DNA of 64,000 nt. It comes from Armatimonadota bacterium. GTDB lineage: Bacteria > Armatimonadota > Hebobacteria > CAIYQO01. The stretch covers positions 124,001-188,000 of the forward strand of contig JAKPKV010000028.1 in assembly GCA_029553475.1 (NCBI GenBank). The letters run 5' to 3'. The translations under genes and the position numbers were made by a program. Positions within the stretch are counted from its first letter, which is position 1, and each line of letters starts with the position of its first letter. The notes under the pieces are model-generated. The model was not told the origin of the DNA, ran no database searches, and saw nothing but the letters and a program-made list of their open reading frames with translations. Below, one piece after another: positions 1-64,000 of this stretch.

Positions 1-979
1 CGCCATCGGTATTCGGCACCAGCGTCAGGTCGAAGGTCTGTGATTTCGTGCCGTAGCCGACCACGCCATTGATCGGCGTGAAGTACCCGCCGCCGGCGCC
101 CCACATGAAGCAGTAGTGCCAGAAGGTCAGGATGGTGCGGATTTGCGCGTCGGGCAGCGACGCGGTTTTATCCAGCCAGGCGGGCATCAGATTCCGGTTG
201 TCGCCGCCGGAGGAGGTGGTCGCGGTATGCAGGGTGGTGCTGGCATCGGCGCGGGCGCCGCCGATCACCCGGTTGAGCTCGGAGAAGCCCGTCTGCTGCA
301 CCAGCAGGCTGTAAAAATCCACCGTGCTGAAGTCGTTGGGATGCGCCGCGTACCAGCTCATCACCGTGCCGAGCATCGGCGGCTTGAAGAGCCCGCCGCG
401 CCCCATGCTATACATGAAGGTGGCGGCGGAGATGCGCGGCTTCGCGACCCACGCGACGTGCCCATCGAGGTAGGCGAAATTCGCGCCGTCATGATGGCGG
501 GTATCCACCTGCGCGACCGCCACGTCGGGGTCGTTGTCGCCGTTGTCATTGACATACGGCACCGCGTTGGCGCTTTTCTTCAGGTCCACGATAACCGGCG
601 CGCGCTCCGGCTTGGAGATGTCGCCCAGCGCGACGCCGGAGAGGAAGGAGCCGGCGACGTAAAAGTAGTCGGGATTCGTGGCGGAGCCGATGTGCGAGCT
701 GGTCGGGCAATCCCAGCTTTTCCCGGTGATGCCGTAGTTGGCGCCGATTTCGCCGTGCCAGCCCTTGGCCAGCGGCAGCGTCTCCTCGTGGTCCTGGACA
801 TACATGAGGATGCCCAGCACGAGCTGTCGCTGGTTATTCAGGCAGGTGTTCTGGCGCGCTTTTTCGCGCGCCTTGGCAAACACCGGGAAGAGGATGGCCG
901 CGAGGATGGCGATAATCGCGATCACCACCAGCAACTCGATGAGGGTGAAACCGGGAGGACGCATGCGATCAGTATGCAT
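1..979 (-). CDS. Type II/IV pseudopilin-like protein, H-X9-DG family (partial, C-terminus outside window)
   Basis: The minus-strand reading frame opens at ATG 979, nine bases after an AAGGAGG Shine-Dalgarno sequence, and runs off the left edge of the window (about 326 codons visible). The N-terminus reads [17 protein letters not shown] followed by a hydrophobic helix and AKAREKARQ. This is a class III prepilin signal: cleavage after Gly10, Phe11 at +1 and Glu15 at +5. About 150 residues in, [14 protein letters not shown] matches the H-X9-DG signature of the DUF1559-type pseudopilins that are abundant in Planctomycetota, Lentisphaerota and Armatimonadota. Such proteins are thought to be processed by a prepilin peptidase and assembled or exposed in the envelope, but their roles are mostly unknown. 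It has its own strong promoter and is probably not co-transcribed with thiG. Confidence 0.9.
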
Positions 980-1051
980 GGACGAAAGCCTCCTTGAGCC
1001 GTAGGATTGGATCAGGTGCCGATGGTCCGGACACGCTGCCGCCGTTTCTTC

Positions 1052-1079
1052 AGTATAACATGGAGATGCGCAGTGTCAA
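1052..1079 (-). promoter_or_regulatory. Promoter of the pseudopilin gene
   Basis: On the minus strand TTGACA (1079-1074), a 16-nt spacer and TATACT (1057-1052) form a near-consensus sigma-70 promoter. The predicted start near 1045 gives a 5' leader of about 65 nt before ATG 979. Confidence 0.75.
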
Positions 1080-1192
1080 TTCACGCGCGGCGTGTTTTGT
1101 GCGAAATATCGCGCGCCGCCCTGCCCGGCACGACGCCGCAGGGACGCTCGCCCGCCCGGGAGCGGCCAGGCGGGCGCGTGGGGCGCGCCGGA

Positions 1193-1975
1193 TCAGCGGC
1201 CGATGGCGAGCAGGTCGGTCAGCGGGCTGCTGGCGGTGGCGTAGAGTTTCTTCGGGATGCGGCCCGCTTCGTAGGCGAGGCGGCCGGCTTCGGTGCCGAG
1301 GCGCATGGCGGTGGCCATCTTCACCGGGTCTCCCGCCTGGGCGATCGCGGTCTGCATGAGGAGGGCATCCACGCCCAGCTCCATGGCGAAGGCGGCATCG
1401 GAGGCGGTGCCCACGCCGGCATCCACCAGCACGGGGACGCTGGCGTGCTCGACGATGATGCGGATGTTGTACGGGTTGCGGATGCCGAGGCCGGAGCCGA
1501 TGGGCGCCGCGAGCGGCATCACCGCGGCGCAGCCGATCTCTTCCAGCTTGCGGCAGACGATGGGATCGTCAATGCAATAGGGCATGACGGTGAAGCCCTC
1601 CGCCACCAGCGCTTTCGCCGCCTCCAGCAGGCCCTCGTTATCGGGGAAGAGCGTCGCCTCGTCGCCGATCACCTCCAGCTTGATGAGGGGGGTCTCCAGC
1701 GCCTCGCGCGCGAGCTGCGCGTAGAGGATCGCCTCCTTCGCGGTGTAGCAGCCGGCGGTGTTCGGCAGCACGGTGAGCTTGCGGTCGGCGATGAAAGCGC
1801 GCAGGCGCTGCCCGTAGTCATCCTGCAGGTTCACGCGGCGGATCGCCACGGTGACGATCTCCGCGCCGCTGGCGATGATCGCCGCTTCCATCACGTCGGG
1901 CGACGGGTACTTCGCCGTGCCCACCAGCAGGCGGGAGGTGAAGGCGCGGTCGCCGATGTTCCAGGGTGATGCCAT
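1193..1975 (-). CDS. thiG: Thiazole synthase ThiG
   Basis: The 260-residue product starts at ATG 1975 ([20 protein letters not shown]) after a GAGAGAGG ribosome site. ThiG condenses 1-deoxyxylulose 5-phosphate, dehydroglycine and ThiS-thiocarboxylate to make the thiazole phosphate of thiamin. Family landmarks are GTAKYPSP near the start, the lysine in [15 protein letters not shown] that forms the Schiff base with the sugar, and the phosphate-binding [14 protein letters not shown]. Length is normal for ThiG. The frame is open far upstream (to about 2374), but that extension only crosses thiS in another frame. It is the last gene of thiO-thiS-thiG; ThiO supplies dehydroglycine and ThiS supplies sulfur. 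No TPP riboswitch was recognised. Confidence 0.95.
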
Positions 1976-2094
1976 TGTCGTAACCTCTCTCTCGCGGAAA
2001 TGACGGGCACGGTGAACGATACACCGACCATTCCGCCTCGCCGTTGCGGGCATGCGCCCGCGAAAATCGCCAGCACCGGGGCCGCGGTACGCGC

Positions 2095-2295
2095 TCACCC
2101 CCCCGCCACCGCGTGGATGATTTCGATCCGATCCCCCTCCCGCAGCGCCGTTTCGGCATAGAGCGCCCTGCGCACCACGACATCGTTGCGCGCGACGGCG
2201 GTGCCGGTGGGGGGCACGTCCAGGCGCGCCAGCAGGTCGGCGATGGTGTCGCCGTCGGGGCATGCGGTGGGTTGGCCATTGATGGTGATCTGCAT
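2095..2295 (-). CDS. thiS: Sulfur carrier protein ThiS
   Basis: A 66-residue ubiquitin-fold protein ([17 protein letters not shown] ... IIHAVAGG) ends in the Gly-Gly that is adenylated and converted to a thiocarboxylate for thiazole synthesis. Length and the VxGG tail are typical. ATG 2295 was chosen because family members begin with a short basic beta-strand exactly there. An in-frame GTG at 2325 overlaps the thiO stop codon (GTGA), so a coupled, 10-residue-longer form cannot be excluded. It lies between thiO and thiG. No thiF-like adenylyltransferase is in the window. Confidence 0.92.
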
Positions 2296-2321
2296 GGTGG
2301 CACCTGGGGGCGCGGCATGTT

Positions 2322-3467
2322 TCACGCGCCGGGGATTTTGCCGGCGACAACGCCCTCCCCCGCGAAGCGCGCAAGGGAGAACGGGGCGATCAGCGCGGGG
2401 GTCTGGCCCGCGGTGACCAGGTCAGCCATCGTTTTTGCGAGGACGGGCGCGAGCAGCAGGCCATTGCGGAAGACGCCGGTGACGAGCAGGTATCCGGGCA
2501 GCGCGGTGGCGCCGAGCACCGGGTAATGGTCCGCGCTGCCGGGGCGCAGGCCGGCCCACATCTCCTGGATGGCGCAGCGCTGGAGATCGGGGAAGAGCTC
2601 CTGCGCGCCGGTGAGCAGTTTGTTGATGCCCCAGACGGTGTTGCGCTTATCGAAGCCCACCTCCTCCATCGTCGCGCCGAGGAAGAGGCGGCCGTCGTGG
2701 CGGGGCACCAGGTAGCTGCGCGGGGAACGCACCACGCGGGAGAGGAACGTCGGCGCCGGCAGGCTGATGGCGAGCATCTGCCCGCGCACCGGGAAGACCG
2801 GCGGGCGGAGCGCCTCGTCCGGCACGCCGATGGTGGCCGACCAGCAGCCGGCGGCATTCACCACCGTGCCGGCATCGTAGCGGCCCAGGATGGTGTCCAC
2901 CCCCGTCGCGCGGGCGCCGTCACTCAGGACCCGGATGACGTGCGCGCCGCAGACGATCTGCACCCCCAACTGCCGGCAGGACTGCTCCAGCGCCGGCACC
3001 AGCAGGCGGTTTTCCACATGCGTATCGTCCGGCAGAAACATGCCGCCGCGCACGCGCGCGCTCAACGCGGGTTCGTATTGTCGCGCGTCTTCGCCGCTGA
3101 TCCACTCCACCGCCAGCCCGTCGGCACGCTGCCGGTCGTAGGTGTGGCGAAACTCCGCTTCATCCGCCTCGGTGACGGCCAGCGCCAGCGTGCCCGCTTC
3201 GCGATGATAACAGCGGATGCCGGTTTCTTCCTCCACCGCGGCGCGGAAATCGGGGTACAGGCGGTTGCTCGCCAGGCAGAGCGCTAAAAACGGCCCTTCG
3301 CTCAGCTCGCCCTGCGGCGCGAGCATGCCCGCCGAGGCCCAGGACGCCTCGCGGCCGGGGTGCGCGTGTTCGAGCACGGTCACGGTGACGGCGCGGCGCG
3401 CCAGCTCGCGGGCCAGGCTGAGGCCGGTGATGCCGCCGCCGATGATGATGACATCCGAGGTAGACAT
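2322..3467 (-). CDS. thiO: Glycine oxidase ThiO
   Basis: The 381-residue FAD-dependent amine oxidase starts at ATG 3467. The N-terminal dinucleotide-binding motif is [20 protein letters not shown] with an acidic residue ending beta-2 ([12 protein letters not shown]). The DAO-type core continues through [17 protein letters not shown] and the C-terminal [14 protein letters not shown] and [11 protein letters not shown] segments. ThiO oxidises glycine to the imine used by ThiG in aerobic thiamin synthesis, and gene order confirms the assignment. The frame is open another 77 codons upstream, but that extension is low-complexity sequence across the promoter and a repeat, so it is rejected. Confidence 0.93.
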
Positions 3468-3535
3468 GGGTTTCGTCGCCGGCCGCGCGGGACAGAGGAC
3501 GCATGCACGTCCCGCCGGCCATCTCTCCGTCCGGT

Positions 3536-3564
3536 ATTGTACCCCAATCGGGGGCGAGGAGCAA
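3536..3564 (-). promoter_or_regulatory. Putative promoter of thiO-thiS-thiG
   Basis: Minus-strand TTGCTC (3564-3559), a 17-nt spacer and TACAAT (3541-3536) lie about 70 nt upstream of the thiO start. The spacing and the -10 element are good; the -35 element is moderate. Confidence 0.55.
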
Positions 3565-3598
3565 GGCGATGGACGGGACAAGGCGACGGGGTGAAGAG

Positions 3599-3955
3599 GT
3601 ATCCCCCGGCGGGCGCGCAGGGACCGTAGGTCGTCATCATCGTCGTCATCGCCATCCGTCGCGCCGCGCGCGGAGGAACCGCGGCCGCCTCTCCACACCC
3701 TTCCCGCGCGTCACCTCACCCCTGTCCTACCAACCTTCGCGTCTTCCATTCTTCCTGACTTCGTGGTGAAGCCGCACCGCTCCGCCACCACACATCCCCA
3801 CCGGGGCACCCGGTCACCGGTCGGTGAAGAGGCCACGGTCTCTCCGCGCGCGGCGCGACGGATGACGACGATGACTATGATGACGATGATGACGACGACG
3901 ATGGCGATGATGATGACGACTTACGGTCCCTGCGCGCCCGCCAGGGGATTCGGAA
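3599..3955. repeat. Inverted pair of a dispersed element carrying (GAY)n triplets
   Basis: The 508-bp gap between thiO and the phosphodiesterase gene holds two inverted copies of one element. Copy 1 (about 3599-3675) contains GCGGGCGCGCAGGGACCGTA, GTCGTCATCATCGTCGTCAT and GTCGCGCCGCGCGCGGAG. Copy 2 (about 3839-3955) is its reverse complement, with the triplet tract expanded to 20 GAY-type codons (3861-3920). About 165 bp of unique sequence separates them. No credible gene is seen here. A degenerate relative with GAY triplets lies at 51420-51459. Confidence 0.75.
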
Positions 3956-3975
3956 GGATTCGCGCACGCGCACGA

Positions 3976-5211
3976 TTACGAGGGTTGTGTGAAGACGAGG
4001 AGGGGGACGATCATCTCGTCCGGGGAGAGGCCGCCGTGGCGGCCGATCATCGCGGTGTGCGGACGGGGTTGATAGGCGTAGAGGGTGCGGCGGGAGCCGT
4101 GGGGCAGGACGAGCAGGTCGCCGAGGCTGTCGTCGAGGTCCGCGCGCGGGGGAGCGTCGCCGAGCAGGGCGCGGCCCTGGTCGCGGGTGAGCACCGTCAT
4201 GCCGCCGATCTCGCGCAGGCAATGCGTCGCCTCCGATATCGTGCCGGGCTTGAGGAAGAGCCGGGTGGCGCGCCCCTCCCCCGCCGGCGGCACGCGGAAG
4301 AGGCGGGTGAGTTCAGGATGGGCGGACAGGTTGATCGCCTCGCCGTCGTCGCCGTCAATGTGGCCGTGATCGGCGCAGACCAGCAGCGCGGTGTCGTCAT
4401 CCAGCGCCGCGATCACCTGATCGCGCAGCGTGGTCACCAGCACTTGCAGCTCGCGGTGATACCCGTCCGAGCCGGCGCCGCTGGCGTGGGCAATCGTGTC
4501 GAGAGAGCTCCAATAGAGGAGGTGGAGCTGCGGCAGCGCGGCGGGAAGCTGCCCCAGCGCGGCGGCCAGCAGATCGCCGAGGGCGACGTAGGCGTGCGGC
4601 CGCGTCCCGGCGTAAATGAGGCCGGACAGGCCGCTGGAGACATACGGCAGCAGCGTGTAGCCGCGGGCGAGGACGCCGACGTCCGCCAGCCGCCGCAGAA
4701 TATTCGCCCGCCCGACGTAGGCGTCGGGCCGGAAGCCCAGCGAGAGCAGGTCGGCGTTCTCGGCATCCGGGCTGTGGAAGTTGAGCATGTTGAAGACGCG
4801 GCCGTAGCGCGGCAGATACATCAGAAAGCCGATGACGCCGTGCTCGCACGGCTGCAGGCCGTAGAGCAGGCTGGTCATCGCCGCGCTGGTGGTGGAGGGA
4901 AAAACGGAGGTGAGCGGCATGCGCAGCGCGCCGGCCAACTGCTCGCCGATGATCGGGCGCGCGGCGACGGCGCGCTCCAGATTGCGCCAGCCGAGGCCAT
5001 CCAGGATGAGCAGCACGATCTTGCGCCGCCCGCCGAGCGCCGCCGCCAGCGCGGCGTGCTCGCGCAGCACCGCCCCGTGGTCCGCGCCGAAATAGGCGAG
5101 GAGGGATTGCAGCAGGTTGGTGACGCAGTCGCCGCCGTATGCCGGCCGCACCCAGTCGGGGTGGCCGGGGTAACGATACCGTTCACGGAAGGCCTGAAAT
5201 GATTCCGGCAC
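3976..5211 (-). CDS. Type I phosphodiesterase / nucleotide pyrophosphatase family protein
   Basis: The 411-residue product starts at GTG 5211 after GGGAGGAG. It belongs to the alkaline-phosphatase superfamily. The first metal-binding aspartate is in VLLILDGLGW (near residue 70), and the nucleophile Thr/Ser region is TSVFPSTTSAAMTSLLYG. Further metal ligands lie in SLDTIAHASG, CADHGH and the C-terminal IGRHGGLSPDEM. Families of this type hydrolyse phosphodiester or pyrophosphate bonds of nucleotides or lipid headgroups; the substrate cannot be told from sequence. No signal peptide is visible, so it is probably cytoplasmic. It is last in a possible operon with the esterase and AraC regulator upstream (gap 69 bp). 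Confidence 0.85.
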   Translation of the reverse strand: MPESFQAFRERYRYPGHPDWVRPAYGGDCVTNLLQSLLAYFGADHGAVLREHAALAAALGGRRKIVLLILDGLGWRNLERAVAARPIIGEQLAGALRMPLTSVFPSTTSAAMTSLLYGLQPCEHGVIGFLMYLPRYGRVFNMLNFHSPDAENADLLSLGFRPDAYVGRANILRRLADVGVLARGYTLLPYVSSGLSGLIYAGTRPHAYVALGDLLAAALGQLPAALPQLHLLYWSSLDTIAHASGAGSDGYHRELQVLVTTLRDQVIAALDDDTALLVCADHGHIDGDDGEAINLSAHPELTRLFRVPPAGEGRATRLFLKPGTISEATHCLREIGGMTVLTRDQGRALLGDAPPRADLDDSLGDLLVLPHGSRRTLYAYQPRPHTAMIGRHGGLSPDEMIVPLLVFTQPS

Positions 5212-5280
5212 GCGATGCTCCTCCCTGGAGAGCTTCCCCGCCGCGCCGCGCGGCGTGCGGCGGCGAGACGCACCGCCGCC

Positions 5281-6012
5281 TCACGCCGGGCGCGCCGCCA
5301 GTTTTCGCGCGTGAAACAGCAGTGCGGCGGTGAGGTGCGTATCCCAGTATTCCCAGCAGTGGGTGCCGGGAAATTCCTTATAGGTATGCGCGACGCCCAA
5401 CTCCGTCAGATGGGCGTGGAAGCGGCGGTTGTCCTCGAGGAGAAAATCGTCCACGCCGCAGTCGAAATACAGCGCGGGCTTGCGGCCCGGTCGGGCCGCG
5501 AGGGCGAAGGGATCTTCATCCGGGCGCGGGCCGTCGGGGAAGATCACCGCCAACTCCGGGCAGAGCGATTCGTCACGGCGCGCGAGGATGTCGAGGGCGC
5601 CGGAGTGCGAGGCCACTGCACCGAACAGGTCGGGGTATTTCAGGCCGATTTTCATCGCGCCGTAGCCGCCCATGGAGAGGCCGCCGATGGCGCGGCCCGC
5701 CGGCGCGGGGATGGTGCGGAAGGTGCGGTCCACGAAGCGCACGCTCTCCAGAATATGGCTTTCATACCGGCCCGGCGCCGGATGCGTGTCAACGTAAAAC
5801 GACCGCGCGCCGTCGAGCAGCACCACCATCAGCCCAATCTTCTCCGCGTAGCGCTCGATGCTGGTGCGCCGCGGCCAGATAGTGTAATCATCGGACAGCC
5901 CGTGCAGTTGATAGACGACGCGGAACGGCCCCTCGCCGTCGGGGACGATGATCAACGCCCCGCTCTGCTTTTGCAGCGCGGGGCTCCAGTAGTGCACGTG
6001 GAAGAGCGACAT
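5281..6012 (-). CDS. Esterase, CE1 / esterase-D type alpha/beta hydrolase
   Basis: A 243-residue alpha/beta hydrolase starts at ATG 6012 after GTGAGGTGAGGTC. The oxyanion strand VVYQLHGLSDD is followed by the nucleophile elbow GGLSMGGYGAM. The acid is in YFDCGVDDFLLEDN and the histidine in FPGTHCWEYWDTH. This pattern fits S-formylglutathione hydrolase, acetylxylan esterase and feruloyl esterase relatives. The position after an AraC-type activator and the window's carbohydrate genes suggests deacylation of sugars, but that is inference. No secretion signal is seen. Confidence 0.87.
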   Translation of the reverse strand: MSLFHVHYWSPALQKQSGALIIVPDGEGPFRVVYQLHGLSDDYTIWPRRTSIERYAEKIGLMVVLLDGARSFYVDTHPAPGRYESHILESVRFVDRTFRTIPAPAGRAIGGLSMGGYGAMKIGLKYPDLFGAVASHSGALDILARRDESLCPELAVIFPDGPRPDEDPFALAARPGRKPALYFDCGVDDFLLEDNRRFHAHLTELGVAHTYKEFPGTHCWEYWDTHLTAALLFHARKLAARPA

Positions 6013-6058
6013 GACCTCACCTCACGGCTTCATTTCGCGCGCCGTCAATGAAATCCTT

Positions 6059-6922
6059 TCACGATGCCTCACCGGTAAATGCGTTCCGTGCCCAGCGGGA
6101 GTAGGCGGCGGGGCAGGAGAAGCCGAGCTCGCGGGCGATGGCTTTTTTGCTGGCGCCCTCCCCCAGCCGTTGGCGGGCGCGGGCGCGGCGGCAGTCGTCA
6201 ATGTACTGATGGACGGTCGTGCCGGTCTGCGCGGAAAAGAGGCGCAGGAAGTGATACTTGCTGTAGCCGGCGAGGCGGGCGAGGTGGTCGAGGGTGGCGC
6301 CGCGCCCGGCGGTGTCGCGGATATGCTGCTGCACGGTGGCGATCATGCGCTGCCGGAAGAGGCGGGGATCCTCCGGATCGTCCTCGCGCCCGCCGGCTTC
6401 GATGACGCCCGCCAGCAGCGTCGCCAGCGCGCTGATGATGCGTAGGCGGCGGGTGAGCGGCGGCGTCTCCGCCAGGTTGCGCAGCAGGAAGGCGCCGCTG
6501 ACGCGGGGGTCGTCGCGCGCGAGCAGCAGGCTGCGCTCGGCGAAGGTGAGGCGGCCGGCGCGGACGGCGACCCGCCGGGCGATGGCATGCTCGCGGGTGA
6601 GCGCCACCCAGAGGTGGTCAGCGTCCGGCGCGGAAGGGGGGCAATTCCGGTCATGCTCCTCGAACGCGTCGAACAGCAGCACCGTGCCCGGCGCGCAGGG
6701 ATAGACGTTGCCCCGGTGCCCGTGCCAGCCGGCGCCGTCCAGGAAAAAGAGCACCTCCAGGTTGGCGTGACGATGCGAGTGCGCGGCCATCCAGCGCCGG
6801 TGCGCGGGATGCGCCACCGGCGCCACGTCCGGCGGACCATGCGTGCTGATGATCCGCCAGCCCTCCGGGTGGCGGAGGCGAGCCAGCATGGCATTGGTGA
6901 AGAGCGGATGCGCGGTCTCCAT
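6059..6922 (-). CDS. AraC-family transcriptional regulator with N-terminal cupin
   Basis: The N-terminal half is a cupin-type sensing domain (AAHSHRHANLEVLFFLDGAG, PGTVLLFDAFEEHDR). The C-terminal ~100 residues form the double helix-turn-helix of the AraC family (LDHLARLAGYSKYHFLRLF ... SKKAIARELGFSCPAAYSRWAR). From METAHPL at ATG 6922 the product is 287 residues. TTG at 6958 would add 12 residues but falls inside the -35 element. The -10 box ends six bases before ATG 6922, so the message is probably leaderless. It likely controls the esterase and phosphodiesterase genes downstream on the same strand. Confidence 0.9.
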   Translation of the reverse strand: METAHPLFTNAMLARLRHPEGWRIISTHGPPDVAPVAHPAHRRWMAAHSHRHANLEVLFFLDGAGWHGHRGNVYPCAPGTVLLFDAFEEHDRNCPPSAPDADHLWVALTREHAIARRVAVRAGRLTFAERSLLLARDDPRVSGAFLLRNLAETPPLTRRLRIISALATLLAGVIEAGGREDDPEDPRLFRQRMIATVQQHIRDTAGRGATLDHLARLAGYSKYHFLRLFSAQTGTTVHQYIDDCRRARARQRLGEGASKKAIARELGFSCPAAYSRWARNAFTGEAS

Positions 6923-6928
6923 GCCGCT

Positions 6929-6958
6929 ATTATAGCAATAAATGTTAATCATTCGCAA
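6929..6958 (-). promoter_or_regulatory. Leaderless promoter of the AraC-family gene
   Basis: Minus-strand TTGCGA (6958-6953), an 18-nt spacer and an extended -10 TGCTATAAT (TATAAT at 6934-6929). The ATG begins seven bases after the -10 hexamer, where transcription should start. Confidence 0.7.
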
Positions 6959-7032
6959 TTCCGGTGACTTGGCGAAGCGAGTGACAGGCGGTACTGTAGT
7001 AGAAAAATGGTGCTATACCTACGGCCGGAGCA

Positions 7033-7068
7033 GCGCCACTCCACTTTGTTGCGTGGCGCACTACCAAC
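7033..7068 (+). repeat. Dispersed hairpin repeat, copy 1
   Basis: GCGCCACTCC, a short variable loop, then TGCGTGGCGCACTACCAAC. The stem is GCGCCAC/GTGGCGC. The same unit occurs inverted at 26971-27007. Both lie within about 100 bp of a gene start. Confidence 0.65.
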
Positions 7069-7119
7069 ACGCGGCTCTTTTTGGTGTAAGGATAACGCGG
7101 TGTGCGGAAGGAGGTTACC

Positions 7120-8409
7120 ATGTCTACAGTTTCGCGGGGGGGCGCATTGGCGTTGACCGGCGGCAGCCCGGCGGTGACGCTCCCCGCGCCGGCCTGGCCA
7201 GCCGCCGGCGAGCAGGAAGTGGCCTGGATGACCGAGGTGGTGCGGAGCGGCAAGTGGAGCTGGGTGGGGCCGCACGAGCAGGCGTTCTGCGCGGAGTTCG
7301 CCCGCTTCATCGGCACCCGGCACGCCATGCTGCTGGCGAACGGCACGGTGACGCTGCAGTGCGCGCTGCAGGCGGTGGGCGTGCGGCCCGGCGACGAGGT
7401 GATCATCCCCGGCCTCACCTGGGTGGCGACGCTGCAGGCGGCGCTGGACATCGGCGCGAACGGCGTGCTGGTAGATATTGACCCGGAGACCTACTGTCTT
7501 GATCCGGCGGCGGTGGAAGCGGCCATCACCCCGCGGACGACGGCGATCATTCCCGTGCATCTCTACGGCTGCATGTGCGACATGGACGCCCTGCGGGAGA
7601 TCGCCCGCCGGCACGGGCTGAAGATCGTGGAGGACGTGGCGCACCAGCACGGCAGCCGCTGGCGCGACGTCGGCGCGGGCGCCCTCGGCGACGCGGGCAG
7701 CTTCAGCTTCCAGCAGAGCAAGGTGCTCACCTGCGGCGAGGGGGGCGCCATCACCTGCGATGACGACGCCGTCTACGAGACCGCCTTCTGCCTGAAACAC
7801 GTCGGCTTCCTGCCCGACGTGACCACGCCGGGCAACCGCTACGGGCACAACTATCGCGCCACCGAGATGCAGGCGGCACTGCTGCGCGGCGGGTTGACGC
7901 GCATCGAAGAGCAGTTGCGCATCCGCGAGGAGAGCGAAGCGCTCCTCCGCGAGGGCTTGCGGCGCATCGGCGGCCCGCTGCGCGCGGCGCGGCGCGACCC
8001 GCGCGTCACCCGGCAGTCGTACTACGCGGTGACGCTGCACTTCGACCCGGCGCAGGCGGCGGGCGTCACCCGCGAGCAGTACACGGCGGCGCTGGCGGCG
8101 GAGGGCCTGTACCTGATGGGCACCTATCCGGCCGTGTACAATCATCGCCTGCTCAACCTGTACGATGCCACCAGCCCGATCCCCTACCGCGATCCGGCGC
8201 GGGTGCAGCACTACGCGTCACTGCGCCTGCCCGTCACCGAGCGCGTGGTGAACGAAGAAGGGGTGGTGCTGTCGCACGTTCCGCTGCTCGGCGGCGCGCC
8301 GCTGATGGCGCAATACCTTGACGCGGTGGCGAAAGTCAACGATCATCTGGCGGAGGTGACGGCGCATTTCGCGGAGGCAGAGCGATGCAGATCGGCTTCG
8401 GCAAAGTAG
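7120..8409 (+). CDS. DegT/DnrJ/EryC1/StrS-family PLP aminotransferase
   Basis: The 429-residue product starts at ATG 7120 behind a strong GGAGG site. Fold-type I sugar aminotransferase landmarks are in order: LANGTVTLQCAL (phosphate-binding loop), PGDEVIIPGLTWVAT, PVHLYGCMCDM, VEDVAHQHGS (aspartate contacting PLP) and SFSFQQSKVLTCGEGGAI with the PLP lysine. The QQSK and GSPAV features resemble inosose and amino-sugar aminotransferases such as StsC, but the keto-sugar substrate cannot be read. It overlaps the next gene by 25 bp, implying translational coupling. No sugar-nucleotide dehydratase is adjacent. Confidence 0.9.
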   Translation: MSTVSRGGALALTGGSPAVTLPAPAWPAAGEQEVAWMTEVVRSGKWSWVGPHEQAFCAEFARFIGTRHAMLLANGTVTLQCALQAVGVRPGDEVIIPGLTWVATLQAALDIGANGVLVDIDPETYCLDPAAVEAAITPRTTAIIPVHLYGCMCDMDALREIARRHGLKIVEDVAHQHGSRWRDVGAGALGDAGSFSFQQSKVLTCGEGGAITCDDDAVYETAFCLKHVGFLPDVTTPGNRYGHNYRATEMQAALLRGGLTRIEEQLRIREESEALLREGLRRIGGPLRAARRDPRVTRQSYYAVTLHFDPAQAAGVTREQYTAALAAEGLYLMGTYPAVYNHRLLNLYDATSPIPYRDPARVQHYASLRLPVTERVVNEEGVVLSHVPLLGGAPLMAQYLDAVAKVNDHLAEVTAHFAEAERCRSASAK

Positions 8410-9722
8410 ACATCACCCCGCGCGTGGGCGTGGAGTTGTGCGGCTTCGGGCCGTTCATCAACCGCCACTCCATCGGGATACGCGACCGGCTGTGGGCGCG
8501 GGCGATGGCGGTGCGGCACGGCGGGACGACGCTGGCGCTGGTGAGCTGCGATCTCATCGCGGTGAGCGAGGGCATCACCCGGCGGACGCGGGAGCTGGTG
8601 CGCGCGGCGCGCGGCCTGCCGGACGACGCGGTGATGGTGCACTGCACGCACACGCACAGCGGCCCCTGTCCCAGCCCGCTCATCGGCTGGGGGGACGCCG
8701 ATCTGCCGTATTTGGAAGTCCTCCCCACCCGGCTGGCGCGGGCGTGCTGCGCGGCGATGGACCACCTCACCACGGCGGAGCTGCGGCACGCGACGGCGCC
8801 GTGCGAGGGCATCGGCCTGAACCGGGAGTATGACCGCGACGCCCCGCCGCTGGACAAGGTGCTGCGCGACGACTGGCGGCCGGCGAAACCGGAGCTGACC
8901 GATACCGCTTGCCACGTCATCACCGCCCATGCCGGCGACCGGCTGCTCGGCTTCCTCAGTTATTTCGGCTGCCATCCGGTCACCTGCTGCCAGCAGACGC
9001 GCTACCTCCACGGCGATTACTGCGGGGTGGCGACCAACCTGCTGGAGCGCGAGCACCCGGGCAGCGTGGGCCTCTTTCTGCAGGGCGCGCAGGGCGATGT
9101 GAACACTTGCGTGGTGCATCAGCCGGAGGGAGAATCGCTGCTGGCGCTAGACATCATCGCCGCGCGCTACGCCAATGCCGTGCGGGCGGGGATGCGCGCC
9201 GCGCGCCCGATTGCCGTGGACGGCATCGCCGCGCGGTCGCGCCGGGTGACCTTCACCCGCAAGCCGGTGGCGCGGGACGGCCTGCGGGCGATGCTGACGG
9301 AGAACGCGCAGGTGGTGCAGGCGGCGGACGCCGCGGATGACGACCACCGAGTGCGCATGGCCACCGTCTATCTCCACGCGCTGCGCCGCCTCCTCACCCG
9401 CCTGGACGCGGGGGAGACGCTGGCGCCGCCGGCCGAGCTGCAGGGATTTCGTATCGGCCCCCTCGCTCTCCTCGGCACCCCCTTCGAAATCTTCCAGGCG
9501 ATCAAAAACGACGTGGTCGCCGCGGCGCGGGCCCCGATTCCGCTGGTGATGGGGCTGACCAATGACGAGCTGGGCTACGCGCCCGACCGCGCCTGCGCCG
9601 CCCGCGGCGGCTACGCCGCCGAGCAGGTGCCCTACATGCTCGGCGCGCTGCCCTTCGCCGCGATCCATGATGAGCTGGCGGCGGCGCTGCTCTCGCTGGA
9701 TGGGGAATTGGCGGAGCGGTAG
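8385..9722 (+). CDS. Neutral/alkaline ceramidase-like protein
   Basis: A 445-residue protein beginning MQIGFGKVDITPRVG, typical of the N-terminal domain of neutral/alkaline non-lysosomal ceramidases and their many uncharacterised bacterial relatives. Putative zinc ligands occur in HCTHTHSGPCPS and FGCHPVTCCQ. FLQGAQGDVN corresponds to the conserved loop that carries the catalytic serine in true ceramidases. The protein is much shorter than Pseudomonas ceramidase and lacks its C-terminal domain and a signal peptide, so a cytoplasmic amide or ester hydrolase acting on a sugar derivative is as likely as ceramidase. It overlaps the aminotransferase gene, so the two probably act on one pathway. 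Confidence 0.8.
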   Translation: MQIGFGKVDITPRVGVELCGFGPFINRHSIGIRDRLWARAMAVRHGGTTLALVSCDLIAVSEGITRRTRELVRAARGLPDDAVMVHCTHTHSGPCPSPLIGWGDADLPYLEVLPTRLARACCAAMDHLTTAELRHATAPCEGIGLNREYDRDAPPLDKVLRDDWRPAKPELTDTACHVITAHAGDRLLGFLSYFGCHPVTCCQQTRYLHGDYCGVATNLLEREHPGSVGLFLQGAQGDVNTCVVHQPEGESLLALDIIAARYANAVRAGMRAARPIAVDGIAARSRRVTFTRKPVARDGLRAMLTENAQVVQAADAADDDHRVRMATVYLHALRRLLTRLDAGETLAPPAELQGFRIGPLALLGTPFEIFQAIKNDVVAAARAPIPLVMGLTNDELGYAPDRACAARGGYAAEQVPYMLGALPFAAIHDELAAALLSLDGELAER

Positions 9723-9728
9723 CTCGTG

Positions 9729-9925
9729 CGTGTAGCGGGTCGTCACGTTGAGCCTTGCTCTGTAGTCCGCGCCCTCCGCGGCGCGTGTGACCAACATGCG
9801 CAACGGTGTCCGACACCATCGTCATCGGGCACGATGTAGCAATGCGTCAACACGCGCCGCGGAGGGCGCGGACTACCCCGGGCTGGTTTGCTACACTATA
9901 GTACATCGTGACAACCCGCTACACG
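9729..9925. repeat. Inverted-repeat element with 19-bp termini, copy 1
   Basis: The element is bounded by CGTGTAGCGGGTCGTCACG (9729-9747) and its near-perfect reverse complement (9907-9925, 18 of 19). Inside, GTCCGCGCCCTCCGCGGCGC (from 9765) is inverted at 9851-9873 around a 70-bp core. A second copy at 57470-57665 has the same outer orientation but a reversed core. No coding capacity is seen. With the other units at 10030-10158 it fills most of the gap between 9723 and the exchanger promoter. Confidence 0.75.
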
Positions 9926-10029
9926 TGCGGAGTGCAACTCCGCGGCCCCGGTGTGTGCCTCCCGATTTATGCTCTTTGACAAATGACTTCCGCTTTGCTC
10001 GGTATCCGGTCCGTCGGCCCGCTCTGGCC

Positions 10030-10083
10030 AGTCCACGCCGGTGGACTTCGTGGCTCCAGCCCCGGATTTCAATCCGGGGGACG
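10030..10083. repeat. Double-hairpin intergenic repeat
   Basis: AGTCCACGCCGGTGGACTTC is followed by CCCCGGATTTCAATCCGGGG, two consecutive hairpins of a kind recurring in many bacterial genomes. Nothing coding is visible. Confidence 0.55.
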
Positions 10084-10135
10084 CACACCTGCCGATGCAC
10101 AGCCCACCAAAGCGGAAACAAGTTGGCAAAAAGCA

Positions 10136-10158
10136 TTCATCGGGACGCGGCCCCGGTG
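10136..10158. repeat. Dispersed 23-bp word, copy 1
   Basis: CATCGGGACGCGGCCCCGGT and its immediate flanks recur exactly at 48107-48129, where the word forms the 3' half of a hairpin. Confidence 0.6.
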
Positions 10159-10203
10159 CGGGCGGGGGCAACGAACGAGGAACACGGCCGCGGCCCGCCG
10201 GAT

Positions 10204-10233
10204 TTGCCACGCGGCATCCGGTCGTGGTAATAT
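10204..10233 (+). promoter_or_regulatory. Promoter of the riboswitch-exchanger transcript
   Basis: TTGCCA (10204-10209), an 18-nt spacer and TAATAT (10228-10233). The predicted start near 10240 lies just before the riboswitch aptamer. Confidence 0.6.
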
Positions 10234-10247
10234 GGGGTGTCTTCCCG

Positions 10248-10352
10248 CCAGGGGGGAGTAGCAGAGCCGCGGGGCGGCTCCGGCAGGTCAACAATCTCGA
10301 AGGCATGCCTTCTGGCCTGTCCGACCGGGCGTTCCGGGTGTGAGACCTTTGG
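10248..10352 (+). promoter_or_regulatory. yybP-ykoY (manganese) riboswitch upstream of the CaCA exchanger
   Basis: The conserved yybP-ykoY words occur in order: GGGGAGTAGC (about 10253), GGTCAACA, GGCCTGT and GTGAGACCTTTGG (10340-10352). CCAGGGG (10248-10254) can pair with CCTTTGG (10346-10352) to close P1. Members of this class bind Mn2+ and turn on genes for metal export. The 3' aptamer strand CCGGGTGTG could alternatively pair with CACACGCCCGG, which reaches the exchanger's GGAG ribosome site, so control may be translational. No poly-T terminator is present. A second, clearer switch of this class is at 28922. Confidence 0.82.
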
Positions 10353-10410
10353 CTGCGCGATATGCATCAGCAGCGCGTGGTCGGTCGCCCGCCACACGCC
10401 CGGAGTGACC

Positions 10411-11748
10411 ATGTATGCCATGAAACGCGGCCATCTTGTCGCCATCGTGCTGGCGGCGCTCATCACCCTTCCCGGCATCGCCATTCGCGTCACCGGCGCC
10501 TTTGAACCGCTGCTGCACAGCCAGCCCATCCTGGTGGCGACCTTCGCCGGCCTGGCGGTGCTCGGCGCTTCCTTCCTGCTGCTGTGGGCGTGCGACGCGC
10601 TGCAGGAAGACCTGTCACAGACGCTGGTGCTCGCCATCGTCGCGCTGATCGCCGTGCTGCCGGAATACGCGGTGGACATGTACTGCACCTGGATGGCCGG
10701 GCAATACCCGCAGAGCGACTGGCCGCATCTGGCCATCGCCAACATGACCGGCGCCAACCGGCTGCTCATCGGGGTGGCGTGGTCGGTGATCGCCTTCCTC
10801 TTCTGGCTGAAAACCCGGCGCGACGTGGTGCTGCAGCGCGAGCGGCGCACCGAGCTCTTCTTCCTGGGCATCGCCACCGCCTACGCGTTCTTCATCCCCA
10901 TCAAGGGCAGCCTGGCCTGGTATGACGGGATCGTCTTCATCGGCATCTACGCCTGGTATCTGATCATCGCCCGGCGGCGGCCGGTGGCGGAGAGCGAGGC
11001 GGAAGGCCCGGCGGAGTTCATCCTCGCCCTGCCGCGGACGCCGCGCCGCGTCTTCACCTACGGGATGATCGTTTTCGCCGGCGCCGCCATCCTGGTGAAC
11101 GCCGAGCCGTTCTCTCACGGGCTCGTCCAGACCGGTAAGCTGCTCGGCGTCAGCGAGTTTCTGCTCATGCAGTGGCTGGCGCCCATCGCCTCGGAGGCGC
11201 CGGAGTTCACGGTGGCGATCATGTTCGCGCTGCGCGGGCACGCCGGGCTGGCGCTGGGCAGCCTGCTCTCCTCCAAGCTGAACCAGTGGACGCTGCTGGT
11301 GGGGATGATCCCCGGCGTCTACGCCCTCTCCGCCGGGCACATCATGCCGCCGATGCCGATGGACGGGCATCAGATGAACGAAATTCTGCTCACCGCCGCG
11401 CAGTCGCTGCTGGGGGTGATGCTACTCGTTTCTCTGCGCCTGTCCGTCTGGCAGGGTCTCCTGCTGTTTGCGCTCTTCATCGGGCAGTTCATCGCCCCGC
11501 CGCTGGTCCACGCCATCGCGCCGCTGCCGCCGACCGACGTCGCGCATATCCTCAATCAGGAGGCGTGGCGCGACTACCTGGAGGGGATGATTCACCCGCT
11601 GTTCGCCATCATCTATATCGCCACCGCCATCGGCATCTTCCTCGATCAGCCCAGGCGCCTGCTGGATGTCTGGCAGGGGGCGAAACTCGATCCCCCCGGC
11701 GCGGCCCTGCCCGTCGAGGACGCGCTGGAGGCAGCGACGAAGCCGTAG
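10411..11748 (+). CDS. CaCA-superfamily cation/Ca2+ (Mn2+) exchanger
   Basis: A 445-residue polytopic membrane protein starting at ATG 10411, five bases after GGAG. It carries the two inverted alpha repeats of sodium/calcium-type exchangers: ALIAVLPEYAVDMYCTW with NMTGANRLLIG (first half) and LAPIASEAPEFTVAIMFALRG with LLSSKLNQWTLLVG (second half). The paired glutamates are the expected cation ligands. About ten membrane segments are apparent. Family members exchange Ca2+ or other divalent cations for Na+ or H+. The yybP-ykoY aptamer in the leader indicates induction by Mn2+, so manganese efflux is the likely role here. Confidence 0.88.
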   Translation: MYAMKRGHLVAIVLAALITLPGIAIRVTGAFEPLLHSQPILVATFAGLAVLGASFLLLWACDALQEDLSQTLVLAIVALIAVLPEYAVDMYCTWMAGQYPQSDWPHLAIANMTGANRLLIGVAWSVIAFLFWLKTRRDVVLQRERRTELFFLGIATAYAFFIPIKGSLAWYDGIVFIGIYAWYLIIARRRPVAESEAEGPAEFILALPRTPRRVFTYGMIVFAGAAILVNAEPFSHGLVQTGKLLGVSEFLLMQWLAPIASEAPEFTVAIMFALRGHAGLALGSLLSSKLNQWTLLVGMIPGVYALSAGHIMPPMPMDGHQMNEILLTAAQSLLGVMLLVSLRLSVWQGLLLFALFIGQFIAPPLVHAIAPLPPTDVAHILNQEAWRDYLEGMIHPLFAIIYIATAIGIFLDQPRRLLDVWQGAKLDPPGAALPVEDALEAATKP

Positions 11749-11754
11749 CAGGCC

Positions 11755-11796
11755 GTGACCATGCCTACAGCCGAGTGCCTACCCGCGGCGCGACGG
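11755..11796. repeat. Dispersed 42-bp repeat, copy 1
   Basis: GTGACCATGCCTACAGCCGA and the following ~22 bp closely match 20726-20767. Each copy sits at the 3' end of a gene and contains an ATG, giving short look-alike peptides starting MTMxTAECL; these are not considered genes. The rest of the gap before PPDK also holds a tandem decamer, CTGTGTGTAG twice, at 11920-11939. Confidence 0.55.
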
Positions 11797-11988
11797 CGCC
11801 ATCCGCGAAAAAAATCGCTAAAGTTTTTTGTGGCGGGAGGAATCCGGGGAAGCGAAGCGAACTGTAGTATTAGTGGCCTTCTGGCGCCCGATATCATCCG
11901 GGTGTCGGAAGGTGTTTCGCTGTGTGTAGCTGTGTGTAGTACCCGGATTCACCGAATCCGCTGACCAATCCGAAGTGGAGGAGATACT

Positions 11989-14664
<2,676 letters not shown>

Positions 14665-14688
14665 GCCACGGACGACATCGCCAGTCGC

Positions 14689-14728
14689 GACACGCCGGCC
14701 CCGGCCCTCACGCCGGGGCCGGCGTGTC
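14689..14728 (+). terminator. Terminator hairpin after ppdK
   Basis: A perfect 17-bp stem (14689-14705 with 14712-14728) and a 6-nt loop begin 24 bp after the ppdK stop. It lacks a T-tract, so it may act as a transcript-end stabiliser as much as an intrinsic terminator. Confidence 0.6.
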
Positions 14729-14786
14729 AGGCGCGGGCGGCGCCCGGCGGCAACGACGACGCGAGGCGCCCTGTCGGTCGTCCCCA

Positions 14787-14815
14787 TTGCCAACTCCCGG
14801 CAGGCGCATTACAAT
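14787..14815 (+). promoter_or_regulatory. Leaderless promoter of gene 14822
   Basis: TTGCCA (14787-14792), a 17-nt spacer and TACAAT (14810-14815). ATG 14822 begins seven bases after the -10 box, at the predicted transcription start. Confidence 0.65.
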
Positions 14816-14821
14816 GCAGCC

Positions 14822-15631
14822 ATGCGTGACGACCTTGATCTTTCCGGCGTGCTATCGCAGTTGAAGCGGGCGGATGAGGCGCTGACCGAGTTCGTGGCGC
14901 CGCTGTGGCCGGGGGCGCGGCTGGCGGCGGCGTGGATGGAGCGCGGACCGCGGCTGTTTCGCGTGGCGGAGACGCCGGCGGAGACAGGGTACTATCTGCT
15001 CGGCACAGCAAACGATACCGCGACCGTGCTGCGCCCGGCGGAGGACGCGGAGGCGCGCCAATATTTAGCGTACCTGCCCAGGGCGGCAGTGATCCTGCTG
15101 CCGGCGGGATTGGCCTACCCCGCCAGCTTCGCCGAGCGGCTGCAGGGCATCACCGGGCCGCGGCCCATTCACTTCGCGCCGGACGCCCCGCTGGAATCGG
15201 CGCGGGCGCGCTTCGACGGCGTGAACCTGTTCTACGACCGCGCGGAAAAGACGGAAGCGGAGGGCCTGTTCGGCGGGTTGCTGGCCGAGTCCTCCATCTT
15301 CACCCCCGGCGAGCTGCTGGATACCCCCGGCGACGGCGCCGGCGCGGCGGAGGCCGCGGCGCGCGAGCTGGAAGCGCACCCGGAAAACGCCGTCGCGGCG
15401 CGGCTGAACGCCGTACTGGAGCCAGCGGGCGCGACGCTGGTCGCCTGGGCGCCGGCGGACGGCGCGCTGGCGGTGACCTGGACCCGCGACGACGACGCGC
15501 GGACGGCCGTGCTGCCGTCCGCCGCCAGCCCCATCACCAGCGGCATCTGCCTGCCCGGCGCGCGGCATTTCGCTCCCGCGCGGCTGACGCGCCTGCTGCT
15601 CGACCATCTCCTCGACGCGTGGCAGGGATAA
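14822..15631 (+). CDS. Hypothetical protein
   Basis: A 269-residue acidic, alanine-rich soluble protein that I do not recognise. It has no signal peptide, membrane segment or obvious metal or nucleotide motif. A hydrophobic YLPRAAVILLPAGLAYP stretch in the middle may be a core beta-alpha unit. It appears to be translated from a leaderless message and is followed after 3 bp by an MFS transporter gene, so the two are surely co-transcribed. Codon usage matches the neighbours, supporting a real gene. Confidence 0.7.
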   Translation: MRDDLDLSGVLSQLKRADEALTEFVAPLWPGARLAAAWMERGPRLFRVAETPAETGYYLLGTANDTATVLRPAEDAEARQYLAYLPRAAVILLPAGLAYPASFAERLQGITGPRPIHFAPDAPLESARARFDGVNLFYDRAEKTEAEGLFGGLLAESSIFTPGELLDTPGDGAGAAEAAARELEAHPENAVAARLNAVLEPAGATLVAWAPADGALAVTWTRDDDARTAVLPSAASPITSGICLPGARHFAPARLTRLLLDHLLDAWQG

Positions 15632-15634
15632 TAC

Positions 15635-16963
15635 ATGCCCGCCACCTCCCGCCTGCGTCCGGGGTTGCCTGTCGCGGCGCTGCAGCGCGCGTTGCGGCTC
15701 TTTAACTGGAACGTCGGCTTCCGCAGCGTCTTCGACTACGCCTGCACCGTCACCGGATTCCTTTTCGTGGACTACGCGCTCTCGCTGGGCATCGCCAAGG
15801 AGAAGATCGGCCTCTTTCCCGCGCTCATCAACCTGGCCTGCGTGCTGCAGCTCGCGGCGCTGTGGATGATGAACCACGTGCGGCGGCCCAAAATCTTCAC
15901 CCTCTCGCTGGCCTACCTGGAAATCCTTTTCATGGTGGGTGCGGTGGTCATCGGCGCGCTGGCGCCGCCGCCGGCGCGTTTCCCGGCGCTGATCGGCCTC
16001 ATTTTCCTCGCCGCCGCCGCCAGCTCGCTCGCGCGCCCGACACTCGACGCCTGGCTCGCCTCGACGGTGCCGGCGCGCATGCGCGGACGGTATCTCGGCA
16101 TCCGCTTTTCCATTATGACGGCGCTCAGCCTGGTGACCACGCTGACGGTGGGCGCGCTGGCCACGCGCATCCCCCGCGACCAGACCTGGGGCTTCGCGCT
16201 GCTGCTCATCGCCGGCTGCCTGTGTGGGGCAGCGGCGGTCTTCGCGCTGCATCGCGTGCCCATGCTGCGCGTGGCCGAGGACGAGACGTTTCACCTGGGC
16301 GACATCCGCGAGCTGCTCGCCAACCGCCCCTACCTGCGCCTGCTGCTGGGCCTGCTCATCTACGACGCTCCCTTCCTCATCGGCGCCGTCTACTACCAGG
16401 TCTTTCACCTGAAGGTGCTGCACCTGAACGAGTTCGCCATCTCCATCCTCGCCGCGGGCTACATGGTGGTGAAAATCATCACCACCTCGCTCTTCGGCGC
16501 GCGGATTGACCGGCTGGGCGCGCGGCGCACGTCATATCTGATGGCGCCCATCTACCTGCTGCTCTTCTTCTGCTACGCCGTCAGCTCGGCGCAATCCCCC
16601 TGGCCGGTCTACCTCGCCTGGGCGCTGGCGGGCCTCGGCGACGGCGCCTGGGGCATCGCCATCACCTCCGGCCTCTATTCGGTGGTGCCGGAATCGCGGG
16701 CGTCGAAAGCCTACTTCGCCATTTACAACCTGGCGCTGCTGCTCTTCTCCGCCCTCGGCGCGGCGGTGGCGGTGGTCATCGTCGAGGCGCTGAAAGACGT
16801 CTCCGTGATGATCGGCCCCTGGCGCTTCGCGCAGTTCCCCCTGTTTTACCTCGGCTGCACGCTCTTTTTCGCCGTCAGCCTCTTCGGCGCGCATTTTCTG
16901 CCCGGCCCGGTGAAAAAAATACGGACCCCGCCCCGCAGCGCCACCCTCCACCCGCGTATATAG
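15635..16963 (+). CDS. Major facilitator superfamily transporter
   Basis: A 442-residue integral membrane protein with about 12 predicted helices in two halves. The conserved MFS loop between helices 2 and 3 is represented by LAALWMMNHVRRPKIF. A second basic loop, FGARIDRLGARRTSY, marks the equivalent position in the C-terminal half. The substrate cannot be inferred. It starts 3 bp after the preceding hypothetical gene and is followed 41 bp later by a small membrane-protein gene, suggesting a three-gene operon ending at the hairpin at 17397. Confidence 0.85.
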   Translation: MPATSRLRPGLPVAALQRALRLFNWNVGFRSVFDYACTVTGFLFVDYALSLGIAKEKIGLFPALINLACVLQLAALWMMNHVRRPKIFTLSLAYLEILFMVGAVVIGALAPPPARFPALIGLIFLAAAASSLARPTLDAWLASTVPARMRGRYLGIRFSIMTALSLVTTLTVGALATRIPRDQTWGFALLLIAGCLCGAAAVFALHRVPMLRVAEDETFHLGDIRELLANRPYLRLLLGLLIYDAPFLIGAVYYQVFHLKVLHLNEFAISILAAGYMVVKIITTSLFGARIDRLGARRTSYLMAPIYLLLFFCYAVSSAQSPWPVYLAWALAGLGDGAWGIAITSGLYSVVPESRASKAYFAIYNLALLLFSALGAAVAVVIVEALKDVSVMIGPWRFAQFPLFYLGCTLFFAVSLFGAHFLPGPVKKIRTPPRSATLHPRI

Positions 16964-17004
16964 GGGCAGAGCGACCTGATGTCCGGTCGGGGAAGGAGAC
17001 GGCG

Positions 17005-17370
17005 ATGTCCTGGATCGAAACGTTCACCCATTTTTCCATGTACCTGCTGGCGCTGTTGCCGGCGGGCCTCCTCTTCGCGATGCTCAAGACGGTCGTGCCG
17101 TTGAGCGATGAGGCGCGCGTGTTGATGCGGGTCGGGACGGAGATGGCGGTGGCGCGTGACGACGCGCGCTGGGCGCGCGCCGGCATCGTGCTGGCCGGGC
17201 AGATGTGGGCGGCGCGCAAGCGGGGACTGTTCGCGATCTCCCTCGCCGCCGGCCTGCTCATCAGCAGCCTCGCCTTCATGATCGCCCCGGCGCTGACCGC
17301 GCTGCCCATCTTCTGGGTCATCGCGCTGCCCATCGCCGGCGTGCTGTGCATGACGTGCTCGAAATATTGA
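17005..17370 (+). CDS. Small membrane protein, unknown function
   Basis: A 121-residue protein starts at ATG 17005 after GGGGAAGGAGACGGCG. It has one N-terminal membrane helix (YLLALLPAGLLFAMLKTVV), a charged middle with two arginine-rich stretches, and two close C-terminal helices (FAISLAAGLLISSLAFMIA and IFWVIALPIAGVLCM). It is not recognised. It lies directly downstream of the MFS gene and upstream of a strong hairpin. Confidence 0.65.
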   Translation: MSWIETFTHFSMYLLALLPAGLLFAMLKTVVPLSDEARVLMRVGTEMAVARDDARWARAGIVLAGQMWAARKRGLFAISLAAGLLISSLAFMIAPALTALPIFWVIALPIAGVLCMTCSKY

Positions 17371-17396
17371 TGGCCGGGGAGCGAACCACTCGCCGC

Positions 17397-17422
17397 GGGC
17401 GCCCGTTTTCGAACGGGCGCCC
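17397..17422 (+). terminator. UUCG-tetraloop hairpin
   Basis: A perfect 11-bp stem GGGCGCCCGTT/AACGGGCGCCC closed by the very stable TTCG tetraloop. It lies 27 bp after the preceding gene and just upstream of a TATAAT (17427-17432). It has no T-tract. Confidence 0.5.
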
Positions 17423-17454
17423 GGTGTATAATGGGGGAGATGCAGATATAAACA

Positions 17455-17483
17455 TTGGCCTACCGGTCAACGTAATGTATAAT
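17455..17483 (+). promoter_or_regulatory. Promoter of the DUF433/DUF5615 locus
   Basis: TTGGCC (17455-17460), a 17-nt spacer and TATAAT (17478-17483). The -10 box ends 4 bp before an ATG that is followed two codons later by TGA, and 11 bp before the conserved coding sequence of the antitoxin. Confidence 0.6.
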
Positions 17484-17515
17484 GGCAATGGTGAATTGAG
17501 ATCAAACCGGAAATA

Positions 17516-17707
17516 TTGGCAGGAAAGCCCATTCTCAAGGGAACGCGCCTCGCGGTCGAGTTCATCATTGACTTGCTGGCCGCCGGGTGGAGCTTTGCGG
17601 AAATTGTCGACAATTATCCAGGGGTCACACTGGAAGCCATTCGAGCGTGTCTGGCGTATGCCGGGTCGCGCCTGCATGCCGAGAAGGTATATCCGCTGGC
17701 GAGCTGA
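17516..17707 (+). CDS. DUF433-family antitoxin-like protein (start codon uncertain)
   Basis: The sequence AGKPILKGTRLAVEFIIDLL...GWSFAEIVDNYPGVTLEAI...ACLAYAG is the DUF433 fold, a winged-helix antitoxin typically paired with DUF5615 PIN-like toxins. The first near-cognate start in frame is TTG 17516, but family similarity continues upstream as IEIKPEIL right to 17495, immediately after an in-frame TGA. No ATG or GTG exists in that interval. Either ATT 17495 is used, or one inserted base has separated the gene from ATG 17488. The stop lies 5 bp before the toxin start. The locus is more AT-rich than its neighbours, which suggests acquisition by transfer. Confidence 0.7.
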   Translation: MAGKPILKGTRLAVEFIIDLLAAGWSFAEIVDNYPGVTLEAIRACLAYAGSRLHAEKVYPLAS

Positions 17708-17712
17708 ACAGC

Positions 17713-18236
17713 ATGCGCCTCCTCACCGATGAAAATATCCCACGCATCATCGTCTCCCAACTTCGCGAATGCGGGCATGACGTGCTGGATATCCGCGAAG
17801 CAATGTCGGGCATCAGCGATGTGGCAATATTGCGGAAGGCTGAAGAACAGCAACGATTACTCCTCACCTTCGACCTGGACTTTGGCGAATTAGGGCGTGT
17901 TCACACTACCGGAAATCGCCAGCTTTTGCGGGGATTTTTCGCCAGACACGGCGGAAAAATGCCGCTGTAGTGGGGCCACAGCAAATTTTGATAACGCCGT
18001 ATGGCGGAAAATACGCCATAAAGATGCGCGTTGAGCGGTAGGGTGAACACGCCCTAGTCTTCAGGCACCAATATCACGTGCCGTATGGCCTCATTTTGTT
18101 TCGCATCAAATTGCTTGCTCCGGATCAGTTGGCTCACTTCGTTGTTGATGTAGTCGCAAGTCGTCGTGATTGGTGCCAGCACTATAGCGTTGTTGATGCA
18201 AACAGCATCCGCGTGATTGAACTTCCTTTGCGTTAA
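17713..18236 (+). pseudogene. DUF5615 PIN-like toxin gene interrupted by a MITE
   Basis: From ATG 17713 the product reads MRLLTDENIPRIIVSQLREC...LLLTFDLDFGEL, the N-terminal half of a DUF5615 PIN-like toxin with its conserved acidic residues. The family sequence then breaks into an unrelated tail ending at 17970 (85 residues). Deleting 17893-18056 rejoins the frame exactly (GAA TTA then GTC TTC) and continues HQYHVPYGLILFRIK...SVVDANSIRVIELPLR to a TAA at 18234-18236. This is the normal DUF5615 C-terminus and gives a 119-residue ancestor. The inserted 164 bp shift the frame, so the present gene should not make an intact toxin. Its ancestral stop interlocks with the stop of the convergent dehydrogenase gene. 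Confidence 0.88.
17891..18056. mobile_element. Miniature inverted-repeat transposable element (about 162 bp plus TA duplication)
   Basis: The terminal inverted repeats are TAGGGCGTGTTCACACTACC (from 17891) and, at 18036-18056, its reverse complement; 20 of 21 positions match. The element begins and ends in TA, consistent with duplication of a TA target as in IS630/Tc1-type transposition. It has no coding capacity, so it would need a transposase in trans. A small internal palindrome (CGCCGTATGGCG) is present. Insertion inactivated the DUF5615 gene. Confidence 0.88.
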
Positions 18237-19576
18237 CCCGCCGGGGCGGCGGCCATCGTCTCCCCCTTGCCCAGGGCGACGAAGCGGAAGCCGGCGGCGC
18301 AGGCGGCGGCGGGATCGAAGACGTTGCGGCCGTCAATGAGGACGCGGGTGCGCAGGCGGGCGGCGGCGGCGGGAAGGTCCAGCGCGCGGAATTCCCGGTG
18401 CGCGGTGACGAGGATGAGGGCGTCGGCGCCGTCCAGGGCATCGAGGCCGGCGGAGACGGGCAGGTCCTCCAGCGCCGCGACGTGCGGATCGAGCAGGCGC
18501 ACATCGGCGCCGTCGGCCAGCAGCGCGCGGGCCAGCGGCAGCGCCGGGGTGTTGCGGGTGTCGTCCGTCTCCTCCAGGTAGGCGGCGCCGAGGATGACGA
18601 CCGTGGCGCCGTCGAGGGCGCGGCCCTCGGCGGCGAGCGCCCGGCGGGCGAGCGCGGCGAGGTGCAGCGGCATGCCGTCATTGACGGCACGCGCGGTGGG
18701 CAGCAGGCGCGGTGGGCACTCCTGCACCGCAGAGACGAGCAGCCAGGGGTCCTTCGGGATGCAGTGACCGCCTACGCCGGCGCCGGGGAGGTGCATCTGG
18801 CGGTGCGGGCTGCTGTTCACCAGCTCGCGCACGGCGAAGACGTCGGCGCCCAGCTCCTCGCAGATGAGGGCCAGCTCGTTGGCGAAGGCGATCTGCACGT
18901 CGCGATAGGCGTTTTCCGCCGTCTTCACGATCTCCGCGGTGGTGGCATCGGTGGGATGCAGCGCCCCGCTGGTCAACCGTTGATAAATGGGCAGCGCGCG
19001 GGCGGTGCAGGCGGGGGTGACGCCGCCGACCACGCGGTCGCAGGTGGACAGGTTTTTCAGCAGGCGCCCGGGCATCACGCGCTCGGGGCAATGCACCAGG
19101 AAGAATGCCTCCCCCGCCTCGCCGCCCAGCGCCGCGCGCAGGATGGGCAGCGCCAGCTCGCGGGTGGTGCCGGGGGCGATGGTGGATTCCAGCGCCACCA
19201 GCACGCCGGGCGCAAGATGCGGGGCGATCGCCTCCAGCGCGCCGCGCAGCGCCACGTAGCGCGGGCGGTGATCGTCCGCCTCCACCGGGGTTTCCACCGC
19301 GATGAAGACCGCCTGGGCGTCGCGCAGCCGCGCGGGGTCGGCGGTGGCCGTCAGCGCGCCCGCGGCGACGGCGCGCGCCAGCAGCGCGTCAAGCTCGGCA
19401 TCGCCGCCATCAAAGGGCACGCGGCCTTCGCCGACCCGCCGCACCTTGTCCGCGTTGATGTCGTAGCCCAGCGTCTGAAAGCCGGCGTCCGCCAGCGCGC
19501 AGGCCAGCGTCAGGCCGACGTAGCCGATGCCGACGACGGCGACGCGGCGCACAGGTTCATGCTCGTGAACGGTCAT
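18233..19576 (-). CDS. Nucleotide-sugar dehydrogenase (UDP-ManNAc dehydrogenase type)
   Basis: A 447-residue protein starts at ATG 19576 after GAGGGAGATCC. The N-terminal Rossmann motif is VAVVGIGYVGLTLACALADAG. EIVKTAENAYRDVQIAFANE supplies the catalytic lysine region and GVGGHCIPKDPWLL the catalytic cysteine. The C-terminal UDP-binding domain has VVILGAAYLEETDDTRNTPA. It oxidises a UDP- or GDP-sugar C6 alcohol to the uronic acid for polysaccharide synthesis; the sequence best fits the WecC/VI-antigen branch. No glycosyltransferase genes adjoin. The TAA stop (18235-18233) overlaps the ancestral toxin stop. Confidence 0.9.
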   Translation of the reverse strand: MTVHEHEPVRRVAVVGIGYVGLTLACALADAGFQTLGYDINADKVRRVGEGRVPFDGGDAELDALLARAVAAGALTATADPARLRDAQAVFIAVETPVEADDHRPRYVALRGALEAIAPHLAPGVLVALESTIAPGTTRELALPILRAALGGEAGEAFFLVHCPERVMPGRLLKNLSTCDRVVGGVTPACTARALPIYQRLTSGALHPTDATTAEIVKTAENAYRDVQIAFANELALICEELGADVFAVRELVNSSPHRQMHLPGAGVGGHCIPKDPWLLVSAVQECPPRLLPTARAVNDGMPLHLAALARRALAAEGRALDGATVVILGAAYLEETDDTRNTPALPLARALLADGADVRLLDPHVAALEDLPVSAGLDALDGADALILVTAHREFRALDLPAAAARLRTRVLIDGRNVFDPAAACAAGFRFVALGKGETMAAAPAG

Positions 19577-19704
19577 GGATCTCCCTCGTGATGGAGACGG
19601 ATCGCCGCGCGATCCGGAATTACCGGTATTATACGCGAAATCGCCGGCGGCGGGCAGTTTCGGCGGGGCGGGGATGTCTGACTTTTCTCACCGGCCGCGC
19701 GTCG

Positions 19705-20517
19705 TCAGTCGTCGAGTTTCCACGTCTTGCGCAGACGCTCGATATTGCGGCGGCGTTTCCACTCGCGGACGGGGGCGAAGAGGCGGTCGAGGAGGGTGAC
19801 GCGGCGGCGGATAGGGATGGGGGGGGACGATGGGCGAAGGACGGGGGTCGCGCGCGCTTCGCGCGGCTGGCGAGGCACCCACCCCCAGCGGCGCTCCCAG
19901 CGGGCATACGCGTACCCCACCGCCGCCCCGCCCAGCGCGAAAAAGCCCATGAGGAGGATCATCAACCCGCTGACGTACCCCAGCGGCATGAGCACATACA
20001 GCAGGGCGATGTCCAGCCAGCCGATCCATTTGGCCTTCATCGGCAGGATGAACCAGAGCATGATGGTGGCTTCCGGGTTCAGCCACGCCCAGGCGACGAT
20101 GACGGAGGACAGCATGAACCACGGCCCACCAACGCCGCCCGGCCCCCCGGTGAAGAGGAAGATGCCGATTTCCCACACCAGCGCCGCGGCGACATTCGCC
20201 AGCAGCAGGAAGATGAGGAACCGCCGCGGCCCCCAACTCCGCTCCAGGCTGCCGCCAAACCAGTAAAAGACCAGCCCGGTGATCAACAGCCCGAAGATAT
20301 TGGCATACCCGACGATGAGCGGATACGTCACCAGCCCGGTGATGGCATTCGGGAAAATCACCGGGTGAAACGCGAGCAGCATGTCAATGCCGCCGCCGGT
20401 GAAGATCTCCAGCAGGAAGACCGCCACCCAGGCCAGCAGAATCACCTTCGTCACCGGCAGCTCGCTGAAGAACGAAGGCCCGCTTCTCTCTGAAAAATAA
20501 TCGCCGCGTCGTCGCAT
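19705..20517 (-). CDS. Rhomboid-like membrane protein, apparently lacking the catalytic pair
   Basis: A 270-residue protein with six or so membrane helices and a basic cytoplasmic tail. The overall layout resembles rhomboid proteases: an initial helix, FGLLITGLVFYWFGGSLERSWGPRRFLI (the L1/ER-W region) and a C-terminal LGGAAVGYAYARWERRWGW. However, the serine motif GxSG is replaced by GPWFMLSSVIVAW and the helix-6 histidine that precedes LGG...GY is alanine (FFALGGAAVGY). It is therefore likely a pseudoprotease or a structural relative that binds or routes membrane proteins. It stands alone between the dehydrogenase and the anti-sigma gene. Confidence 0.7.
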   Translation of the reverse strand: MRRRGDYFSERSGPSFFSELPVTKVILLAWVAVFLLEIFTGGGIDMLLAFHPVIFPNAITGLVTYPLIVGYANIFGLLITGLVFYWFGGSLERSWGPRRFLIFLLLANVAAALVWEIGIFLFTGGPGGVGGPWFMLSSVIVAWAWLNPEATIMLWFILPMKAKWIGWLDIALLYVLMPLGYVSGLMILLMGFFALGGAAVGYAYARWERRWGWVPRQPREARATPVLRPSSPPIPIRRRVTLLDRLFAPVREWKRRRNIERLRKTWKLDD

Positions 20518-20633
20518 CGTGGTATGAGTTCTACCCGCGAAGGAAGCATTCCTGTCGGCGAACGGACGACAATGCGCGGAAAGCGGGCGGGAGTTCGCCG
20601 AGCCGGATGCAGGCCGGGATAGTGATGGTCACG

Positions 20634-20724
20634 GTCTGGAACAGGGCGGGAGCCCGGCCGCTGTTAAGTGTAGCGGGTCGTCACGTTGTACCGTTAATGG
20701 CCGGGCTCTCGCCCTGTTCCAGAC
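20634..20724. repeat. Inverted-repeat element with GTAGCGGGTCGTCACGTTG in the loop
   Basis: Arms of 26 bp (20634-20659 and 20699-20724, one mismatch, beginning GTCTGGAACAGGGCG) enclose a 39-bp loop. The loop contains GTGTAGCGGGTCGTCACGTT, the same terminal motif as the elements at 9729 and 57218. Pairing continues imperfectly outward through GGTCAC/GTGAC. It fills the gap between the rhomboid-like and anti-sigma genes. Confidence 0.7.
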
Positions 20725-20725
20725 G

Positions 20726-20767
20726 GTGACTATGTCTACAGCCGAGTGCCTATTCGCGACTCGACGG
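20726..20767. repeat. Dispersed 42-bp repeat, copy 2
   Basis: GTGACTATGTCTACAGCCGA and the following bases match 11755-11796 at most positions. It abuts the inverted-repeat element at 20634-20724 and overlaps the last codons of the anti-sigma gene on the other strand. Confidence 0.55.
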
Positions 20768-22324
20768 CCGGGGGCGCGTGCCGTAGCGCCTCCACAGCCG
20801 GCAGCCGAGCCAGAGGAGCGGGCCCCAGACGGGGAGGAAGACGGCGATGGGGATGAGCACGGCGAGGAGCCAGAGGCCGAAGGCGCGCAAGCCGCGCACG
20901 GCTCCGTGCAGCGAGGCGGCGAGCGGGGAGACTGTCTTCGCCTCCGCTTTCTTCACCGGCGGGGCGGTGATGCGCACGGTGATCTCCGCCAGCCGCACGC
21001 GGCTCTGCAGTTTATACTCCTCGATGCGCGCCCCGGTCGCCTCGCGGCTGGCGCCGCTGATCGTCTCTTCCGCGCGCAGGGCGTCGCCCGGCTTCGCGCG
21101 GTCCTGGATGGCGCCCACGCGCCCCTGGATGCCGCGCAGATCGCCCAGCGTCTCGATGTTGCGCAGATGCGCGGCGGTCAGGTCTTCGCCGTTCACCGCG
21201 CGGCTCACCAGCGTCCCCAGCGCCCCCAGCTCCACCAGCATCTTCCCCAGGTTCTCGCTCGGCACGCGCCCGCTCACCGCCGCCGTCGCGGGTGTTTCTT
21301 CCTCACCTCGCGCGTAGTTCGAGGTCAGCACGAAGCCGTCGTGCCGGCGGAAGAGCAGCTCCGCCCGCTCCAGCGCCGCCTGCACGTTTTCGCTCTCCAG
21401 CGCCACCTCCGCGCGATAGGCGATCTGCAGCTTGTCCGCCAGGCCGTAATTTTTCGTCGGCGGGGCGATGGTGGGCGGAGCGGGGGGCCGCGCTGCCTGA
21501 CCGGGCGGGGGGGGAGGCGAGGATAGCGCCGTGCTCGCCGGCCTCTTCGCCACCGCTTCCTGTTCGGCCAGCGCCAGCTCAGCATACGCGTTGATGTTGT
21601 TCAGTCGCGGGAAGAAGCGCACATGCCCATCGGCGAAGCCGATAATCATCCCGTTATGGCGCGGCGCGGAATCCCAGACGACGGGGGTTTCCGTCGGCGC
21701 ATGGACCGCCGCCGCCGGTTGGCCGGCCAATGCCGTGTTATAGCTGTAGCTGTTCTGGTTGATGCCCCCTCCGGAACCGGGAGTGGTGTCCACCGGGTCA
21801 GAAAAGATTTTCTCTGACCCGGCGTAATCCATAATCGCCGCGGCCCAGGTATCCGCGGGGGGGTACGCGCCTTCATCCTGTACGTACATCTGGATTGCCG
21901 TGGCAATCTGGCGAAGCTGGCTGGTGCAGGTGGTTTGCCGCGCCTTCTCGCGTGACCTGGCAAAGGTCGGGAAGAGGATCGCCGAAAGGACGGCAACGAT
22001 ACTGACCACGACCAGCCATTCCCAAATAGACGTGCGGCGTTTCGGTCTCTCCGGCGCCAGTGGGATCGCTGCATACCGATCCGCGGGTTCGATCTCCTCT
22101 TCGGCCACCCGCGCCAGCACGCCGGCGGCGAAGCCGTCGCTCGCCCCGCGTTCCCGCAACGCGGCGGCGGCATCCTGGGCGTCGCAGCGCAGCAGCTCGG
22201 CCAGCGCGCGGCAGCCGTCGCAGCTTTGCAGATGCTCCTCCACCCGGGCGCGTTCGCGCCTGGTGGTTTCCTCATCCAGATAGGCGGAGAGCAGCACCGC
22301 CCATGCGTCACAGGCTTTCAGCAT
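20750..22324 (-). CDS. Chimeric anti-sigma factor: zinc finger + pseudopilin-like module + DUF4349
   Basis: A 524-residue protein of three parts. Residues 1-40 form a ZAS anti-sigma zinc finger, C5-x25-H31-x3-C35-x2-C38. Residues 98-240 copy a DUF1559-type pseudopilin: SIWEWLVVVSIVAVLSAILF, FARSREKARQ, and RHNGMIIGFADGHVRFF (an H-x8-DG variant). The Gly-Phe cleavage site is lost, so the helix should stay as a membrane anchor. After a proline-rich linker (about 262-290), residues 295-510 match a DUF4349-like domain with coiled-coil character and a C-terminal membrane helix pair. Its start overlaps the sigma gene stop (ATGCTGA), so it is almost certainly that factor's membrane-bound regulator. 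Confidence 0.85.
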   Translation of the reverse strand: MLKACDAWAVLLSAYLDEETTRRERARVEEHLQSCDGCRALAELLRCDAQDAAAALRERGASDGFAAGVLARVAEEEIEPADRYAAIPLAPERPKRRTSIWEWLVVVSIVAVLSAILFPTFARSREKARQTTCTSQLRQIATAIQMYVQDEGAYPPADTWAAAIMDYAGSEKIFSDPVDTTPGSGGGINQNSYSYNTALAGQPAAAVHAPTETPVVWDSAPRHNGMIIGFADGHVRFFPRLNNINAYAELALAEQEAVAKRPASTALSSPPPPPGQAARPPAPPTIAPPTKNYGLADKLQIAYRAEVALESENVQAALERAELLFRRHDGFVLTSNYARGEEETPATAAVSGRVPSENLGKMLVELGALGTLVSRAVNGEDLTAAHLRNIETLGDLRGIQGRVGAIQDRAKPGDALRAEETISGASREATGARIEEYKLQSRVRLAEITVRITAPPVKKAEAKTVSPLAASLHGAVRGLRAFGLWLLAVLIPIAVFLPVWGPLLWLGCRLWRRYGTRPRPSSRE

Positions 22325-22848
22325 CGCACGCCTCCTTCCCGGCCGCGGGCGGCGAACAGCGCGCGCAGGCGTTCACGGGCGCGGCAGCAGCGCACGCGCA
22401 CGGTATTCACGCTGGTACCCAGCGCCTCGGCGATTTCTTCGTAGCTGAGTTCCTGCACGTAGCGGGCGGCGAGGATTTCGCGGGAGGCCAGGGGCAGACT
22501 GTCGAGGAGGTCGGCCAGGTCGCCGCCGATCTCGGCGGGCGACAGCGCGGGCAGCTCGGCGCACTCGTCCAGCGAGACGGGCTCCGGCTTCCGGCGCTTG
22601 AGGGCGGTGAGGCACTTGTGCCGCAGGATACCGAACACCCAGCCCCGGAATTTCGTGCGGTCTTTCAGCGATCGCAGATGGCGATACGCATCCACCAGCG
22701 CCTCCTGCGCCAGGTCTTCCGCGTCCTCCGCATGCCGGGTCAGGTGCCGCGCGGCGGCGACCAGGGCATGCTGGTAGCGCTGCACCAGCCTCCCGAACGC
22801 CTCCACGTCACCCCGCAACGTGGCCTCAATCAGCGCGGCATCGTCCAT
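22318..22848 (-). CDS. ECF-type RNA polymerase sigma factor
   Basis: A 176-residue sigma-70 family factor starts at ATG 22848 behind GGAGGTGACAGT. Region 2 spans about residues 10-75 (YQHALVAAARHLTRHAEDAEDLAQEALVDAYRHL, KFRGWVFGILRHKC). Region 4 spans about 115-165 (LASREILAARYVQELSYEEIAEALGTSVNTVRVRCCRARERL). There is no region 1.1 or 3. It is translationally coupled to the zinc-finger anti-sigma gene downstream. A promoter at 22958-22929 drives the pair. The regulon is unknown; the partner's pseudopilin module suggests an envelope or secretion signal. Confidence 0.93.
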   Translation of the reverse strand: MDDAALIEATLRGDVEAFGRLVQRYQHALVAAARHLTRHAEDAEDLAQEALVDAYRHLRSLKDRTKFRGWVFGILRHKCLTALKRRKPEPVSLDECAELPALSPAEIGGDLADLLDSLPLASREILAARYVQELSYEEIAEALGTSVNTVRVRCCRARERLRALFAARGREGGVRC

Positions 22849-22928
22849 ACTGTCACCTCCGCGGATCGGGCTTCTCTACCTCTACAGTCATCGGCGGACG
22901 GGGAAACATTACACGCGAGATGAAAAAT

Positions 22929-22958
22929 ATGGTAGATCGCGCGCCGTCTGGCAGTCAA
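22929..22958 (-). promoter_or_regulatory. Promoter of the sigma/anti-sigma operon
   Basis: Minus-strand TTGACT (22958-22953), an 18-nt spacer and TACCAT (22934-22929), about 80 nt upstream of the sigma start. It looks like a housekeeping promoter. Confidence 0.5.
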
Positions 22959-23026
22959 AGACGGTGCACTGCCTGCTCAGTTCTCCTCTCTTGCCTGCCC
23001 CCCTGCACAAGCGCCCCGGCGGCGCG

Positions 23027-23032
23027 TATAAT
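23027..23032 (+). promoter_or_regulatory. -10 element of rsmI
   Basis: A consensus TATAAT 50 bp upstream of the rsmI start. No good -35 hexamer is seen at the right distance. Confidence 0.45.
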
Positions 23033-23081
23033 GAACCCATCCAATCACTCTCCATGATCTCCGTATCTCTGGGGTGACAGT

Positions 23082-23915
23082 ATGCCCGGTACGCTCTACA
23101 TCGTCGGCACGCCGATCGGCAACCTGGAGGATATGACCTTCCGGGCGGTGCGGGTGCTGCAGGAGGCAGCGGTGGTGGCCGCCGAGGATACGCGCGTCAC
23201 GCGAAAACTGCTGGCGCATTTTGACATCCGCACGCCGACGATGAGCTACCACGCGCACAGCGGGCCGGGGCGCATCGCCGAGGTGACGGCGCTGCTGCGG
23301 GCGGGGAAGGACGTGGCGCTGGTGAGCGACGCCGGCATGCCGGGCATCAGCGACCCCGGGCAGGCGCTGGTGGCGGCGTGCGTGGCGGAGAACATTCCCG
23401 TCGTGCCGGTGCCGGGGCCGTCCGCCATCATCGCCGCGCTGGCCGTCTCCGGCTTCAACACCGACCGCTTCCGCTTCCTCGGCTTCCTGCCGCGGGCGAC
23501 GAAGGCGCGCCGGGCGCTGCTGCGCGAGAGCCTCTCTGGAGCAGACACCTGCGCCGCTTATGAAGCCCCCCACCGCGTCGCCGAGGCGCTGGCCGACCTG
23601 GCCGACCTCGCCTCCGACCACCCGGTGCTGCTGGCGCGGGAGCTGACGAAAAAATTTGAGGAGCTGCGGCGCGGCACCGCCCGCGAGCTGGCGGAGGCGC
23701 TGGCGGAGGCCGAGGTGCGCGGTGAGATCGTCCTCGTCTGGCCCGGCGGCGGCCTGCGCGCCACCGCGGCGGAAGACCCGTCGGCGCGCGCCGTCGCGCT
23801 GGCGCGGCGCTATCGGGAGGACGGGCTGTCCACGAAGGACGCCGCCGCGCGCGCGGCGGCGGAGACGGGCGCGGGCAAGCGAGACGTGTATCAGGCGTTG
23901 CTGAATGGCGCGTGA
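23082..23915 (+). CDS. rsmI: 16S rRNA (cytidine(1402)-2'-O)-methyltransferase RsmI
   Basis: A 277-residue tetrapyrrole-methylase-fold enzyme. The start MPGTLYIVGTPIGNLEDMTFRA is diagnostic, followed by AAEDTRVTRKLLAHF, ALVSDAGMPGISDPG and VPGPSAIIAALAVSG, which line the AdoMet pocket. The C-terminal helical tail (GLSTKDAAARAAAETG...KRDVYQALL) is also typical. It 2'-O-methylates C1402 in the ribosomal decoding centre. It lies opposite the sigma operon in a divergent arrangement and converges on the CAP-protein gene with a 7-bp gap. Confidence 0.95.
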   Translation: MPGTLYIVGTPIGNLEDMTFRAVRVLQEAAVVAAEDTRVTRKLLAHFDIRTPTMSYHAHSGPGRIAEVTALLRAGKDVALVSDAGMPGISDPGQALVAACVAENIPVVPVPGPSAIIAALAVSGFNTDRFRFLGFLPRATKARRALLRESLSGADTCAAYEAPHRVAEALADLADLASDHPVLLARELTKKFEELRRGTARELAEALAEAEVRGEIVLVWPGGGLRATAAEDPSARAVALARRYREDGLSTKDAAARAAAETGAGKRDVYQALLNGA

Positions 23916-23922
23916 GGCGGCG

Positions 23923-25038
23923 CTATTCCGGGCGGCCCAGGAAGGCGTCGTTCAGCGGGGCGGCCGTGTCAATGTAGAGCAGGTCTTCGCGCAGGCCGGC
24001 GTAGCCGAAGCCGATGACGTAGTGGGTATCGCGTTTCGGCAGGATGCAGTCGAAGGCGGCGAGGCCGTCCTTGTTCGCGGTGAGGGTGGCCTGGATGGCG
24101 TCGTCGCGGATGAAGTAGGCTTGCGCGCCGGGGGCGATCTTGATGACGCCGGTCAGCCGCAGGCCGGTGAAGGGGCGGGTCTCCACCCGCGTATCGGTGA
24201 CGACGCCGGCGCGGTGGCTCTTCACCCCGCTCAGCATCTCGCGCTCCGGCTTGTCCGTGCGCAGCGTCGCCTCCCACACCACCGTTTTGCCCAGGCCGAG
24301 CATGATCGCGTAGTCGCCGCTCTTTTTCGGGTAGGTGATGGCCGCGGTGAAGGCGCCCCGGCGCGGGGTGAGCGTTTCCTGATGCGCGCCGTTCACCCAG
24401 ATATTCACCGTGCCGGAGCGGAGCGCGCCTTCCACCGTCAGCGTCACCATCTCGCCGGCGACGCGGCTCAGCGCCGCCTCCTCCAGGCGCACCAGCGGCA
24501 CGGCGAAAAGCTGGGTGCCGTAGTAGGTGTCGCGCACCTTCACCACCCCCACCCCGAGCAGCGTCCACTTCGCGGTGAGCAGGTTCGCTTTGTGCGGGGG
24601 GCTGTTCATCCAGAGCTCGAGGAAACGCTCGGCGATGGCTTTGGGCGTTTTCAGGCCCGGATGCTGCACGGAGACGATGTTTTCGCCCACCTGCTGCCCC
24701 CAGAAGCCGGCGTTGTAGGTGCGCTGCCAGGGCACGCGCCAGCGGGCGTCCGGCGATTCGTGGCCGAAATACTTAGCATCGCCCATCTCCTGCGAATGCT
24801 GGCGGGCGGCAATCCGCAGCTCCGTGGAGGCGCTCAGCGTGGACAGGCGCTGTTTTTTCCGCACCTCGTTCGTCAGCGCCAGCACCTGCTCTTCGATCTC
24901 GCTGATGCCGGGGAACTGCTTCAGCGTCCACTTCGGCGCCAGCGCCACCGACGCCGGCTCCTGGGCGCACGCCAGCGCCGCCGCGAGCAGACAGAGCACC
25001 ATCAGTAACCGCATGCCTATCGCCATGACGACGTTCAT
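23923..25038 (-). CDS. Secreted CAP/SCP (PR-1-like) domain protein
   Basis: A 371-residue exported protein. An N-terminal signal peptide (MRLLMVLCLLAAALACAQE) is followed by a CAP domain at about residues 45-180. Its hallmarks are LTNEVRKKQRLSTLSASTEL, ARQHSQEMGDAKYFGHESPD, GENIVS and WMNSPPHKANLL. The C-terminal half is beta-rich (VNIWVNGAHQETL...) and may be an adhesion or sensor module. The start is uncertain: a TATAAT overlaps the first ATG (25038), so ATG 25026 or 25014 may be used. Its function outside the cell is unknown. Confidence 0.82.
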   Translation of the reverse strand: MNVVMAIGMRLLMVLCLLAAALACAQEPASVALAPKWTLKQFPGISEIEEQVLALTNEVRKKQRLSTLSASTELRIAARQHSQEMGDAKYFGHESPDARWRVPWQRTYNAGFWGQQVGENIVSVQHPGLKTPKAIAERFLELWMNSPPHKANLLTAKWTLLGVGVVKVRDTYYGTQLFAVPLVRLEEAALSRVAGEMVTLTVEGALRSGTVNIWVNGAHQETLTPRRGAFTAAITYPKKSGDYAIMLGLGKTVVWEATLRTDKPEREMLSGVKSHRAGVVTDTRVETRPFTGLRLTGVIKIAPGAQAYFIRDDAIQATLTANKDGLAAFDCILPKRDTHYVIGFGYAGLREDLLYIDTAAPLNDAFLGRPE

Positions 25039-25065
25039 TATACTATAGAATACGCGAAACGGGAC

Positions 25066-26937
25066 TTACCGTCGCACCCACACCGTCATCGCCCCCGGTT
25101 CGCGGTTGTCCCAGGCGTAGTACGGGATGGCGCGGAGCGGTGTCGGGCGGCAGACGGGGTCCTGAACGGGGCGATAGAGCGTGCCCGCCCACGCGGTCTC
25201 GTCCAGCGCCGCCGCCCGGCCTTCCAGCACGGTGACGCCGCCGAGCAGCGCCTGATCGAAGCGCGGGGTGAGCGCCGCGTCCTCGGGGAGGACGATGTGG
25301 CGGACGTCTACCTCATGATCCACGGCTTCCAGGCAGTAGACCAGCGGCCCGCGCTGCAGCGCCACCCGACCCACGTCCGCCTGCACCGTCGGGTGTGCCT
25401 CAAGGCGCTCCACCGGCATCGCCAGCTCCAGCGTCACCGTATCGCCGGCGGCCCAGTCGCGCGCGAGGCAGAGATAGCCGCGCTCCACCGGCGCCTCCAG
25501 CGGCGCGCCGTTCACCGCCAGCCGATATTCGCGGCACCAGCCGGGCACGCGCAAGCGCAGGGTGAACCGCGCCGCCCGCGGGTCCACGGTGATGCGCACC
25601 GCGCCGTCCCAGGGGTAGCGCGTCTCCACCCGCAACGCCGCCAGCCCCGTCTCCACCCGACTTTGCACGTAGAGGTGCACCGCCAGTGCGTCTTCGCGTT
25701 CGCCGTAGATATAGCCGCCCAGCGAGGCCAGCAGCCGCGCGACGTTCGGCGGGCAGCAGGCGCAGCCGAACCAGTCCTGCCGGTGGCGGGCGCCGGTGCT
25801 CGCCAGCGGGTTCTCGTAGAAGAATGTCGTGCCGTCGAGGGAGACGCCGCTCAATGCCCCGTTATACAGCGCGCGCTCCATCACGTCGGCGTAGCGGCCG
25901 TCGCAGTCGAGCTGCAGCATCCGGTGCGCCCAGAAGACCAGCCCGATGGCCGCGCAGGTTTCCGCGTAGGCGGTCTCGTTGGGGAGATCGTAGTGGCCGG
26001 TGAATCCCTCGTTGTGCCGCGACGGCCCGATGCCGCCGGTGAGATACAGCTTCTTCAGCGTCAGGTCCGCCCACAGTGCCTCGCAGGCGGCGAGCAACGC
26101 GGCGTCGCCGGTCTCTCCGGCCAGGTCGGCCATCGCGGCGTAGAGATACATGGCGCGCACGGCGTGTCCCACCACCTCGCGCTGCTCGCGCACGGGCAGG
26201 TGCGCCTGGCAGTATTCGTAGCGGCCCATATAGGACGTCGCCGGATTTTCGCCGCGCGCTTGCGCCTCCGCGTCGAAGTAATACGGCTGCCGCCCGCGCT
26301 CATCCACGAAATATTGCGCCAGCGCCAGGTAGCGCGCCTCGCCGGTGGCGCGCGCCAGCTTCACCAGCGCCAGCTCGATCTCCTCGTGCCCGCAGTAGCC
26401 GCGCATCTGCCCCGGCCCGGTACCGAAAACCCGCTCGATATAATCTGCATACCGCCGCATCACGTCGAGCAGCGCCCGCTTGCCCGTCGCCTGAAAATGC
26501 GCGGCCGCCGCCTCGATGAGGTGCCCGGCGCAGTATAACTCGTGCAGGTCGCGCAGGTTCGTCCAGCGTTTATCCGGCTCCACCACGGTGAAGTGCGGAT
26601 TGAGGTAGCCGTCCGGCTGCTGCGCGGAGGCGATCCGCGCGATGGTCGCGTCGAGCAACGCGTCCAGCGCCGGGTCCGGGTGCGTCGCCAGGCTATACGC
26701 CGCCGCCTCGATCCACTTCGCCACGTCGGAATCCCAGAAGACGTGCGGCGCCGGCTCCATCCCCGGCCGCCAGTCCAGCGCATACGCCCCGATGCGGCCG
26801 GTCTCCAGGCACATCCGGTATTGATGCGGGATCGTCCGCTCGCGGTTGACCGCCATGCGCGGCGCCCAGAAGGCATCATCCACCCGCACCTTGGTAAATG
26901 GCACCGCGGTGAAGCGGTTGTTCAATGCAGATGTCAT
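25066..26937 (-). CDS. GH127 beta-L-arabinofuranosidase-type glycoside hydrolase
   Basis: A 623-residue protein of the GH127 (former DUF1680) family. The (alpha/alpha)6 barrel begins FTKVRVDDAFWAPRM and includes QQPDGYLN, DLHELYCAGHLIEAA and YLTGGIGPSRHNEGF. Glu326 and Cys328 (AYAETCA) and Cys394-Cys395 (GCACCPPN) correspond to the zinc-binding Glu-Cys-Cys-Cys set of HypBA1; Cys394 is the likely nucleophile. Two beta-sandwich domains follow. No signal peptide is seen, so it should act on imported arabino-oligosaccharides. It complements the GH51 arabinofuranosidase at 49565, though the genes are not linked. Confidence 0.92.
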   Translation of the reverse strand: MTSALNNRFTAVPFTKVRVDDAFWAPRMAVNRERTIPHQYRMCLETGRIGAYALDWRPGMEPAPHVFWDSDVAKWIEAAAYSLATHPDPALDALLDATIARIASAQQPDGYLNPHFTVVEPDKRWTNLRDLHELYCAGHLIEAAAAHFQATGKRALLDVMRRYADYIERVFGTGPGQMRGYCGHEEIELALVKLARATGEARYLALAQYFVDERGRQPYYFDAEAQARGENPATSYMGRYEYCQAHLPVREQREVVGHAVRAMYLYAAMADLAGETGDAALLAACEALWADLTLKKLYLTGGIGPSRHNEGFTGHYDLPNETAYAETCAAIGLVFWAHRMLQLDCDGRYADVMERALYNGALSGVSLDGTTFFYENPLASTGARHRQDWFGCACCPPNVARLLASLGGYIYGEREDALAVHLYVQSRVETGLAALRVETRYPWDGAVRITVDPRAARFTLRLRVPGWCREYRLAVNGAPLEAPVERGYLCLARDWAAGDTVTLELAMPVERLEAHPTVQADVGRVALQRGPLVYCLEAVDHEVDVRHIVLPEDAALTPRFDQALLGGVTVLEGRAAALDETAWAGTLYRPVQDPVCRPTPLRAIPYYAWDNREPGAMTVWVRR

Positions 26938-26970
26938 ACATCCCCTCAGCTTTTAAAAACGCACCCGTTC

Positions 26971-27007
26971 GTTGGTAGTGCGCCACGCAGCCTGAGCGGA
27001 GTGGCGC
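26971..27007 (-). repeat. Dispersed hairpin repeat, copy 2
   Basis: Inverted copy of the unit at 7033-7068: GTTGGTAGTGCGCCACGCA, a loop, GGAGTGGCGC. It lies between the GH127 and HAD genes. Confidence 0.65.
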
Positions 27008-27018
27008 CTGCACGTGTG

Positions 27019-28068
27019 TTACACTCTCGCCGCCAGCACCCGCTCCCACACCGTCCGCAAATCCGGCGCCATCGCCGCGCAGAGCGGGGCCGCGCCGCCG
27101 GCGACGATATTGCCGTCCGCCACGCCCACCGCCGCCACGCCGGCCAATCTGACGGCGAGCACGCCGGCGCCGCTGTCTTCAATGCCGATGGCTTCCTCCG
27201 GCGGCACGCCCAGCGGCAGCAGCGCCTCGGCGTAGAGCCAGGGATGAGGCTTCGCCTGCAGCTCGCCCAGCGTGCCCGCCTGCCCGCGCCCGATGGCGAC
27301 GCCGGCGGTGACGATGCTGTCGTAAAAGGCCAGCGGATCGCCCAGACCGAGGGCGCGGAAGGCGCTGAGTATTTCCGGCCACGCCTTGCGGTGCAGGCCG
27401 GAGGTGACCAGCCCGAGCTTCACCCCGCGCGATTTGAGGTTGAGGAGCACGTCCTTCAATCCCGGCGCGGGGGTGAACGCCTCCTGCCTGCCGCGTCCGG
27501 CGGCGATGGCGTCCATCTCCTCGTCGGTGATGGCGTGGTAGAGGTCTACCGCGCGCGCCAGCGTGGCGTCCGCCACCCCCGCGCAATAGGCGCGCAGGCA
27601 ATATTCCAGGTGCTCGGAGACGCTGAAGCCGGAGACGTAGGGCAGATCGGCCGCGGTGAAGCGGAAGCCCGCGTCCCCCAGCAGCCGCGCCACCACGCGC
27701 TCGATGACGTAGACCCAAAAACGCTCGCTGCGCACGCTGGTGCCGTCCAGGTCCATGAGCACCGCCCGCACGCGGTCCGGCAGCGGCGCCGGCACCAGCG
27801 GATAGTAGGCGGGGATGCCCACGCGCGTGGGCAGGTAGGCCAGCGTTCGCTCCTCGCGGCAGAGAAAGATCGCCTTCCCGTCGCGGGTGGCGGCGATGGC
27901 GGTGACGCCCCCCGCCCCCGCGCGCTGTTCGCCCAGGCCGGGAAAATCATAGGCGGCCAGCGCGGTGAGACCGCCGTCGCCGGGAAAGGGGCCGATGCCA
28001 TGCAGTAACGTTGCCACACTCCAGGCAATTCGCCGGAAAGCGGCGGCTTCCTTGCGGGGCGGCGACAA
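27019..28068 (-). CDS. HAD-superfamily hydrolase with an unusual N-terminal extension
   Basis: The HAD core starts near residue 100 with VRAVLMDLDGTSVRSERFW (motif I, DxDGT). It continues with a helical cap, GLVTSGLHRKAW (motif II), the lysine in LQAKPHPWLY and GIEDSGAGVLA (motif IV). This is the beta-phosphoglucomutase/phosphatase subclass. In front are about 96 residues rich in Gly (GIGPFPGDGGLTALAAYDFPG, GGVTAIAATRDGKAIFL) that I do not recognise. The start is TTG 28068, chosen for lack of better; an in-frame GTG at residue 18 is an alternative. The substrate is unknown. Confidence 0.8.
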   Translation of the reverse strand: MSPPRKEAAAFRRIAWSVATLLHGIGPFPGDGGLTALAAYDFPGLGEQRAGAGGVTAIAATRDGKAIFLCREERTLAYLPTRVGIPAYYPLVPAPLPDRVRAVLMDLDGTSVRSERFWVYVIERVVARLLGDAGFRFTAADLPYVSGFSVSEHLEYCLRAYCAGVADATLARAVDLYHAITDEEMDAIAAGRGRQEAFTPAPGLKDVLLNLKSRGVKLGLVTSGLHRKAWPEILSAFRALGLGDPLAFYDSIVTAGVAIGRGQAGTLGELQAKPHPWLYAEALLPLGVPPEEAIGIEDSGAGVLAVRLAGVAAVGVADGNIVAGGAAPLCAAMAPDLRTVWERVLAARV

Positions 28069-28160
28069 TCATGCGCTGCGCGCCTGCCGCCATCCCTGGT
28101 GAAAGACAGGCGCATCCATGCGCCTCATAAAGGGAAAAAGTGTTAAAGAGTAAAGGGAAA

Positions 28161-28802
28161 TTATTGTCCTGGCGAACGAGACACACACCGGAACCCGTAG
28201 AAGTGGAACCTGAACGTCGGATCGTGGCCGTTCCGGCAGGTGGCGCGGAGGTTGACTGGATCGTGGCTGCCCCAGCTCCCGCCGCGCAGCACCCGCGTGG
28301 AATTCACACTATACCAACTGTCACACCATTCCCACACGTTGCCGGCCATGTCCATCACCCCGTAGGGGCTGGCGCCCGCCGGATACCGCCCCACAGGCGC
28401 TGTCTGCCCGGCGGATTGTCTCACGCTGTTGCGGCATTTCGAGGCATCCCATTTATTGCCCCAGGGGTATACGCGCCCATCCGTGCCGCGCGCGGCTTTC
28501 TCCCACTCCTCTTCAGTGGGCAGCGCCAGGTCCGCCCACTCGGCGAAGGCGGCCGCGTCATGCCAGGTGACGTTGACGATGGGATGATCCTCCTGCCAGC
28601 CCCAGGAGGGCGCGGGGGGCATTGATCGCCTGGTGGCTTTGCAGAAGACGCGATATTGCCCCACGGTGACGGGGAACGTCATGATCGCAAATGCCGGCAG
28701 ATACTTGCATTTTTTCCGCTCGCCGTAGAGGAAATCGCCGGCGGGGATGTGCGCCCACTGGATGGAGTGCAGCAATTGCACCCTGAGATCGCTGGTTGAC
28801 AT
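28161..28802 (-). CDS. Formylglycine-generating-enzyme (SUMF1)-like protein
   Basis: A 213-residue protein starts at ATG 28802 behind GGAGGGTGGGCC. The FGE-sulfatase fold is shown by IPAGDFLYGERK, FPVTVGQYRVFCKAT, HPIVNVTWHDAAAFAEWA, LPTEEEWEKAARGTDGRVYPWG, GNVWEWCDSWY, RVLRGGSWGS and FRCVSRS. True FGEs oxidise a cysteine of sulfatases, but many short relatives have other roles such as lectin-like binding or iron-dependent oxidation. No sulfatase gene is in the window. Base composition is less GC-rich than in neighbouring genes. Confidence 0.87.
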   Translation of the reverse strand: MSTSDLRVQLLHSIQWAHIPAGDFLYGERKKCKYLPAFAIMTFPVTVGQYRVFCKATRRSMPPAPSWGWQEDHPIVNVTWHDAAAFAEWADLALPTEEEWEKAARGTDGRVYPWGNKWDASKCRNSVRQSAGQTAPVGRYPAGASPYGVMDMAGNVWEWCDSWYSVNSTRVLRGGSWGSHDPVNLRATCRNGHDPTFRFHFYGFRCVSRSPGQ

Positions 28803-28886
28803 GGCCCACCCTCCTGTTCCAGTACGGTGATTATACCGCGACGGCGGCAATGCGCCAACCGATCCCACCCGCCGCCGCGCGCGCGG

Positions 28887-28916
28887 TTGACAGCACCGCC
28901 ATCCGCGTGCTACCGT
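28887..28916 (+). promoter_or_regulatory. Promoter of the riboswitch-GDT1 transcript
   Basis: TTGACA (28887-28892), an 18-nt spacer and TACCGT (28911-28916, preceded by TGC). Transcription would begin around 28922, exactly at the riboswitch. Confidence 0.6.
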
Positions 28917-28921
28917 AAGGC

Positions 28922-29014
28922 CGCAAAAGGGGAGTCGCGAGATCAGGGGGAGTCAACATCCTGGCAGACGCCTGGCTCTTCCGGCCTGTTCCGAGGTTTG
29001 GTGAGACCTTTGCG
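28922..29014 (+). promoter_or_regulatory. yybP-ykoY (manganese) riboswitch upstream of the GDT1-family exporter
   Basis: Signature words are in order: AAAAGGGGAGTCGC (28925), GGAGTCAACATCC, CCGGCCTGTTCC and GGTGAGACCTTTGCG (29000-29014). CGCAAA (28922-28927) pairs with TTTGCG (29009-29014) to close P1. The downstream terminator uses part of the same P1 strand, giving a clean on-switch logic. With Mn2+ bound, P1 is stable and the terminator cannot form, so the exporter is made. It matches the aptamer at 10248 in all conserved blocks. Confidence 0.9.
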
Positions 29015-29058
29015 CGGTCATCGTCATGGGTGGCGCCGGCGCAACGGTCTTTTTTTTT
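29006..29058 (+). terminator. Riboswitch-controlled intrinsic terminator
   Basis: ACCTTTGCGC (29006-29015) pairs with GCGCAACGGT (29039-29048; one mismatch), followed directly by C and nine T residues (29050-29058). The 5' stem overlaps the 3' strand of riboswitch P1, so the two structures are mutually exclusive. Confidence 0.85.
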
Positions 29059-29088
29059 GTGCCGGGGTGCCGGCGCGGGGAGTGTGGC

Positions 29089-29814
29089 GTGGACGTCTTC
29101 TGGTTAGCCTTCGCGATGATCTTCCTCGCGGAGCTCGGCGACAAGACGCAGCTGGTGGCGCTGTGCCTGGCCAGCCGGTACAACGCCTGGGTGGTGCTGG
29201 GCGGCATCGCGCTGGCGACGCTGGTGGTGCACATCATCTCCGTGCTGCTGGGCGGCGGGGTCGGGCACGTGCTCCCGCGGCCGTGGATACACCTCGCCGC
29301 CGGGGTCGCCTTCGTCGGCTTCGGCCTGTGGACGCTGCGCGGGGACGCGCTGGAGGACGCGGGCTGCGGCGCGGCGCGCGCGCGCTCCCCCTTCTGGCTG
29401 GTCACCACGACGTTTTTTCTCGCCGAGCTGGGCGACAAGACGATGCTGGGCACGGTGACGCTGGCTGCCGGCCACGCGCCCATTCCCGTCTGGCTCGGCT
29501 CGACCCTCGGCATGGTAGCCTCCGACGGGCTGGCGATCATCGCCGGGCGGTTGCTGGGCAAACGCCTGCCGGAGCGGGCGCTCCAGATCGGCGCCGCCGT
29601 CATTTTCTTCGGCTTCGGCCTGTATACCGGCCTCCAGGGCGCGCGGGCGCTGCCGGCCGGCGGCTGGCTGGCGGGCGCCGCGCTGACCGCGGCGATGCTG
29701 GCGTGGTTCGTCCTCCAGGCGCGCCGCGCGCGACAGGCCGCGGCCCCCACCCTCACCGCGCCGCCCCCCGGCGACGCGCTGATTGCCGGCGCGCGCGAGT
29801 CTGATCTGGTTTGA
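29089..29814 (+). CDS. GDT1/TMEM165 (UPF0016)-family Mn2+/Ca2+ exporter
   Basis: A 241-residue membrane protein with two inverted three-helix repeats, each carrying the family motif E-x-G-D-K-[TS]: FLAELGDKTQLVAL near the N-terminus and FLAELGDKTMLGTV in the second half. GTG 29089 was chosen because it follows GGGGAG by a normal distance. ATG 29026 lies inside the riboswitch terminator and can be ruled out. Bacterial homologues (MneA/MntX-like) expel Mn2+; the yybP-ykoY leader fits that role. It complements the CaCA exchanger at 10411. Confidence 0.93.
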   Translation: MDVFWLAFAMIFLAELGDKTQLVALCLASRYNAWVVLGGIALATLVVHIISVLLGGGVGHVLPRPWIHLAAGVAFVGFGLWTLRGDALEDAGCGAARARSPFWLVTTTFFLAELGDKTMLGTVTLAAGHAPIPVWLGSTLGMVASDGLAIIAGRLLGKRLPERALQIGAAVIFFGFGLYTGLQGARALPAGGWLAGAALTAAMLAWFVLQARRARQAAAPTLTAPPPGDALIAGARESDLV

Positions 29815-29921
29815 TCACAAGAGGAGCACTCATCCGCGCAGGAACTCCTCCTCGCCTTGCCGAATTCACCGATCATATTGAGTGCTACGCACTCGGTCAC
29901 TCGTCACCCAGGGAGGTCACC

Positions 29922-30896
29922 ATGTCAACCCGCGTCACGTTCGGCGCCACCGGATTGCGCGTCTCGCCGATCTGCTTCGGCACCTGGCAGTTGTCGCCGC
30001 GCTTCTGGGGACCGCAGCCGGAGGAGGCGCTGCTGGCGGCGATGCGCGCGGCCTACGACGGCGGCATCAACTTTTTCGACACCGCGGACGCCTATGGCGA
30101 CGGGCTGGCGGAGACGGTTCTGGGCGCCTTCCTCGCCGCCGTGCCGCGCGACGAAGTGGTGGTGGCGACGAAGGTCTTCAACCACTTCAATCCCGACGCC
30201 AGCCGCTACCCCGACCTCTCCCCCGCGCACGTCGCGGCGCGCTGCGAGGCGTCGCTGCGCCGGCTGCGGGTGGAGGCGATTGACCTGTACCTGCTGCATT
30301 TCTACGATCAGCTCACCCCGCTGGCCGCCATCACCGAGACGCTGGAGACGTTGAAGGCGCAGGGGAAGATCCGCCACTACGGCGTCAGCAATTTCACCGT
30401 AGAGCAATTTCGCGCCGCGCGCGCCTTCGGCGCCTACGATGCCGTGCAGCCGCCCTACAGTCTGCTCGACACCGCCATCGAGCAGGATCTGCTTCCCTAC
30501 TGCCAGGCGCACAACGTCGGGGTGATGACGTACTCGACGATGCACAAGGGCCTGCTGAGCGGCGCCTACACCGGCGAGGAGACCTTTCGCGATTTCCGCC
30601 AGCATCATCCCGACTTCCAAGGGGAGCGCTTCCGCGCCGTCACCGCCGCCGTGCGCGGCCTCGCGCCGATGGCGGCGGGATACGGGCTGAGCCTCTACCA
30701 GCTCATCCTCGCGGCGACCCTCATGCACCCGGCGATACAGGTGGGCGTGATCGGGTGCAAAACCGCCGCGCAGGCGCGCGAAGCCGCCGGCGCGCTGGGC
30801 AAAGCCCTCTCCCGCCCCGATTATTTTGCCATCCGTGCGGCGCTGACGGTGGGCGGCGCGCCGAAGGTCAAGGACGCCGCCGGCGCGGTGAAATGA
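29922..30896 (+). CDS. Aldo/keto reductase
   Basis: A 324-residue TIM-barrel oxidoreductase starts at ATG 29922 after GGGAGGTCACC. Catalytic residues are visible in FFDTADAYGDGLAE (Asp, Tyr), VVVATKVF (Lys) and LYLLHFYDQ (His). The NADPH-binding end has GVIGCKTAAQAREAAGAL. It begins MSTRVTFGATGLRVSPICFGTW, typical of the YghZ/Tas-like branch that reduces sugar or small carbonyl substrates. The physiological substrate is unknown. It is downstream of the GDT1 gene with a 107-bp gap and upstream of the tRNA promoter. Confidence 0.93.
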   Translation: MSTRVTFGATGLRVSPICFGTWQLSPRFWGPQPEEALLAAMRAAYDGGINFFDTADAYGDGLAETVLGAFLAAVPRDEVVVATKVFNHFNPDASRYPDLSPAHVAARCEASLRRLRVEAIDLYLLHFYDQLTPLAAITETLETLKAQGKIRHYGVSNFTVEQFRAARAFGAYDAVQPPYSLLDTAIEQDLLPYCQAHNVGVMTYSTMHKGLLSGAYTGEETFRDFRQHHPDFQGERFRAVTAAVRGLAPMAAGYGLSLYQLILAATLMHPAIQVGVIGCKTAAQAREAAGALGKALSRPDYFAIRAALTVGGAPKVKDAAGAVK

Positions 30897-30899
30897 ATA

Positions 30900-30928
30900 T
30901 TGACAGCGCGCCCCCGGTTGTGTATACT
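30900..30928 (+). promoter_or_regulatory. Promoter of tRNA-Thr
   Basis: TTGACA (30900-30905), a 17-nt spacer and TATACT (30923-30928), about 35 bp before the tRNA. The hexamers are near consensus. Confidence 0.8.
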
Positions 30929-30962
30929 TGCGTCCGCGCCCGCGTGAGGCGGGCTGCGTGGC

Positions 30963-31038
30963 GCCACCGTAGCTCAGTTGGTAGAGCAGCGCACTCGTAA
31001 TGCGCAGGTCGTCGGTTCGAGTCCGACCGGTGGCTCCA
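30963..31038 (+). tRNA. tRNA-Thr (CGU)
   Basis: A complete 76-nt cloverleaf. The acceptor stem is GCCACCG/CGGTGGC, the D arm GCTCAGTTGGTAGAGC, the anticodon loop CTCGTAA with anticodon CGT, and the T arm GTCGGTTCGAGTCCGAC. The discriminator is T and CCA is encoded. It decodes the ACG codon. Confidence 0.97.
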
Positions 31039-31069
31039 TTTTGGTGTTGGTCGCCGGGCGAGCGGTCCG

Positions 31070-31099
31070 TTGACAGGGCGCACGGGGTTTTGCTATAGT
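31070..31099 (+). promoter_or_regulatory. Promoter of rplU-rpmA
   Basis: TTGACA (31070-31075), an 18-nt spacer and extended -10 TGCTATAGT (31094-31099), about 47 bp before the rplU start. Confidence 0.8.
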
Positions 31100-31145
31100 A
31101 GGCGCCGTGCCTGCGCGGGCACAGCCGTCGCCGAAGGAGAGTTGC

Positions 31146-31457
31146 ATGTACGCCGTAGTGGAGACCGGGGGCAAGCAGTATCGCGTCACCCCGGGGGACA
31201 AATTCCGAGTCGAGAAGCTGGACGCCGAGCTGGGCGCGACGGTTGAGCTGGACCGCGTGCTGCTGGTCGCCGATGGCGAGCAGGTGACGGTGGGCGCCCC
31301 GCTGGTGGCGAACGCGAAAGTGGTCTGCACCGTGCTGGAGCAGGACCGCGCGAAGAAGATCATCGCCTTCCGCTACAAGCCGAAAAAGAACGTCCGCGTG
31401 AAGCGCGGCCACCGCCAGTATTTCACTAATCTGCGGGTTGAGCGGATTGAGGCCTAA
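31146..31457 (+). CDS. rplU: 50S ribosomal protein L21
   Basis: A 103-residue protein starts at ATG 31146 behind GAAGGAGAG. The sequence [35 protein letters not shown] and [20 protein letters not shown] is characteristic of L21. It binds 23S rRNA together with L20. It is followed 11 bp later by rpmA, the near-universal rplU-rpmA arrangement. Confidence 0.98.
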
Positions 31458-31468
31458 GGAGTCAGATC

Positions 31469-31726
31469 ATGGCGCATAAAAAAGGTGTCGGCAGTTCCAG
31501 AAACGGTCGCGACAGCCAGGCCCAACGCCGCGGCGTGAAGCTCTATGACGGCCAGTTCGTGCAGCCCGGCGGCATCATCGTCCGCCAGTGCGGCACGAAG
31601 ATCCGCCCTGGCCAGAACGTCGGCCTCGGCCGCGATTACACCATTTACGCCCTCGTCCCCGGCACGGTGAAATTCGGCTGGGCGCGCAAGGGCCAAAAGG
31701 ACGTCTCCGTCATCCCGGCGGACTGA
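31469..31726 (+). CDS. rpmA: 50S ribosomal protein L27
   Basis: An 85-residue protein, [20 protein letters not shown] with [19 protein letters not shown] and [14 protein letters not shown]. The N-terminal tail reaches the peptidyl-transferase centre in the ribosome. The usual RQRGTKFHPG segment is [10 protein letters not shown] here. Length is normal. An obg gene, often third in this operon, is absent; a hairpin follows instead. Confidence 0.98.
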
Positions 31727-31749
31727 CGACGACCCATCCCAGTACTGTG

Positions 31750-31780
31750 CAAGCCCCCCGGACATCGTCCGGGGGGCTTG
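31750..31780 (+). terminator. Terminator hairpin after rpmA
   Basis: A perfect 14-bp stem (CAAGCCCCCCGGAC with its complement) and a 3-nt loop. The T-tract is weak. It may serve both strands, since a minus-strand gene ends at 31802. Confidence 0.65.
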
Positions 31781-31801
31781 TCGTCGTGCATCTCACCTCG
31801 C

Positions 31802-32389
31802 CTACCGCGACTTCTTCTTGCGGTCCTTCTTCGCGCGTTCCTTCTGCTGGCGCACCATATTCACCCGCGGCTCCAGCGCACCGCGCATCTCTTCCGTCTG
31901 GCGGCGGAATTCGGCGACGGTGGCCGGCTGGCCCGCCTGGCCGCCCACCTGCTGCAGGATGACCGGCAGGAAGGGATCGGAGCCGGCCAGCGACAGCGCT
32001 TTATTGGCCGCCGCCAGCGCCTCCGGCAGCTTGCCGGCGCGTTCATTGAAGCGGGCGCGCAGGTAGTAGGTGTAGGCGTTCTCCGGCGCTTCTTTCATCG
32101 CCTCTTCGAAGAGCAACAGCGCCTGCTGCGTGCGGCCCGCCATCATCAGCGTCGGAAGCTGCTGCAACTGCCCTTCGAATTTCTTGAAGGTCTTTTGAAA
32201 ACGCATCCAGCGGAAGACCGGCGGCAGATAGACGATGGCCAGGATCGCCAGTACCACCACGATGACGCCCACGCCGATCCACCCGGCGAGGGGCGACCAG
32301 ATAAACAGGCCCGCGATGGCCGCGGCGATCAGCAGGACCACCCCCGCCGCGATCGCGATCGCCTTCGGGCGCGAAAAGTTCGGATTCAT
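31802..32389 (-). CDS. Membrane-anchored TPR-like protein
   Basis: A 195-residue protein starting MNPNFSRPKAIAIAAG at ATG 32389. Two adjacent membrane helices (about residues 8-28 and 33-55) are followed by a soluble part with tetratricopeptide-like helices (LPTLMMAGRTQQALLLFEEAMKEAPENAYTYYLRARFNERAGKLPEALAAANKALS). A lysine/arginine-rich tail (KERAKKDRKKKSR) ends it. TPR domains mediate protein contacts; no partner is obvious. A TATAAT on the minus strand (32448-32443) serves it. Confidence 0.75.
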   Translation of the reverse strand: MNPNFSRPKAIAIAAGVVLLIAAAIAGLFIWSPLAGWIGVGVIVVVLAILAIVYLPPVFRWMRFQKTFKKFEGQLQQLPTLMMAGRTQQALLLFEEAMKEAPENAYTYYLRARFNERAGKLPEALAAANKALSLAGSDPFLPVILQQVGGQAGQPATVAEFRRQTEEMRGALEPRVNMVRQQKERAKKDRKKKSR

Positions 32390-32442
32390 CCCCATTCCCT
32401 TCCGTACACCAGTCACGCGGCTCCGGTGAGCCGCGCCCCGCT

Positions 32443-32448
32443 ATTATA
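32443..32448 (-). promoter_or_regulatory. -10 element of the TPR membrane gene
   Basis: Minus-strand TGTATAATAGC with consensus TATAAT at 32448-32443, about 54 bp upstream of the start. The -35 region is weak. Confidence 0.5.
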
Positions 32449-32487
32449 CACAAAGCGCCGCGGGAGCGCGACACCCCGGAATCCGGA

Positions 32488-32572
32488 GCTGCACGCGCGC
32501 GCGTGGTATAATAAGGCCGGCCGGAGGCCGGCGCTCCCAGGCTCCCCCGCTGCACGCGCGCATGTTATAATA
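32488..32572 (+). promoter_or_regulatory. Tandemly duplicated -10 region ahead of the TamB-like gene
   Basis: GCTGCACGCGCGC followed by G(C/T)-rich bases and TATAATA occurs twice, at 32488-32513 and 32549-32572. Both give consensus TATAAT boxes (32507-32512 and 32566-32571) pointing at the gene starting 32647. A GCCGGAGGCCGGCGCTCCCA hairpin unit (32520-32540) lies between them. Confidence 0.6.
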
Positions 32573-32646
32573 CCGTGCCAGTCAGGGTACGCTCGTGTCG
32601 GGATTATTCTGCCTGTTGCTGATCCAGGAGAGGTATTCGCATCGTC

Positions 32647-35600
32647 ATGTTCCGCCGGCGCCGATCAGACAACTCAACACCCGCTCGCGGTTTACCGGCG
32701 GCGTGGGGGCTCTTCCTGCTGCTGCCGGTCGCGCTGCTGCTGGCTTTTCTCCTCACCGCGCTGCTGGCGCTCGCCAGCGCCGACCGCGACGCGCTGCTGA
32801 CGCGCGCCGCGCTGCTGCATCTCCGCTTCGCCCTCCAACGCGAAGTCAGCCTGGAGCGGGTGGCCTTCAGCGCGCGCGGGCGCCTCACCGTCACCGGCCT
32901 GGAGGTGAAAGAGGCGGACGGCACGCGGCGCTTCGCCGCCGCCCGCCGCGTGGATATCCGCTTCGACCCGCGGCGCATGTTCCGCCTGCCCTTCCAGCCG
33001 CTCAGCGCCATCAGCGCGATAGACGTGACGCGGCCGTATCTCCGACTGACGCGCGACGCCGCAGGGCAGTGGAACTTTCACGATCTGCTGGCGCGCCCGA
33101 GCAAGCCATCGCCAGACGTCTTCCGCGGCGCGCTCCGCGTGGACGGCGGCGAGGTGATCTACCAGGACGCCACGGGCTTCACCGGCGTCCCGTTCAGCGA
33201 GCACCTGACGGACGTGGAGATACGCACCACGCGCGCCAGCGCCGCGTATCTGCCATTTACGTTCCGCGCCACCCCGCGCAGCGGCCGCGCCGAGCGGCTG
33301 GAGGTGACCGGCAGCGTGGATCTGGCGCGCCTGCGCGCCCAGGGCACGGTGCTGCACCGGGGATTTGACCTGGCGCTGCTCCGCACGCTGCTCCCCGCCG
33401 AGCTCCAGCAGCAGTTCCGCGTGGACGGGGGCACGGTGGATGGCCGCTGGCAGGTGGCCGCCGCCTGGCATCCCGGGCAGCCGCTCTCGCTCACTCTCAC
33501 CGGCGTGGCCGACCTGCACGACGTGCGCGGGACGGCGCGGCTGCACCGCCCGCTGCCCTTCCACATCACGCGCGGGCAGCTCGCGCTGGCGAACGATGTC
33601 ATCGAGCTCATCGGCGTGGAAGGCCGCGTGGACGGGGTGCCGCTGACGGCGGACGGCGCGCTCTCCGGGCCGGCCTTCACCACCGTCGCCATCGAGATGC
33701 GCACCGAGGGCGCCGACATGGCGCGCCTGGCGCGCGTCATTCCCGGCCTGTCCGAGGTAGACGCCGCCTGGGGGGGCGCCGTCACCGGGTGGGCGCAACT
33801 CACCGGCACGCTGCCGGACCTGACGATCGTCGGGCACGCCGCCGGGCCCTCCATCACGCTGGACAAACTGGCCATCAGCGATCTGGCGGGTGACTTGCGC
33901 TTCACCGGCGAGAGCCTCACCGTGACGAATCTCACGGGACGCGGCTTCGGCGGCACGTTTCACGGCAGCGCCTGGGCGACCGTCGGCGAGACGCCGCGCT
34001 TCCTCTTCACCGGCGGCGTGCGCGATGTGGACGTGGGCGCCGTCATGGTCGCCTTCGTCCCGCCGCCGGAGCAGCAGGACGCCTTCTCCCCGCATGAGAT
34101 CACCGGCCGCGTCACCGGTCCACTGTCGGTCAAGCTCACCGGGACAGATACGCTCGATATCGTCACCCGCCCGCGCGGCACCGTCCGGCTCGGCCGGTAT
34201 ACCGCGGGCGAGGTTGACGCCGGCCTGCGGATTCAGGCCACCGGCGCCGCCGCGCGGATTCAGGTAGACCGCCTGTCCGCCAAGACGCCGCTCGGCGTGC
34301 TGGACCTGCGCGGGAGCCTGGACGAGCGGAATACCCTCGACTTCACCGTGCGCGCGTCCGCAGTACAGCTCGGCCCCGTCGCCGCGCTGGCCGGGCAGGC
34401 GGACGTCACCGGCACCGGCTTCGCGACCGGCACCCTCACCGGCACCCTGGCCAACCCCAGCTTCACCGGCGATTTTCACGCGGTGCACGGCACGGTCGCC
34501 GCCACGCCGTTCACCGACGTCACCGGCTCCATCACCGCCGCGCTTGGTGAGCACTCCGCCGTGACGCTCTCGAACCTGCGCGTGCTGGCCGGCGGCAGCC
34601 GCGTGGACCTGGACGCGACCATCAGCGCGCGCGGCGCCGACGCGTGGGCGCTCTCCGGCACGGCTACGCTGCCGCGCACCTCGCTGGCCGCGCTGCTGGA
34701 GACCGCCGGCCTGTCCCTCCCGCTCGACGGCTTCGTCGAGGGCGAAATCGAGATCACCCACGCTCCCGACGATCCGCGCGGGTCCGGGCGCCTGCTCCTC
34801 TCACGCCCGGCGTTCACGCTCGGCGACACCGTGGTGGAATTCGACAGCGCCGAGATCCCCTTCACGCTCCAGGGCCAGACGCTCACCCTGACGCAGGCCG
34901 CGCTCAGTTACCAGGGTAATCCCATCGCGATCTCCGGCACGCTCTCGCTCGACCCCGCCACGCCGGAGGCCGAGCAGCTCGCCTTGCGCATGACCGCGCC
35001 CAAGGTGGTGCTTGACAGCCTGGTGTCCCCGCTCACCGGGACGGCGCCGGAGACGCTCATCAGCTTCACCGACGGCGGCCTCTGCCTGCCCTTCGATGCC
35101 ACGGGGGCGCTGGCGCTGACCGCGACGGTCCGCGCGACGCTGACGCCGCGCGCGGGCGAGACGCCGGAGCAGGCGCTGCGGCGCACCCTGCGGGTGGATT
35201 CAACGGTGCGGACCATTGATACCGTGACCATCGCCGGCGTGCCGTTCACCGACGGGGAGATCGCCGCCAGTTATGACGGCGGCAGCGAGACGCTCACGCT
35301 CACGCGCTTCGCGCTGGCGCGCAGCGGCCCCGGCACGGGCTACGCGATGGCGCTGGCCGCCGACAGCACCTTCCAGACGCGCGAGCAAGACCTCGACATG
35401 CGTTTCGCGCTCTCGCGCGCGAACGTGCAGATCGGCGCCGACCTCGCGCAGCTGCGCGCCGATGCCCTGACGATGCTGCAGCACTGCCGTGACCTCCCCG
35501 GCCGCGCGGACGCGCTCACGGCGATCAGCGCCCTCCCCACCCCCTTCGGCGGCACCGCCGCGCTCAGCCTGTGGCTGCGGGGCACGCTGCAGCGCCCCAC

Positions 35601-38049
35601 CGTGCGCGCGGCGCTGACGCTGCGCGACCTGCGGATGGCCGGCAACCCGCTGCCGGATGTTGACGGGACCATCACCTACGACACCGCGCCGCGCCTGATT
35701 ACCTTTGAAGAGCTCTCGCTGCGCGGGGGCGCGGACCGCACCGCCACCGCCAGTCTCACCGGCTCGCTCACGCTGCCGGTGAAAGATGGCGACGGCCGGG
35801 AAATCTCCCCCGGCCCGATGGAGCTGAGCTTCAACGCGCAAAACATCAACCCCGGCGAAATCGGCGGCTGGCTGCGCCTCCCCGCCCTGCAGGCGATCAC
35901 CGGCAAAGCGACGATTGACGCCGCGATTTCCGCCACCACCGCGCACCCCCGCGTGGACGCCTACCTCGATATCGCGGAGCTGCACTATGCGGCGGTGCCG
36001 TTCAAAGCGCTCTCGGCGTCCATCACGCTGGATGACGACGGCATCTGGGTTGGGCGCTGGGTGACCCCCGAGGACGCGCCCCCGGCCAACGGCGAGCCGC
36101 CGGTACGTTTTGCCGGGCGGCAGATCTTTCCCGATGGCGCGTCCACACTGCAGTTTGCCGGCACCGATGGCGATACGCTGGAGCCGCTGGAGCTGTTTGG
36201 CTACCTGCCGTTCCGCTGGAACGGGCCCCTCAGCCCCGAGGTGCCGCTCGATGCGCCGCTGCTCGGCTACGCGCGCCTCCCCCGGCAGGGATTGGACCTG
36301 ATCCACGCCTACGCGCCGGACTTCCCCGCGGGAACCGGCACGCTGGACGGCTCACTCACCGTGGGCGGCTCGCTGCGCCGGCTGGCCGTGCACGACGGGC
36401 ATCTCACCGCCCGCATCAACGAGCTGGAGCTCAGCGATACCGACCGCGAGCTGCCGGACCGGCTGCGCGATGTGGTGATGGACGTGGCATTTCGCTCGGA
36501 ACAGCACGGCGAGCGCACCATCAGCATCGTGGACCTGCGCGACCTCTCCGGCATCTACACCCGCGCCGATTACACCGCCGCGAAGCCGAAGAAGGCGAAT
36601 GTCTTCGTGCGCTGGCTGCGCGGTCTCTTCGGCCAGCAGGAGACCACCACCAACTTCTCCCCGGGCGCCCTGGTGGTGCGCGGCGGCGAGCGCGGCGCCA
36701 TTCGCGCCGATCTGCACCAGCTCTTCGCCGACGGCGCGCGCATCCCGCTCGAGGAGATCCCCGCCAAGCTGGACTATGACATCTACGCGAAGATGCTGCG
36801 CACGTCCGTCGGCTGGCGCAAGACCTTCCAGGGGACCATCACCAGCTACCTGCACCTGGGCAATGACGTCAACGACGGGAATGCGCCGCTGCTGGAGGGC
36901 GTCGCCTACCTGGAGCGCGGGCGCATCAGCTACAGCATCGAGAAGGGCGAGCCCGTCACCCTGCCGCGCATCCCGCTCAATCCGACGCTCAACATCGCGC
37001 TCTGGATGGGGCCGGACAATCTCTTCACCATGGAGCCGGACAATCCGCTGTTCAGCAGCTCGGTCGCGGCGCGCATGCCCATCGTCAAGCACGCGCGCCC
37101 GCTCCCCTTCGCGCCCGGCGACCAGCAGTACCTTGGCCTCAGCGCCTCCGTGACGCCGCCCAAACCCCCGTTGAACACCACGGATCTCATGCACACCGGC
37201 TACTGGGCGCGCGCCTTCCAGAGCCTGAGCTTCGCCCAGGACAAGACGGCGCACGGCACCGTCGGCTGGGTGGAAGGCACGCTGGCGAACCCGGTGGTGG
37301 TCGGCCACCTGGTGATGGAGCCCAATCGCTCGCAGGTGGAGCTGCCGGGGGGCGTGCTGACCTTCTCGACGGCCATCATTGACGCGCGCTTCCCGCTGTT
37401 CCCGCGCGGGCCGGAGGACCAGCCGAAGCTGGTGACCTACGCGGAAGCGACCGGCGACGTGGATGGCCACCGCATCAGCGCGAAGATCGAGGGGGATCTG
37501 CTCAAGGAAGATCGGGGGGCCTACGGCGGGCTGACGGCGGACGACCCGCAACTGGCGGACCGCGGCCGGCTGCCCATCACCTTCGCCACGCTCTCCACGC
37601 CGTCCGGCGCGGCGCCCCTGACGAACGATGAGATCTACTCTCGCCTGCTCGGCGTCACCACGTTGGTGAGCCTGCTGGAGCGGCGCAATCCTGACGATCC
37701 GTGGGCGCCCATCCGCTACAGCGCCGGTGACTGGTTCCTGCGCGGTCCGTCGCGCGCGCTGGCGGAGAAACTGGGACTGGAGACGGTCCAGGTCGGCCTC
37801 GATCCGGCGACGAACGCGCTCGAATCCACGCTCATTACCCGCGAGTATGTCAACACCCGGTGGGGCGGCCTGCGCCTGGGGATGACCGCCGGCTTCAGCG
37901 TGCCGCAAACCTGGGAGCTGTGGTCCGACTACCGTCTGCCGGACGTGCGCCTGTTCAAGGCCGTGCCGCTGCGCTACTTCTCGCTGAACGCCACGCTTGA
38001 CCACTACAATGAGCGCGAGCTCAACCTGCAGTGGCGCCGAGAGTTCTGA
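32647..38049 (+). CDS. TamB/AsmA-like translocation and assembly module protein
   Basis: A 1,800-residue protein with a single N-terminal membrane helix (about residues 18-45, GLFLLLPVALLLAFLLTALL). Next come an AsmA-like N-terminal region (LALQREVSLERVAFSARGRLTVTGLEV) and a very long array of beta-strands typical of AsmA/TamB repeat-groove proteins. The C-terminal ~450 residues resemble DUF490/TamB (VVVGHLVMEPNRSQVELPGGVL, TYAEATGDVDGHRISAKIEGD) and end in an aromatic F (QWRREF). Such proteins bridge inner and outer membranes and move lipids or help insert outer-membrane proteins, so their presence argues for a diderm envelope. No tamA/bamA gene is adjacent. Confidence 0.88.
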   Translation: MFRRRRSDNSTPARGLPAAWGLFLLLPVALLLAFLLTALLALASADRDALLTRAALLHLRFALQREVSLERVAFSARGRLTVTGLEVKEADGTRRFAAARRVDIRFDPRRMFRLPFQPLSAISAIDVTRPYLRLTRDAAGQWNFHDLLARPSKPSPDVFRGALRVDGGEVIYQDATGFTGVPFSEHLTDVEIRTTRASAAYLPFTFRATPRSGRAERLEVTGSVDLARLRAQGTVLHRGFDLALLRTLLPAELQQQFRVDGGTVDGRWQVAAAWHPGQPLSLTLTGVADLHDVRGTARLHRPLPFHITRGQLALANDVIELIGVEGRVDGVPLTADGALSGPAFTTVAIEMRTEGADMARLARVIPGLSEVDAAWGGAVTGWAQLTGTLPDLTIVGHAAGPSITLDKLAISDLAGDLRFTGESLTVTNLTGRGFGGTFHGSAWATVGETPRFLFTGGVRDVDVGAVMVAFVPPPEQQDAFSPHEITGRVTGPLSVKLTGTDTLDIVTRPRGTVRLGRYTAGEVDAGLRIQATGAAARIQVDRLSAKTPLGVLDLRGSLDERNTLDFTVRASAVQLGPVAALAGQADVTGTGFATGTLTGTLANPSFTGDFHAVHGTVAATPFTDVTGSITAALGEHSAVTLSNLRVLAGGSRVDLDATISARGADAWALSGTATLPRTSLAALLETAGLSLPLDGFVEGEIEITHAPDDPRGSGRLLLSRPAFTLGDTVVEFDSAEIPFTLQGQTLTLTQAALSYQGNPIAISGTLSLDPATPEAEQLALRMTAPKVVLDSLVSPLTGTAPETLISFTDGGLCLPFDATGALALTATVRATLTPRAGETPEQALRRTLRVDSTVRTIDTVTIAGVPFTDGEIAASYDGGSETLTLTRFALARSGPGTGYAMALAADSTFQTREQDLDMRFALSRANVQIGADLAQLRADALTMLQHCRDLPGRADALTAISALPTPFGGTAALSLWLRGTLQRPTVRAALTLRDLRMAGNPLPDVDGTITYDTAPRLITFEELSLRGGADRTATASLTGSLTLPVKDGDGREISPGPMELSFNAQNINPGEIGGWLRLPALQAITGKATIDAAISATTAHPRVDAYLDIAELHYAAVPFKALSASITLDDDGIWVGRWVTPEDAPPANGEPPVRFAGRQIFPDGASTLQFAGTDGDTLEPLELFGYLPFRWNGPLSPEVPLDAPLLGYARLPRQGLDLIHAYAPDFPAGTGTLDGSLTVGGSLRRLAVHDGHLTARINELELSDTDRELPDRLRDVVMDVAFRSEQHGERTISIVDLRDLSGIYTRADYTAAKPKKANVFVRWLRGLFGQQETTTNFSPGALVVRGGERGAIRADLHQLFADGARIPLEEIPAKLDYDIYAKMLRTSVGWRKTFQGTITSYLHLGNDVNDGNAPLLEGVAYLERGRISYSIEKGEPVTLPRIPLNPTLNIALWMGPDNLFTMEPDNPLFSSSVAARMPIVKHARPLPFAPGDQQYLGLSASVTPPKPPLNTTDLMHTGYWARAFQSLSFAQDKTAHGTVGWVEGTLANPVVVGHLVMEPNRSQVELPGGVLTFSTAIIDARFPLFPRGPEDQPKLVTYAEATGDVDGHRISAKIEGDLLKEDRGAYGGLTADDPQLADRGRLPITFATLSTPSGAAPLTNDEIYSRLLGVTTLVSLLERRNPDDPWAPIRYSAGDWFLRGPSRALAEKLGLETVQVGLDPATNALESTLITREYVNTRWGGLRLGMTAGFSVPQTWELWSDYRLPDVRLFKAVPLRYFSLNATLDHYNERELNLQWRREF

Positions 38050-38181
38050 CGCCGGCGGACACCGCCGGCACACAATCCCTAGCCCCTTGCTTTTCCTGAC
38101 CCCCCCAGTATTAGCGGCAGAAATACCCCGGACGGAAACGCCAGTTTGCTTGATTGCATAGACGCAGGGGGCAAAATTTGC

Positions 38182-38187
38182 TATAAT
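38182..38187 (+). promoter_or_regulatory. Extended -10 promoter of gyrB
   Basis: TTTGCTATAAT with TATAAT at 38182-38187, 42 bp before the gyrB start. The TGn extension probably compensates for a poor -35. Confidence 0.65.
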
Positions 38188-38229
38188 AGGCGCGGAAATC
38201 CCCGTCATTTCACTGGAGGACGACGTAGA

Positions 38230-40179
38230 TTGGTAGACGTGACTGCACAGCAATACACTGAACAAGACATTAAAGTGCTCAAGGGCATCGAGCACGTGCG
38301 TCTACGCCCGGGCATGTATATTGGCGACACCGAGTTCAAAGGGTACCATCACCTGTTCAACGAGGTGATTGACAATGCCATTGACGAAGCGCTGGCCGGG
38401 TATTGCACCGAGATTATCGTGACGCTCCACGCGAACGACGTCTTGTCGGTGGCCGATAATGGGCGCGGCATCCCGGTGGGCATTCATCCGGAGGAAGGCA
38501 TCTCCACGCTGACCGTGGTCATGACGATGCTCAATGCCGGCGGCAAGTTCGGCGGCGGCGCGTACAAGGTGTCCGGCGGGCTGCACGGCGTCGGCGTCTC
38601 CTGCGTCAACGCCCTGTCCGCGTTTCTCATCGCCGAGGTGCATCTCAACGGGCAGATGCATCGCCAGCGCTACGAGCGCGGCCTCGCGGTCACGGAGGTG
38701 GACGCCGTCGGCCCCACCGACCGCACCGGCACCACCGTGACCTTCAAGCCGGACCCGGACATTTTCGGCACCAGTCTGCATTTCCACTCCGAGACCATCG
38801 TGGGACGCCTGCGCGAGCTGGCCTATCTGAACAAAGGCGTCACCATCGTCTTCACGAACGAGCTGACCGGGGAACGGGAAACGTTTCACTTTTCCGGCGG
38901 CATCATCTCCTTCGTGGAGAAGCTCAACGCGCTGAAGGACCCGCTGCACAAGCCGCTCTACATCAGCCGCCAGCGCGAAGACTGCGAAGTCGAGCTGGCG
39001 CTGCAATATAACGACGGGTATCAGGAAACGGTCTTTTCCTATGCCAACAATATCCATACCGTGGATGGCGGGACGCACGTCTCCGGGTTTCGCACCGCGC
39101 TCACCCGCGTGCTCAATGCGTACGCGCGGAAGAACGGGCTGCTCAAAGAGAAGGACCCGAACTTCACCGGCGACGACGTGCGCGAAGGGCTCACCCTGGT
39201 CATCTCGGTGAAAGTGCCCCAGCCGCAATTCGATGCCCAGACCAAAGGGCGATTGCGCAATATCGAGCTCGACGGCATCGTGAACTCCATCGCCGGCGAA
39301 GCCCTGGCCGACTTCCTGGAAGAGCATCCGGCGGTGGCCCGCAAGATCATCGAGAAAGCGCTCACCGCGTCCCGCGCCCGCGCCGCCGCGCGCAAGGCGG
39401 TGGAGATCGCCCGCGCCAGCGCGCTGGAAACCTCCTCCGGCCTGCCGGGCAAGCTGGCGGACTGTCACAGCAAGGACGCCGACGAGTGCGAGCTCTTCCT
39501 GGTGGAGGGCGACTCCGCGGGCGGCTCCGCGAAGAAAGCGCGCAACAGCCGCTTCCAGGCGGTGCTGCCGCTGCGCGGCGTGGTGCTCAACGTCGAACGC
39601 GCCCGCCTGGACCGCATCCTGGGCAGTGATGAGATCGCCAACATGATTCGCGCCATCGGCGTGGGCATCATGAGCGGCTCCAACGCCACGAACGGCGACG
39701 GGGACAACGGCGCTGACACCTTCAATCTGGAGAAGCTGCGCTACAGCCGCGTCATCATCATGACGGACGCCGACGTGGACGGCGCGCACATCCGCACGCT
39801 GCTGCTCACGCTGTTTTTCCGCTACATGCAGCCGCTCATCGAGCACGGCCATGTCTTCATCGCCCAACCGCCGCTGTTCGGCGTGCGCCACGGCAAGGAG
39901 ATCCGGTACGCGATGAACGAGCAGGAGTTGGAGGCGCTCCTCGCCGACGTGCCCAAGCGCGGCGTGCAGGTGATGCGCTACAAGGGCCTGGGCGAGATGG
40001 ATGCCGACGAGCTGGCGGAGACCGCCATGGAACCCAAGACCCGCCGGCTGGTGCGCGTAGAACTGGAAGACGCCGTGCAGGCCGACGAAATCTTCACCAT
40101 CCTCATGGGCGACGCCGTCGCCCCGCGCCGCCGCTTCATCGAAGACTACGCCAAGGAAGTGACGTACCTGGACATTTGA
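38230..40179 (+). CDS. gyrB: DNA gyrase subunit B (type IIA topoisomerase ATPase subunit)
   Basis: A 649-residue protein with the GHKL ATPase motifs EVIDNAIDEALAGYC, VADNGRGIPVGIH and GGLHGVGVSCVNALS. A TOPRIM domain follows (CELFLVEGDSAGGSAKKARN, IIMTDADVDGAHI) and a GyrB C-terminal segment (RYKGLGEMDADELAETAM, RRFIEDYA). TTG 38230 is preferred because GGAGG ends ten bases before it; GTG 38239 is the alternative. It introduces negative supercoils with GyrA. No gyrA is adjacent and ParE cannot be fully excluded, but length and the short C-terminus fit GyrB. Confidence 0.93.
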   Translation: MVDVTAQQYTEQDIKVLKGIEHVRLRPGMYIGDTEFKGYHHLFNEVIDNAIDEALAGYCTEIIVTLHANDVLSVADNGRGIPVGIHPEEGISTLTVVMTMLNAGGKFGGGAYKVSGGLHGVGVSCVNALSAFLIAEVHLNGQMHRQRYERGLAVTEVDAVGPTDRTGTTVTFKPDPDIFGTSLHFHSETIVGRLRELAYLNKGVTIVFTNELTGERETFHFSGGIISFVEKLNALKDPLHKPLYISRQREDCEVELALQYNDGYQETVFSYANNIHTVDGGTHVSGFRTALTRVLNAYARKNGLLKEKDPNFTGDDVREGLTLVISVKVPQPQFDAQTKGRLRNIELDGIVNSIAGEALADFLEEHPAVARKIIEKALTASRARAAARKAVEIARASALETSSGLPGKLADCHSKDADECELFLVEGDSAGGSAKKARNSRFQAVLPLRGVVLNVERARLDRILGSDEIANMIRAIGVGIMSGSNATNGDGDNGADTFNLEKLRYSRVIIMTDADVDGAHIRTLLLTLFFRYMQPLIEHGHVFIAQPPLFGVRHGKEIRYAMNEQELEALLADVPKRGVQVMRYKGLGEMDADELAETAMEPKTRRLVRVELEDAVQADEIFTILMGDAVAPRRRFIEDYAKEVTYLDI

Positions 40180-40236
40180 TGCCGGGAACGCAGGCCCAGG
40201 GTGCCGCCACCGGGGCGCGGCGCGCGGCGCGCCCTT

Positions 40237-40265
40237 TTGGCGCCAGGTGGCTGATATGGTATACT
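40237..40265 (+). promoter_or_regulatory. Leaderless promoter of the MntA-HepT pair
   Basis: TTGGCG (40237-40242), a 17-nt spacer and TATACT (40260-40265). ATG 40272 begins seven bases after the -10 box. Confidence 0.65.
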
Positions 40266-40271
40266 ACAGCG

Positions 40272-40589
40272 ATGGTCACGCCGCACATTGAGCTGCCGAT
40301 GGAGCAAATCGCCGCGTTCTGTGACAAGTGGCAGATCACCGAGTTCGCGCTGTTCGGCTCGGTGCTGCGCGACGACTTCCGCCCGGACAGCGACATTGAC
40401 GTGCTGGTGACCTTCGCGCCCGACGCGCCGTGGGATTTGCTGGACCTCGTCGCGATGCGAGATGAATTGATGACGCTCTTCGCTCGCCAGGTGGATTTGC
40501 TTACGCGTCCCGGCGTCGAGATGAGCCGGAATCCTTATCGGCGGCATGAAATCTTATCGTCCGCGGAGGTGGTGTATGAAGCCGCGTGA
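40272..40589 (+). CDS. mntA: MNT-type nucleotidyltransferase, MntA-like antitoxin
   Basis: A 105-residue minimal nucleotidyltransferase with the defining G-S-x10-D-x-D motif, FGSVLRDDFRPDSDIDVLV, and a later aspartate in RQVDLLTRPG. In characterised MntA-HepT pairs this protein adds AMP to a tyrosine of the HEPN toxin and so silences it. ATG 40272 coincides with the predicted transcription start, so translation is probably leaderless. It overlaps the HEPN gene by 14 bp. Insertion between gyrB and argH suggests a mobile TA module. Confidence 0.9.
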   Translation: MVTPHIELPMEQIAAFCDKWQITEFALFGSVLRDDFRPDSDIDVLVTFAPDAPWDLLDLVAMRDELMTLFARQVDLLTRPGVEMSRNPYRRHEILSSAEVVYEAA

Positions 40590-40932
40590 TCGCGCATCAT
40601 TACAGGATGTCCTCGCAGCGGCAGACCATATCACCATCATTGTCGAGGAAATTCGCACGAAGGCAGCGTTTATCGGTGATTGGCGGGCCCAGGATATCAT
40701 CGTGCGCGAGTTGGAGATCGTCGGCGAAGCGATCAAGCGTCTCTCTCCGGAGTTCCGCGCTGCCCATCCCGCCATCCCCTGGAAAGGCTACACGGGTATT
40801 CGCGACGTGCTGGCGCATCGGTATGATTCTATAGACCTGCCGCTTGTGTGGCGGACGGCCACCGAAGAAATCCCGGAGATTCGCCGGCATGTCGCGGCAC
40901 TTCTCCCGGAGGAGAACGGCGAAGCGCAATGA
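40576..40932 (+). CDS. hepT: HEPN-domain toxin, HepT-like (DUF86)
   Basis: A 118-residue all-helical protein with the HepT ribonuclease motif R-x4-H-x-Y in GIRDVLAHRYDSID; the tyrosine is the AMPylation target in studied systems. Also typical are DIIVRELEIVGEAIKRLSPEF and HPAIPWKGYTGIRD. The ATG lies inside mntA (overlap 14 bp), giving coupled synthesis of the pair. Its stop overlaps the argH start as ATGA, so argH translation may depend on this toxin-antitoxin transcript. Confidence 0.9.
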   Translation: MKPRDRASLQDVLAAADHITIIVEEIRTKAAFIGDWRAQDIIVRELEIVGEAIKRLSPEFRAAHPAIPWKGYTGIRDVLAHRYDSIDLPLVWRTATEEIPEIRRHVAALLPEENGEAQ

Positions 40933-42335
40933 CGGATCTCCCGAAAAACACTGGCGCGCACACCTCCGCCAAACTCTGGGGCGGCCGCTTTGCCGGCGGC
41001 GTGGAGGCGGCGCTGCATCAGTTTCAGGCGTCGCTGCCGTTTGACGCGCGGATGTGGCGGGAGGATATCACCGCCAGCATCGCCCACGCGCGGATGCTGG
41101 GGGCGACGGGCATCATCACCGCGGAGGACGCCGATGGCCTGATCGCCGGCCTGCAGGCGCTGCTGGCGGCGTGGGAGCCGGACGGCCCGGAGATTGACGC
41201 GCAGGAGGACATCCACTCGAAGGTGGAAGCCGCGCTGCGCGCGGCGCTGGGCCCGCTGGCGGGCAAACTGCACACCGCGCGCAGCCGGAACGATCAGGTG
41301 GCCACGGATTTCCGGCTGTACCTGCGCAACGGCTGCGACCAGCTCGACGCGGCGCTGCAGGAAGCGCAGCGCGCGCTGCTCGCCTGCGCCGAGACGCACC
41401 TGGACGTGGTGATGCCGGGCTTCACCCACCTGCAGCACGCGCAGCCGGTGCTCGCCGCGCACCACCTGCTCGCCTACGTGTGGATGCTCGCCCGCGACCG
41501 GGAGCGCGTGGCCGATGCCCGCCGGCGCATCAACCGCCTGCCGCTGGGCGCCGCCGCGCTGGCGGGCACGCAGTTCCCCATTGACCGCGCGATGGTCGCC
41601 CGCGAGCTCGGTTTCGCGGGCGTGCTGGAAAACAGCCTGGACGCCGTCGCCGACCGCGACTTCGCGGTGGAATTCCTCGCCGCCTGCAGCCTGACGATGG
41701 TCCACCTGTCCCGGCTCTGCGAGGAGATCATCCTCTGGGCGAGCCAGGAGTTCGCCTGGATCGAGCTGCCGGAAGGCTACTGCACCGGCAGCAGCATCAT
41801 GCCGCAGAAGAAGAACCCCGACGGCGCGGAACTCATTCGCGGCAAGTCCGGGCGCGTCTTCGGCGATCTGCTCGGCCTGCTCACGGCGCTGAAGGGCCTG
41901 CCGCTGGCGTATAACAAGGACCTGCAGGAGGACAAGGAAGCCGCCTTTGACGCGCTGGACACCACCCTCGCCTGCCTGCGGATCACCGCGGGCATGCTGC
42001 GCGGCATCACCTTCCGCCGCGACCGCACGCTGGCCGCGCTGGCCGGCGAGATGAGCGCCGCCACCGAAATCGCCGACTACCTGGCGGCGAAGGGCCTGCC
42101 TTTCCGCGATGCCCACCACCTCTCCGGCGAGATCGTGCGCTATGCCGAAAGCCGGGGCAAGGGGCTGGCCGATCTCTCGCCGGCGGAGCTGCGCCGTTTC
42201 TCCCCGCTCATCGGCGATGATCTGCCGCTGCGGCTCACCCCCCAGGCGGTGGTCGCCGCGAAAACCTCGCACGGCGGCACGGCGCCCGAGCGCGTCCGCG
42301 AGCAGCTAGCGCGGGCGCGCGCCGAGGTGGGTTAA
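40929..42335 (+). CDS. argH: Argininosuccinate lyase
   Basis: A 468-residue fumarase/aspartase-superfamily enzyme that splits argininosuccinate into arginine and fumarate. Landmarks are KLWGGRFAGGVEAALHQF, HTARSRNDQVATDFRLYLR, MPGFTHLQHAQPV and the signature GSSIMPQKKNPD. Length is normal. ATG 40929 overlaps the hepT stop, which makes it the distal gene of an unusual mntA-hepT-argH unit. No other arginine genes are nearby. Confidence 0.96.
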   Translation: MTDLPKNTGAHTSAKLWGGRFAGGVEAALHQFQASLPFDARMWREDITASIAHARMLGATGIITAEDADGLIAGLQALLAAWEPDGPEIDAQEDIHSKVEAALRAALGPLAGKLHTARSRNDQVATDFRLYLRNGCDQLDAALQEAQRALLACAETHLDVVMPGFTHLQHAQPVLAAHHLLAYVWMLARDRERVADARRRINRLPLGAAALAGTQFPIDRAMVARELGFAGVLENSLDAVADRDFAVEFLAACSLTMVHLSRLCEEIILWASQEFAWIELPEGYCTGSSIMPQKKNPDGAELIRGKSGRVFGDLLGLLTALKGLPLAYNKDLQEDKEAAFDALDTTLACLRITAGMLRGITFRRDRTLAALAGEMSAATEIADYLAAKGLPFRDAHHLSGEIVRYAESRGKGLADLSPAELRRFSPLIGDDLPLRLTPQAVVAAKTSHGGTAPERVREQLARARAEVG

Positions 42336-42469
42336 CCCCCCGGTCCGTGCCTGTCACGCTCCGCCCGCATATTCCTTCCCGGCGCCGATGATGGCCTGAT
42401 TCGTGAACACTCCCGTCCCCACGCCGCAGGTATGATGACGGAGACGTGCCTGCTCCGGGGAGGAATCGC

Positions 42470-43993
42470 ATGCGCCCGCGCGCTATCCTGCTATCTGGTC
42501 TGACGCTCCTGCTCTGCCTGCTCTGCCTGCCGCAGTGCGGCGGCGGTGGTCAGCCCATCGCCGGCGGGAGCCCCGCGTATGCGCTCGCCCTCGGACAGTC
42601 CGCAACCCTGATCCGGGACGCGCGCATCACGCCGGACGGCGGAACGGTGCGCGTGGCGCAGCCCGGCCATGCGCTGGACGGCCTGACGCTGACCATCGGC
42701 ACCTTCGCCTATCAGGCCGGCACCAGCGTCACCCTGCGCGCCGCCGCCATCACCGGGCATTCTTTCGGCGCGCTGCTGCGCCCGGTGACGCCGCTTATCA
42801 CGCTGGAGAACGACGGGCAGCCGATAGAATCCGGGGTCATGCACCTGCGAATTCCGGTCACGACCGGCGATGGCGAGGCGCCGATGGCGCTGGCGTATGA
42901 CGCGCGACGGGGTGCGGTGGAAGTGCTCTCCCCGCTCGCCGTCACCGACACCAGTCTGACGGTAGGCGTCACCCGGCTGGCGCCGCCGGTCAACCTGGCG
43001 GCGCCGGGAGGGACGGCCGGCGGGCTGGCGCTCTTCGTCGCCGCGGTGCGCGAGTCGGCACTGCCCACCGTGGCGGACAGCGGCCTGCGCCCGGCGGCGC
43101 ACGGCTGGCAGTTTCCGAACGTCGGCTCCTTCATCACCCCCGGCGGGCAGTGTCTGGGGTGGAGCTGCACCGCCCTCTACCACTACCTGACGCGCCGGGG
43201 CACGTCGCCCATCCTGTACGGGCGCTATGACAACAGCGCCGGCGGTTTTCCTACCCCGCAATGCTGGCAGGATGACGCGGATGCCTATCGGCTGGCCGTC
43301 GCCGCGCAGCACGCGGAGGATGGCGTCTGGTGGACGTATCTGCAGGCGCTGCCGGCGTCAACGCCGCGCCTCGACCGGCTGCAGGCGCTGGCGTGCCGAC
43401 TGGCGATCCATCTCACGGGCGAGCCGCAGCTTGTCTCGCTCTTCAATCCCGGTGGACGGGCGCACGTCACGGTGGCGTATCGCGTCGCCGGTGACGAGAT
43501 CGCCCTGGCGGACCCGGAATATCCCGCGGACGACACCCGCAGGCTCACGGTCGGCGACAACGGTTTCGGCCATTATGAGGCCTACTACATGCTGCACTAC
43601 CTGTCGCGCTCCACCGCCATCCGCTGGGAGGAGATTGCCGAACTCTGGGGGCGCTTTGACGGCGGACAGTTGGGCAGCGACCTGTTTCCGCGCACCCGGC
43701 TGGAATGGCGAGACGGCCCGGGGGCCTGGCGTGAGGTGACCGGCCCCCTCGTCACCGCGGCGGACGGGATCGAGCTCCGTGCACGCGTGGAGAACGTGGC
43801 CACGCCCGGCTGGATCGCCTACACCCGCGCGCCACAGGCACTGGACGCCGCGCCGGTCATCGAACGCGACCAGCGCGTCTACCCGCTGGCAGCCGGCGAG
43901 CAGATCATCGGCGTCAACATCCTGGGCATCCCCGACGGGCAGTCGGATTGGCACTGGGTGGATTTTCAGTGGCTCACGATTCGGCGACCGTGA
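42470..43993 (+). CDS. Lipoprotein with a C39/papain-like domain
   Basis: A 507-residue protein starts at ATG 42470 after GGGGAGGAATCGC. The N-terminus is a lipoprotein signal with lipobox LPQC (Cys23 or so) followed by GGGG. The middle has GGQCLGWSCTALYHYL, then a histidine in GRAHVTVAYRVAGD and an aspartate in IALADPEYPAD. That Gln/Cys...His...Asp order is the pattern of C39-like and papain-fold peptidases. The C-terminal ~110 residues look like a beta-sandwich (WREVTGPLVTAADGIELRARVEN). It probably acts at the cell surface; whether it is catalytically active is unproven. It converges on the beta-helix gene with a 20-bp overlap. Confidence 0.72.
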   Translation: MRPRAILLSGLTLLLCLLCLPQCGGGGQPIAGGSPAYALALGQSATLIRDARITPDGGTVRVAQPGHALDGLTLTIGTFAYQAGTSVTLRAAAITGHSFGALLRPVTPLITLENDGQPIESGVMHLRIPVTTGDGEAPMALAYDARRGAVEVLSPLAVTDTSLTVGVTRLAPPVNLAAPGGTAGGLALFVAAVRESALPTVADSGLRPAAHGWQFPNVGSFITPGGQCLGWSCTALYHYLTRRGTSPILYGRYDNSAGGFPTPQCWQDDADAYRLAVAAQHAEDGVWWTYLQALPASTPRLDRLQALACRLAIHLTGEPQLVSLFNPGGRAHVTVAYRVAGDEIALADPEYPADDTRRLTVGDNGFGHYEAYYMLHYLSRSTAIRWEEIAELWGRFDGGQLGSDLFPRTRLEWRDGPGAWREVTGPLVTAADGIELRARVENVATPGWIAYTRAPQALDAAPVIERDQRVYPLAAGEQIIGVNILGIPDGQSDWHWVDFQWLTIRRP

Positions 43994-45410
43994 CCTCTTC
44001 GGCGAAGCGCATCGGCTCCACGCGCAAATCGGCCAGGGTGCGCGCCGGGGGTTCGCCGGCCAACCGCACGTCGCGGAAGGTGACGCCGCGGATGTCGTGC
44101 TCGGCATCGTATCCCTCCAGCAGCGAGGCCGGCATCACGCCCCCGTGGATGGTGACGCCGTCGAGCAGGATGTCGCGAATGCGGCCGCGCTCCGGGTCAT
44201 GGCCCCAAACATCCTCTACGATGCTCAGTTTCAGCAGCATCGGCTCGCCCGCCAGCGCGGCGTACGCGCCCGCCGCGGGCGCGCGCAGGCCGCTGTAGGC
44301 AATGTCGCGGAAGGTGACGCCGCGAATCGTGGCGCCATCCGAGACGTGGACGCCCATGCACCAGTGCCGCGCGAAGAGGATCGCGCAGCGGGTGAAGGTC
44401 ACGTTACTGATGGGGGAGCGCGTTTCATAACTGACGCCCAGCGCATAGCCCCAATCGTTCCAGATGACGCAATCCTCCACCTGGATATCCTCCGCCGGCA
44501 GGTCGGGGCGGGTGGTTTTCACCACGATGCTGTCATCGTGATTGCGCACGAAGCAGCCGCGTATCCGCACGCCGCGCGCGTTCACGCTGTTGATGCCGTC
44601 GCTGTTCAGCCGTCCGCTGATGATGCGCACGTCCTCCACGGTGACATTTTCCGAGGAGCCGATGACGAAGTTCCAGTTGGCGGCGTCGCGCAGGGTGACG
44701 CCGGCGATGGTGATGCCGCGCGCGTCTCGGAAATTGAGCATCGAGCGGCCGGGATGCGGGATGGCGGACGCATCGAGGATGCCGCGCCCGCGCACGGTGA
44801 CGCCGTCCACGTCGTGCAGGGTGATGACACTGCCGCGGTAGAAGGTGACGTTCCACTTCTCGTTGAAGACACCCGCTTCGCCGGGATGCAGCACCGCCTT
44901 CACCACCGCGCCGCCGGCCAGGTACACCGTCTGCCCGCTGCGCGGCGCGATCTCCGTCACCTCATGCACGCCGGGACCGAAATAGAGGACATCCGGATCA
45001 TCGGGATCGGGGATGTCTGTCTCCGGCTCGCCCAAGAACAGGTGGAGCGGATACTGATCGCTGTCATCCAGCACCAGCGTGAGGTGCCGCGGCCGGTCCA
45101 CCGTGAAGCGTACCACGCTCCCCTCCACCTCCGGCGCCACTCCCGCGCCATAGGGCAGCACCGCCGCCGTGCGGAAGGAACGCTGCACCGTCACCTCCAC
45201 CGCCGCCGGCCCCGACAGATCGGCGATGGCGAAGGAGGCCCGCTCCCCGGCGGGGTCGGTCTCGTGCGTCCACAGCCCGGTGTTCGGCAGGATCTCCGCG
45301 CGCACCCGCGCCTGATAGACGAACACCGGCACGCCGCCGATGCGCACGGTGAAATCCGGGGACGGCGCCTCGGTAGGCGGCGCGGGCCAGGTGATGACGG
45401 GAGAAGACAT
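43974..45410 (-). CDS. Right-handed beta-helix protein, GH28 polygalacturonase-like
   Basis: A 478-residue protein starts at ATG 45410 behind GGAGCC. An N-terminal beta domain leads into parallel beta-helix turns (GVTVRGRGILDAS, GITIAGVTLRDAANWNFVI, VTVEDVRIISGRLNSDGINS). The GH28-type acidic cluster is present in NSDGINSVNARGV and CFVRNHDDSIVVK, but the usual GHG and RIK motifs are not clear, so it is a divergent member. It may attack rhamnogalacturonan or a related glycan. No signal peptide is seen, which is odd for a pectinase. Its 3' end overlaps the convergent lipoprotein gene. Confidence 0.8.
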   Translation of the reverse strand: MSSPVITWPAPPTEAPSPDFTVRIGGVPVFVYQARVRAEILPNTGLWTHETDPAGERASFAIADLSGPAAVEVTVQRSFRTAAVLPYGAGVAPEVEGSVVRFTVDRPRHLTLVLDDSDQYPLHLFLGEPETDIPDPDDPDVLYFGPGVHEVTEIAPRSGQTVYLAGGAVVKAVLHPGEAGVFNEKWNVTFYRGSVITLHDVDGVTVRGRGILDASAIPHPGRSMLNFRDARGITIAGVTLRDAANWNFVIGSSENVTVEDVRIISGRLNSDGINSVNARGVRIRGCFVRNHDDSIVVKTTRPDLPAEDIQVEDCVIWNDWGYALGVSYETRSPISNVTFTRCAILFARHWCMGVHVSDGATIRGVTFRDIAYSGLRAPAAGAYAALAGEPMLLKLSIVEDVWGHDPERGRIRDILLDGVTIHGGVMPASLLEGYDAEHDIRGVTFRDVRLAGEPPARTLADLRVEPMRFAEEVTVAES

Positions 45411-45435
45411 GGTGGCTCCTTTCCGGGTGCCCGAT

Positions 45436-45470
45436 GCAGGTTGCAAGTTGCAGGTTGCAGGTTGCAGGTT
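45436..45470. repeat. Heptamer tandem repeat (GCAGGTT)x5
   Basis: Five consecutive heptamers, GCAGGTT, with GCAAGTT as the second unit. It lies upstream of the beta-helix gene, about 25 bp before its ATG on the minus strand. Confidence 0.8.
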
Positions 45471-45615
45471 GCGGTCAGTATACCAGCCCGTGCATGCGCT
45501 GGCTATAATCGGGCGTCCCTCACGGAGCTTTCCGACGATATTTCACCGGTGACGATGCCCTGCCGCCATGACATAAGTCATAGCATCTCTGCCGGGCCAC
45601 GCGTATGATGCAGGT

Positions 45616-45636
45616 ATGCATGGCGATGTCATGCAT
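45616..45636. promoter_or_regulatory. Palindromic operator candidate upstream of the nitroreductase gene
   Basis: ATGCATG, seven bases, CATGCAT: a perfect 7-bp inverted repeat about 28 bp before the nitroreductase start and just downstream of a TATGAT -10-like box (45604-45609). Confidence 0.4.
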
Positions 45637-45663
45637 CTGTGCACTCTACCTGAGGAGGCAACC

Positions 45664-46152
45664 GTGGATACGCGTACTGCCATTCGCACGCGGCGCAGCG
45701 TGCGCCATTTTCAGGATCGCCCGGTGTCGCGCCAGACGCTGGAGGCGATCGTTGACGCCGGTCGGTTGGCGGCATCCGGCGGCGGCTTGCAGCCCTGGGA
45801 GTTCGTGGTGGTCACCGATGCCGCGACGCGGGCGCGGCTGGCCGAGTTATCGCCCTACGGGCGGTTTCTCGCCACGGCGCCGGCCGCCATTGTCGTGCTG
45901 TACACCGACGCGTCGCCCTACGGCAAAGAGGATTGCTGCAGCGCCACGGCGACCATGCTGCTGGCCATCCACGACCTCGGGTTGGGCGCCTGCTGGGTGG
46001 TCACCGATGATGAAGCGAGCATGCTGGCGTGCCTGGGCGCGCCCGGCGGCGCTCACGTCGGCGCGCTCATCGCCCTCGGCCACCCAGAGATCACGCCGGA
46101 CATGCCGGACAAGCGGCCGCTGCGCGACGTGCTGCATTGGGAGCGGTTTTAG
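45664..46152 (+). CDS. Nitroreductase-family flavoprotein
   Basis: A 162-residue FMN-dependent oxidoreductase starts at GTG 45664 behind GAGGAGGCAACC. The fold is shown by RTRRSVRHFQDRPVSRQTLEAI, AASGGGLQPWEFVVVTD (FMN phosphate site), CCSATATMLLAIHDLGLGACW and ALIALGHPE. It reduces nitro compounds, quinones or flavins with NAD(P)H; the true role is unknown. An in-frame ATG at 45616 is less likely because no ribosome site precedes it. Confidence 0.9.
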   Translation: MDTRTAIRTRRSVRHFQDRPVSRQTLEAIVDAGRLAASGGGLQPWEFVVVTDAATRARLAELSPYGRFLATAPAAIVVLYTDASPYGKEDCCSATATMLLAIHDLGLGACWVVTDDEASMLACLGAPGGAHVGALIALGHPEITPDMPDKRPLRDVLHWERF

Positions 46153-46189
46153 CTTGCGACATGACGGCGGCTTCAGCCCGACCCCTCCG

Positions 46190-46639
46190 CTATGCCCCTG
46201 ACGAGCCGAAGCCGCCGCCGCGATCCGTGCCGATGGTTTTCACGGCATCCACGACCGCGAAGCGGATTTCGGTGCGCTGCACGACGACGAGCTGGGCGAT
46301 GCGGGCGCCGGCGTCGAGGTGGACGTCTTCGCCGCCGGTGTTGTGGAGGATGACGCCGACTTCGTCGCGATAGCCCGCGTCTATGAGGCCGGGGCTATTC
46401 GCCACGCGCAGGCCGGTTTTCGCGCTCATGCCGGAGCGGGGGAAGACGAGGAGCATCCATCCTTCGGGCACGGCGACTTTCAGACCGGTGGGGGCGATGA
46501 CCGTTTGGCCGGCGGGGATGGTGATCGCCCGCGGATTGATGATATCCATGCCGCCGTCGGTAGGATTGGCGTAGCGCGGCAGCACCGCGCCGGGGCGGCA
46601 GAGCTCGATGGCGATAGTCAGGGCAGGCGTGGTGAACAT
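46190..46639 (-). CDS. dut: Deoxyuridine 5'-triphosphate nucleotidohydrolase (dUTPase)
   Basis: A 149-residue trimeric-type dUTPase. All five motifs are present: DGGMDI, PRSGMSAKTG, GLIDAGYRDEV, GARIAQLVVV and RGGGFGSSG. It hydrolyses dUTP to dUMP and pyrophosphate, keeping uracil out of DNA and supplying thymidylate synthesis. It stands alone, converging on the nitroreductase gene. Confidence 0.95.
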   Translation of the reverse strand: MFTTPALTIAIELCRPGAVLPRYANPTDGGMDIINPRAITIPAGQTVIAPTGLKVAVPEGWMLLVFPRSGMSAKTGLRVANSPGLIDAGYRDEVGVILHNTGGEDVHLDAGARIAQLVVVQRTEIRFAVVDAVKTIGTDRGGGFGSSGA

Positions 46640-46845
46640 CGTGGACTGTTCCTCACTATAGAATATACGGCATACGGCTAGATCAGCGCGCCGGACGTGC
46701 GCCTGCGCGAGATGACCGGTCGGATCGCCGGCATCCTGCCGGCACGCGGCCGGGACGGTCGCGAGGACCGGTGGCCGGCTGGAAGCCGGCGGTCCGACCG
46801 CCGGGCAGCGAACGCGGTGCGCAAATCCAACGCCGTTTTCATGAT

Positions 46846-48072
46846 CTAGCGGATTTTCGCGGCGTCGAGGTAGCGCGCGAGATCGTCGTACAGGCCGTCC
46901 TGGTTGGCGTAGGTGACGTAGTTCTTCGCGCGGCGCAGCCAGTCCATGGTGGAGGGGCGCATCTCCTTGAGGGCCCGCAGGAAGTCGGCCTGGGTGACGT
47001 CGCGCAGGTTGCCGGTGCGGAGCGCCTCTGCCAGCGCCGCTTCACAGGCGCGGTCCACGAGGGCGGCGAGGTCGGCCCCGGAAAAATGCTCGGTTTTGTC
47101 GGCCAACTGCCGCCAACTCACGCCGGGGTCCATCTTGCGCCCGCGGGCGTGCAGCTTGAGGATTTCCGCGCGGGCGGCGGCGTCCGGCGGCGGCACGAAG
47201 AGCACGCGGTCAAAACGGCCGGGGCGGCGGAAGGCGCCATCCACATCCCACGGCGCATTGGTGGCGGCCAATACCAGCAGGTCCTGATTCCGCGAGGCGA
47301 TGCCATCCATCTCCGACAGCAGTTGCGTCACGTAGGCGCGCATCCAGGGGGCGCCGATCTCGCTGCGCTTCGCGCCGAAGGCGTCGGCTTCGTCAATGAA
47401 GATGACCGCGGGCGCGTTGGACCGCGCGGTCTCGAAGATGGCGCTCAATCGCTGCTCCGTCTCCCCCATCCACTTGCTCAGGATGTCGTCCAGCTCCATC
47501 ACGTAGAAGCTGGCGCCGATCTCGCCGGCGGTGGCGCGGGCGAGGTGCGTCTTGCCGCAGCCCGGCGGGCCGAAGAGGAGGATGCCGCCGCCGATTTTCT
47601 TGCCATACGCGGCATAGACGTCCGGGTGCTGGAAGGGGTAGATGATATTGAGGCGGATCTGCTCTTTGAGCGCGTCCATGCCGCCGACATCGGCAAAGGA
47701 GACGCGGGCGCCGGTGAACGGGCGCACGCCGGACTCATCGTCATCGGGGAAATCCATCACCGGCAGCGCGAGGGGCGGCTCGGGATGGAGCTCGGCTTCA
47801 AAATCTTCATCTTCGAGCGCGCCATTCAGCGTCACCGCTTCTTCGTAGAGCTGCAACGCCTCATCCGTCTTCCCGGACGCGGCGGCGGCGCGGGCAAGGG
47901 CGAACAGCGCCTCGGCGCGCTGGGGCGTGCTCAGCAGCGGCGGCGCGTGCAGCGTCACCTCGTCCCAGCGCCCGGCTTCCGCCAGCGCCTTCACCACCAT
48001 GCCGCGCAGCACCAGATTCTCCGGGCTCATCCGCAGCGCGGCGAGCAGCGATTCGAGCATGCCGTCACTCAT
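46846..48072 (-). CDS. AAA+ ATPase with N-terminal TPR-like region
   Basis: A 408-residue protein starts at ATG 48072 behind GGAGG. Residues 1-110 are helical TPR-like (EALFALARAAAASGKTDEALQLYEEAVTL). Residues 130-400 form one classic AAA domain: DVGGMDALKEQIRL, Walker A GPPGCGKTHLARA, Walker B AVIFIDEADAFG, sensor-1 AATNAPWDVD, arginine finger FRRPGRFDRVLF, and a GADLAALVDRACEAAL lid. It resembles the Vps4/FtsH/CDC48 branch but has no protease domain. It lies 3' to a TPR membrane protein gene on the same strand, and the two probably work together in remodelling a membrane complex. Confidence 0.87.
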   Translation of the reverse strand: MSDGMLESLLAALRMSPENLVLRGMVVKALAEAGRWDEVTLHAPPLLSTPQRAEALFALARAAAASGKTDEALQLYEEAVTLNGALEDEDFEAELHPEPPLALPVMDFPDDDESGVRPFTGARVSFADVGGMDALKEQIRLNIIYPFQHPDVYAAYGKKIGGGILLFGPPGCGKTHLARATAGEIGASFYVMELDDILSKWMGETEQRLSAIFETARSNAPAVIFIDEADAFGAKRSEIGAPWMRAYVTQLLSEMDGIASRNQDLLVLAATNAPWDVDGAFRRPGRFDRVLFVPPPDAAARAEILKLHARGRKMDPGVSWRQLADKTEHFSGADLAALVDRACEAALAEALRTGNLRDVTQADFLRALKEMRPSTMDWLRRAKNYVTYANQDGLYDDLARYLDAAKIR

Positions 48073-48098
48073 GGCGTCTCTGTCCTCCATACATGGGC

Positions 48099-48129
48099 GT
48101 CCCGATTTCATCGGGACGCGGCCCCGGTG
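48099..48129. repeat. Hairpin with the dispersed 23-bp word, copy 2
   Basis: CGTCCCGATTTCATCGGGAC forms a hairpin, followed by GCGGCCCCGGTG. The latter half repeats 10136-10158. It fills the gap between the TPR and AAA genes. Confidence 0.6.
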
Positions 48130-48131
48130 GG

Positions 48132-49082
48132 TTAGCGAATCCAGCGCCACTTGATCGCCAGCCGGAACAGCGGGAAGGCGACCCAGGTGTAGACGCAAAA
48201 CAGCGCGTAGGCGATGAAAACGGGGGTGATCAGCGGCATGATGGCCGGATTCGCCCGTCCGATGCCGCGCATCACCTGCATCAGCGCCCACAGGCCGAGG
48301 ATGATGCCCCAGCGCACGCCATTCGGGAAACGGGAGAGGAAAAAAGACCAGCGCCAGAAAAGGGAGAAGACGGGGTGTTTTGTGCCCAGCACCTTGAGCA
48401 GCAGGTCCTGCGCTTCCGCGTTTTCCGGGTCGAGGCGCAGCGATGCGAGCAGCGCCTCCTTCGCCTCGTCCAGCCGGCCCTGGCGCGACAACTGCAGGCC
48501 GCGCATATACCAGGCGATGGCGCTGTTCGGATCGCGCGCCAGCGCTTCCTGCGCCTGCTCCTCGGCCTCCGGGTGGCGGCCCATCTCGGCGAGCGCCAGC
48601 GTGCGCACGTTGACGGCGGTCTCATCGTAGGGATCAATCGCCAGCGCCGCTTCCGCCGCCTTCAACGCTTCACGGGGGCGCTGCATATTCAGCAGCAGCG
48701 CGCCGCGCGTCGCCAGGTAGGGCGCGTATTCGCTATCCAGCTCCAACGCCGTCTCGATGGCCTGCAGCCCTTCGCGATAGCGGTCCTGCTGCAGCGCCAC
48801 GCTGGCGAGGAGCCAGTAAGCCTGATCGAAGGACGGCTCCTGGGCGATCGCCTCCTCCGCCGACCGCCGGGCCGGGCCGTATTGCGACAGGTGATAATGG
48901 CAGAGACCGGTCATGACGTGCAGCGGGGCGTCATTCGGGCGCAGCGCCAAGCCTTCCTGCAGCACGAGCAGCGCGCGATCCCAGCGCTTCAGCGCCATCA
49001 GCGCCTGCGCCTGCTCCATCACGACGTCCAGCGCATCGCCCCCCGACGGCAGCGTCTGCCGGTTGTCATCTCCGGTTGTCAT
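48132..49082 (-). CDS. TPR protein with C-terminal membrane helices
   Basis: A 316-residue protein starts at ATG 49082 (MTTGDDNRQTL). About six tetratricopeptide repeats run over residues 20-225 (for example YREGLQAIETALELDSEYAPYLATRGALLL). The last 90 residues contain two membrane helices (WGIILGLWALMQVM and LITPVFIAYALFCVYTWVAF). The topology suggests a TPR scaffold facing the cytoplasm. It is 59 bp upstream of the AAA+ gene on the same strand. Confidence 0.85.
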   Translation of the reverse strand: MTTGDDNRQTLPSGGDALDVVMEQAQALMALKRWDRALLVLQEGLALRPNDAPLHVMTGLCHYHLSQYGPARRSAEEAIAQEPSFDQAYWLLASVALQQDRYREGLQAIETALELDSEYAPYLATRGALLLNMQRPREALKAAEAALAIDPYDETAVNVRTLALAEMGRHPEAEEQAQEALARDPNSAIAWYMRGLQLSRQGRLDEAKEALLASLRLDPENAEAQDLLLKVLGTKHPVFSLFWRWSFFLSRFPNGVRWGIILGLWALMQVMRGIGRANPAIMPLITPVFIAYALFCVYTWVAFPLFRLAIKWRWIR

Positions 49083-49282
49083 CCTGTACACTCCCACAGT
49101 AGGTATTTGCCATCGGCCGGCGATTTCCTACCGGAGCCGCCAGGAAATTCGCGGCATGCGACACCGCCTCCGGAAGGGGAGGTCGCCCCCCGGCCGCGAA
49201 TACGCGCCGGTGCCGCGATACGCGGCGTGCCTGCCGTAGTTTGCGACAGAACCGTAATCGCCAGAGCTACGCGGGGATTATC

Positions 49283-49325
49283 GTGTTTTACCGCGGAGGA
49301 CGCGGAGCGCGCAGAGGAGTTTTTG
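49283..49325. repeat. Common ACCGCGGAGGACGCGGAG-type intergenic repeat
   Basis: TTTTACCGCGGAGGACGCGG followed by AGCGCGCAGAGG resembles a repeat found in many unrelated genomes, usually seen as spurious FTAEDAE peptides. It is not coding. Confidence 0.55.
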
Positions 49326-49447
49326 TGGGGGGCGGGCGTTGTAAGTGCGGCCGGAGGCGTTGGCGGAGGGCACATCGGTGACAGGCAACGCATGACTACA
49401 GCGTTCGGGAAAACGGCTGGGCAGGCTCTGCCGGCGCAGGGCGCGGT

Positions 49448-49507
49448 GCCGGTGGAACACCGGCGCTCCCAGGCAGGATGGGCCGGTGGGGACACCGGCG
49501 CTCCCAG
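49448..49507. repeat. Two direct copies of a CCGGCGCTCCCAG hairpin unit
   Basis: GCCGGTGGAACACCGGCGCT (from 49448) and GCCGGTGGGGACACCGGCGC (from 49482), each followed by the CCCAG end. A relative lies at 32520-32540. With the repeat at 49283 these account for much of the 482-bp gap before the GH51 gene. Confidence 0.7.
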
Positions 49508-49564
49508 GACGTGCGAGATCCCCAACGAAGAGGGGCAGCGGGGAGCCCCCTGAAAGGATGAGGT

Positions 49565-51415
49565 ATGCAGAGCATGCTCCGTGAGACCGGCGTTGCGCTG
49601 GGCGTCGCCCGGGAGACGCTGTTTGGCTTCAATCTCGAGTGGATTACCGATACGCCCCGAGCGATCTCCAGCGAGCGGCTGGCGAACCCGACGTTTCTGG
49701 GGCCGGCGCATCCGCAGAGCGGATTGCCGGAGCCGTGGCGGAAGGTGATGCAGTTCCAGGGGGGCGTGACGTTCGCGCTGCAGGAGGGGCAGAACCTCGT
49801 CGGCGGACCGGCGCAACGGGTGCACGTGTATGACTTCACGGCCACCGGCGGCGGGGCGGGGCTGGTGCAGCCGGGGTGCTGGGTGCGCGCGGGGGAGACG
49901 CTGCGCGCGGTGCTGTGGGCGCGCTGCCAGGGGGAGCCGGTGGAGCTCAGGCTGGGCTTCCGCTTCCGCGGTCTGCCCGGCCCCACCTACGGCTCGGCGA
50001 CGGTGACGGTGGATGCCTCGCACTTCACGCGGTATGCGGTGGAGTTCCCGATTTCGGCCACCGATGACCACTGCCAGTTCTTCTGCCACCTCACCGGCAA
50101 CGGCATCGTCTATTTCGACCGCATCTCCGTGCGCCCGGTAGACCAGCCGATGCACCGCGCCGATACGCTGGAGGCTGTCCGCGAGCTGCAGCCGGGCGAC
50201 ATCCGCTTCCCCGGCGGGTGCGTCGCGTCCAACTACCACTGGTTCCGCGGCGTGGGGCGCGAAGAGCGGCGCCGCGACGACGCGGACGCCACCTTCTTCT
50301 GGGACCTCTGCTACACCTGGGGGACCGACGAATACCTGGACCTGTGCCGGCAGGTGGGGGCGCGGCCGCACATCACGATCAACATCGGCACCGGCACGCC
50401 GGCGGAAGCGGGGGAATGGGCCGCCCACTGCGCGGCGTGGTATCGCGCGCGGGGCCTCGAGCCGCCGGAGATGGTCTGGCAGATCGGCAACGAGCACGGC
50501 GGGCCGCATGAGGTGGGGCATATGCGCGGCCCGATGTACGCGGAAGCGCTGAAGGCATACGTGCCGGCGATTCGCGCGCAGTACCCGCGGCCCATCATCG
50601 CCAGCCTGTGCCTGGGCAATGCGTGGGTTCGCGACATCTTCGCCGCCGGCTCCGGCGACCTCGTTGACCTGTTCTGCGCGCACTATTACGCCTGCCGCTA
50701 CGACGCGGATCCCCGGCGGGAGGGGCTGGCCTTCGTCGGCGACGCCGCTGATTTCGCGGCCAACCTCGACGGCCTGGCGGCCACCGTGCGGGAATGCGGC
50801 GGCGCGCAGCACGTGGGGGTGACGGAATGGGGCGCCTTCCGCGGCGAGACGCATAACGACGCGCGTTTCTGCGAGCCGCACACGCCGCTGACCACGCTCT
50901 TCGTCAGCGCCATGCTGCATCACTTTTGCCGGCGCGCGGCGGTGCTGGACCTGGCGAACGCCTACAGCCTCATCAACACCATGCCGGCCATCGTCGGACG
51001 GGGCGCGCACGTGGAGCGGACGGCGATTCACCAGCTCTTCCGCTTCTGGCGCCCGCTTTTCCCGTCGGAGATCTTCGAGATCGAGCAGGATGGCCCCACC
51101 TTCGTCGCCCCGCAATCGTCCAGTGAGCCGGCGCCGTGGGACTGGCGCGATCCCTCCGACCGGGCGACGCTGCCGGTACTCGACGCGCTGGCGGGCCGGA
51201 ACACGGACGGCGACTGGCTGCTGCTGACCAACCGCCACCCGGAGGAGGCGATGACGGTGACGCTGCCGGACCGTTTTCGGGGCGGAGCCGCGGCGATGCT
51301 GCTGCCGGCGGAAGACGGGGAGCATTTCCAGTGGCCGCCGCGGGAAGAGACGGCGGGCGAGACGGTGGTGGTGCCGGCGTGCGGGCATATGAAGGTGGAG
51401 GGGGTGAAGAGGTGA
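49565..51415 (+). CDS. GH51-type alpha-L-arabinofuranosidase
   Basis: A 616-residue glycoside hydrolase starts at ATG 49565 after GAAAGGATGAGGT. An N-terminal carbohydrate-binding-like beta domain (about 70-205) precedes a TIM barrel. The acid/base Glu is in QIGNEHGG (near residue 307) and the nucleophile Glu in GVTEWGAF (near residue 420). A C-terminal beta domain carries LLLTNRHPEEAMTVTLP. The GH51/clan-A pattern indicates release of terminal arabinofuranose from arabinan or arabinoxylan. No signal peptide is seen. It pairs functionally with GH127 at 25066. Confidence 0.87.
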   Translation: MQSMLRETGVALGVARETLFGFNLEWITDTPRAISSERLANPTFLGPAHPQSGLPEPWRKVMQFQGGVTFALQEGQNLVGGPAQRVHVYDFTATGGGAGLVQPGCWVRAGETLRAVLWARCQGEPVELRLGFRFRGLPGPTYGSATVTVDASHFTRYAVEFPISATDDHCQFFCHLTGNGIVYFDRISVRPVDQPMHRADTLEAVRELQPGDIRFPGGCVASNYHWFRGVGREERRRDDADATFFWDLCYTWGTDEYLDLCRQVGARPHITINIGTGTPAEAGEWAAHCAAWYRARGLEPPEMVWQIGNEHGGPHEVGHMRGPMYAEALKAYVPAIRAQYPRPIIASLCLGNAWVRDIFAAGSGDLVDLFCAHYYACRYDADPRREGLAFVGDAADFAANLDGLAATVRECGGAQHVGVTEWGAFRGETHNDARFCEPHTPLTTLFVSAMLHHFCRRAAVLDLANAYSLINTMPAIVGRGAHVERTAIHQLFRFWRPLFPSEIFEIEQDGPTFVAPQSSSEPAPWDWRDPSDRATLPVLDALAGRNTDGDWLLLTNRHPEEAMTVTLPDRFRGGAAAMLLPAEDGEHFQWPPREETAGETVVVPACGHMKVEGVKR

Positions 51416-51419
51416 AGAG

Positions 51420-51459
51420 GTGACAGGGGTGACGGCGATTACGATGACGATGACGATTT
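51420..51459. repeat. Degenerate (GAY)n element
   Basis: GTGACGGCGATTACGATGAC followed by more GATGAC triplets, next to GAAGAGGTGACAGGGGTGA. The GAY tract and the AGGTGACAGGGGTGA flank echo the elements at 3599-3955. Confidence 0.45.
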
Positions 51460-51466
51460 GGGGGGG

Positions 51467-51952
51467 TCAGACGCCCACGGCGCGGCGGATGTCGCGGACG
51501 ATGACCCAGGGTGGGGCGGCGGCGTCAATGACGAGGGCGTCGTCGGGTTCTTCGAGCGCGGCGAACTGACTGTCCAGCAGACTGACCGGCATGTAATGGC
51601 CTTCGCGCGATGCCATGCGCGGGCGGATCAACGCCGGGTCGCCCTTCAGATAGACCAACCGGGCATCGGTGATGCCGCGCAGAAGGCGCGCGCGGTAGGC
51701 GGCTTTGAGCGCGGAGCAGGCGATGACGGCGGGCGTGTCCGAGGCCCGCAACGAGCGCAGCAGCGCGTGGATGGCATCCAGCCAGGGGCCGCGGTCCGCG
51801 TCGGTGAGCGCGTCGCCGCGCGCCATTTTCGCGATATTGACCGGGGGGTGCAGATCATCCGCATCGAAGAACGCCCAGTCGAGTTCGGCTGCCAGCAGCC
51901 GGCCGACGGTCGTTTTGCCGCTTCCCGCCACGCCCATCAACAGGATAATCAT
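51467..51952 (-). CDS. gntK: Gluconokinase
   Basis: A 161-residue P-loop kinase: MIILLMGVAGSGKTTVGRLL, FFDADDLHPPVNIAKMARGDALTDADRGPWL and IACSALKAAYRARLLRG. This is the GntK/IdnK family, which phosphorylates gluconate to 6-phosphogluconate. Length is typical. An AT-rich palindrome immediately upstream (51972-51993) may be an operator. No gluconate permease or edd/eda gene is adjacent. Confidence 0.93.
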   Translation of the reverse strand: MIILLMGVAGSGKTTVGRLLAAELDWAFFDADDLHPPVNIAKMARGDALTDADRGPWLDAIHALLRSLRASDTPAVIACSALKAAYRARLLRGITDARLVYLKGDPALIRPRMASREGHYMPVSLLDSQFAALEEPDDALVIDAAAPPWVIVRDIRRAVGV

Positions 51953-51971
51953 GGGTCCGCAAATCCGTTAC

Positions 51972-51993
51972 GGTAATATATAGCTATATTACC
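51972..51993. promoter_or_regulatory. AT-rich palindromic operator candidate upstream of gntK
   Basis: GGTAATATA, four bases, TATATTACC: a perfect 9-bp inverted repeat in otherwise GC-rich DNA, 20 bp upstream of the gntK start. It overlaps the region where the minus-strand -10 box should lie. Confidence 0.5.
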
Positions 51994-52027
51994 CCGTGAC
52001 CCACTGACCTATACCTGTGCTTGCCTG

Positions 52028-52279
52028 CTACCGGGGGCGCTGCACGGGCGTCGCCTTGTGCGCGACGACCCACTGGCCGCGGCCGGGCACGGCGATCCAT
52101 ACCGCGTTTTCGCCGCGGCGCTTCAACTCTTCGGCAAGCCGATGCGCCACCCGCTGATCGCTCATGACGGCCAGCTCCGCGCCGCAGTAGCGGCACATCT
52201 CCTCGCCGCGCGCCGCCATCCGCTGTGGATGCCCGCAGAGCGGGCAGTCGAACTGATACGGTTCCCCGATGTCCGCCAT
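52028..52279 (-). CDS. Small zinc-ribbon protein
   Basis: An 83-residue protein starts at ATG 52279 after GGGAGGCAGCGA. It carries a zinc ribbon of two CxxC knuckles (FDCPLCGHPQR and MCRYCGAEL), then a basic amphipathic region and a tail (AVWIAVPGRGQWVVAHKATP). It is not otherwise recognised. It lies between gntK and the enolase-superfamily gene, same strand. Confidence 0.7.
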   Translation of the reverse strand: MADIGEPYQFDCPLCGHPQRMAARGEEMCRYCGAELAVMSDQRVAHRLAEELKRRGENAVWIAVPGRGQWVVAHKATPVQRPR

Positions 52280-52341
52280 TCGCTGCCTCCCGCGCCCAGT
52301 GTTCCCGTCACGGCGCGGCACGGCCGTCTGAAAGGGCGACA

Positions 52342-53712
52342 TCATGCCGGGAGACGGTAGCCGAGGCCGGGGCCGCCGAGGGTGGCGGCCTCGTGCACGC
52401 CGCCGCGCGGACAAAAGATGCCGGGATGCGCCGCGCGGTACGCGGCGTTGGCGGCGGGGGTATATTGCGGCGCGTTCAGCTCGATGCCGTTCAGGGTGCG
52501 CAGGCGCGCGGCCAGGCCCACGGCGTGTAGGGCGGCCAGCGCGGGATTCGTCAAGTCCTGCAGCGAATAGGGGCGTCCGGTTTGATGGCTCCACGCCGCC
52601 ATCAGCAGGCAGAGGGTGTGGCTTTTGCAGGTTTTCAGCGCGAGGCCGCTCCACCCCGCCCGCGCCAGCGCGTCCAGATCAGGCAGGCCGGTGACGCTTT
52701 CGTCGGCGAGGATGGGCGTCAACGCGGCGGCCGGCGCCAGCTTCACCTGCAACCCGATGGCGCGCGGAATGGGCTGTTCAACATACCGCAATGCCGCGAA
52801 CGCCCCGGGATAGTCGTCGCGCAGCACGCGCAGGAACTCCACCAGCACCTCCACCGCCGGGTACGCCTCGTTCGGATCCACACTCACCCAGGGGTGGGCG
52901 CCGGTGCCCATATCGCGATGCCATCCCTGCACGGCGGCCACCGCGTCGGCGACCCAGGCGGCGTCCTCGCGCGGGTCTTTTCCGCTCACCTTCAGCTTCA
53001 GCGCGGAGAAACCATGCCGGCGCACCCACTCCTCGGCGCATTCCGGCAGGCCGTCGCCGGCCGGCGTCGTCACCTCGGCGGGGGTGAGCGGGTCGGCGGC
53101 GCTGACCAGCACGCAGCCGGGCACGCGCGGCGCCCAGCGCAAATCAAGCGCGCTCTCCAGCGTGACCCCCGCGCCGGCAGGCCCCAGGAAGCGCGCGAGA
53201 TCGCCAGGCAGATAGGCGGGGCCGAGGAGATGGTAGCTGGATTGGCCGTGCAGCCGGCCATACGCATCGTGGAGGGCGGCATCCAGCGGCGACGCGCAGA
53301 CCCCGGCGGCGAGGGCGGGCATCGGTTCCCGCAGCGGCAGCGCGGCGGCGGCTTCACCCAGCGCATCGTGCAGCGCGCACCCCAGCTCAATCGGATGCCC
53401 CCACCCCGCCAGCAGCGCGGAGAGGTCGGCGCAGAGCCCGTCGGTGAGGGCGCGCATGGCGCTGTCGCGCGCCCCGTGATCCAGCGTCGCGCTGGGCCAG
53501 GACCAGAGGTCGGAGAGGTAGATCATGCCGCGCCCACTGGCCCGGCGGCCAGCGGGATCTTCGACGGTGACGACGACATCGCTGAGGGTGATCTCGGTGA
53601 TCGCCCCCCGGCTGAGATGCAGCGGGGCGCGCAGGCGCTCGGCGGTGAAGGCGGCCCGCGCGGCGACGACGCGCATATCGGCCGGCAGCGGGGTGGTACG
53701 CAGGGACAGCAT
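52342..53712 (-). CDS. Enolase-superfamily (mandelate racemase/muconate-lactonizing-like) enzyme
   Basis: A 456-residue enzyme. The C-terminal barrel has a KxK motif in SALKLKVSGKDP. Metal ligands are in VSVDPNEAY, RYVEQPIPRA and ILADESV, and a possible second base lysine is in LALKTCKSHTL. Superfamily members abstract a proton alpha to a carboxylate, for example sugar-acid dehydratases and epimerases. The substrate is unknown. It lies 2 bp after the LacI gene, so the two are co-transcribed and the product probably serves the same sugar-acid pathway. Confidence 0.85.
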   Translation of the reverse strand: MLSLRTTPLPADMRVVAARAAFTAERLRAPLHLSRGAITEITLSDVVVTVEDPAGRRASGRGMIYLSDLWSWPSATLDHGARDSAMRALTDGLCADLSALLAGWGHPIELGCALHDALGEAAAALPLREPMPALAAGVCASPLDAALHDAYGRLHGQSSYHLLGPAYLPGDLARFLGPAGAGVTLESALDLRWAPRVPGCVLVSAADPLTPAEVTTPAGDGLPECAEEWVRRHGFSALKLKVSGKDPREDAAWVADAVAAVQGWHRDMGTGAHPWVSVDPNEAYPAVEVLVEFLRVLRDDYPGAFAALRYVEQPIPRAIGLQVKLAPAAALTPILADESVTGLPDLDALARAGWSGLALKTCKSHTLCLLMAAWSHQTGRPYSLQDLTNPALAALHAVGLAARLRTLNGIELNAPQYTPAANAAYRAAHPGIFCPRGGVHEAATLGGPGLGYRLPA

Positions 53713-53714
53713 GC

Positions 53715-54824
53715 TTACCTCCGCGGTGGGGCGGTGGTGCCGCGCACCACCAGCTCCGTGGGCAGCGTGACGGCTTCCAGCTCATCCCGCTGCTCGGTGA
53801 CGTGCCGCGCCAGCATCTCCGCCGCCGCGCGACCGACCGCTTCCAGCGGCACGCGCACGGTGGTGAGGAGGTTTCGCCCGGCGGCGTCCGGCAGCGGTTC
53901 CGCGTCATCGAAACCGACGATGCTGATATCTTCGGGGACGCGCAAGCCCAACGCGCGCAGCGCTTCCCGCGCCAGCGAGGCGTAGCCGTCATTGGGCAGC
54001 AGGATGGCGGTGATGCCGGGATGCGCCGCCCAGGCGCGCCGCAGGGCGTCAGGCATGCGCTGCTCCAGGGGGAGCAGATGGTCCATCCGCAAACCATACA
54101 GCCCGTCATCCGGGTTCAAACCGTGATCGCGATACGCCTGCCGGCACCCGGCCCGCCGCTGATCATGCAGGTAGATCGGCCCCATTTCGGGGATCTCCGG
54201 CCAGAAATGCAGCACGCGGCGATGGCCCAGCGCCAGCAGGTGCGCGGTGGCGGCGTAGGCGCCGCCGAAATCATCCGTCAGCACTCGCGAGCAGCCCTCA
54301 ACGGGCACCAGCATCACCACGATGGGACACCGCCGTCCGCGCAGGGCCGGCGCGAGGCGCGCGAGGGGCACATGCTGCTGATAAGCATCCCAGCCCACGG
54401 CGATGAAACCGTCCACGTCGCCGCGGGTGTAGATCGGCAGCGGCTGCGTCATCGCGGGGTCGGCGGTGAGCAGGGCGAATCCGCGCGAGGTCGCCATCGC
54501 CAGCACGCCGCGGAACAGGTTGAGGAAATAGTTCGCCCGCGCGAAATCGCCCGGCATGAAGGTGGCGAAGATGTGATTGATGACGTGGATGCCGTGCTTG
54601 CGCAGCGCCAGCCGGCGCGCGGCGTGGTGGCAGGCGGGGTCATAGCCCAGCGCCGCGGCGGTTTCACGGATGCGGCCGGCGGTCTCCGGGCGGACGCGCG
54701 GATCATCTCTGAGCGCCCGCGAGACGGTGATCAGGCTCACCCCGCAGCGGTCGGCGATATCCTGCATCGTCGCCGCGCGCTCGATGCCGGCGGTCTGTGC
54801 GTGTCGCGCATCCATCCCCTGCAT
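53715..54824 (-). CDS. LacI-family transcriptional regulator
   Basis: A 369-residue repressor. The helix-turn-helix is TMQDIADRCGVSLITVSRAL followed by a hinge (PETAGRIRETAAALGYDP). The periplasmic-binding-like effector domain includes VLTDDFGGAYAATAHLLALGHRRV and SIVGFDDAEPLPDAAG. ATG 54824 has GGGAGAG at a good distance; ATG 54815 is possible. A longer open frame upstream runs into a mobile repeat and is rejected. It is divergent from the heparinase-like lyase gene and co-directional with the enolase-superfamily gene, so it likely responds to a sugar or uronate. Confidence 0.9.
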   Translation of the reverse strand: MQGMDARHAQTAGIERAATMQDIADRCGVSLITVSRALRDDPRVRPETAGRIRETAAALGYDPACHHAARRLALRKHGIHVINHIFATFMPGDFARANYFLNLFRGVLAMATSRGFALLTADPAMTQPLPIYTRGDVDGFIAVGWDAYQQHVPLARLAPALRGRRCPIVVMLVPVEGCSRVLTDDFGGAYAATAHLLALGHRRVLHFWPEIPEMGPIYLHDQRRAGCRQAYRDHGLNPDDGLYGLRMDHLLPLEQRMPDALRRAWAAHPGITAILLPNDGYASLAREALRALGLRVPEDISIVGFDDAEPLPDAAGRNLLTTVRVPLEAVGRAAAEMLARHVTEQRDELEAVTLPTELVVRGTTAPPRR

Positions 54825-54866
54825 CCTACGCAACTCTCCCTGCCCTGTCAAGCGACGCGCGGGACG

Positions 54867-55050
54867 GTCTCTGTTCACGTTTCTCGGCGTGCCTTGCCAT
54901 CCGCGCGCCCACCTCTCCCCCCGCCCCTCCCCTAAGCGGGGAGGGGAGCACCGGATCTGCACACCATCACTCCCCCTTCCCGCTCAGGGAAGGGGGCTGG
55001 GGGGTTAGGTTGCTTCGATCAGGACACAGACGCAAAGACGTGAACAGATA
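54867..55050. mobile_element. MITE-like element with 9-bp target duplication, copy A
   Basis: A 184-bp element is flanked by the 9-bp direct repeat CGCGGGACG (54858-54866 and 55051-55059). Its ends carry inverted CTGTTCACGT. The core has two hairpins (CCCTCCCCTAAGCGGGGAGG and CCCTTCCCGCTCAGGGAAGG). The core is the reverse complement of that in copy B at 62808. The 467-bp gap between LacI and the lyase holds this element and otherwise no recognisable gene. Confidence 0.75.
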
Positions 55051-55291
55051 CGCGGGACGCCCGGCGGCAATCCGCCGGCTTGTCTCCGGCACCAGCGCCG
55101 TCAGCTCACCCGCGATTCCCGGAGCAATCGGCAGGAAGGGACCCCGCGCTGGCGAAGAAGACGGTGAGATCGTGCCGCGAGCCGGGCACGGAGCCAGGCA
55201 TCCTCTCCGCGCCCCCCTCCCGCGCGGCTCGTCGGCGTCTCGCCCGCGGGGGAAGCCGAATACATGCGCGAGGATGACGAAGGGATCACCA

Positions 55292-57193
55292 ATGACCACC
55301 GCGACGAAGTCCGGACTGGGGTATGAAGTCGCCGTCGGGCTGCTGGCGGGACCGGAAGAGCTGCGGCGACTGCGTGAGTCGCGGCACCGGGGAGTGATGG
55401 CGCGGCTGTGGCGGCGCTTTGCGCAGCATCTGGAACACGACGATGCCACGCGCGCGATTCCCGACCTGGCGCTGGCGGCGGCGGTGACGGGACGGTCGGA
55501 TTTCGCGAAGGCGGCGATCACGCGGGCGCTGCACATCGCCCATCAGCCGCACTGGGTGGACTGGGAAGCCGGCTGCATCGGATTATCGGGGATGCACCAC
55601 GCGCACAACCTGGCGCTGGCGACGGACTGGCTGTGGCCGCTGTTGAATCGCGACCAGCGGGAGGCGCTGCTGGGCGCGCTGATCGCCAAGGCGCAGGAGA
55701 ACCTGACCCGCGCCCCGGCAGGCGTGCGCGACGAGGACGGCGAGGGGCAGCTCCTCTTCGTGCGGCGCATGGACAAAGACGATCGCTGCTGCCTGCACCC
55801 CCACCCCGCCAGCGTCAACAACTGGGACCTGTGGTTCGCCTCCGGCATCTACCTGATCGCGGCGCTGGCCGAGCGCGCGTGGCTGAAGCCGGACGCCGCG
55901 TGGCCGGCGCTGGAATGGGGCCGGTACTACGAGGTCGGGTACGCGCTCGACGCCGCGCGCATCGCCCGCTGGAAGGCCGTCGCCGTCGAGCGCATCACCA
56001 CCGCGCTGGCGTCGCAGCTCGGGCCGGACGGCGACTACGCCGAGGGGCCGAGCTACGCGAGCTACTCCGGACAGGCGATGATCACCGCGCTGACCGCGCT
56101 GGAGCGCGTGGACGGGCTGAACCTGTGGACGCCGGGCATGCTGGCGCTGCCCTACTGGCTGCGCAATCAGTATCTCGCCGACATGTCCTTCGGGGTGGCG
56201 AATTTCAACGACGCGCGCATCCAGACCGCGCCGGCGGCGCAACTGCTGGCGCATATCGCCGCCCGCGGGGGAGACCCGCGGATTCAGGGATATGCCGAAG
56301 AGACGCTGGAGCTGGATGACGCGGTGCCGGGCTACCTGCTGCTGCTCGGCTACACGCCGCAGGTGCCGGCGGAGCCGATGACCCGCGAGCCGGCCACCCT
56401 CTACCAGCACACCGGGCAGGTGGTGTGGCGCACCGCGGAAGACCGCGACGGCATCTACTTCTCGGTGAAGTCCGGCGCGCACGGCGGCGCCCATCAGCAC
56501 CGCGACCGCGCCACCTTCTTCCTGTCGGCCTACGGCGAATACCTCATCGTGGATACCGGCGACAGCCGGTATGCCGACCCGCCGTCCGTGCCGCGCTTCG
56601 ACGACACCCGCGCGCACAACTGCCTGCTCATTGACGGCCGCGGGCAGGTGGGGAGCAACGCCAACCCGGTAGCCGGGCGTATCCTGGAGCACCGGCACGC
56701 GGGCCGGTGCTCCACCGCGCTGGCGGACGCCACCGACTGTTACGTGGGGATGGCCAGCGTGCGGCGGCGCGTGGTCTTCCCGCGCCCCGACCTCTTCGTC
56801 ATCGCCGACCGCGTGCAGGGGGCCTGCGAGACGCTGACCTGGCTGCTGCAGGGCTATAATGGCGATGGCCGGGCGGCATGGGAGCTCGGCGGCCGCCGCG
56901 CGATCCTCTCCCGCCCCGGCGCGAAGGTCTACGTCTACTTCCTCGAGCCGACCACCCGCCAATTCGTGGCGCTGGGCACCATGGACAACGCCCAGGCGGC
57001 GATCATGCGGCTGGAGACGGACGTGCCCGGCACGGCGGTGACCGCCGCGCTCATCCCCGCGCGCGCGGACGACGCGGCGCCGGCGTGCGCCTGGGACGGA
57101 GAGGGGATGACGGTGCGCTTCCGGGGGCAAGAGCATACGATCCGCCGGAGCGAGGACGCGGTGGTGGTGGATGGAGACGCGTACGGGTTTTAG
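55292..57193 (+). CDS. Heparinase II/III-like polysaccharide lyase
   Basis: A 633-residue protein starting MTTATKSGLGYEVAVG at ATG 55292 (AGGG ribosome site). The N-terminal alpha-toroid includes DWEAGCIGLSGMHHAHNLALATDWLW and GDYAEGPSYASYSGQAM. The C-terminal beta-sheet domain carries SGAHGGAHQHRDRATFFLSAYGE, whose histidines and tyrosine resemble the zinc/catalytic region of heparinase II, and DTGDSRYADP. It probably cleaves uronic-acid-containing glycans by beta-elimination. There is no signal peptide. It is divergent from the LacI gene. A 30-bp perfect palindrome lies in frame at 56685-56714. Confidence 0.85.
   Translation: MTTATKSGLGYEVAVGLLAGPEELRRLRESRHRGVMARLWRRFAQHLEHDDATRAIPDLALAAAVTGRSDFAKAAITRALHIAHQPHWVDWEAGCIGLSGMHHAHNLALATDWLWPLLNRDQREALLGALIAKAQENLTRAPAGVRDEDGEGQLLFVRRMDKDDRCCLHPHPASVNNWDLWFASGIYLIAALAERAWLKPDAAWPALEWGRYYEVGYALDAARIARWKAVAVERITTALASQLGPDGDYAEGPSYASYSGQAMITALTALERVDGLNLWTPGMLALPYWLRNQYLADMSFGVANFNDARIQTAPAAQLLAHIAARGGDPRIQGYAEETLELDDAVPGYLLLLGYTPQVPAEPMTREPATLYQHTGQVVWRTAEDRDGIYFSVKSGAHGGAHQHRDRATFFLSAYGEYLIVDTGDSRYADPPSVPRFDDTRAHNCLLIDGRGQVGSNANPVAGRILEHRHAGRCSTALADATDCYVGMASVRRRVVFPRPDLFVIADRVQGACETLTWLLQGYNGDGRAAWELGGRRAILSRPGAKVYVYFLEPTTRQFVALGTMDNAQAAIMRLETDVPGTAVTAALIPARADDAAPACAWDGEGMTVRFRGQEHTIRRSEDAVVVDGDAYGF
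56685..56714. repeat. 30-bp palindrome inside the lyase gene
   Basis: TGGAGCACCGGC, six bases, and its exact reverse complement; in frame it encodes about ten residues (LEHRHAGRCST). The GGAGCACCGG word also occurs in intergenic palindromes at 54946 and, reversed, at 62908. Confidence 0.6.
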
Positions 57194-57217
57194 CGCCACC
57201 GCCGCACCCGAAGGCTA

Positions 57218-57430
57218 GATGTAGCGGTACGTCACGTTGCACCTTGTCTCGTCCCTCGTAGGGAACGCCCGCCGTGGCGTTCCGGGGCGCACATTGGCAC
57301 ACCGGGTGGAGCTACGGGAACCGGAACGCCACGGCGGGCGTTCCCGACAATTAGGGGTGAGGGGTGAGGGATTAGGGATTGGGCGCGCGCTACAGGCGGT
57401 TATCCTGATACGCACACGACAACGTGACGC
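57218..57430. repeat. Composite inverted-repeat element
   Basis: GATGTAGCGGTACGTCACGT begins the unit; a relative of its end, GACAACGTGACG, is inverted at 57418-57429. Inside, a perfect 25-bp inverted repeat (57261-57285 with 57321-57345, GGGAACGCCCGCCGTGGCGT...) surrounds a 35-bp loop. Part of the 514-bp gene-free stretch after the lyase gene. Confidence 0.6.
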
Positions 57431-57469
57431 CCCCCTAACCCCTACCAACGGTCGGTTCGCAGAGCAATG

Positions 57470-57665
57470 ATGTTGCACCTTGCTCTGTAGTCCGCGCCCT
57501 CCGTGGCGCGTGGTGACGCATTGCTACCCCGTTTGCCAGCCGAAGCTTTAGCGAAGGCTGGTGCCCGATGACGGTGGTGTCGGACACAGGGGCGCATGTT
57601 GGTCACACGCGCCGCGGAGGGCGCGGACTACCCCGGCTGGTTTGCTACACAGAGTACATCATGAC
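57470..57665. repeat. Inverted-repeat element, copy 2 (core reversed relative to copy 1)
   Basis: The left side GCACCTTGCTCTGTAGTCCG and right side GGACTACCCCGGCTGGTTTG read in the same direction as at 9729-9925. The core between the GCGCCCTCCG arms is the reverse complement of that copy (ACGCATTGCTAC, CCCGATGACG, GTGTCGGACAC, GCGCATGTTGGTCACACG). It also carries a 30-35 bp insert with its own hairpin (CCAGCCGAAGC/GCGAAGGCTGG). Confidence 0.75.
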
Positions 57666-57707
57666 GGCCCACGACAACGAGGAACCAGGAGTGCAACGCC
57701 GCCTGCC

Positions 57708-57932
57708 CTAATCCTCGCCCGGCCCGCTGTCTCCCAGGTCGCCGCGGCGGCCGGTCGGGTAATCCGGGGTATGCTCCGCAGCCTCCCCTTCCTCGTCACG
57801 TGTCGCCTGCGCTTCTTCCGCAGGACTATCCGCCTCCGGCCCGTCATCCGGCGCTCCTGGTCGGTTCCGCGCCCCACGCCATGCGGGCGGCGTCGCCATA
57901 CCGGGGGTCTCCCGCTTTCGCTCCTCCGCCAT
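57708..57932 (-). CDS. Small acidic hypothetical protein
   Basis: A 74-residue, low-complexity, Pro/Glu/Asp/Arg-rich protein (MAEERKRETPGMATPP ... GDLGDSGPGED), likely disordered. It starts at ATG 57932 after an excellent GGGGAGGTGTCAT site and lies just beyond the frr terminator, which supports an independent gene. It is not recognised. Confidence 0.5.
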   Translation of the reverse strand: MAEERKRETPGMATPPAWRGARNRPGAPDDGPEADSPAEEAQATRDEEGEAAEHTPDYPTGRRGDLGDSGPGED

Positions 57933-57991
57933 ATGACACCTCCCCGCATAGCATACCCCGCCCACCGCGAGCGCGGGGCGGCGGACTCCGA

Positions 57992-58024
57992 CAAAAACGG
58001 GGACGCCGTCGTCGGCGTCCCCGT
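57992..58024 (-). terminator. Intrinsic terminator of frr
   Basis: On the minus strand a perfect 12-bp stem ACGGGGACGCCG/CGGCGTCCCCGT with a 4-nt loop is followed by TTTTT, 27 bp after the frr stop. Confidence 0.88.
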
Positions 58025-58050
58025 CTCGTGTCAGCGTCTTGAAACTCCGC

Positions 58051-58614
58051 TCAGACTTCCATAATTTCCGCGACCTTCTTGTCATGGGCGGCATCAATTT
58101 TCTTGATATAGTCATCGGTGAGTTTCTGGATCTTCTCCTGGGCGCGGCGGGACTCGTCCTCGGAGATCTCGTGCGCCTTCTCCATCTTTTTCAACTGCTC
58201 GATGGCGTCGCGGCGGACGTTGCGCACGGCAACCTTCCCCTCTTCGGCTTTCTTCCCCGCCAGCTTCGCGTATTCCCTGCGGCGCTCCTCGGTGAGCGGC
58301 GGCAGCACGAGACGGATATTCGCCCCGTCGTTGCTGGGGTTGAGGCTCAGGTCAGAATTGAGGATCGCCTTGCTGATGGGGCCCAGCAGGCTCTTGTCCC
58401 ACGGGGTAATCACCAGCATGCGCGGCTCCGGCACCGCGACGTTGCCCACCTGGGTGATGGGAGTCTGCGTGCCGTAATAATCCACCGTAATCCCTTCCAG
58501 CATCAGCGGGTTCGCGCGCCCGGTGCGAATATGGCGGAACTCCTCCTCCGTGGCCGCTAATGCGCCCAGCATGCGATGCTCGGCATCGAACAGGATCTCA
58601 TCAATGGTCGCCAT
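58051..58614 (-). CDS. frr: Ribosome recycling factor
   Basis: A 187-residue protein starting MATIDEILFDAEHRMLGALAA after a TTTGGAGGAGC site. Diagnostic features are FRHIRTGRANPLMLEGITVDYYG, PITQVGNVAVPEPRMLVI, and the C-terminal coiled coil with RRDAIEQLKKMEKAHEISEDE. With EF-G it splits post-termination ribosomes. It follows pyrH and an amidohydrolase gene on the same strand; in most bacteria it directly follows pyrH. Confidence 0.97.
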   Translation of the reverse strand: MATIDEILFDAEHRMLGALAATEEEFRHIRTGRANPLMLEGITVDYYGTQTPITQVGNVAVPEPRMLVITPWDKSLLGPISKAILNSDLSLNPSNDGANIRLVLPPLTEERRREYAKLAGKKAEEGKVAVRNVRRDAIEQLKKMEKAHEISEDESRRAQEKIQKLTDDYIKKIDAAHDKKVAEIMEV

Positions 58615-58713
58615 GGTTGCTCCTCCAAAGATGGTATAGGGTCGGTTGCTCTGTTATTCAACGCCGCCCTGCGCGTTGCCTGCCGACGCGCGCGCTTTTT
58701 TGCACATGCGCAC

Positions 58714-59988
58714 TCACACGGCGAAAATACGCGCCGGATTGTCCTGCAACATCGCGCGGAGCCAGGCCTGCGCGCGGGGCAGCGTCAGATCACCGGCGAC
58801 GATTTTCTCCGTGAAAGCGCGCGCCAGATTTCGGCGCGCCAGCACCAGGTGGCCATACACCTTTTCCACCACGCTGTAGTCACCGCCGAACCCGATCACC
58901 TTGTTCATCGGCACGAGATCTACGATGGCGCGCAGGCCGCGGACGGCGATGTCCGGCGACAGCAGATGCGCCCACGCCAGGTCGAGGTAGACGTTCGGAT
59001 ACTGCTTCGCCAGCAGCGCCGCGTCTTCCAGCCACGGGAATCCCGCGTGCAGCAGCACGAAGCGCGTGGCGGTAAACCGATGCGGCAGGTTCCATAACTG
59101 ACCGGGGCGCGCGTCATCGGCGCGATGCCGGTCATGTGCCTGCATGCCGGTATGCATCACGAACGGCACGTCCAGCTCCGCGGCGATCTCACACAACCGA
59201 TAGAGCAGGTAATCTTGCAGCGGGCGACACTCGCGGTACCCCAGCACGGCCTCACGCCACCCATAGCCTTCCTCGGCGAGACGGTTGAACACCGCTTCCG
59301 CGTCGGCATGGGTCACCGGCGCGAAAGATAGGTCGCGCGTGTAAGCCAGCGAGTGCTTGAGCCCTCTCATGCCCCGCGCGCGGTACGCGTGCAGCAGGCC
59401 CCGCAGCGCGTCCACGTAGCGGTCCAGCGTGGTGCACGGGACGCCGCCGTGCGCGTCCAATTCCTGAAACGCCGCCGGCCGCGCGTCAATGAAGTCATTG
59501 ACGAAGATCACCGGGGCGAACAATGCCGGGTCGTCATCCAGGCTGCCGTAGTTGAGCGCGATCCTGATGCCGCACGCCTCGTTCAAGACGCGGCGGTAGA
59601 GGCCGGGCGTGTTGTTCGCGCGCATCGCGCGCGTCAGCGCTTCCGCATCCGCCAGGCTCTCCAGGCGCGCGATGCCGTACAAGCGCTCCATGGCGCGATG
59701 AGCCGCCCGCGCGTAACTGCCGTCGGCAATTGCCGGATAATACGGCGACACGAGCGCCCACTTCTCCGCGACGGTGGGCGCCTCGTCACAGAGGACGCGC
59801 CGCGCATCGGCCTTCGGCATGCCGGCCGCCAGCAGGTCGCCGTAGCAGTAATGCGAGAAGAAGAGGGAGAAATCGGGGGCGCGCTGGAGGCGCGCGGCTT
59901 CCGGCGGCAGGTGCTCGTGGGAATCCACGATGTCCAGCGCCTCCAGTATCTCCATGAGCGCGGCATATGTGGTCTCGTCGGCTGACAT
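58714..59988 (-). CDS. Amidohydrolase-superfamily (metal-dependent TIM-barrel) protein
   Basis: A 424-residue protein. The metal-binding HxH appears as DIVDSHEHLPPEA near the N-terminus. Later ligands are FVMHTGMQAHD, VLLHAGFPWLED and GFGGDYSVVEKV, typical of the amidohydrolase-2/uronate-isomerase-like group. The YxFSHY and DDPALFAP segments also recall uronate isomerases. Start ATG 59988 is used; GTG 60012, overlapping the pyrH stop (GTGA), is possible and would couple the two. It sits between pyrH and frr, which is unusual. Confidence 0.82.
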   Translation of the reverse strand: MSADETTYAALMEILEALDIVDSHEHLPPEAARLQRAPDFSLFFSHYCYGDLLAAGMPKADARRVLCDEAPTVAEKWALVSPYYPAIADGSYARAAHRAMERLYGIARLESLADAEALTRAMRANNTPGLYRRVLNEACGIRIALNYGSLDDDPALFAPVIFVNDFIDARPAAFQELDAHGGVPCTTLDRYVDALRGLLHAYRARGMRGLKHSLAYTRDLSFAPVTHADAEAVFNRLAEEGYGWREAVLGYRECRPLQDYLLYRLCEIAAELDVPFVMHTGMQAHDRHRADDARPGQLWNLPHRFTATRFVLLHAGFPWLEDAALLAKQYPNVYLDLAWAHLLSPDIAVRGLRAIVDLVPMNKVIGFGGDYSVVEKVYGHLVLARRNLARAFTEKIVAGDLTLPRAQAWLRAMLQDNPARIFAV

Positions 59989-60008
59989 CGGGGCTTGCCC
60001 CTTCGGCG

Positions 60009-60737
60009 TCACTCGTCAGCGGTAATCGTGCTGCCCACCGCTTCGCCCATGACCGCGCGCAGCAGGTTGCCGTCTTCGCGCATGTTCAAGACCAGCAGCG
60101 GGATACGGTTTTCCATGCTGAGCGAAATGGCGGTGGCGTCCATCACCTTCAGCCCCATGCGCAGCGCGTCCATGTACGTGAGGCGAGTGAGCAGGCGCGC
60201 GTCCGGATTGGTCTTCGGATCGCAGTCATAGACCCCTTCCACGTTCGTCGCCTTGATGATCGCCTGCGCGCCGATTTCGGCGGCGCGCAGCGCGGCGGCG
60301 GTGTCGGTGGTGAAATACGGGTTGCCGGTGCCGGCGGCGAAGACGACGATGCGCCCCTTCTCCAGGTGGCGCACCGCCCGGCGCCGGATGTACGGTTCGG
60401 CGACTTCGCGCATCTCGATGGCGGAGAGGACGCGCGTCTGAATGTCCAGCTTCTCCAGCGCGTCCTGCATCGCCAGCGCGTTCAGCACGCTCGCCATCAT
60501 CCCCATGTAGTCGGCGGTGGTGCGCTCGATGCCGCCGGCCTTGGCGCCGGTGCGGGCGCGAAAGATATTGCCGCCGCCCACCACCACGCCGATCTCGATG
60601 CCGCTGCCGTGAATCTCCTTCAACTGTTCGGCCATCTCCAGCACGACATCGGGATCAATGCCGTAGCCTTTCTCGCCGGCCAGCGCCTCGCCGGAGAGTT
60701 TGATGAGAATGCGGGTGAAACGCGGGGTTGCCGTCAT
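60009..60737 (-). CDS. pyrH: Uridylate kinase
   Basis: A 242-residue amino-acid-kinase-fold enzyme that phosphorylates UMP. Landmarks: [70 protein letters not shown] and [17 protein letters not shown]. First gene of a pyrH-amidohydrolase-frr operon. Upstream is a TTGCGT-18-TATAAT promoter. Confidence 0.97.
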
Positions 60738-60769
60738 GCCGTCTACCTCGTCGGAGATGGGATGTGCGT

Positions 60770-60799
60770 ATTATACCGAAACGGCGGAAACTGACGCAA
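60770..60799 (-). promoter_or_regulatory. Promoter of the pyrH-frr operon
   Basis: Minus-strand TTGCGT (60799-60794), an 18-nt spacer and TATAAT (60775-60770), 33 bp before the pyrH start. Confidence 0.7.
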
Positions 60800-60811
60800 C
60801 TTCGCCGTTGC

Positions 60812-60877
60812 GGGAGCCGCGCGGGGGGGACTGTAGACCGCGTCCCGATGCGATCTACAGTCCCCCGCGCGGCTCCC
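60812..60877. repeat. Long palindrome between leuA and pyrH
   Basis: Arms of 24-26 bp (GGGAGCCGCGCGGGGG... and ...CCCCCGCGCGGCTCCC, differing by two G) around a 16-bp loop. It lies 9 bp beyond the leuA stop and may terminate that transcript, but it also resembles the dispersed inverted-repeat elements of this genome. Confidence 0.65.
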
Positions 60878-60886
60878 CCTCCCCCG

Positions 60887-62695
60887 CTACACCGTTTCCA
60901 CCACCTCCTGCGGGGAGAAGCTGGGCTGGTGGGCGGCGAGGCGGTTGAGCGCCTGCACGTAGGCCTTGGCGCTGGCGTTGATGATGTCGGTGTCCGCGCC
61001 GCGGCCGGTGAAGACGCGGCCGTCCTGGTCGCTGATGCGCACGGCCACCTCGCCCATGGCGTCGGTGCCGCCGGTGACGGAATGTACCACGTAGTCCACC
61101 AGCGCGTGCGGCAGGCCGGCGATCTCGCTGATGGTGGCGTACACGGCATCCACCGAGCCGACGCCCAGGCCGGCGCGGGTGATCTCGGTGCCGTCTTTCA
61201 CGAGCTTCACCGTGGCGGTGGGCGCGGCGTGGGTGCCGGCCACCACCTGGTAGTACTCGAGGTGGAAGCGCTCGGCCACCATCGCCGCCGCGTCGGTGAC
61301 GATGGATTCCAGATCGCGGTCGGTGATCTCTTTCTTCTTCTCCGCCACTTCTTTCACGCGCTCCACCACGCGCTCCAACTGGCTGTCCTCCATCTGGTAG
61401 CCCAGCTCAAACAGCCGCTTCATGATGGCGTGCTTGCCGGAGTGGATGCCGATGACGATGCGCGTGCCGCCGGCGCCCACGTCCTCGGGACTGATGATCT
61501 CGTAGGTCTGGGCGTGCGCCAGCATGCCGTGCTGGTGAATGCCGGACTCGTGGGCGAAGGCGTTGGCGCCGACGATGGCTTTGTTCGGCTGCACGGGAAT
61601 GCCGGTGATGTCGCTGACCAGCCGGCTGGTGCGCGTGATCTCGCGCGTGTGGATGCCGGTGGTGGCCGCGAAGCGGTCGGCGCGGGTGCGCAGCGTCATC
61701 ACGATCTCTTCCAGCGCGGCGTTGCCCGCGCGCTCGCCGAGGCCGTTGATGGTGCACTCCACCTGCCCGGCGCCGGCGCGCACGGCGGCCAGCGAGTTCG
61801 CCACCGCCAGCCCGAGGTCGTTATGGCAGTGCACGCTGATGACCGCCTGCGCGATATTCGGCACGCGCGTCCGCAGCGCGGTGATGAGCTCGAAATACTC
61901 GTCCGGCGTGGTGTAGCCCACGGTGTCCGGGATATTCACCGTGCTGGCGCCGGCGGCGATGACCGCCTCGATGATCTCGCAGAGGAACTCCATCTGCGAG
62001 CGCGTGGCGTCTTCGGCGGAGAATTCCACGTCATCGCAGAGCGTTTTGGCCAGCTCGACGGCGCGCACCGCCATCGCCAGCACGTCCTCGCGCGACTTGC
62101 GCAGCTTATACTGCATGTGGATGTCGGAGGTAGCGATGAAGGTGTGGATGCGCTTGCGCCGCGCGGGCGCCACCGCCTCCGCGGCCGCCAGGATGTCCTT
62201 CTCGTTCGCGCGGCAGAGCCCGGCGACCACCGGCCCTTCCACGTCCTCGGCGATGCGATACACCGCCTCGAAATCGCGCTGCGAGGAGACGGGGAAGCCC
62301 GCTTCGATGACGTCCACCCCCAGGCGCGCGAGCTGGCGGGCGACTTCCAGCTTCTCCTCGATATTCATGCTGGCGCCGGGCGATTGCTCGCCGTCGCGCA
62401 GCGTGGTGTCGAATATGACGATCTTCTCCGGCATGAGGCTCTCCTCAGTCTGTTCGTGCGCGGTCGCGAACAGGTCGTCCCATTGCACCGGCGGCAGGTC
62501 GCCGGCGACCGCGGGATCATTCAACACGGCCAGCATCCGCTCGCGCAATTCGGCGGAGGGCTGGTAGCGCCCCTGCAGCAGGTCGGACAGGTACCCGGCG
62601 CTGCACGCGAGGCGGCGCGCGAATTTCGCCTGGCTCAGGTTGCGGCGGGCAAGGGCGGCCAGCAGCCCTTCCCGCCGGATAAGCACGAGCGCCAC
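60887..62695 (-). CDS. leuA: 2-isopropylmalate synthase fused to an N-terminal XRE helix-turn-helix
   Basis: One uninterrupted 602-codon frame. Residues 1-87 (GTG 62695 after GGAGAGGACC) are an XRE-type HTH: LSQAKFARRLACSAGYLSDLLQG with PSAELRERMLAVL. From Met88 (ATG 62434, itself preceded by GAGGAGAGCC) a full-length 515-residue LeuA follows: DTTLRDGEQSPGASM, HCHNDLGLAVANS, GLGERAGNAALEE, HESGIHQHGML and a C-terminal regulatory domain (GVGSVDAVYATI). LeuA condenses acetyl-CoA with 2-oxoisovalerate, the first step of leucine synthesis. Both a fusion and an internally started LeuA could be made. The HTH suggests self- or pathway regulation coupled to the enzyme. Confidence 0.92.
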   Translation of the reverse strand: MALVLIRREGLLAALARRNLSQAKFARRLACSAGYLSDLLQGRYQPSAELRERMLAVLNDPAVAGDLPPVQWDDLFATAHEQTEESLMPEKIVIFDTTLRDGEQSPGASMNIEEKLEVARQLARLGVDVIEAGFPVSSQRDFEAVYRIAEDVEGPVVAGLCRANEKDILAAAEAVAPARRKRIHTFIATSDIHMQYKLRKSREDVLAMAVRAVELAKTLCDDVEFSAEDATRSQMEFLCEIIEAVIAAGASTVNIPDTVGYTTPDEYFELITALRTRVPNIAQAVISVHCHNDLGLAVANSLAAVRAGAGQVECTINGLGERAGNAALEEIVMTLRTRADRFAATTGIHTREITRTSRLVSDITGIPVQPNKAIVGANAFAHESGIHQHGMLAHAQTYEIISPEDVGAGGTRIVIGIHSGKHAIMKRLFELGYQMEDSQLERVVERVKEVAEKKKEITDRDLESIVTDAAAMVAERFHLEYYQVVAGTHAAPTATVKLVKDGTEITRAGLGVGSVDAVYATISEIAGLPHALVDYVVHSVTGGTDAMGEVAVRISDQDGRVFTGRGADTDIINASAKAYVQALNRLAAHQPSFSPQEVVETV

Positions 62696-62740
62696 GGTCC
62701 TCTCCTTCCGACACGCCGACGGCACTATCACCGTGACCGA

Positions 62741-62769
62741 ATGATACTATAATAATACCGAACGGTCAA
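62741..62769 (-). promoter_or_regulatory. Promoter of the XRE-leuA gene
   Basis: Minus-strand TTGACC (62769-62764), a 17-nt spacer and TATCAT (62746-62741), 46 bp upstream of GTG 62695. Confidence 0.65.
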
Positions 62770-62807
62770 GGGGCGTTCTGAGAAAAGTGGGGGCAGCAAT
62801 ATCCGCG

Positions 62808-62995
62808 TAACAGTTCAGTCCTGTCAGCATGTCGCCGAGTGATGGCACACCTACCCCCCCCACCCCCCTTCCCTGGCAGGGAAGGGGGGTGTGATGGGTG
62901 TGCAGAGCCGGTGCTCCCCTCCCCGCTCTGGGGAGGGGCGGGGGGAGAGGTGGGTGGACAGACGCCACAGCATGCGGACAGGACTGAACGGTTAT
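62808..62995. mobile_element. MITE-like element with 9-bp target duplication, copy B
   Basis: A 188-bp element is flanked by direct ATATCCGCG repeats (62799-62807 and 62996-63004). Terminal inverted repeats of 24 bp (TAACAGTTCAGTCCTGTCAG... and its complement at 62971-62994) have two mismatches. The core with two GC hairpins (CCCTTCCCTGGCAGGGAAGG and CCCCTCCCCGCTCTGGGGAG) is shared with copy A at 54867 in inverted orientation. It occupies most of the gap between leuA and the next gene. Confidence 0.78.
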
Positions 62996-63010
62996 ATATC
63001 CGCGACCGAT

Positions 63011-63039
63011 TTGCCTTATCAAGCGGGGGGCGGTATAAT
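63011..63039 (+). promoter_or_regulatory. Promoter of the Cys/His-rich small-protein operon
   Basis: TTGCCT (63011-63016), a 17-nt spacer and TATAAT (63034-63039). Transcription should begin near 63046, just downstream of the MITE's right target repeat. Confidence 0.7.
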
Positions 63040-63046
63040 GATGTTC

Positions 63047-63370
63047 GTGCGCACGCGGAGCAGGACGGGCTGGTTGCTGGTGGCGCTGTCGGCGTACCTG
63101 GGGCTGGTGCTGCTGGGGAGTTATCCTCATCAGCACGCGCACGGGCACGCCCCCGCCGCGCACGCGTCGTCCCCCGCGCTCCTGGCCGCCGACGATGATT
63201 GCTCGCTGTGCGCCTGGCATGCCGCCGCGTCGTCCTGCGCCGCGCTGGCGCTGCCCACCGTCACCCCGCGCTTCAACGCCGCCGATCCCGCCCATCTGGC
63301 GGTCAGGATATCGTCGGCATCTCCCGCGCTGCTCCGCGCCACGCGCGCGCCGCCCACGCCCCGCGCCTGA
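63047..63370 (+). CDS. Small exported Cys/His-rich protein (DUF2946-like)
   Basis: About 107 residues from GTG 63047. ATGs at 63038 and 63041 overlap or abut the -10 box, so GTG at the predicted transcription start is preferred (leaderless). A signal-anchor (GWLLVALSAYLGLVLLG) is followed by a histidine cluster HQHAHGHAPAAH and a CSLCAWHAAA motif. The layout resembles DUF2946 proteins found beside metal-responsive outer-membrane receptors. The next gene has the same CxLCxWHAAA motif, so the two are probably duplicates. Likely metal handling in the envelope. Confidence 0.68.
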   Translation: MRTRSRTGWLLVALSAYLGLVLLGSYPHQHAHGHAPAAHASSPALLAADDDCSLCAWHAAASSCAALALPTVTPRFNAADPAHLAVRISSASPALLRATRAPPTPRA

Positions 63371-63418
63371 CTTCGTGCCTTTCCTTTCCCTCCCGTAGTT
63401 TGACGCAAAGGACGACCC

Positions 63419-63754
63419 ATGACCGCGTGGCGTCGCCGGCCCTTGCTCCTGCTCTGGCTGGCGCTGATCATCAATCTGGCGTTGTCCGGGCTGGCGATGG
63501 CGCACTCGCATGGCGACCTCGACTGCCGGACACGCCATCATAGCAGCACTTGTACCGCGCCGACCGCTGCCTGCGCGCTGTGCGTCTGGCACGCGGCGGC
63601 CACCCCGCTCTTCCTGTTCGTTATGACGGTGGCCATCATCGCCATCGCCATGACGCGCTTCGCGCCTCCTGCCGCCCACTTCCGCGTGCCGGCGGCGCTG
63701 TGCTCCCCGGCGCGCGCTCCTCCACCTCTTTTTCAGTCCGATCACGCACCTTAA
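63419..63754 (+). CDS. Second small Cys/His-rich membrane protein
   Basis: A 111-residue protein starts at ATG 63419 after AAAGGACGACCC. A signal peptide (LLLLWLALIINLALSGLAMA) leads to HSHGDLDCRTRHHSS, then CALCVWHAAATPL and a membrane helix (FLFVMTVAIIAIAMTRF). The CxLCxWHAAA motif matches the upstream protein, and both precede an exported-protein gene. Role unknown; Cys/His content suggests binding of a transition metal. Confidence 0.68.
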   Translation: MTAWRRRPLLLLWLALIINLALSGLAMAHSHGDLDCRTRHHSSTCTAPTAACALCVWHAAATPLFLFVMTVAIIAIAMTRFAPPAAHFRVPAALCSPARAPPPLFQSDHAP

Positions 63755-63792
63755 GCCATACATTCATACTGACTAGAACGGAGGATCATTCA

Positions 63793-64000
63793 TGAAACGG
63801 TTCGTATTTTCAGCGCTCGCGCTGTGCCTGCTCGCCTGGGCGACCAGGGCACAGGAGACGACGGCGCGGCCGGCGGCGAGCCTGCTGCCGGATATCAGCA
63901 TCATCGGCAACGTGGTCGGCACGCTCACCGACGCCGAGCATGCCGACATTGACGACCACCTGCAATTGAAAGAGGTGGAAGTGGTCTTCGGCGCGGGGGT
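63793..64000 (+). CDS. Exported protein, possible outer-membrane metal-related receptor (partial)
   Basis: Starts at ATG 63793 after GGAGGATCATTC and runs off the right edge (69 codons visible). A signal peptide MKRFVFSALALCLLAWATRA is followed by SLLPDISIIGNVVGTLTD and LKEVEVVFGAGV. That opening resembles outer-membrane beta-barrel proteins annotated as zinc-regulated TonB-dependent-receptor-like. With so little sequence the assignment is tentative, but the two upstream Cys/His-rich genes agree with a metal-uptake operon. Confidence 0.6.

Follow-up and report, generated by a model that had tools for sequence, protein, structure and literature searches.

A REPIN with its core in either orientation within a MITE-like composite repeat of an Armatimonadota bacterium

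The window (the whole 64,000-nucleotide stretch of DNA analysed here) contains two copies of a composite repeat (Table 1). The composite is bounded by terminal inverted repeats (TGTAGCGGGTCGTCACG..), inside which lie two flanks, each either of type S or of one of two longer, one-sided types (P and Q), then two inverted arms (GTAGTCCGCGCCCTCCGCGGCGCG) and, innermost, a core. The arm (GTAGTCCGCGCC-CTCCGC-GGCGCG) has a GTAG head and a GC-rich palindromic stem, and each arm is itself a palindrome, with two 6-bp halves and a 6-bp spacer between them. Copy 1 is a complete composite of 193 bp, with the 6-bp target duplication CGTGCG at both ends. Copy 2, located between orfs that are likely real (location was scored for these two window copies), is a truncated relative, in which the left terminal repeat appears to have been replaced by a fragment of the neighbouring composite. 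An earlier note on this DNA had recognised both copies; the 6-bp duplications correct its limits for copy 1 to 9731-9923, and the right repeat of copy 2 extends beyond the end proposed there, to ~57676.

Table 1 Features of the two window copies and of the composite next to copy 2.
Feature	Position	Strand	Remark
Left 6-bp target duplication CGTGCG	9725..9730	.	exact duplicate
Copy 1, complete MITE-like composite, terminal inverted repeats TGTAGCGGGTCGTCACG..	9731..9923	+	
Copy 1 S flank and left terminal repeat	9731..9761	+	
Copy 1 REPIN unit (REP doublet), core orientation F	9762..9876	+	
Copy 1 left REP arm, GTAG head, 27 nt	9762..9788	+	
Copy 1 right REP arm, inverted	9850..9876	-	
Copy 1 P flank and right terminal repeat	9877..9923	+	
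Right 6-bp target duplication CGTGCG	9924..9929	.	exact duplicate
Neighbour composite with second-family REPIN (GTAGGGAACGCC arms 57258, 57323-57348)	57220..57465	+	outer limits by eye
Copy 2 REPIN unit, core orientation R	57487..57631	+	
Copy 2 extra small core hairpin, within 30-bp insertion	57536..57561	+	
Copy 2 P flank and degenerate right terminal repeat	57632..57676	+	right end ~57676

Aligned in the same direction, copies 1 and 2 match at 9747-9787/57472-57512 (93%) and 9850-9881/57605-57636 (100%), while the core together with one arm is matched in reverse only, at 9762-9832/57561-57631 (71 nt, 94%) and 9831-9876/57487-57532 (46 nt, 91%). These direct and reverse-only alignments confirm what the earlier note had claimed, a core that is reverse-complemented between unchanged outer flanks. 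The extra small hairpin that it had seen in the core of copy 2 is also present (57536-57561) and is part of the 30 bp by which the REPIN unit of copy 2 (145 bp) exceeds that of copy 1 (115 bp). The arms are complementary over 27 nt in copy 1 (100%) and 26 nt in copy 2 (96%), and single-strand folding gave z scores of -10.9 and -9.0, respectively, equalled by 0/200 shuffles in each case. An Rfam scan of the window placed tRNA alone above threshold. No promoter-like match was found inside copy 1 or copy 2, the two window elements scanned, and copy 1 starts 8 bp beyond the stop codon of the orf at 8385-9722, so that a position near promoters, as suggested earlier, is not borne out.

REPs and REPINs are repeats found widely among bacteria. 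Judged by its sequence features, the studied element is a REPIN/BIME-type REP doublet inside a MITE-like composite. GTAG-tagged REPs, REPIN/BIME doublets and RAYT transposases are described in excerpts of PMC3116915, PMC3733652 and PMC2817692, and likeness to the REPINs and BIMEs of these excerpts extends to the GTAG head, the GC-rich palindromic stem, the inverted doublet hairpin, a less conserved spacer, high copy number and the presence of REP-flanked RAYT genes in the same genome. However, the units studied here lie within a MITE-like composite and their spacer is found pointing either way within one and the same frame. Like MITEs, the composite is short, contains no orf itself and has terminal inverted repeats and 6-bp target duplications of fixed length, but what it encloses is a REPIN belonging to either of two families. 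The observation is a true one: the element, a REPIN enclosed in a MITE-like shell, is of a known kind, and its cores are reversed against a fixed frame, a feature for which no description was found; the titles, abstract beginnings and passages of the literature searched contain no report of reversed REPIN cores.

Across the genome, the arm has 121 matches with up to 2 mismatches (10 for a control) and the outer repeat has 135 with up to 3 mismatches (0 for a control), of which 100 of 121 and 100 of 135 places were listed; the loci fetched contain at least 43 distinct arm pairs. An exact 6-bp target duplication flanks 14 of 45 composites, compared with a mean of 0.39 and a maximum of 4 in permutations, and no clear transposase orf for a parental element was seen by eye in one 730-bp pair examined. 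The P flank was located at 17 places; at 16 it adjoins the studied core, and the 17th is a three-mismatch match without arms, so an empty S-P frame was not seen. G001, the sole same-genus genome among the relatives searched, carries the REPIN in loci without frames, and G002 carries the outer repeat without the studied core.

Core orientation (F or R) was read relative to the asymmetric one-sided flanks P and Q. Genome-wide scoring gave a mixture: S-P frames alone include 5 F and 9 R copies (n = 14), so the copies do not all have one fixed orientation, and S-Q frames include 7 F and 1 R (n = 8). Two more P copies read F, namely L005, in which one arm is mostly deleted (core F against P; outside the 43 pairs), and L016, which has lost its S side. 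Core class follows frame class in 15/15 P and 7/8 Q copies (22/23 together), the exception being L007, a Q copy with a P-class core, whereas orientation follows neither. In a 23-copy tree, the orientation label needs 8 changes, and 361 of 500 shuffles needed as few or fewer; the label is no more clustered than shuffled labels, and with only well supported branches considered 2 orientation changes are forced. Core and frame distances within S-P are not correlated (Mantel test on sets without L016, r = -0.008, n = 14). Arms belonging to one element are more alike than permuted arms, with 19 mismatches compared with 23.8 (P = 0.0125, n = 41; 41 of the 43 pairs, L012 and L114 being dropped for inserts in their arms). 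In L012 and L114 a hairpin of ~22-23 bp (..CCCGATGG.ATCGTGGG..) is inserted in the loop of one arm, adding one more layer of nesting.

The same outer repeat also houses REPINs of a second family, whose arms (GTAGGGAACGCC..) are unrelated to those above. In the a/b frames of this family, short cores are F in 6 copies and R in 2, and long cores are F in 1 and R in 3; these counts were made by eye, leave out symmetric a-a and b-b frames and single-flank copies, and include two F copies (L095 and L127) that are near-identical and not independent. The composite next to copy 2 (57220-57465) belongs to this family and is among the short-core R copies in its own a/b frame. The segment 57220-57676 has the look of two fused composites, with this second-family neighbour abutting copy 2 in the place of its left terminal repeat, and the neighbour is itself split by a repeat with TTAGGGG-like ends, further copies of which are present in the genome (L014, L133, L264). 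Within one and the same kind of derived frame, both core orientations occur, and this holds for two REPIN families and across dispersed copies rather than at one locus.

Three RAYT genes in the genome exceed the NCBIfam cut-off (REP_Tyr_transpos), and a RAYT gene passing this cut-off sits between two second-family REPINs. The RAYT gene at C4:17216 is flanked by two REPINs of a third family whose cores are mutually reversed, and the RAYT genes at C90:1171 and C159:6817 have direct REPIN pairs. One RAYT-flanking REPIN set has the GTAGT head and CGCGCC/GGCGCG stem of the studied arms, with a different loop and reversed cores. The exact studied REP was found beside the gene at 0 of 12 Y1_Tnp loci, with one 2-mismatch match 1.5 kb away (L042). 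Long perfect palindromic flanks of differing families accompany the G000 RAYT genes L219 (C4:17216), L224 (C90:1171) and L216 (C176:120879), with palindromic units whose arms reach 30-39 nt in the best cases.

At C2:112300-114430 the studied REPIN lies upstream of each of three tandem paralogous genes, and the REPINs at C2:113616 and C2:114308 are identical at 65/68 positions in reverse and 37/74 forward, with matching left flanks. Orthologous hairpins with undisturbed flanks have the same orientation in the sister species in 4/4 cases, one of them weak and two short: C2:114308 (score 41 vs 7.5), two short C73 hairpins with a truncated arm (25 vs 10.5 and 40 vs 21), and C90:42028, which is weakly decided (28 vs 18.5; identities 53/110 and 60/113). 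Because these orthologues keep their orientation, flipping need not be fast, although it would have happened repeatedly as the family evolved. The pair C2:112904/C50:4428 shows opposite orientation (score 76 vs 3) adjacent to a gene deletion, and was set aside as a clean orthologous inversion because the deletion alongside makes it unsafe; as G000 retains a leftover right-arm piece beyond the neighbouring gene and this gene is absent in G001, the core in G001 may derive from a different copy. An apparent ‘empty site’ in G001 for the C2:113616 REPIN was also rejected, as a right-arm remnant there indicates deletion and not an empty target. Between L143 (G001:C50) and L045 (G000:C2:112904), a 587-bp tract from the REPIN arm is 97% identical in surroundings of 83-86%, as if a REPIN-bounded gene unit had been transferred between the two species.

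The explanation favoured here, which we hold with modest confidence, is that a REPIN in a MITE-like composite spread as a unit and that the core was later inverted in place between its own arms. The target duplications and common one-sided flanks suggest that the composite, with the REPIN inside, spreads as one unit; in individual copies the core would afterwards have been inverted in place between the two arms, the likeliest routes being a template switch while the hairpin is replicated or recombination of the arms through short homology. That families with unrelated arms behave alike points to the inverted-repeat structure itself and argues against one site-specific invertase; of the two origins put forward in the earlier note, events between the arms stand as the best explanation and the invertase does not. 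Template switching between inverted repeats inverts the spacer and evens out the arms, according to excerpts of PMC8604942, and the likeness of arms within elements (P = 0.0125) represents a weak evening-out, as that mechanism predicts. Recurrent flipping of chloroplast loops flanked by hairpins is described in part of PMC2903610. The extracts of these two sources, on chloroplast small inversions and yeast spacer inversion, share with the present case a spacer found recurrently in both orientations between near-perfect arms, but here the copies are those of a dispersed bacterial repeat and not one locus, and the spacer is 60-97 bp compared with 25-27 and 2-5 bp. The uncorrelated core and frame distances within S-P count against a strictly in-place reading, and the favoured explanation is further weakened by the four orthologous hairpins that keep their orientation, by the unsafe state of the one opposite pair and by the mere 2 changes that well supported branches force. 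The flip looks like a by-product of hairpin anatomy, not a regulated switch.

The same lack of correlation within S-P leaves core exchange between copies as a main rival. In ectopic gene conversion, the inverted-repeat arms would let a donor pair either way with a recipient copy, so that its core takes the place of the recipient's own in one direction or the other. The P-class core of L007 in a Q copy is in keeping with such exchange, as is the 30-bp extra hairpin of some copies, which has a constant site and direction within the core and is found in both core classes, and the 587-bp tract beginning at a REPIN arm suggests that arms can bound exchanges. However, free exchange should mix classes, and 22 of the 23 P and Q copies keep core class with frame class; gene conversion is considered rather unlikely. 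Separate insertions of REPINs, facing either way, into frames that already existed would fit the occurrence of the modules apart from each other in G001 and G002, which indicates that the composite was put together at some time. No S-P frame lacks the studied core among the 17 places with a P flank, though, and P and Q are each added on one side only, next to the same arm, suggesting that they arose once the REPIN was already in place, and independent insertion therefore appears very unlikely.

As the other main rival, a RAYT (REP tyrosine transposase) might cut at the two inverted REPs and rejoin the hairpin reversed, or excise and reinsert it. An excerpt of PMC8266576 states that TnpA-REP of E. 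coli cuts single-stranded REPs and joins them again in vitro, and the genome has REPIN-flanked RAYT genes, one with a set resembling the studied arms and having reversed cores. Nevertheless, the gene has no exact copy of the studied REP beside it in any of the 12 Y1_Tnp loci, and inversion activity is not described in the excerpts of the cited RAYT literature, making RAYT action distinctly unlikely. It is equally doubtful that the REPINs are reversible modules here, with core orientation in a fixed frame as the footprint of RAYT cleavage and rejoining; if true, this would offer a countable readout for REPIN movement.

In fim- and Hin-like phase switches, a segment between inverted repeats occurs both ways, and the studied core resembles them in being an inverted-repeat-bounded segment found in both orientations. 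Sites of tyrosine recombinases consist of two halves around a spacer, a palindromic layout similar to that of the arm with its 6-bp halves and 6-bp spacer, and the genome has five resolvase-family matches. Even so, flipping of the core by a site-specific invertase as a phase switch, a role proposed in the earlier note, is extremely improbable: in contrast to fim- and Hin-like systems, there are many copies and several unrelated arm sequences sharing mixed orientation, neither window element has a promoter-like match, and no recombinase of the resolvase family, the sole family searched, lies at any of the arm places listed. The same orientation in 4/4 orthologous hairpins with undisturbed flanks also speaks against a phase switch.

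Dissemination of REPs and REPINs is called poorly understood in an excerpt of PMC8266576. The asymmetric outer frame records the direction of the inner hairpin, which allows flips to be tallied across many copies together. Alignments of REPINs should permit a reversed spacer, as seeming divergence may be orientation. A gene-switch role would matter more, and nothing found supports such a role.

Further nested inverted repeats are present in the window at 3601-3949 and 17891-18056 (56- and 64-nt arms, 84-89%, and 50-nt arms, 70%), and at 20620-20738 a hairpin with 40-nt arms (88%) lies beside a perfect outer terminal repeat, GTGTAGCGGGTCGTCACGTTG, at 20668-20688.

Follow-up and report, generated by a model that had tools for sequence, protein, structure and literature searches.

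The Mutator-like elements TnGBS, ISLre2 and ISKra4 are known to insert in an oriented way, 15-17 bp upstream of the -35 box (PMC3942029). TnGBS itself inserts in one orientation, 15-17 bp upstream of sigmaA -35 boxes, and a model of the RNA-polymerase type has been proposed for it (PMC3942029). IS66 elements have GTAAGCG ends and an 8 bp duplication (PMC11946415), and ISDge4, a member of the ISBst12 group, has the terminal inverted repeat GTAACTGCTCAGCA, also with an 8-bp duplication (PMC12898284). How IS66-type transposases choose their targets is poorly understood, and in the open papers that we searched (most subscription journals lay outside the scope) we found neither promoter-targeted insertion for IS66 nor an IS66-derived MITE. 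Here we describe a MITE family from an Armatimonadota genome, which we consider likely to be IS66-type in its ends, moved in trans and anchored to promoters.

The window analyzed is a stretch of 64,000 nucleotides (GCA_029553475.1, contig JAKPKV010000028.1, positions 124,001 to 188,000), and it contains two copies of the element. Copy A lies at 54867..55051 on the forward strand (185 bp, type 1 ends GTCTCTGTTCACG / GTATCTGTTCACG), between left and right 8-bp target duplications GCGGGACG at 54859..54866 and 55052..55059. Copy B lies at 62807..62995 on the reverse strand (189 bp, type 2 ends GTAACAGTTCAGTCCTGTC / ATAACCGTTCAGTCCTGTC, core reversed), between duplications ATATCCGC at 62799..62806 and 62996..63003. 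These limits are a small shift from those of the preliminary description, which had placed A at 54867-55050 and B at 62808-62995. Its observation that the two copies share a two-hairpin GC core in opposite orientation holds over about 100 bp at 90% identity, and the inverted ends with GTTCA that it reported are indeed present in both. In copy A, GC hairpin 1 of the core is at 54924..54946 (CCCCTCCCC-TAAGC-GGGGAGGGG) and GC hairpin 2 at 54972..54996 (CCCCCTTCCC-GCTCA-GGGAAGGGGG), both on the forward strand; in copy B, the corresponding hairpins are at 62916..62938 and 62863..62889 on the reverse strand.

Each copy is accompanied by a predicted promoter that points away from it; the -35 hexamer lies precisely 15 bp beyond the end of the element, and the spacer is 17 bp. 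At copy A, the predicted hexamers are TTGACA (54846..54851) and TAGGAT (54823..54828), both on the reverse strand, and the downstream gene on that strand (53715..54815) encodes a LacI-family regulator of 366 aa, whose ATG is 7 nt past the -10 box. At copy B, the predicted TTGCCT (63011..63016) and TATAAT (63034..63039) precede, on the forward strand, a small ORF at 63041..63370, the start codon of which is uncertain and the weak DUF2946 match of which comes from an overlapping longer frame.

When the window's own genome (G000; 5.27 Mb in 194 contigs) was searched with copy A as the query, a family of about 27 copies was recovered. Uninterrupted copies are 168-189 bp long and end in GTAACMGTTCAGTC or GTATCTGTTCACG, and two longer copies hold a nested insert. 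As expected of bacterial MITEs, the copies are shorter than 300 bp, gene-less and dispersed, with terminal inverted repeats and target duplications. Two subfamilies can be distinguished: type 2, with 18 aligned copies including B and the ends GTAACMGTTCAGTCYTGTCAGCATG, and type 1, with five aligned copies including A, plus the two with a nested insert, and the ends GTATCTGTTCACGTTTYTG. The core is 92% identical between the subfamilies versus 94-95% within them, whereas the arms, which are 87-89% identical within a subfamily, are only 60% (left) and 50% (right) identical between the two. This indicates that one core has been shared or swapped between two end sets, or that gene conversion has held it uniform.

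Both GC hairpins are conserved, and because they are nearly invariant, they provide no covariation evidence; the pairs that do co-vary belong to the arms and the terminal repeats, and for the most part they mirror the split into two subfamilies. No terminator T-run was seen in the element, and Rfam gave nothing above threshold, with only sub-threshold microRNA matches to the GC hairpins. In the two interrupted type 1 MITEs (L109, C13:27142-27489, and L110, C186:about 21990-22340), the nested repeat is located at the tip of a core hairpin and is flanked by inverted, not direct, repeats. Its ends, GATGCTCTTTGACAAATG, are presumably ISL3-like, and a relative of the repeat is found at C5 (L108).

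The left and right flanks of the 25 copies with both ends mapped were compared at every duplication length between 4 and 12, with the conserved G at the terminus of GTAAC treated as part of the element. At length 8, flank identity was 0.815 against 0.287 expected, a value reached by none of 2000 shuffles, and all other lengths were at chance level. The preliminary description had assigned A and B 9-bp direct repeats of their own; each copy does have its own repeats, and their length is 8 bp. Genome-wide, the 9-bp frame is at chance (flank identity of 0.28 versus 0.29 expected over the 25 end-mapped copies), the 8-bp frame passes strongly, and it is coincidental that a ninth base matches in A and B. 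The elements start with GTAWC and duplicate 8 bp, not 9, and this alters their family assignment. The duplication is perfect in 12 of the 25 copies and matches at no fewer than seven of eight positions in 18; moving the eroded right end of one further copy (L017) by 2 bp reveals a 7/8 duplication there too, for a total of 19/25 at that level, which mismatched flank pairings reached in just 2 of 600 cases. Moreover, one copy (L012) is inserted in a copy of another repeat, of which an unoccupied paralogue exists, and its joined flanks align with that paralogue across the junction (79% over 116 bp), an independent sign of precise insertion. The earlier proposal of transposition with independent target duplications, as opposed to a static repeat, is therefore upheld by the 25 insertions that were mapped, together with one empty site at a paralogue, and a mobile, non-autonomous element family is firmly supported.

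The same genome contains a second GC-rich palindromic family (L233-L253; ACCTCTCCCCCC...GGGGGGAGAGGT), REPIN-like, with two inverted hairpins, which occupies at least about 40 places without target duplications (for example, C193:44763-44886, C148:2633-2756 and C176:133930-134051). Its flanks prolong the palindrome with extensions (cgggggtc, cggcggtc, ggcgctc, atacatcgcg) that are copy-specific yet match on the two sides, a pattern that points to a conserved stem. The second family and the MITE core have their architecture in common, and the spacer AGCACCGGA is shared with some copies. Ten Y1 transposase domains of the IS200/REP-associated type are also found in this genome (L254-L261).

The most striking property of the MITE family is its position relative to promoters, which we predicted from sequence alone using a sigma70-type model (TTGACA-(16-18)-TATAAT-like, score at least 9/12), read outward from the element ends at offsets 0 to 89. 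A -35 hexamer starts exactly 15 bp outside the element in 14 of the 25 copies, or 15 with the L017 end corrected, and at any other offset, at most one copy has a promoter. With a background of 1.5e-4 per position in those flanks, the binomial P for 15/25 is about 1e-45. Shuffling the flanks 500 times yielded a maximum of 1 promoter at any one offset, and a control, another GC palindrome family from the same genome, yielded 1 promoter in total at any offset over 42 flanks. None of the 25 copies has a promoter pointing towards the element, and it is nearly always the same arm, that of the CCACCTCTCC side, which is turned towards the promoter (14 of 15 cases, or 18 of 19 when the cut-off is relaxed). 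The distance to the -35 hexamer is fixed at 15 bp while the spacer between the -35 and -10 hexamers is either 17 (8 sites) or 18 (7 sites), and the duplicated 8 bp fall at about -50 to -43 relative to the promoter. No recognizable promoter is present at offset 15 in four to six copies, of which three have perfect duplications.

The genes downstream of the copies are real ones, and include ilvC (ketol-acid reductoisomerase), trpD (anthranilate phosphoribosyltransferase-type), lepA, ychF, leuD, uvrA and lacI types, together with ORFs for an ArsR regulator and a radical-SAM enzyme. The family inserts in an oriented manner at a spacing like that of the p-MULT elements (15-17 bp upstream of -35). 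The preliminary description had recognized the mobility of the element; it included neither the anchoring to promoters nor the two subfamilies built on one core. Since most insertions point at a -35 box, the elements mark active promoters in an uncultured lineage.

Insertion sequences with matching ends were found outside this genome, among the ISBst12-like IS66 elements. A genome of the same genus (G001) carries an intact IS66 element, 1612 bp long and with a single ORF (L163:27-1638), which has the terminal inverted repeats GTAATCGTTCAGG / GTAACCGTTCAGG, a perfect 8-bp duplication CAATTTTT and a 505-aa product that matches PF03050 and NF033517. Further single-ORF IS66 elements are present in relatives within the phylum (G019 and G152), and similar ones in Kovacikia, Chroococcidiopsis, Nostoc and Microcystis, including on cyanobacterial plasmids, as well as in the gammaproteobacteria (ISAs21 of Aeromonas, Alteromonas and an E. 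coli plasmid). The ends mapped for these IS66 elements approximate GTAACYGTTCA[GC], and perfect 8-bp duplications flank most of the elements. The type 2 ends GTAACMGTTCAG fit this group consensus, the type 1 ends GTATCTGTTCAC are off at one position, and the overlap in sequence between the MITEs and the IS66 elements is confined to about 12 terminal bases. Judged by those bases, ISBst12-like IS66 elements are the closest end match to the MITE family.

In the draft assembly of the window's genome, no autonomous element with the MITE ends was found, and the only IS66 relic is a decayed TnpC fragment (L031, C193:17084-17218), so the autonomous partner has been lost, is unassembled or was never resident here; gaps in the assembly may account for its absence. 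A resident partner is likewise missing for many published MITEs. A multi-copy IS at C126:95552-96699 and at the contig ends C36, C174 and C37 breaks several contigs, and its 364-aa product resembles an IS481-type integrase-core transposase; loose end matching had made it a candidate partner, which was rejected because its ends differ. Matches to GTAACCGTTCA in C40, C123 and several coding regions were attributed to chance, and a search of 150 relatives for type 1 ends produced neither a second family nor a partner.

Distant relatives (G073, G082 and G124) do have elements that combine GTAACMGTTCAGT ends and 8-bp duplications with different cargo, and named genome records with similar ends include Chloroflexi MAGs. 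In the three distant relatives, the cargo of these IS66-ended, MITE-like elements (L141-L161) consists of different widespread repeats (CATTGCGAGCGAAGCGAAGCAATCTC, CATTTCGAGC... and CCCCACCCCAACCCTCCCC hairpins), as if such repeats had repeatedly been captured between IS66 ends. No IS66 genes were found in G082 or G073, both of which have similar-ended MITEs. We surveyed promoter offsets for GTAACNGTTCAG-ended MITEs and IS66 copies in a sample of relatives. In G082, 6 of 43 MITE ends lie 5-17 bp from -35 boxes versus 0.5 expected (P about 9e-6), with offsets that vary from 7 to 15 and no one fixed distance. At the autonomous ISBst12-like copies checked in other genomes, no promoter was present at offset 15. 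Promoter targeting is therefore not general to the group and, if IS66 is responsible for it here, must be a restricted trait.

It is conceivable that a Mutator-like transposase of the p-MULT kind (ISLre2, TnGBS or ISKra4) moves the MITEs and that their IS66-like ends are coincidental. The p-MULT 3 elements and the ISKra4 group have a spacing, orientation and duplication length nearly identical to the MITE pattern, and p-MULT 4 elements have been reported from Chloroflexi (PMC3942029); ISLre2 and ISKra4 are also notable for insertion 50-250 bp from genes, whereas for IS66 it is the space between convergent gene ends that is over-represented (PMC9208149). We nevertheless regard this explanation as unlikely, given that over 11-12 bases the MITE ends agree with those of ISBst12-like IS66 elements of three phyla, which have 8-bp duplications, whereas the ends of ISKpn19 (GAGAGCATGAAAAACC) are unrelated; ISKpn19 is the sole ISKra4-family member compared, carries, like the ISAzba1 group, a pRiA4_Orf3-like gene and probably falls outside the promoter-targeting subgroup. 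A tblastn search with the ISKpn19 transposase found no relative in the collected loci, which represent a small part of the genome.

We attach a similarly low probability, if not a slightly lower one, to random or merely intergenic insertion followed by selection that retained those at about -51, where the end of the element might, for instance, aid or insulate the promoter at precisely that phase. Housekeeping genes lie downstream, where disruptive insertions would be lost, and this fits selection well enough. However, selection for an intact promoter would produce a much broader peak than the single base pair seen at offset 15, the other repeat family of the same genome has no such pattern, and a like pattern in TnGBS and ISLre2 has been credited to targeting (PMC3942029). 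Least credible of all is a reading of the repeats not as transposons but as static palindromes, regulatory or REP-like. It is true that the GC core resembles that of the separate palindromic family, but the defined GTAWC ends, the L012 insertion with its empty paralogue and, decisively, the independent duplications in 19 of 25 copies refute a static reading.

Returning to the IS66-type interpretation, we suggest that an IS66-type transposase acting in trans would cut the GTAWC...GWTAC ends and insert the element with an 8-bp target duplication. By analogy with the proposal for TnGBS, the transposition complex would most likely dock on promoter-bound RNA polymerase holoenzyme near -35, which would fix both distance and orientation. 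As the -35 distance is fixed while the -35/-10 spacer varies, the simplest anchor would be a factor bound at the -35 side. Because the insertions do not disrupt the core promoter, they are probably of little harm, and this low fitness cost may be why the elements have persisted. If the transposase is indeed IS66-type, either the trait arose twice, or IS66-type transposases can read the transcription machinery. We think the chances about even that an IS66-type system evolved RNA-polymerase tethering independently of the Mutator-like elements, with oriented insertion at one position (about -51) of housekeeping promoters.

The ISBst12-like group of IS66 (ISDge4, ISAs21) has GTAAC-N-GTTCA(G/C) inverted repeats and an 8-bp duplication, as does the MITE; however, the MITE is gene-less, and the autonomous relatives checked do not lie 15 bp upstream of promoters. 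The p-MULT elements (TnGBS, ISLre2 and ISKra4; Guerillot et al. 2014, PMC3942029) share with the MITE its oriented insertion and have duplications of 8-9 bp, but their transposase superfamily is unrelated to IS66, and the ends of the one family member compared (ISKpn19) differ. Moreover, near-perfect repeats gave both orientations among the p-MULT elements (PMC3942029), whereas the MITE is oriented despite the near-identity of the first ~25 bp of its two ends. MITEPsy1, MITECca01 and MITEPye1 are, like the present family, short, gene-less and hairpin-rich, with inverted repeats and duplications, and are IS-mobilized in trans; they have been assigned to IS5, IS982 and IS1182, and the available parts of their descriptions do not mention precise promoter anchoring. 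Yeast Ty1/Ty3 likewise become tethered to the transcription machinery and so insert upstream of Pol III genes, although they are retrotransposons that depend on eukaryotic RNA polymerase III, and the likeness is one of analogy only. The kind of element is known, and the mode of targeting is known from another superfamily; it is their combination that appears to be new in the papers searched.
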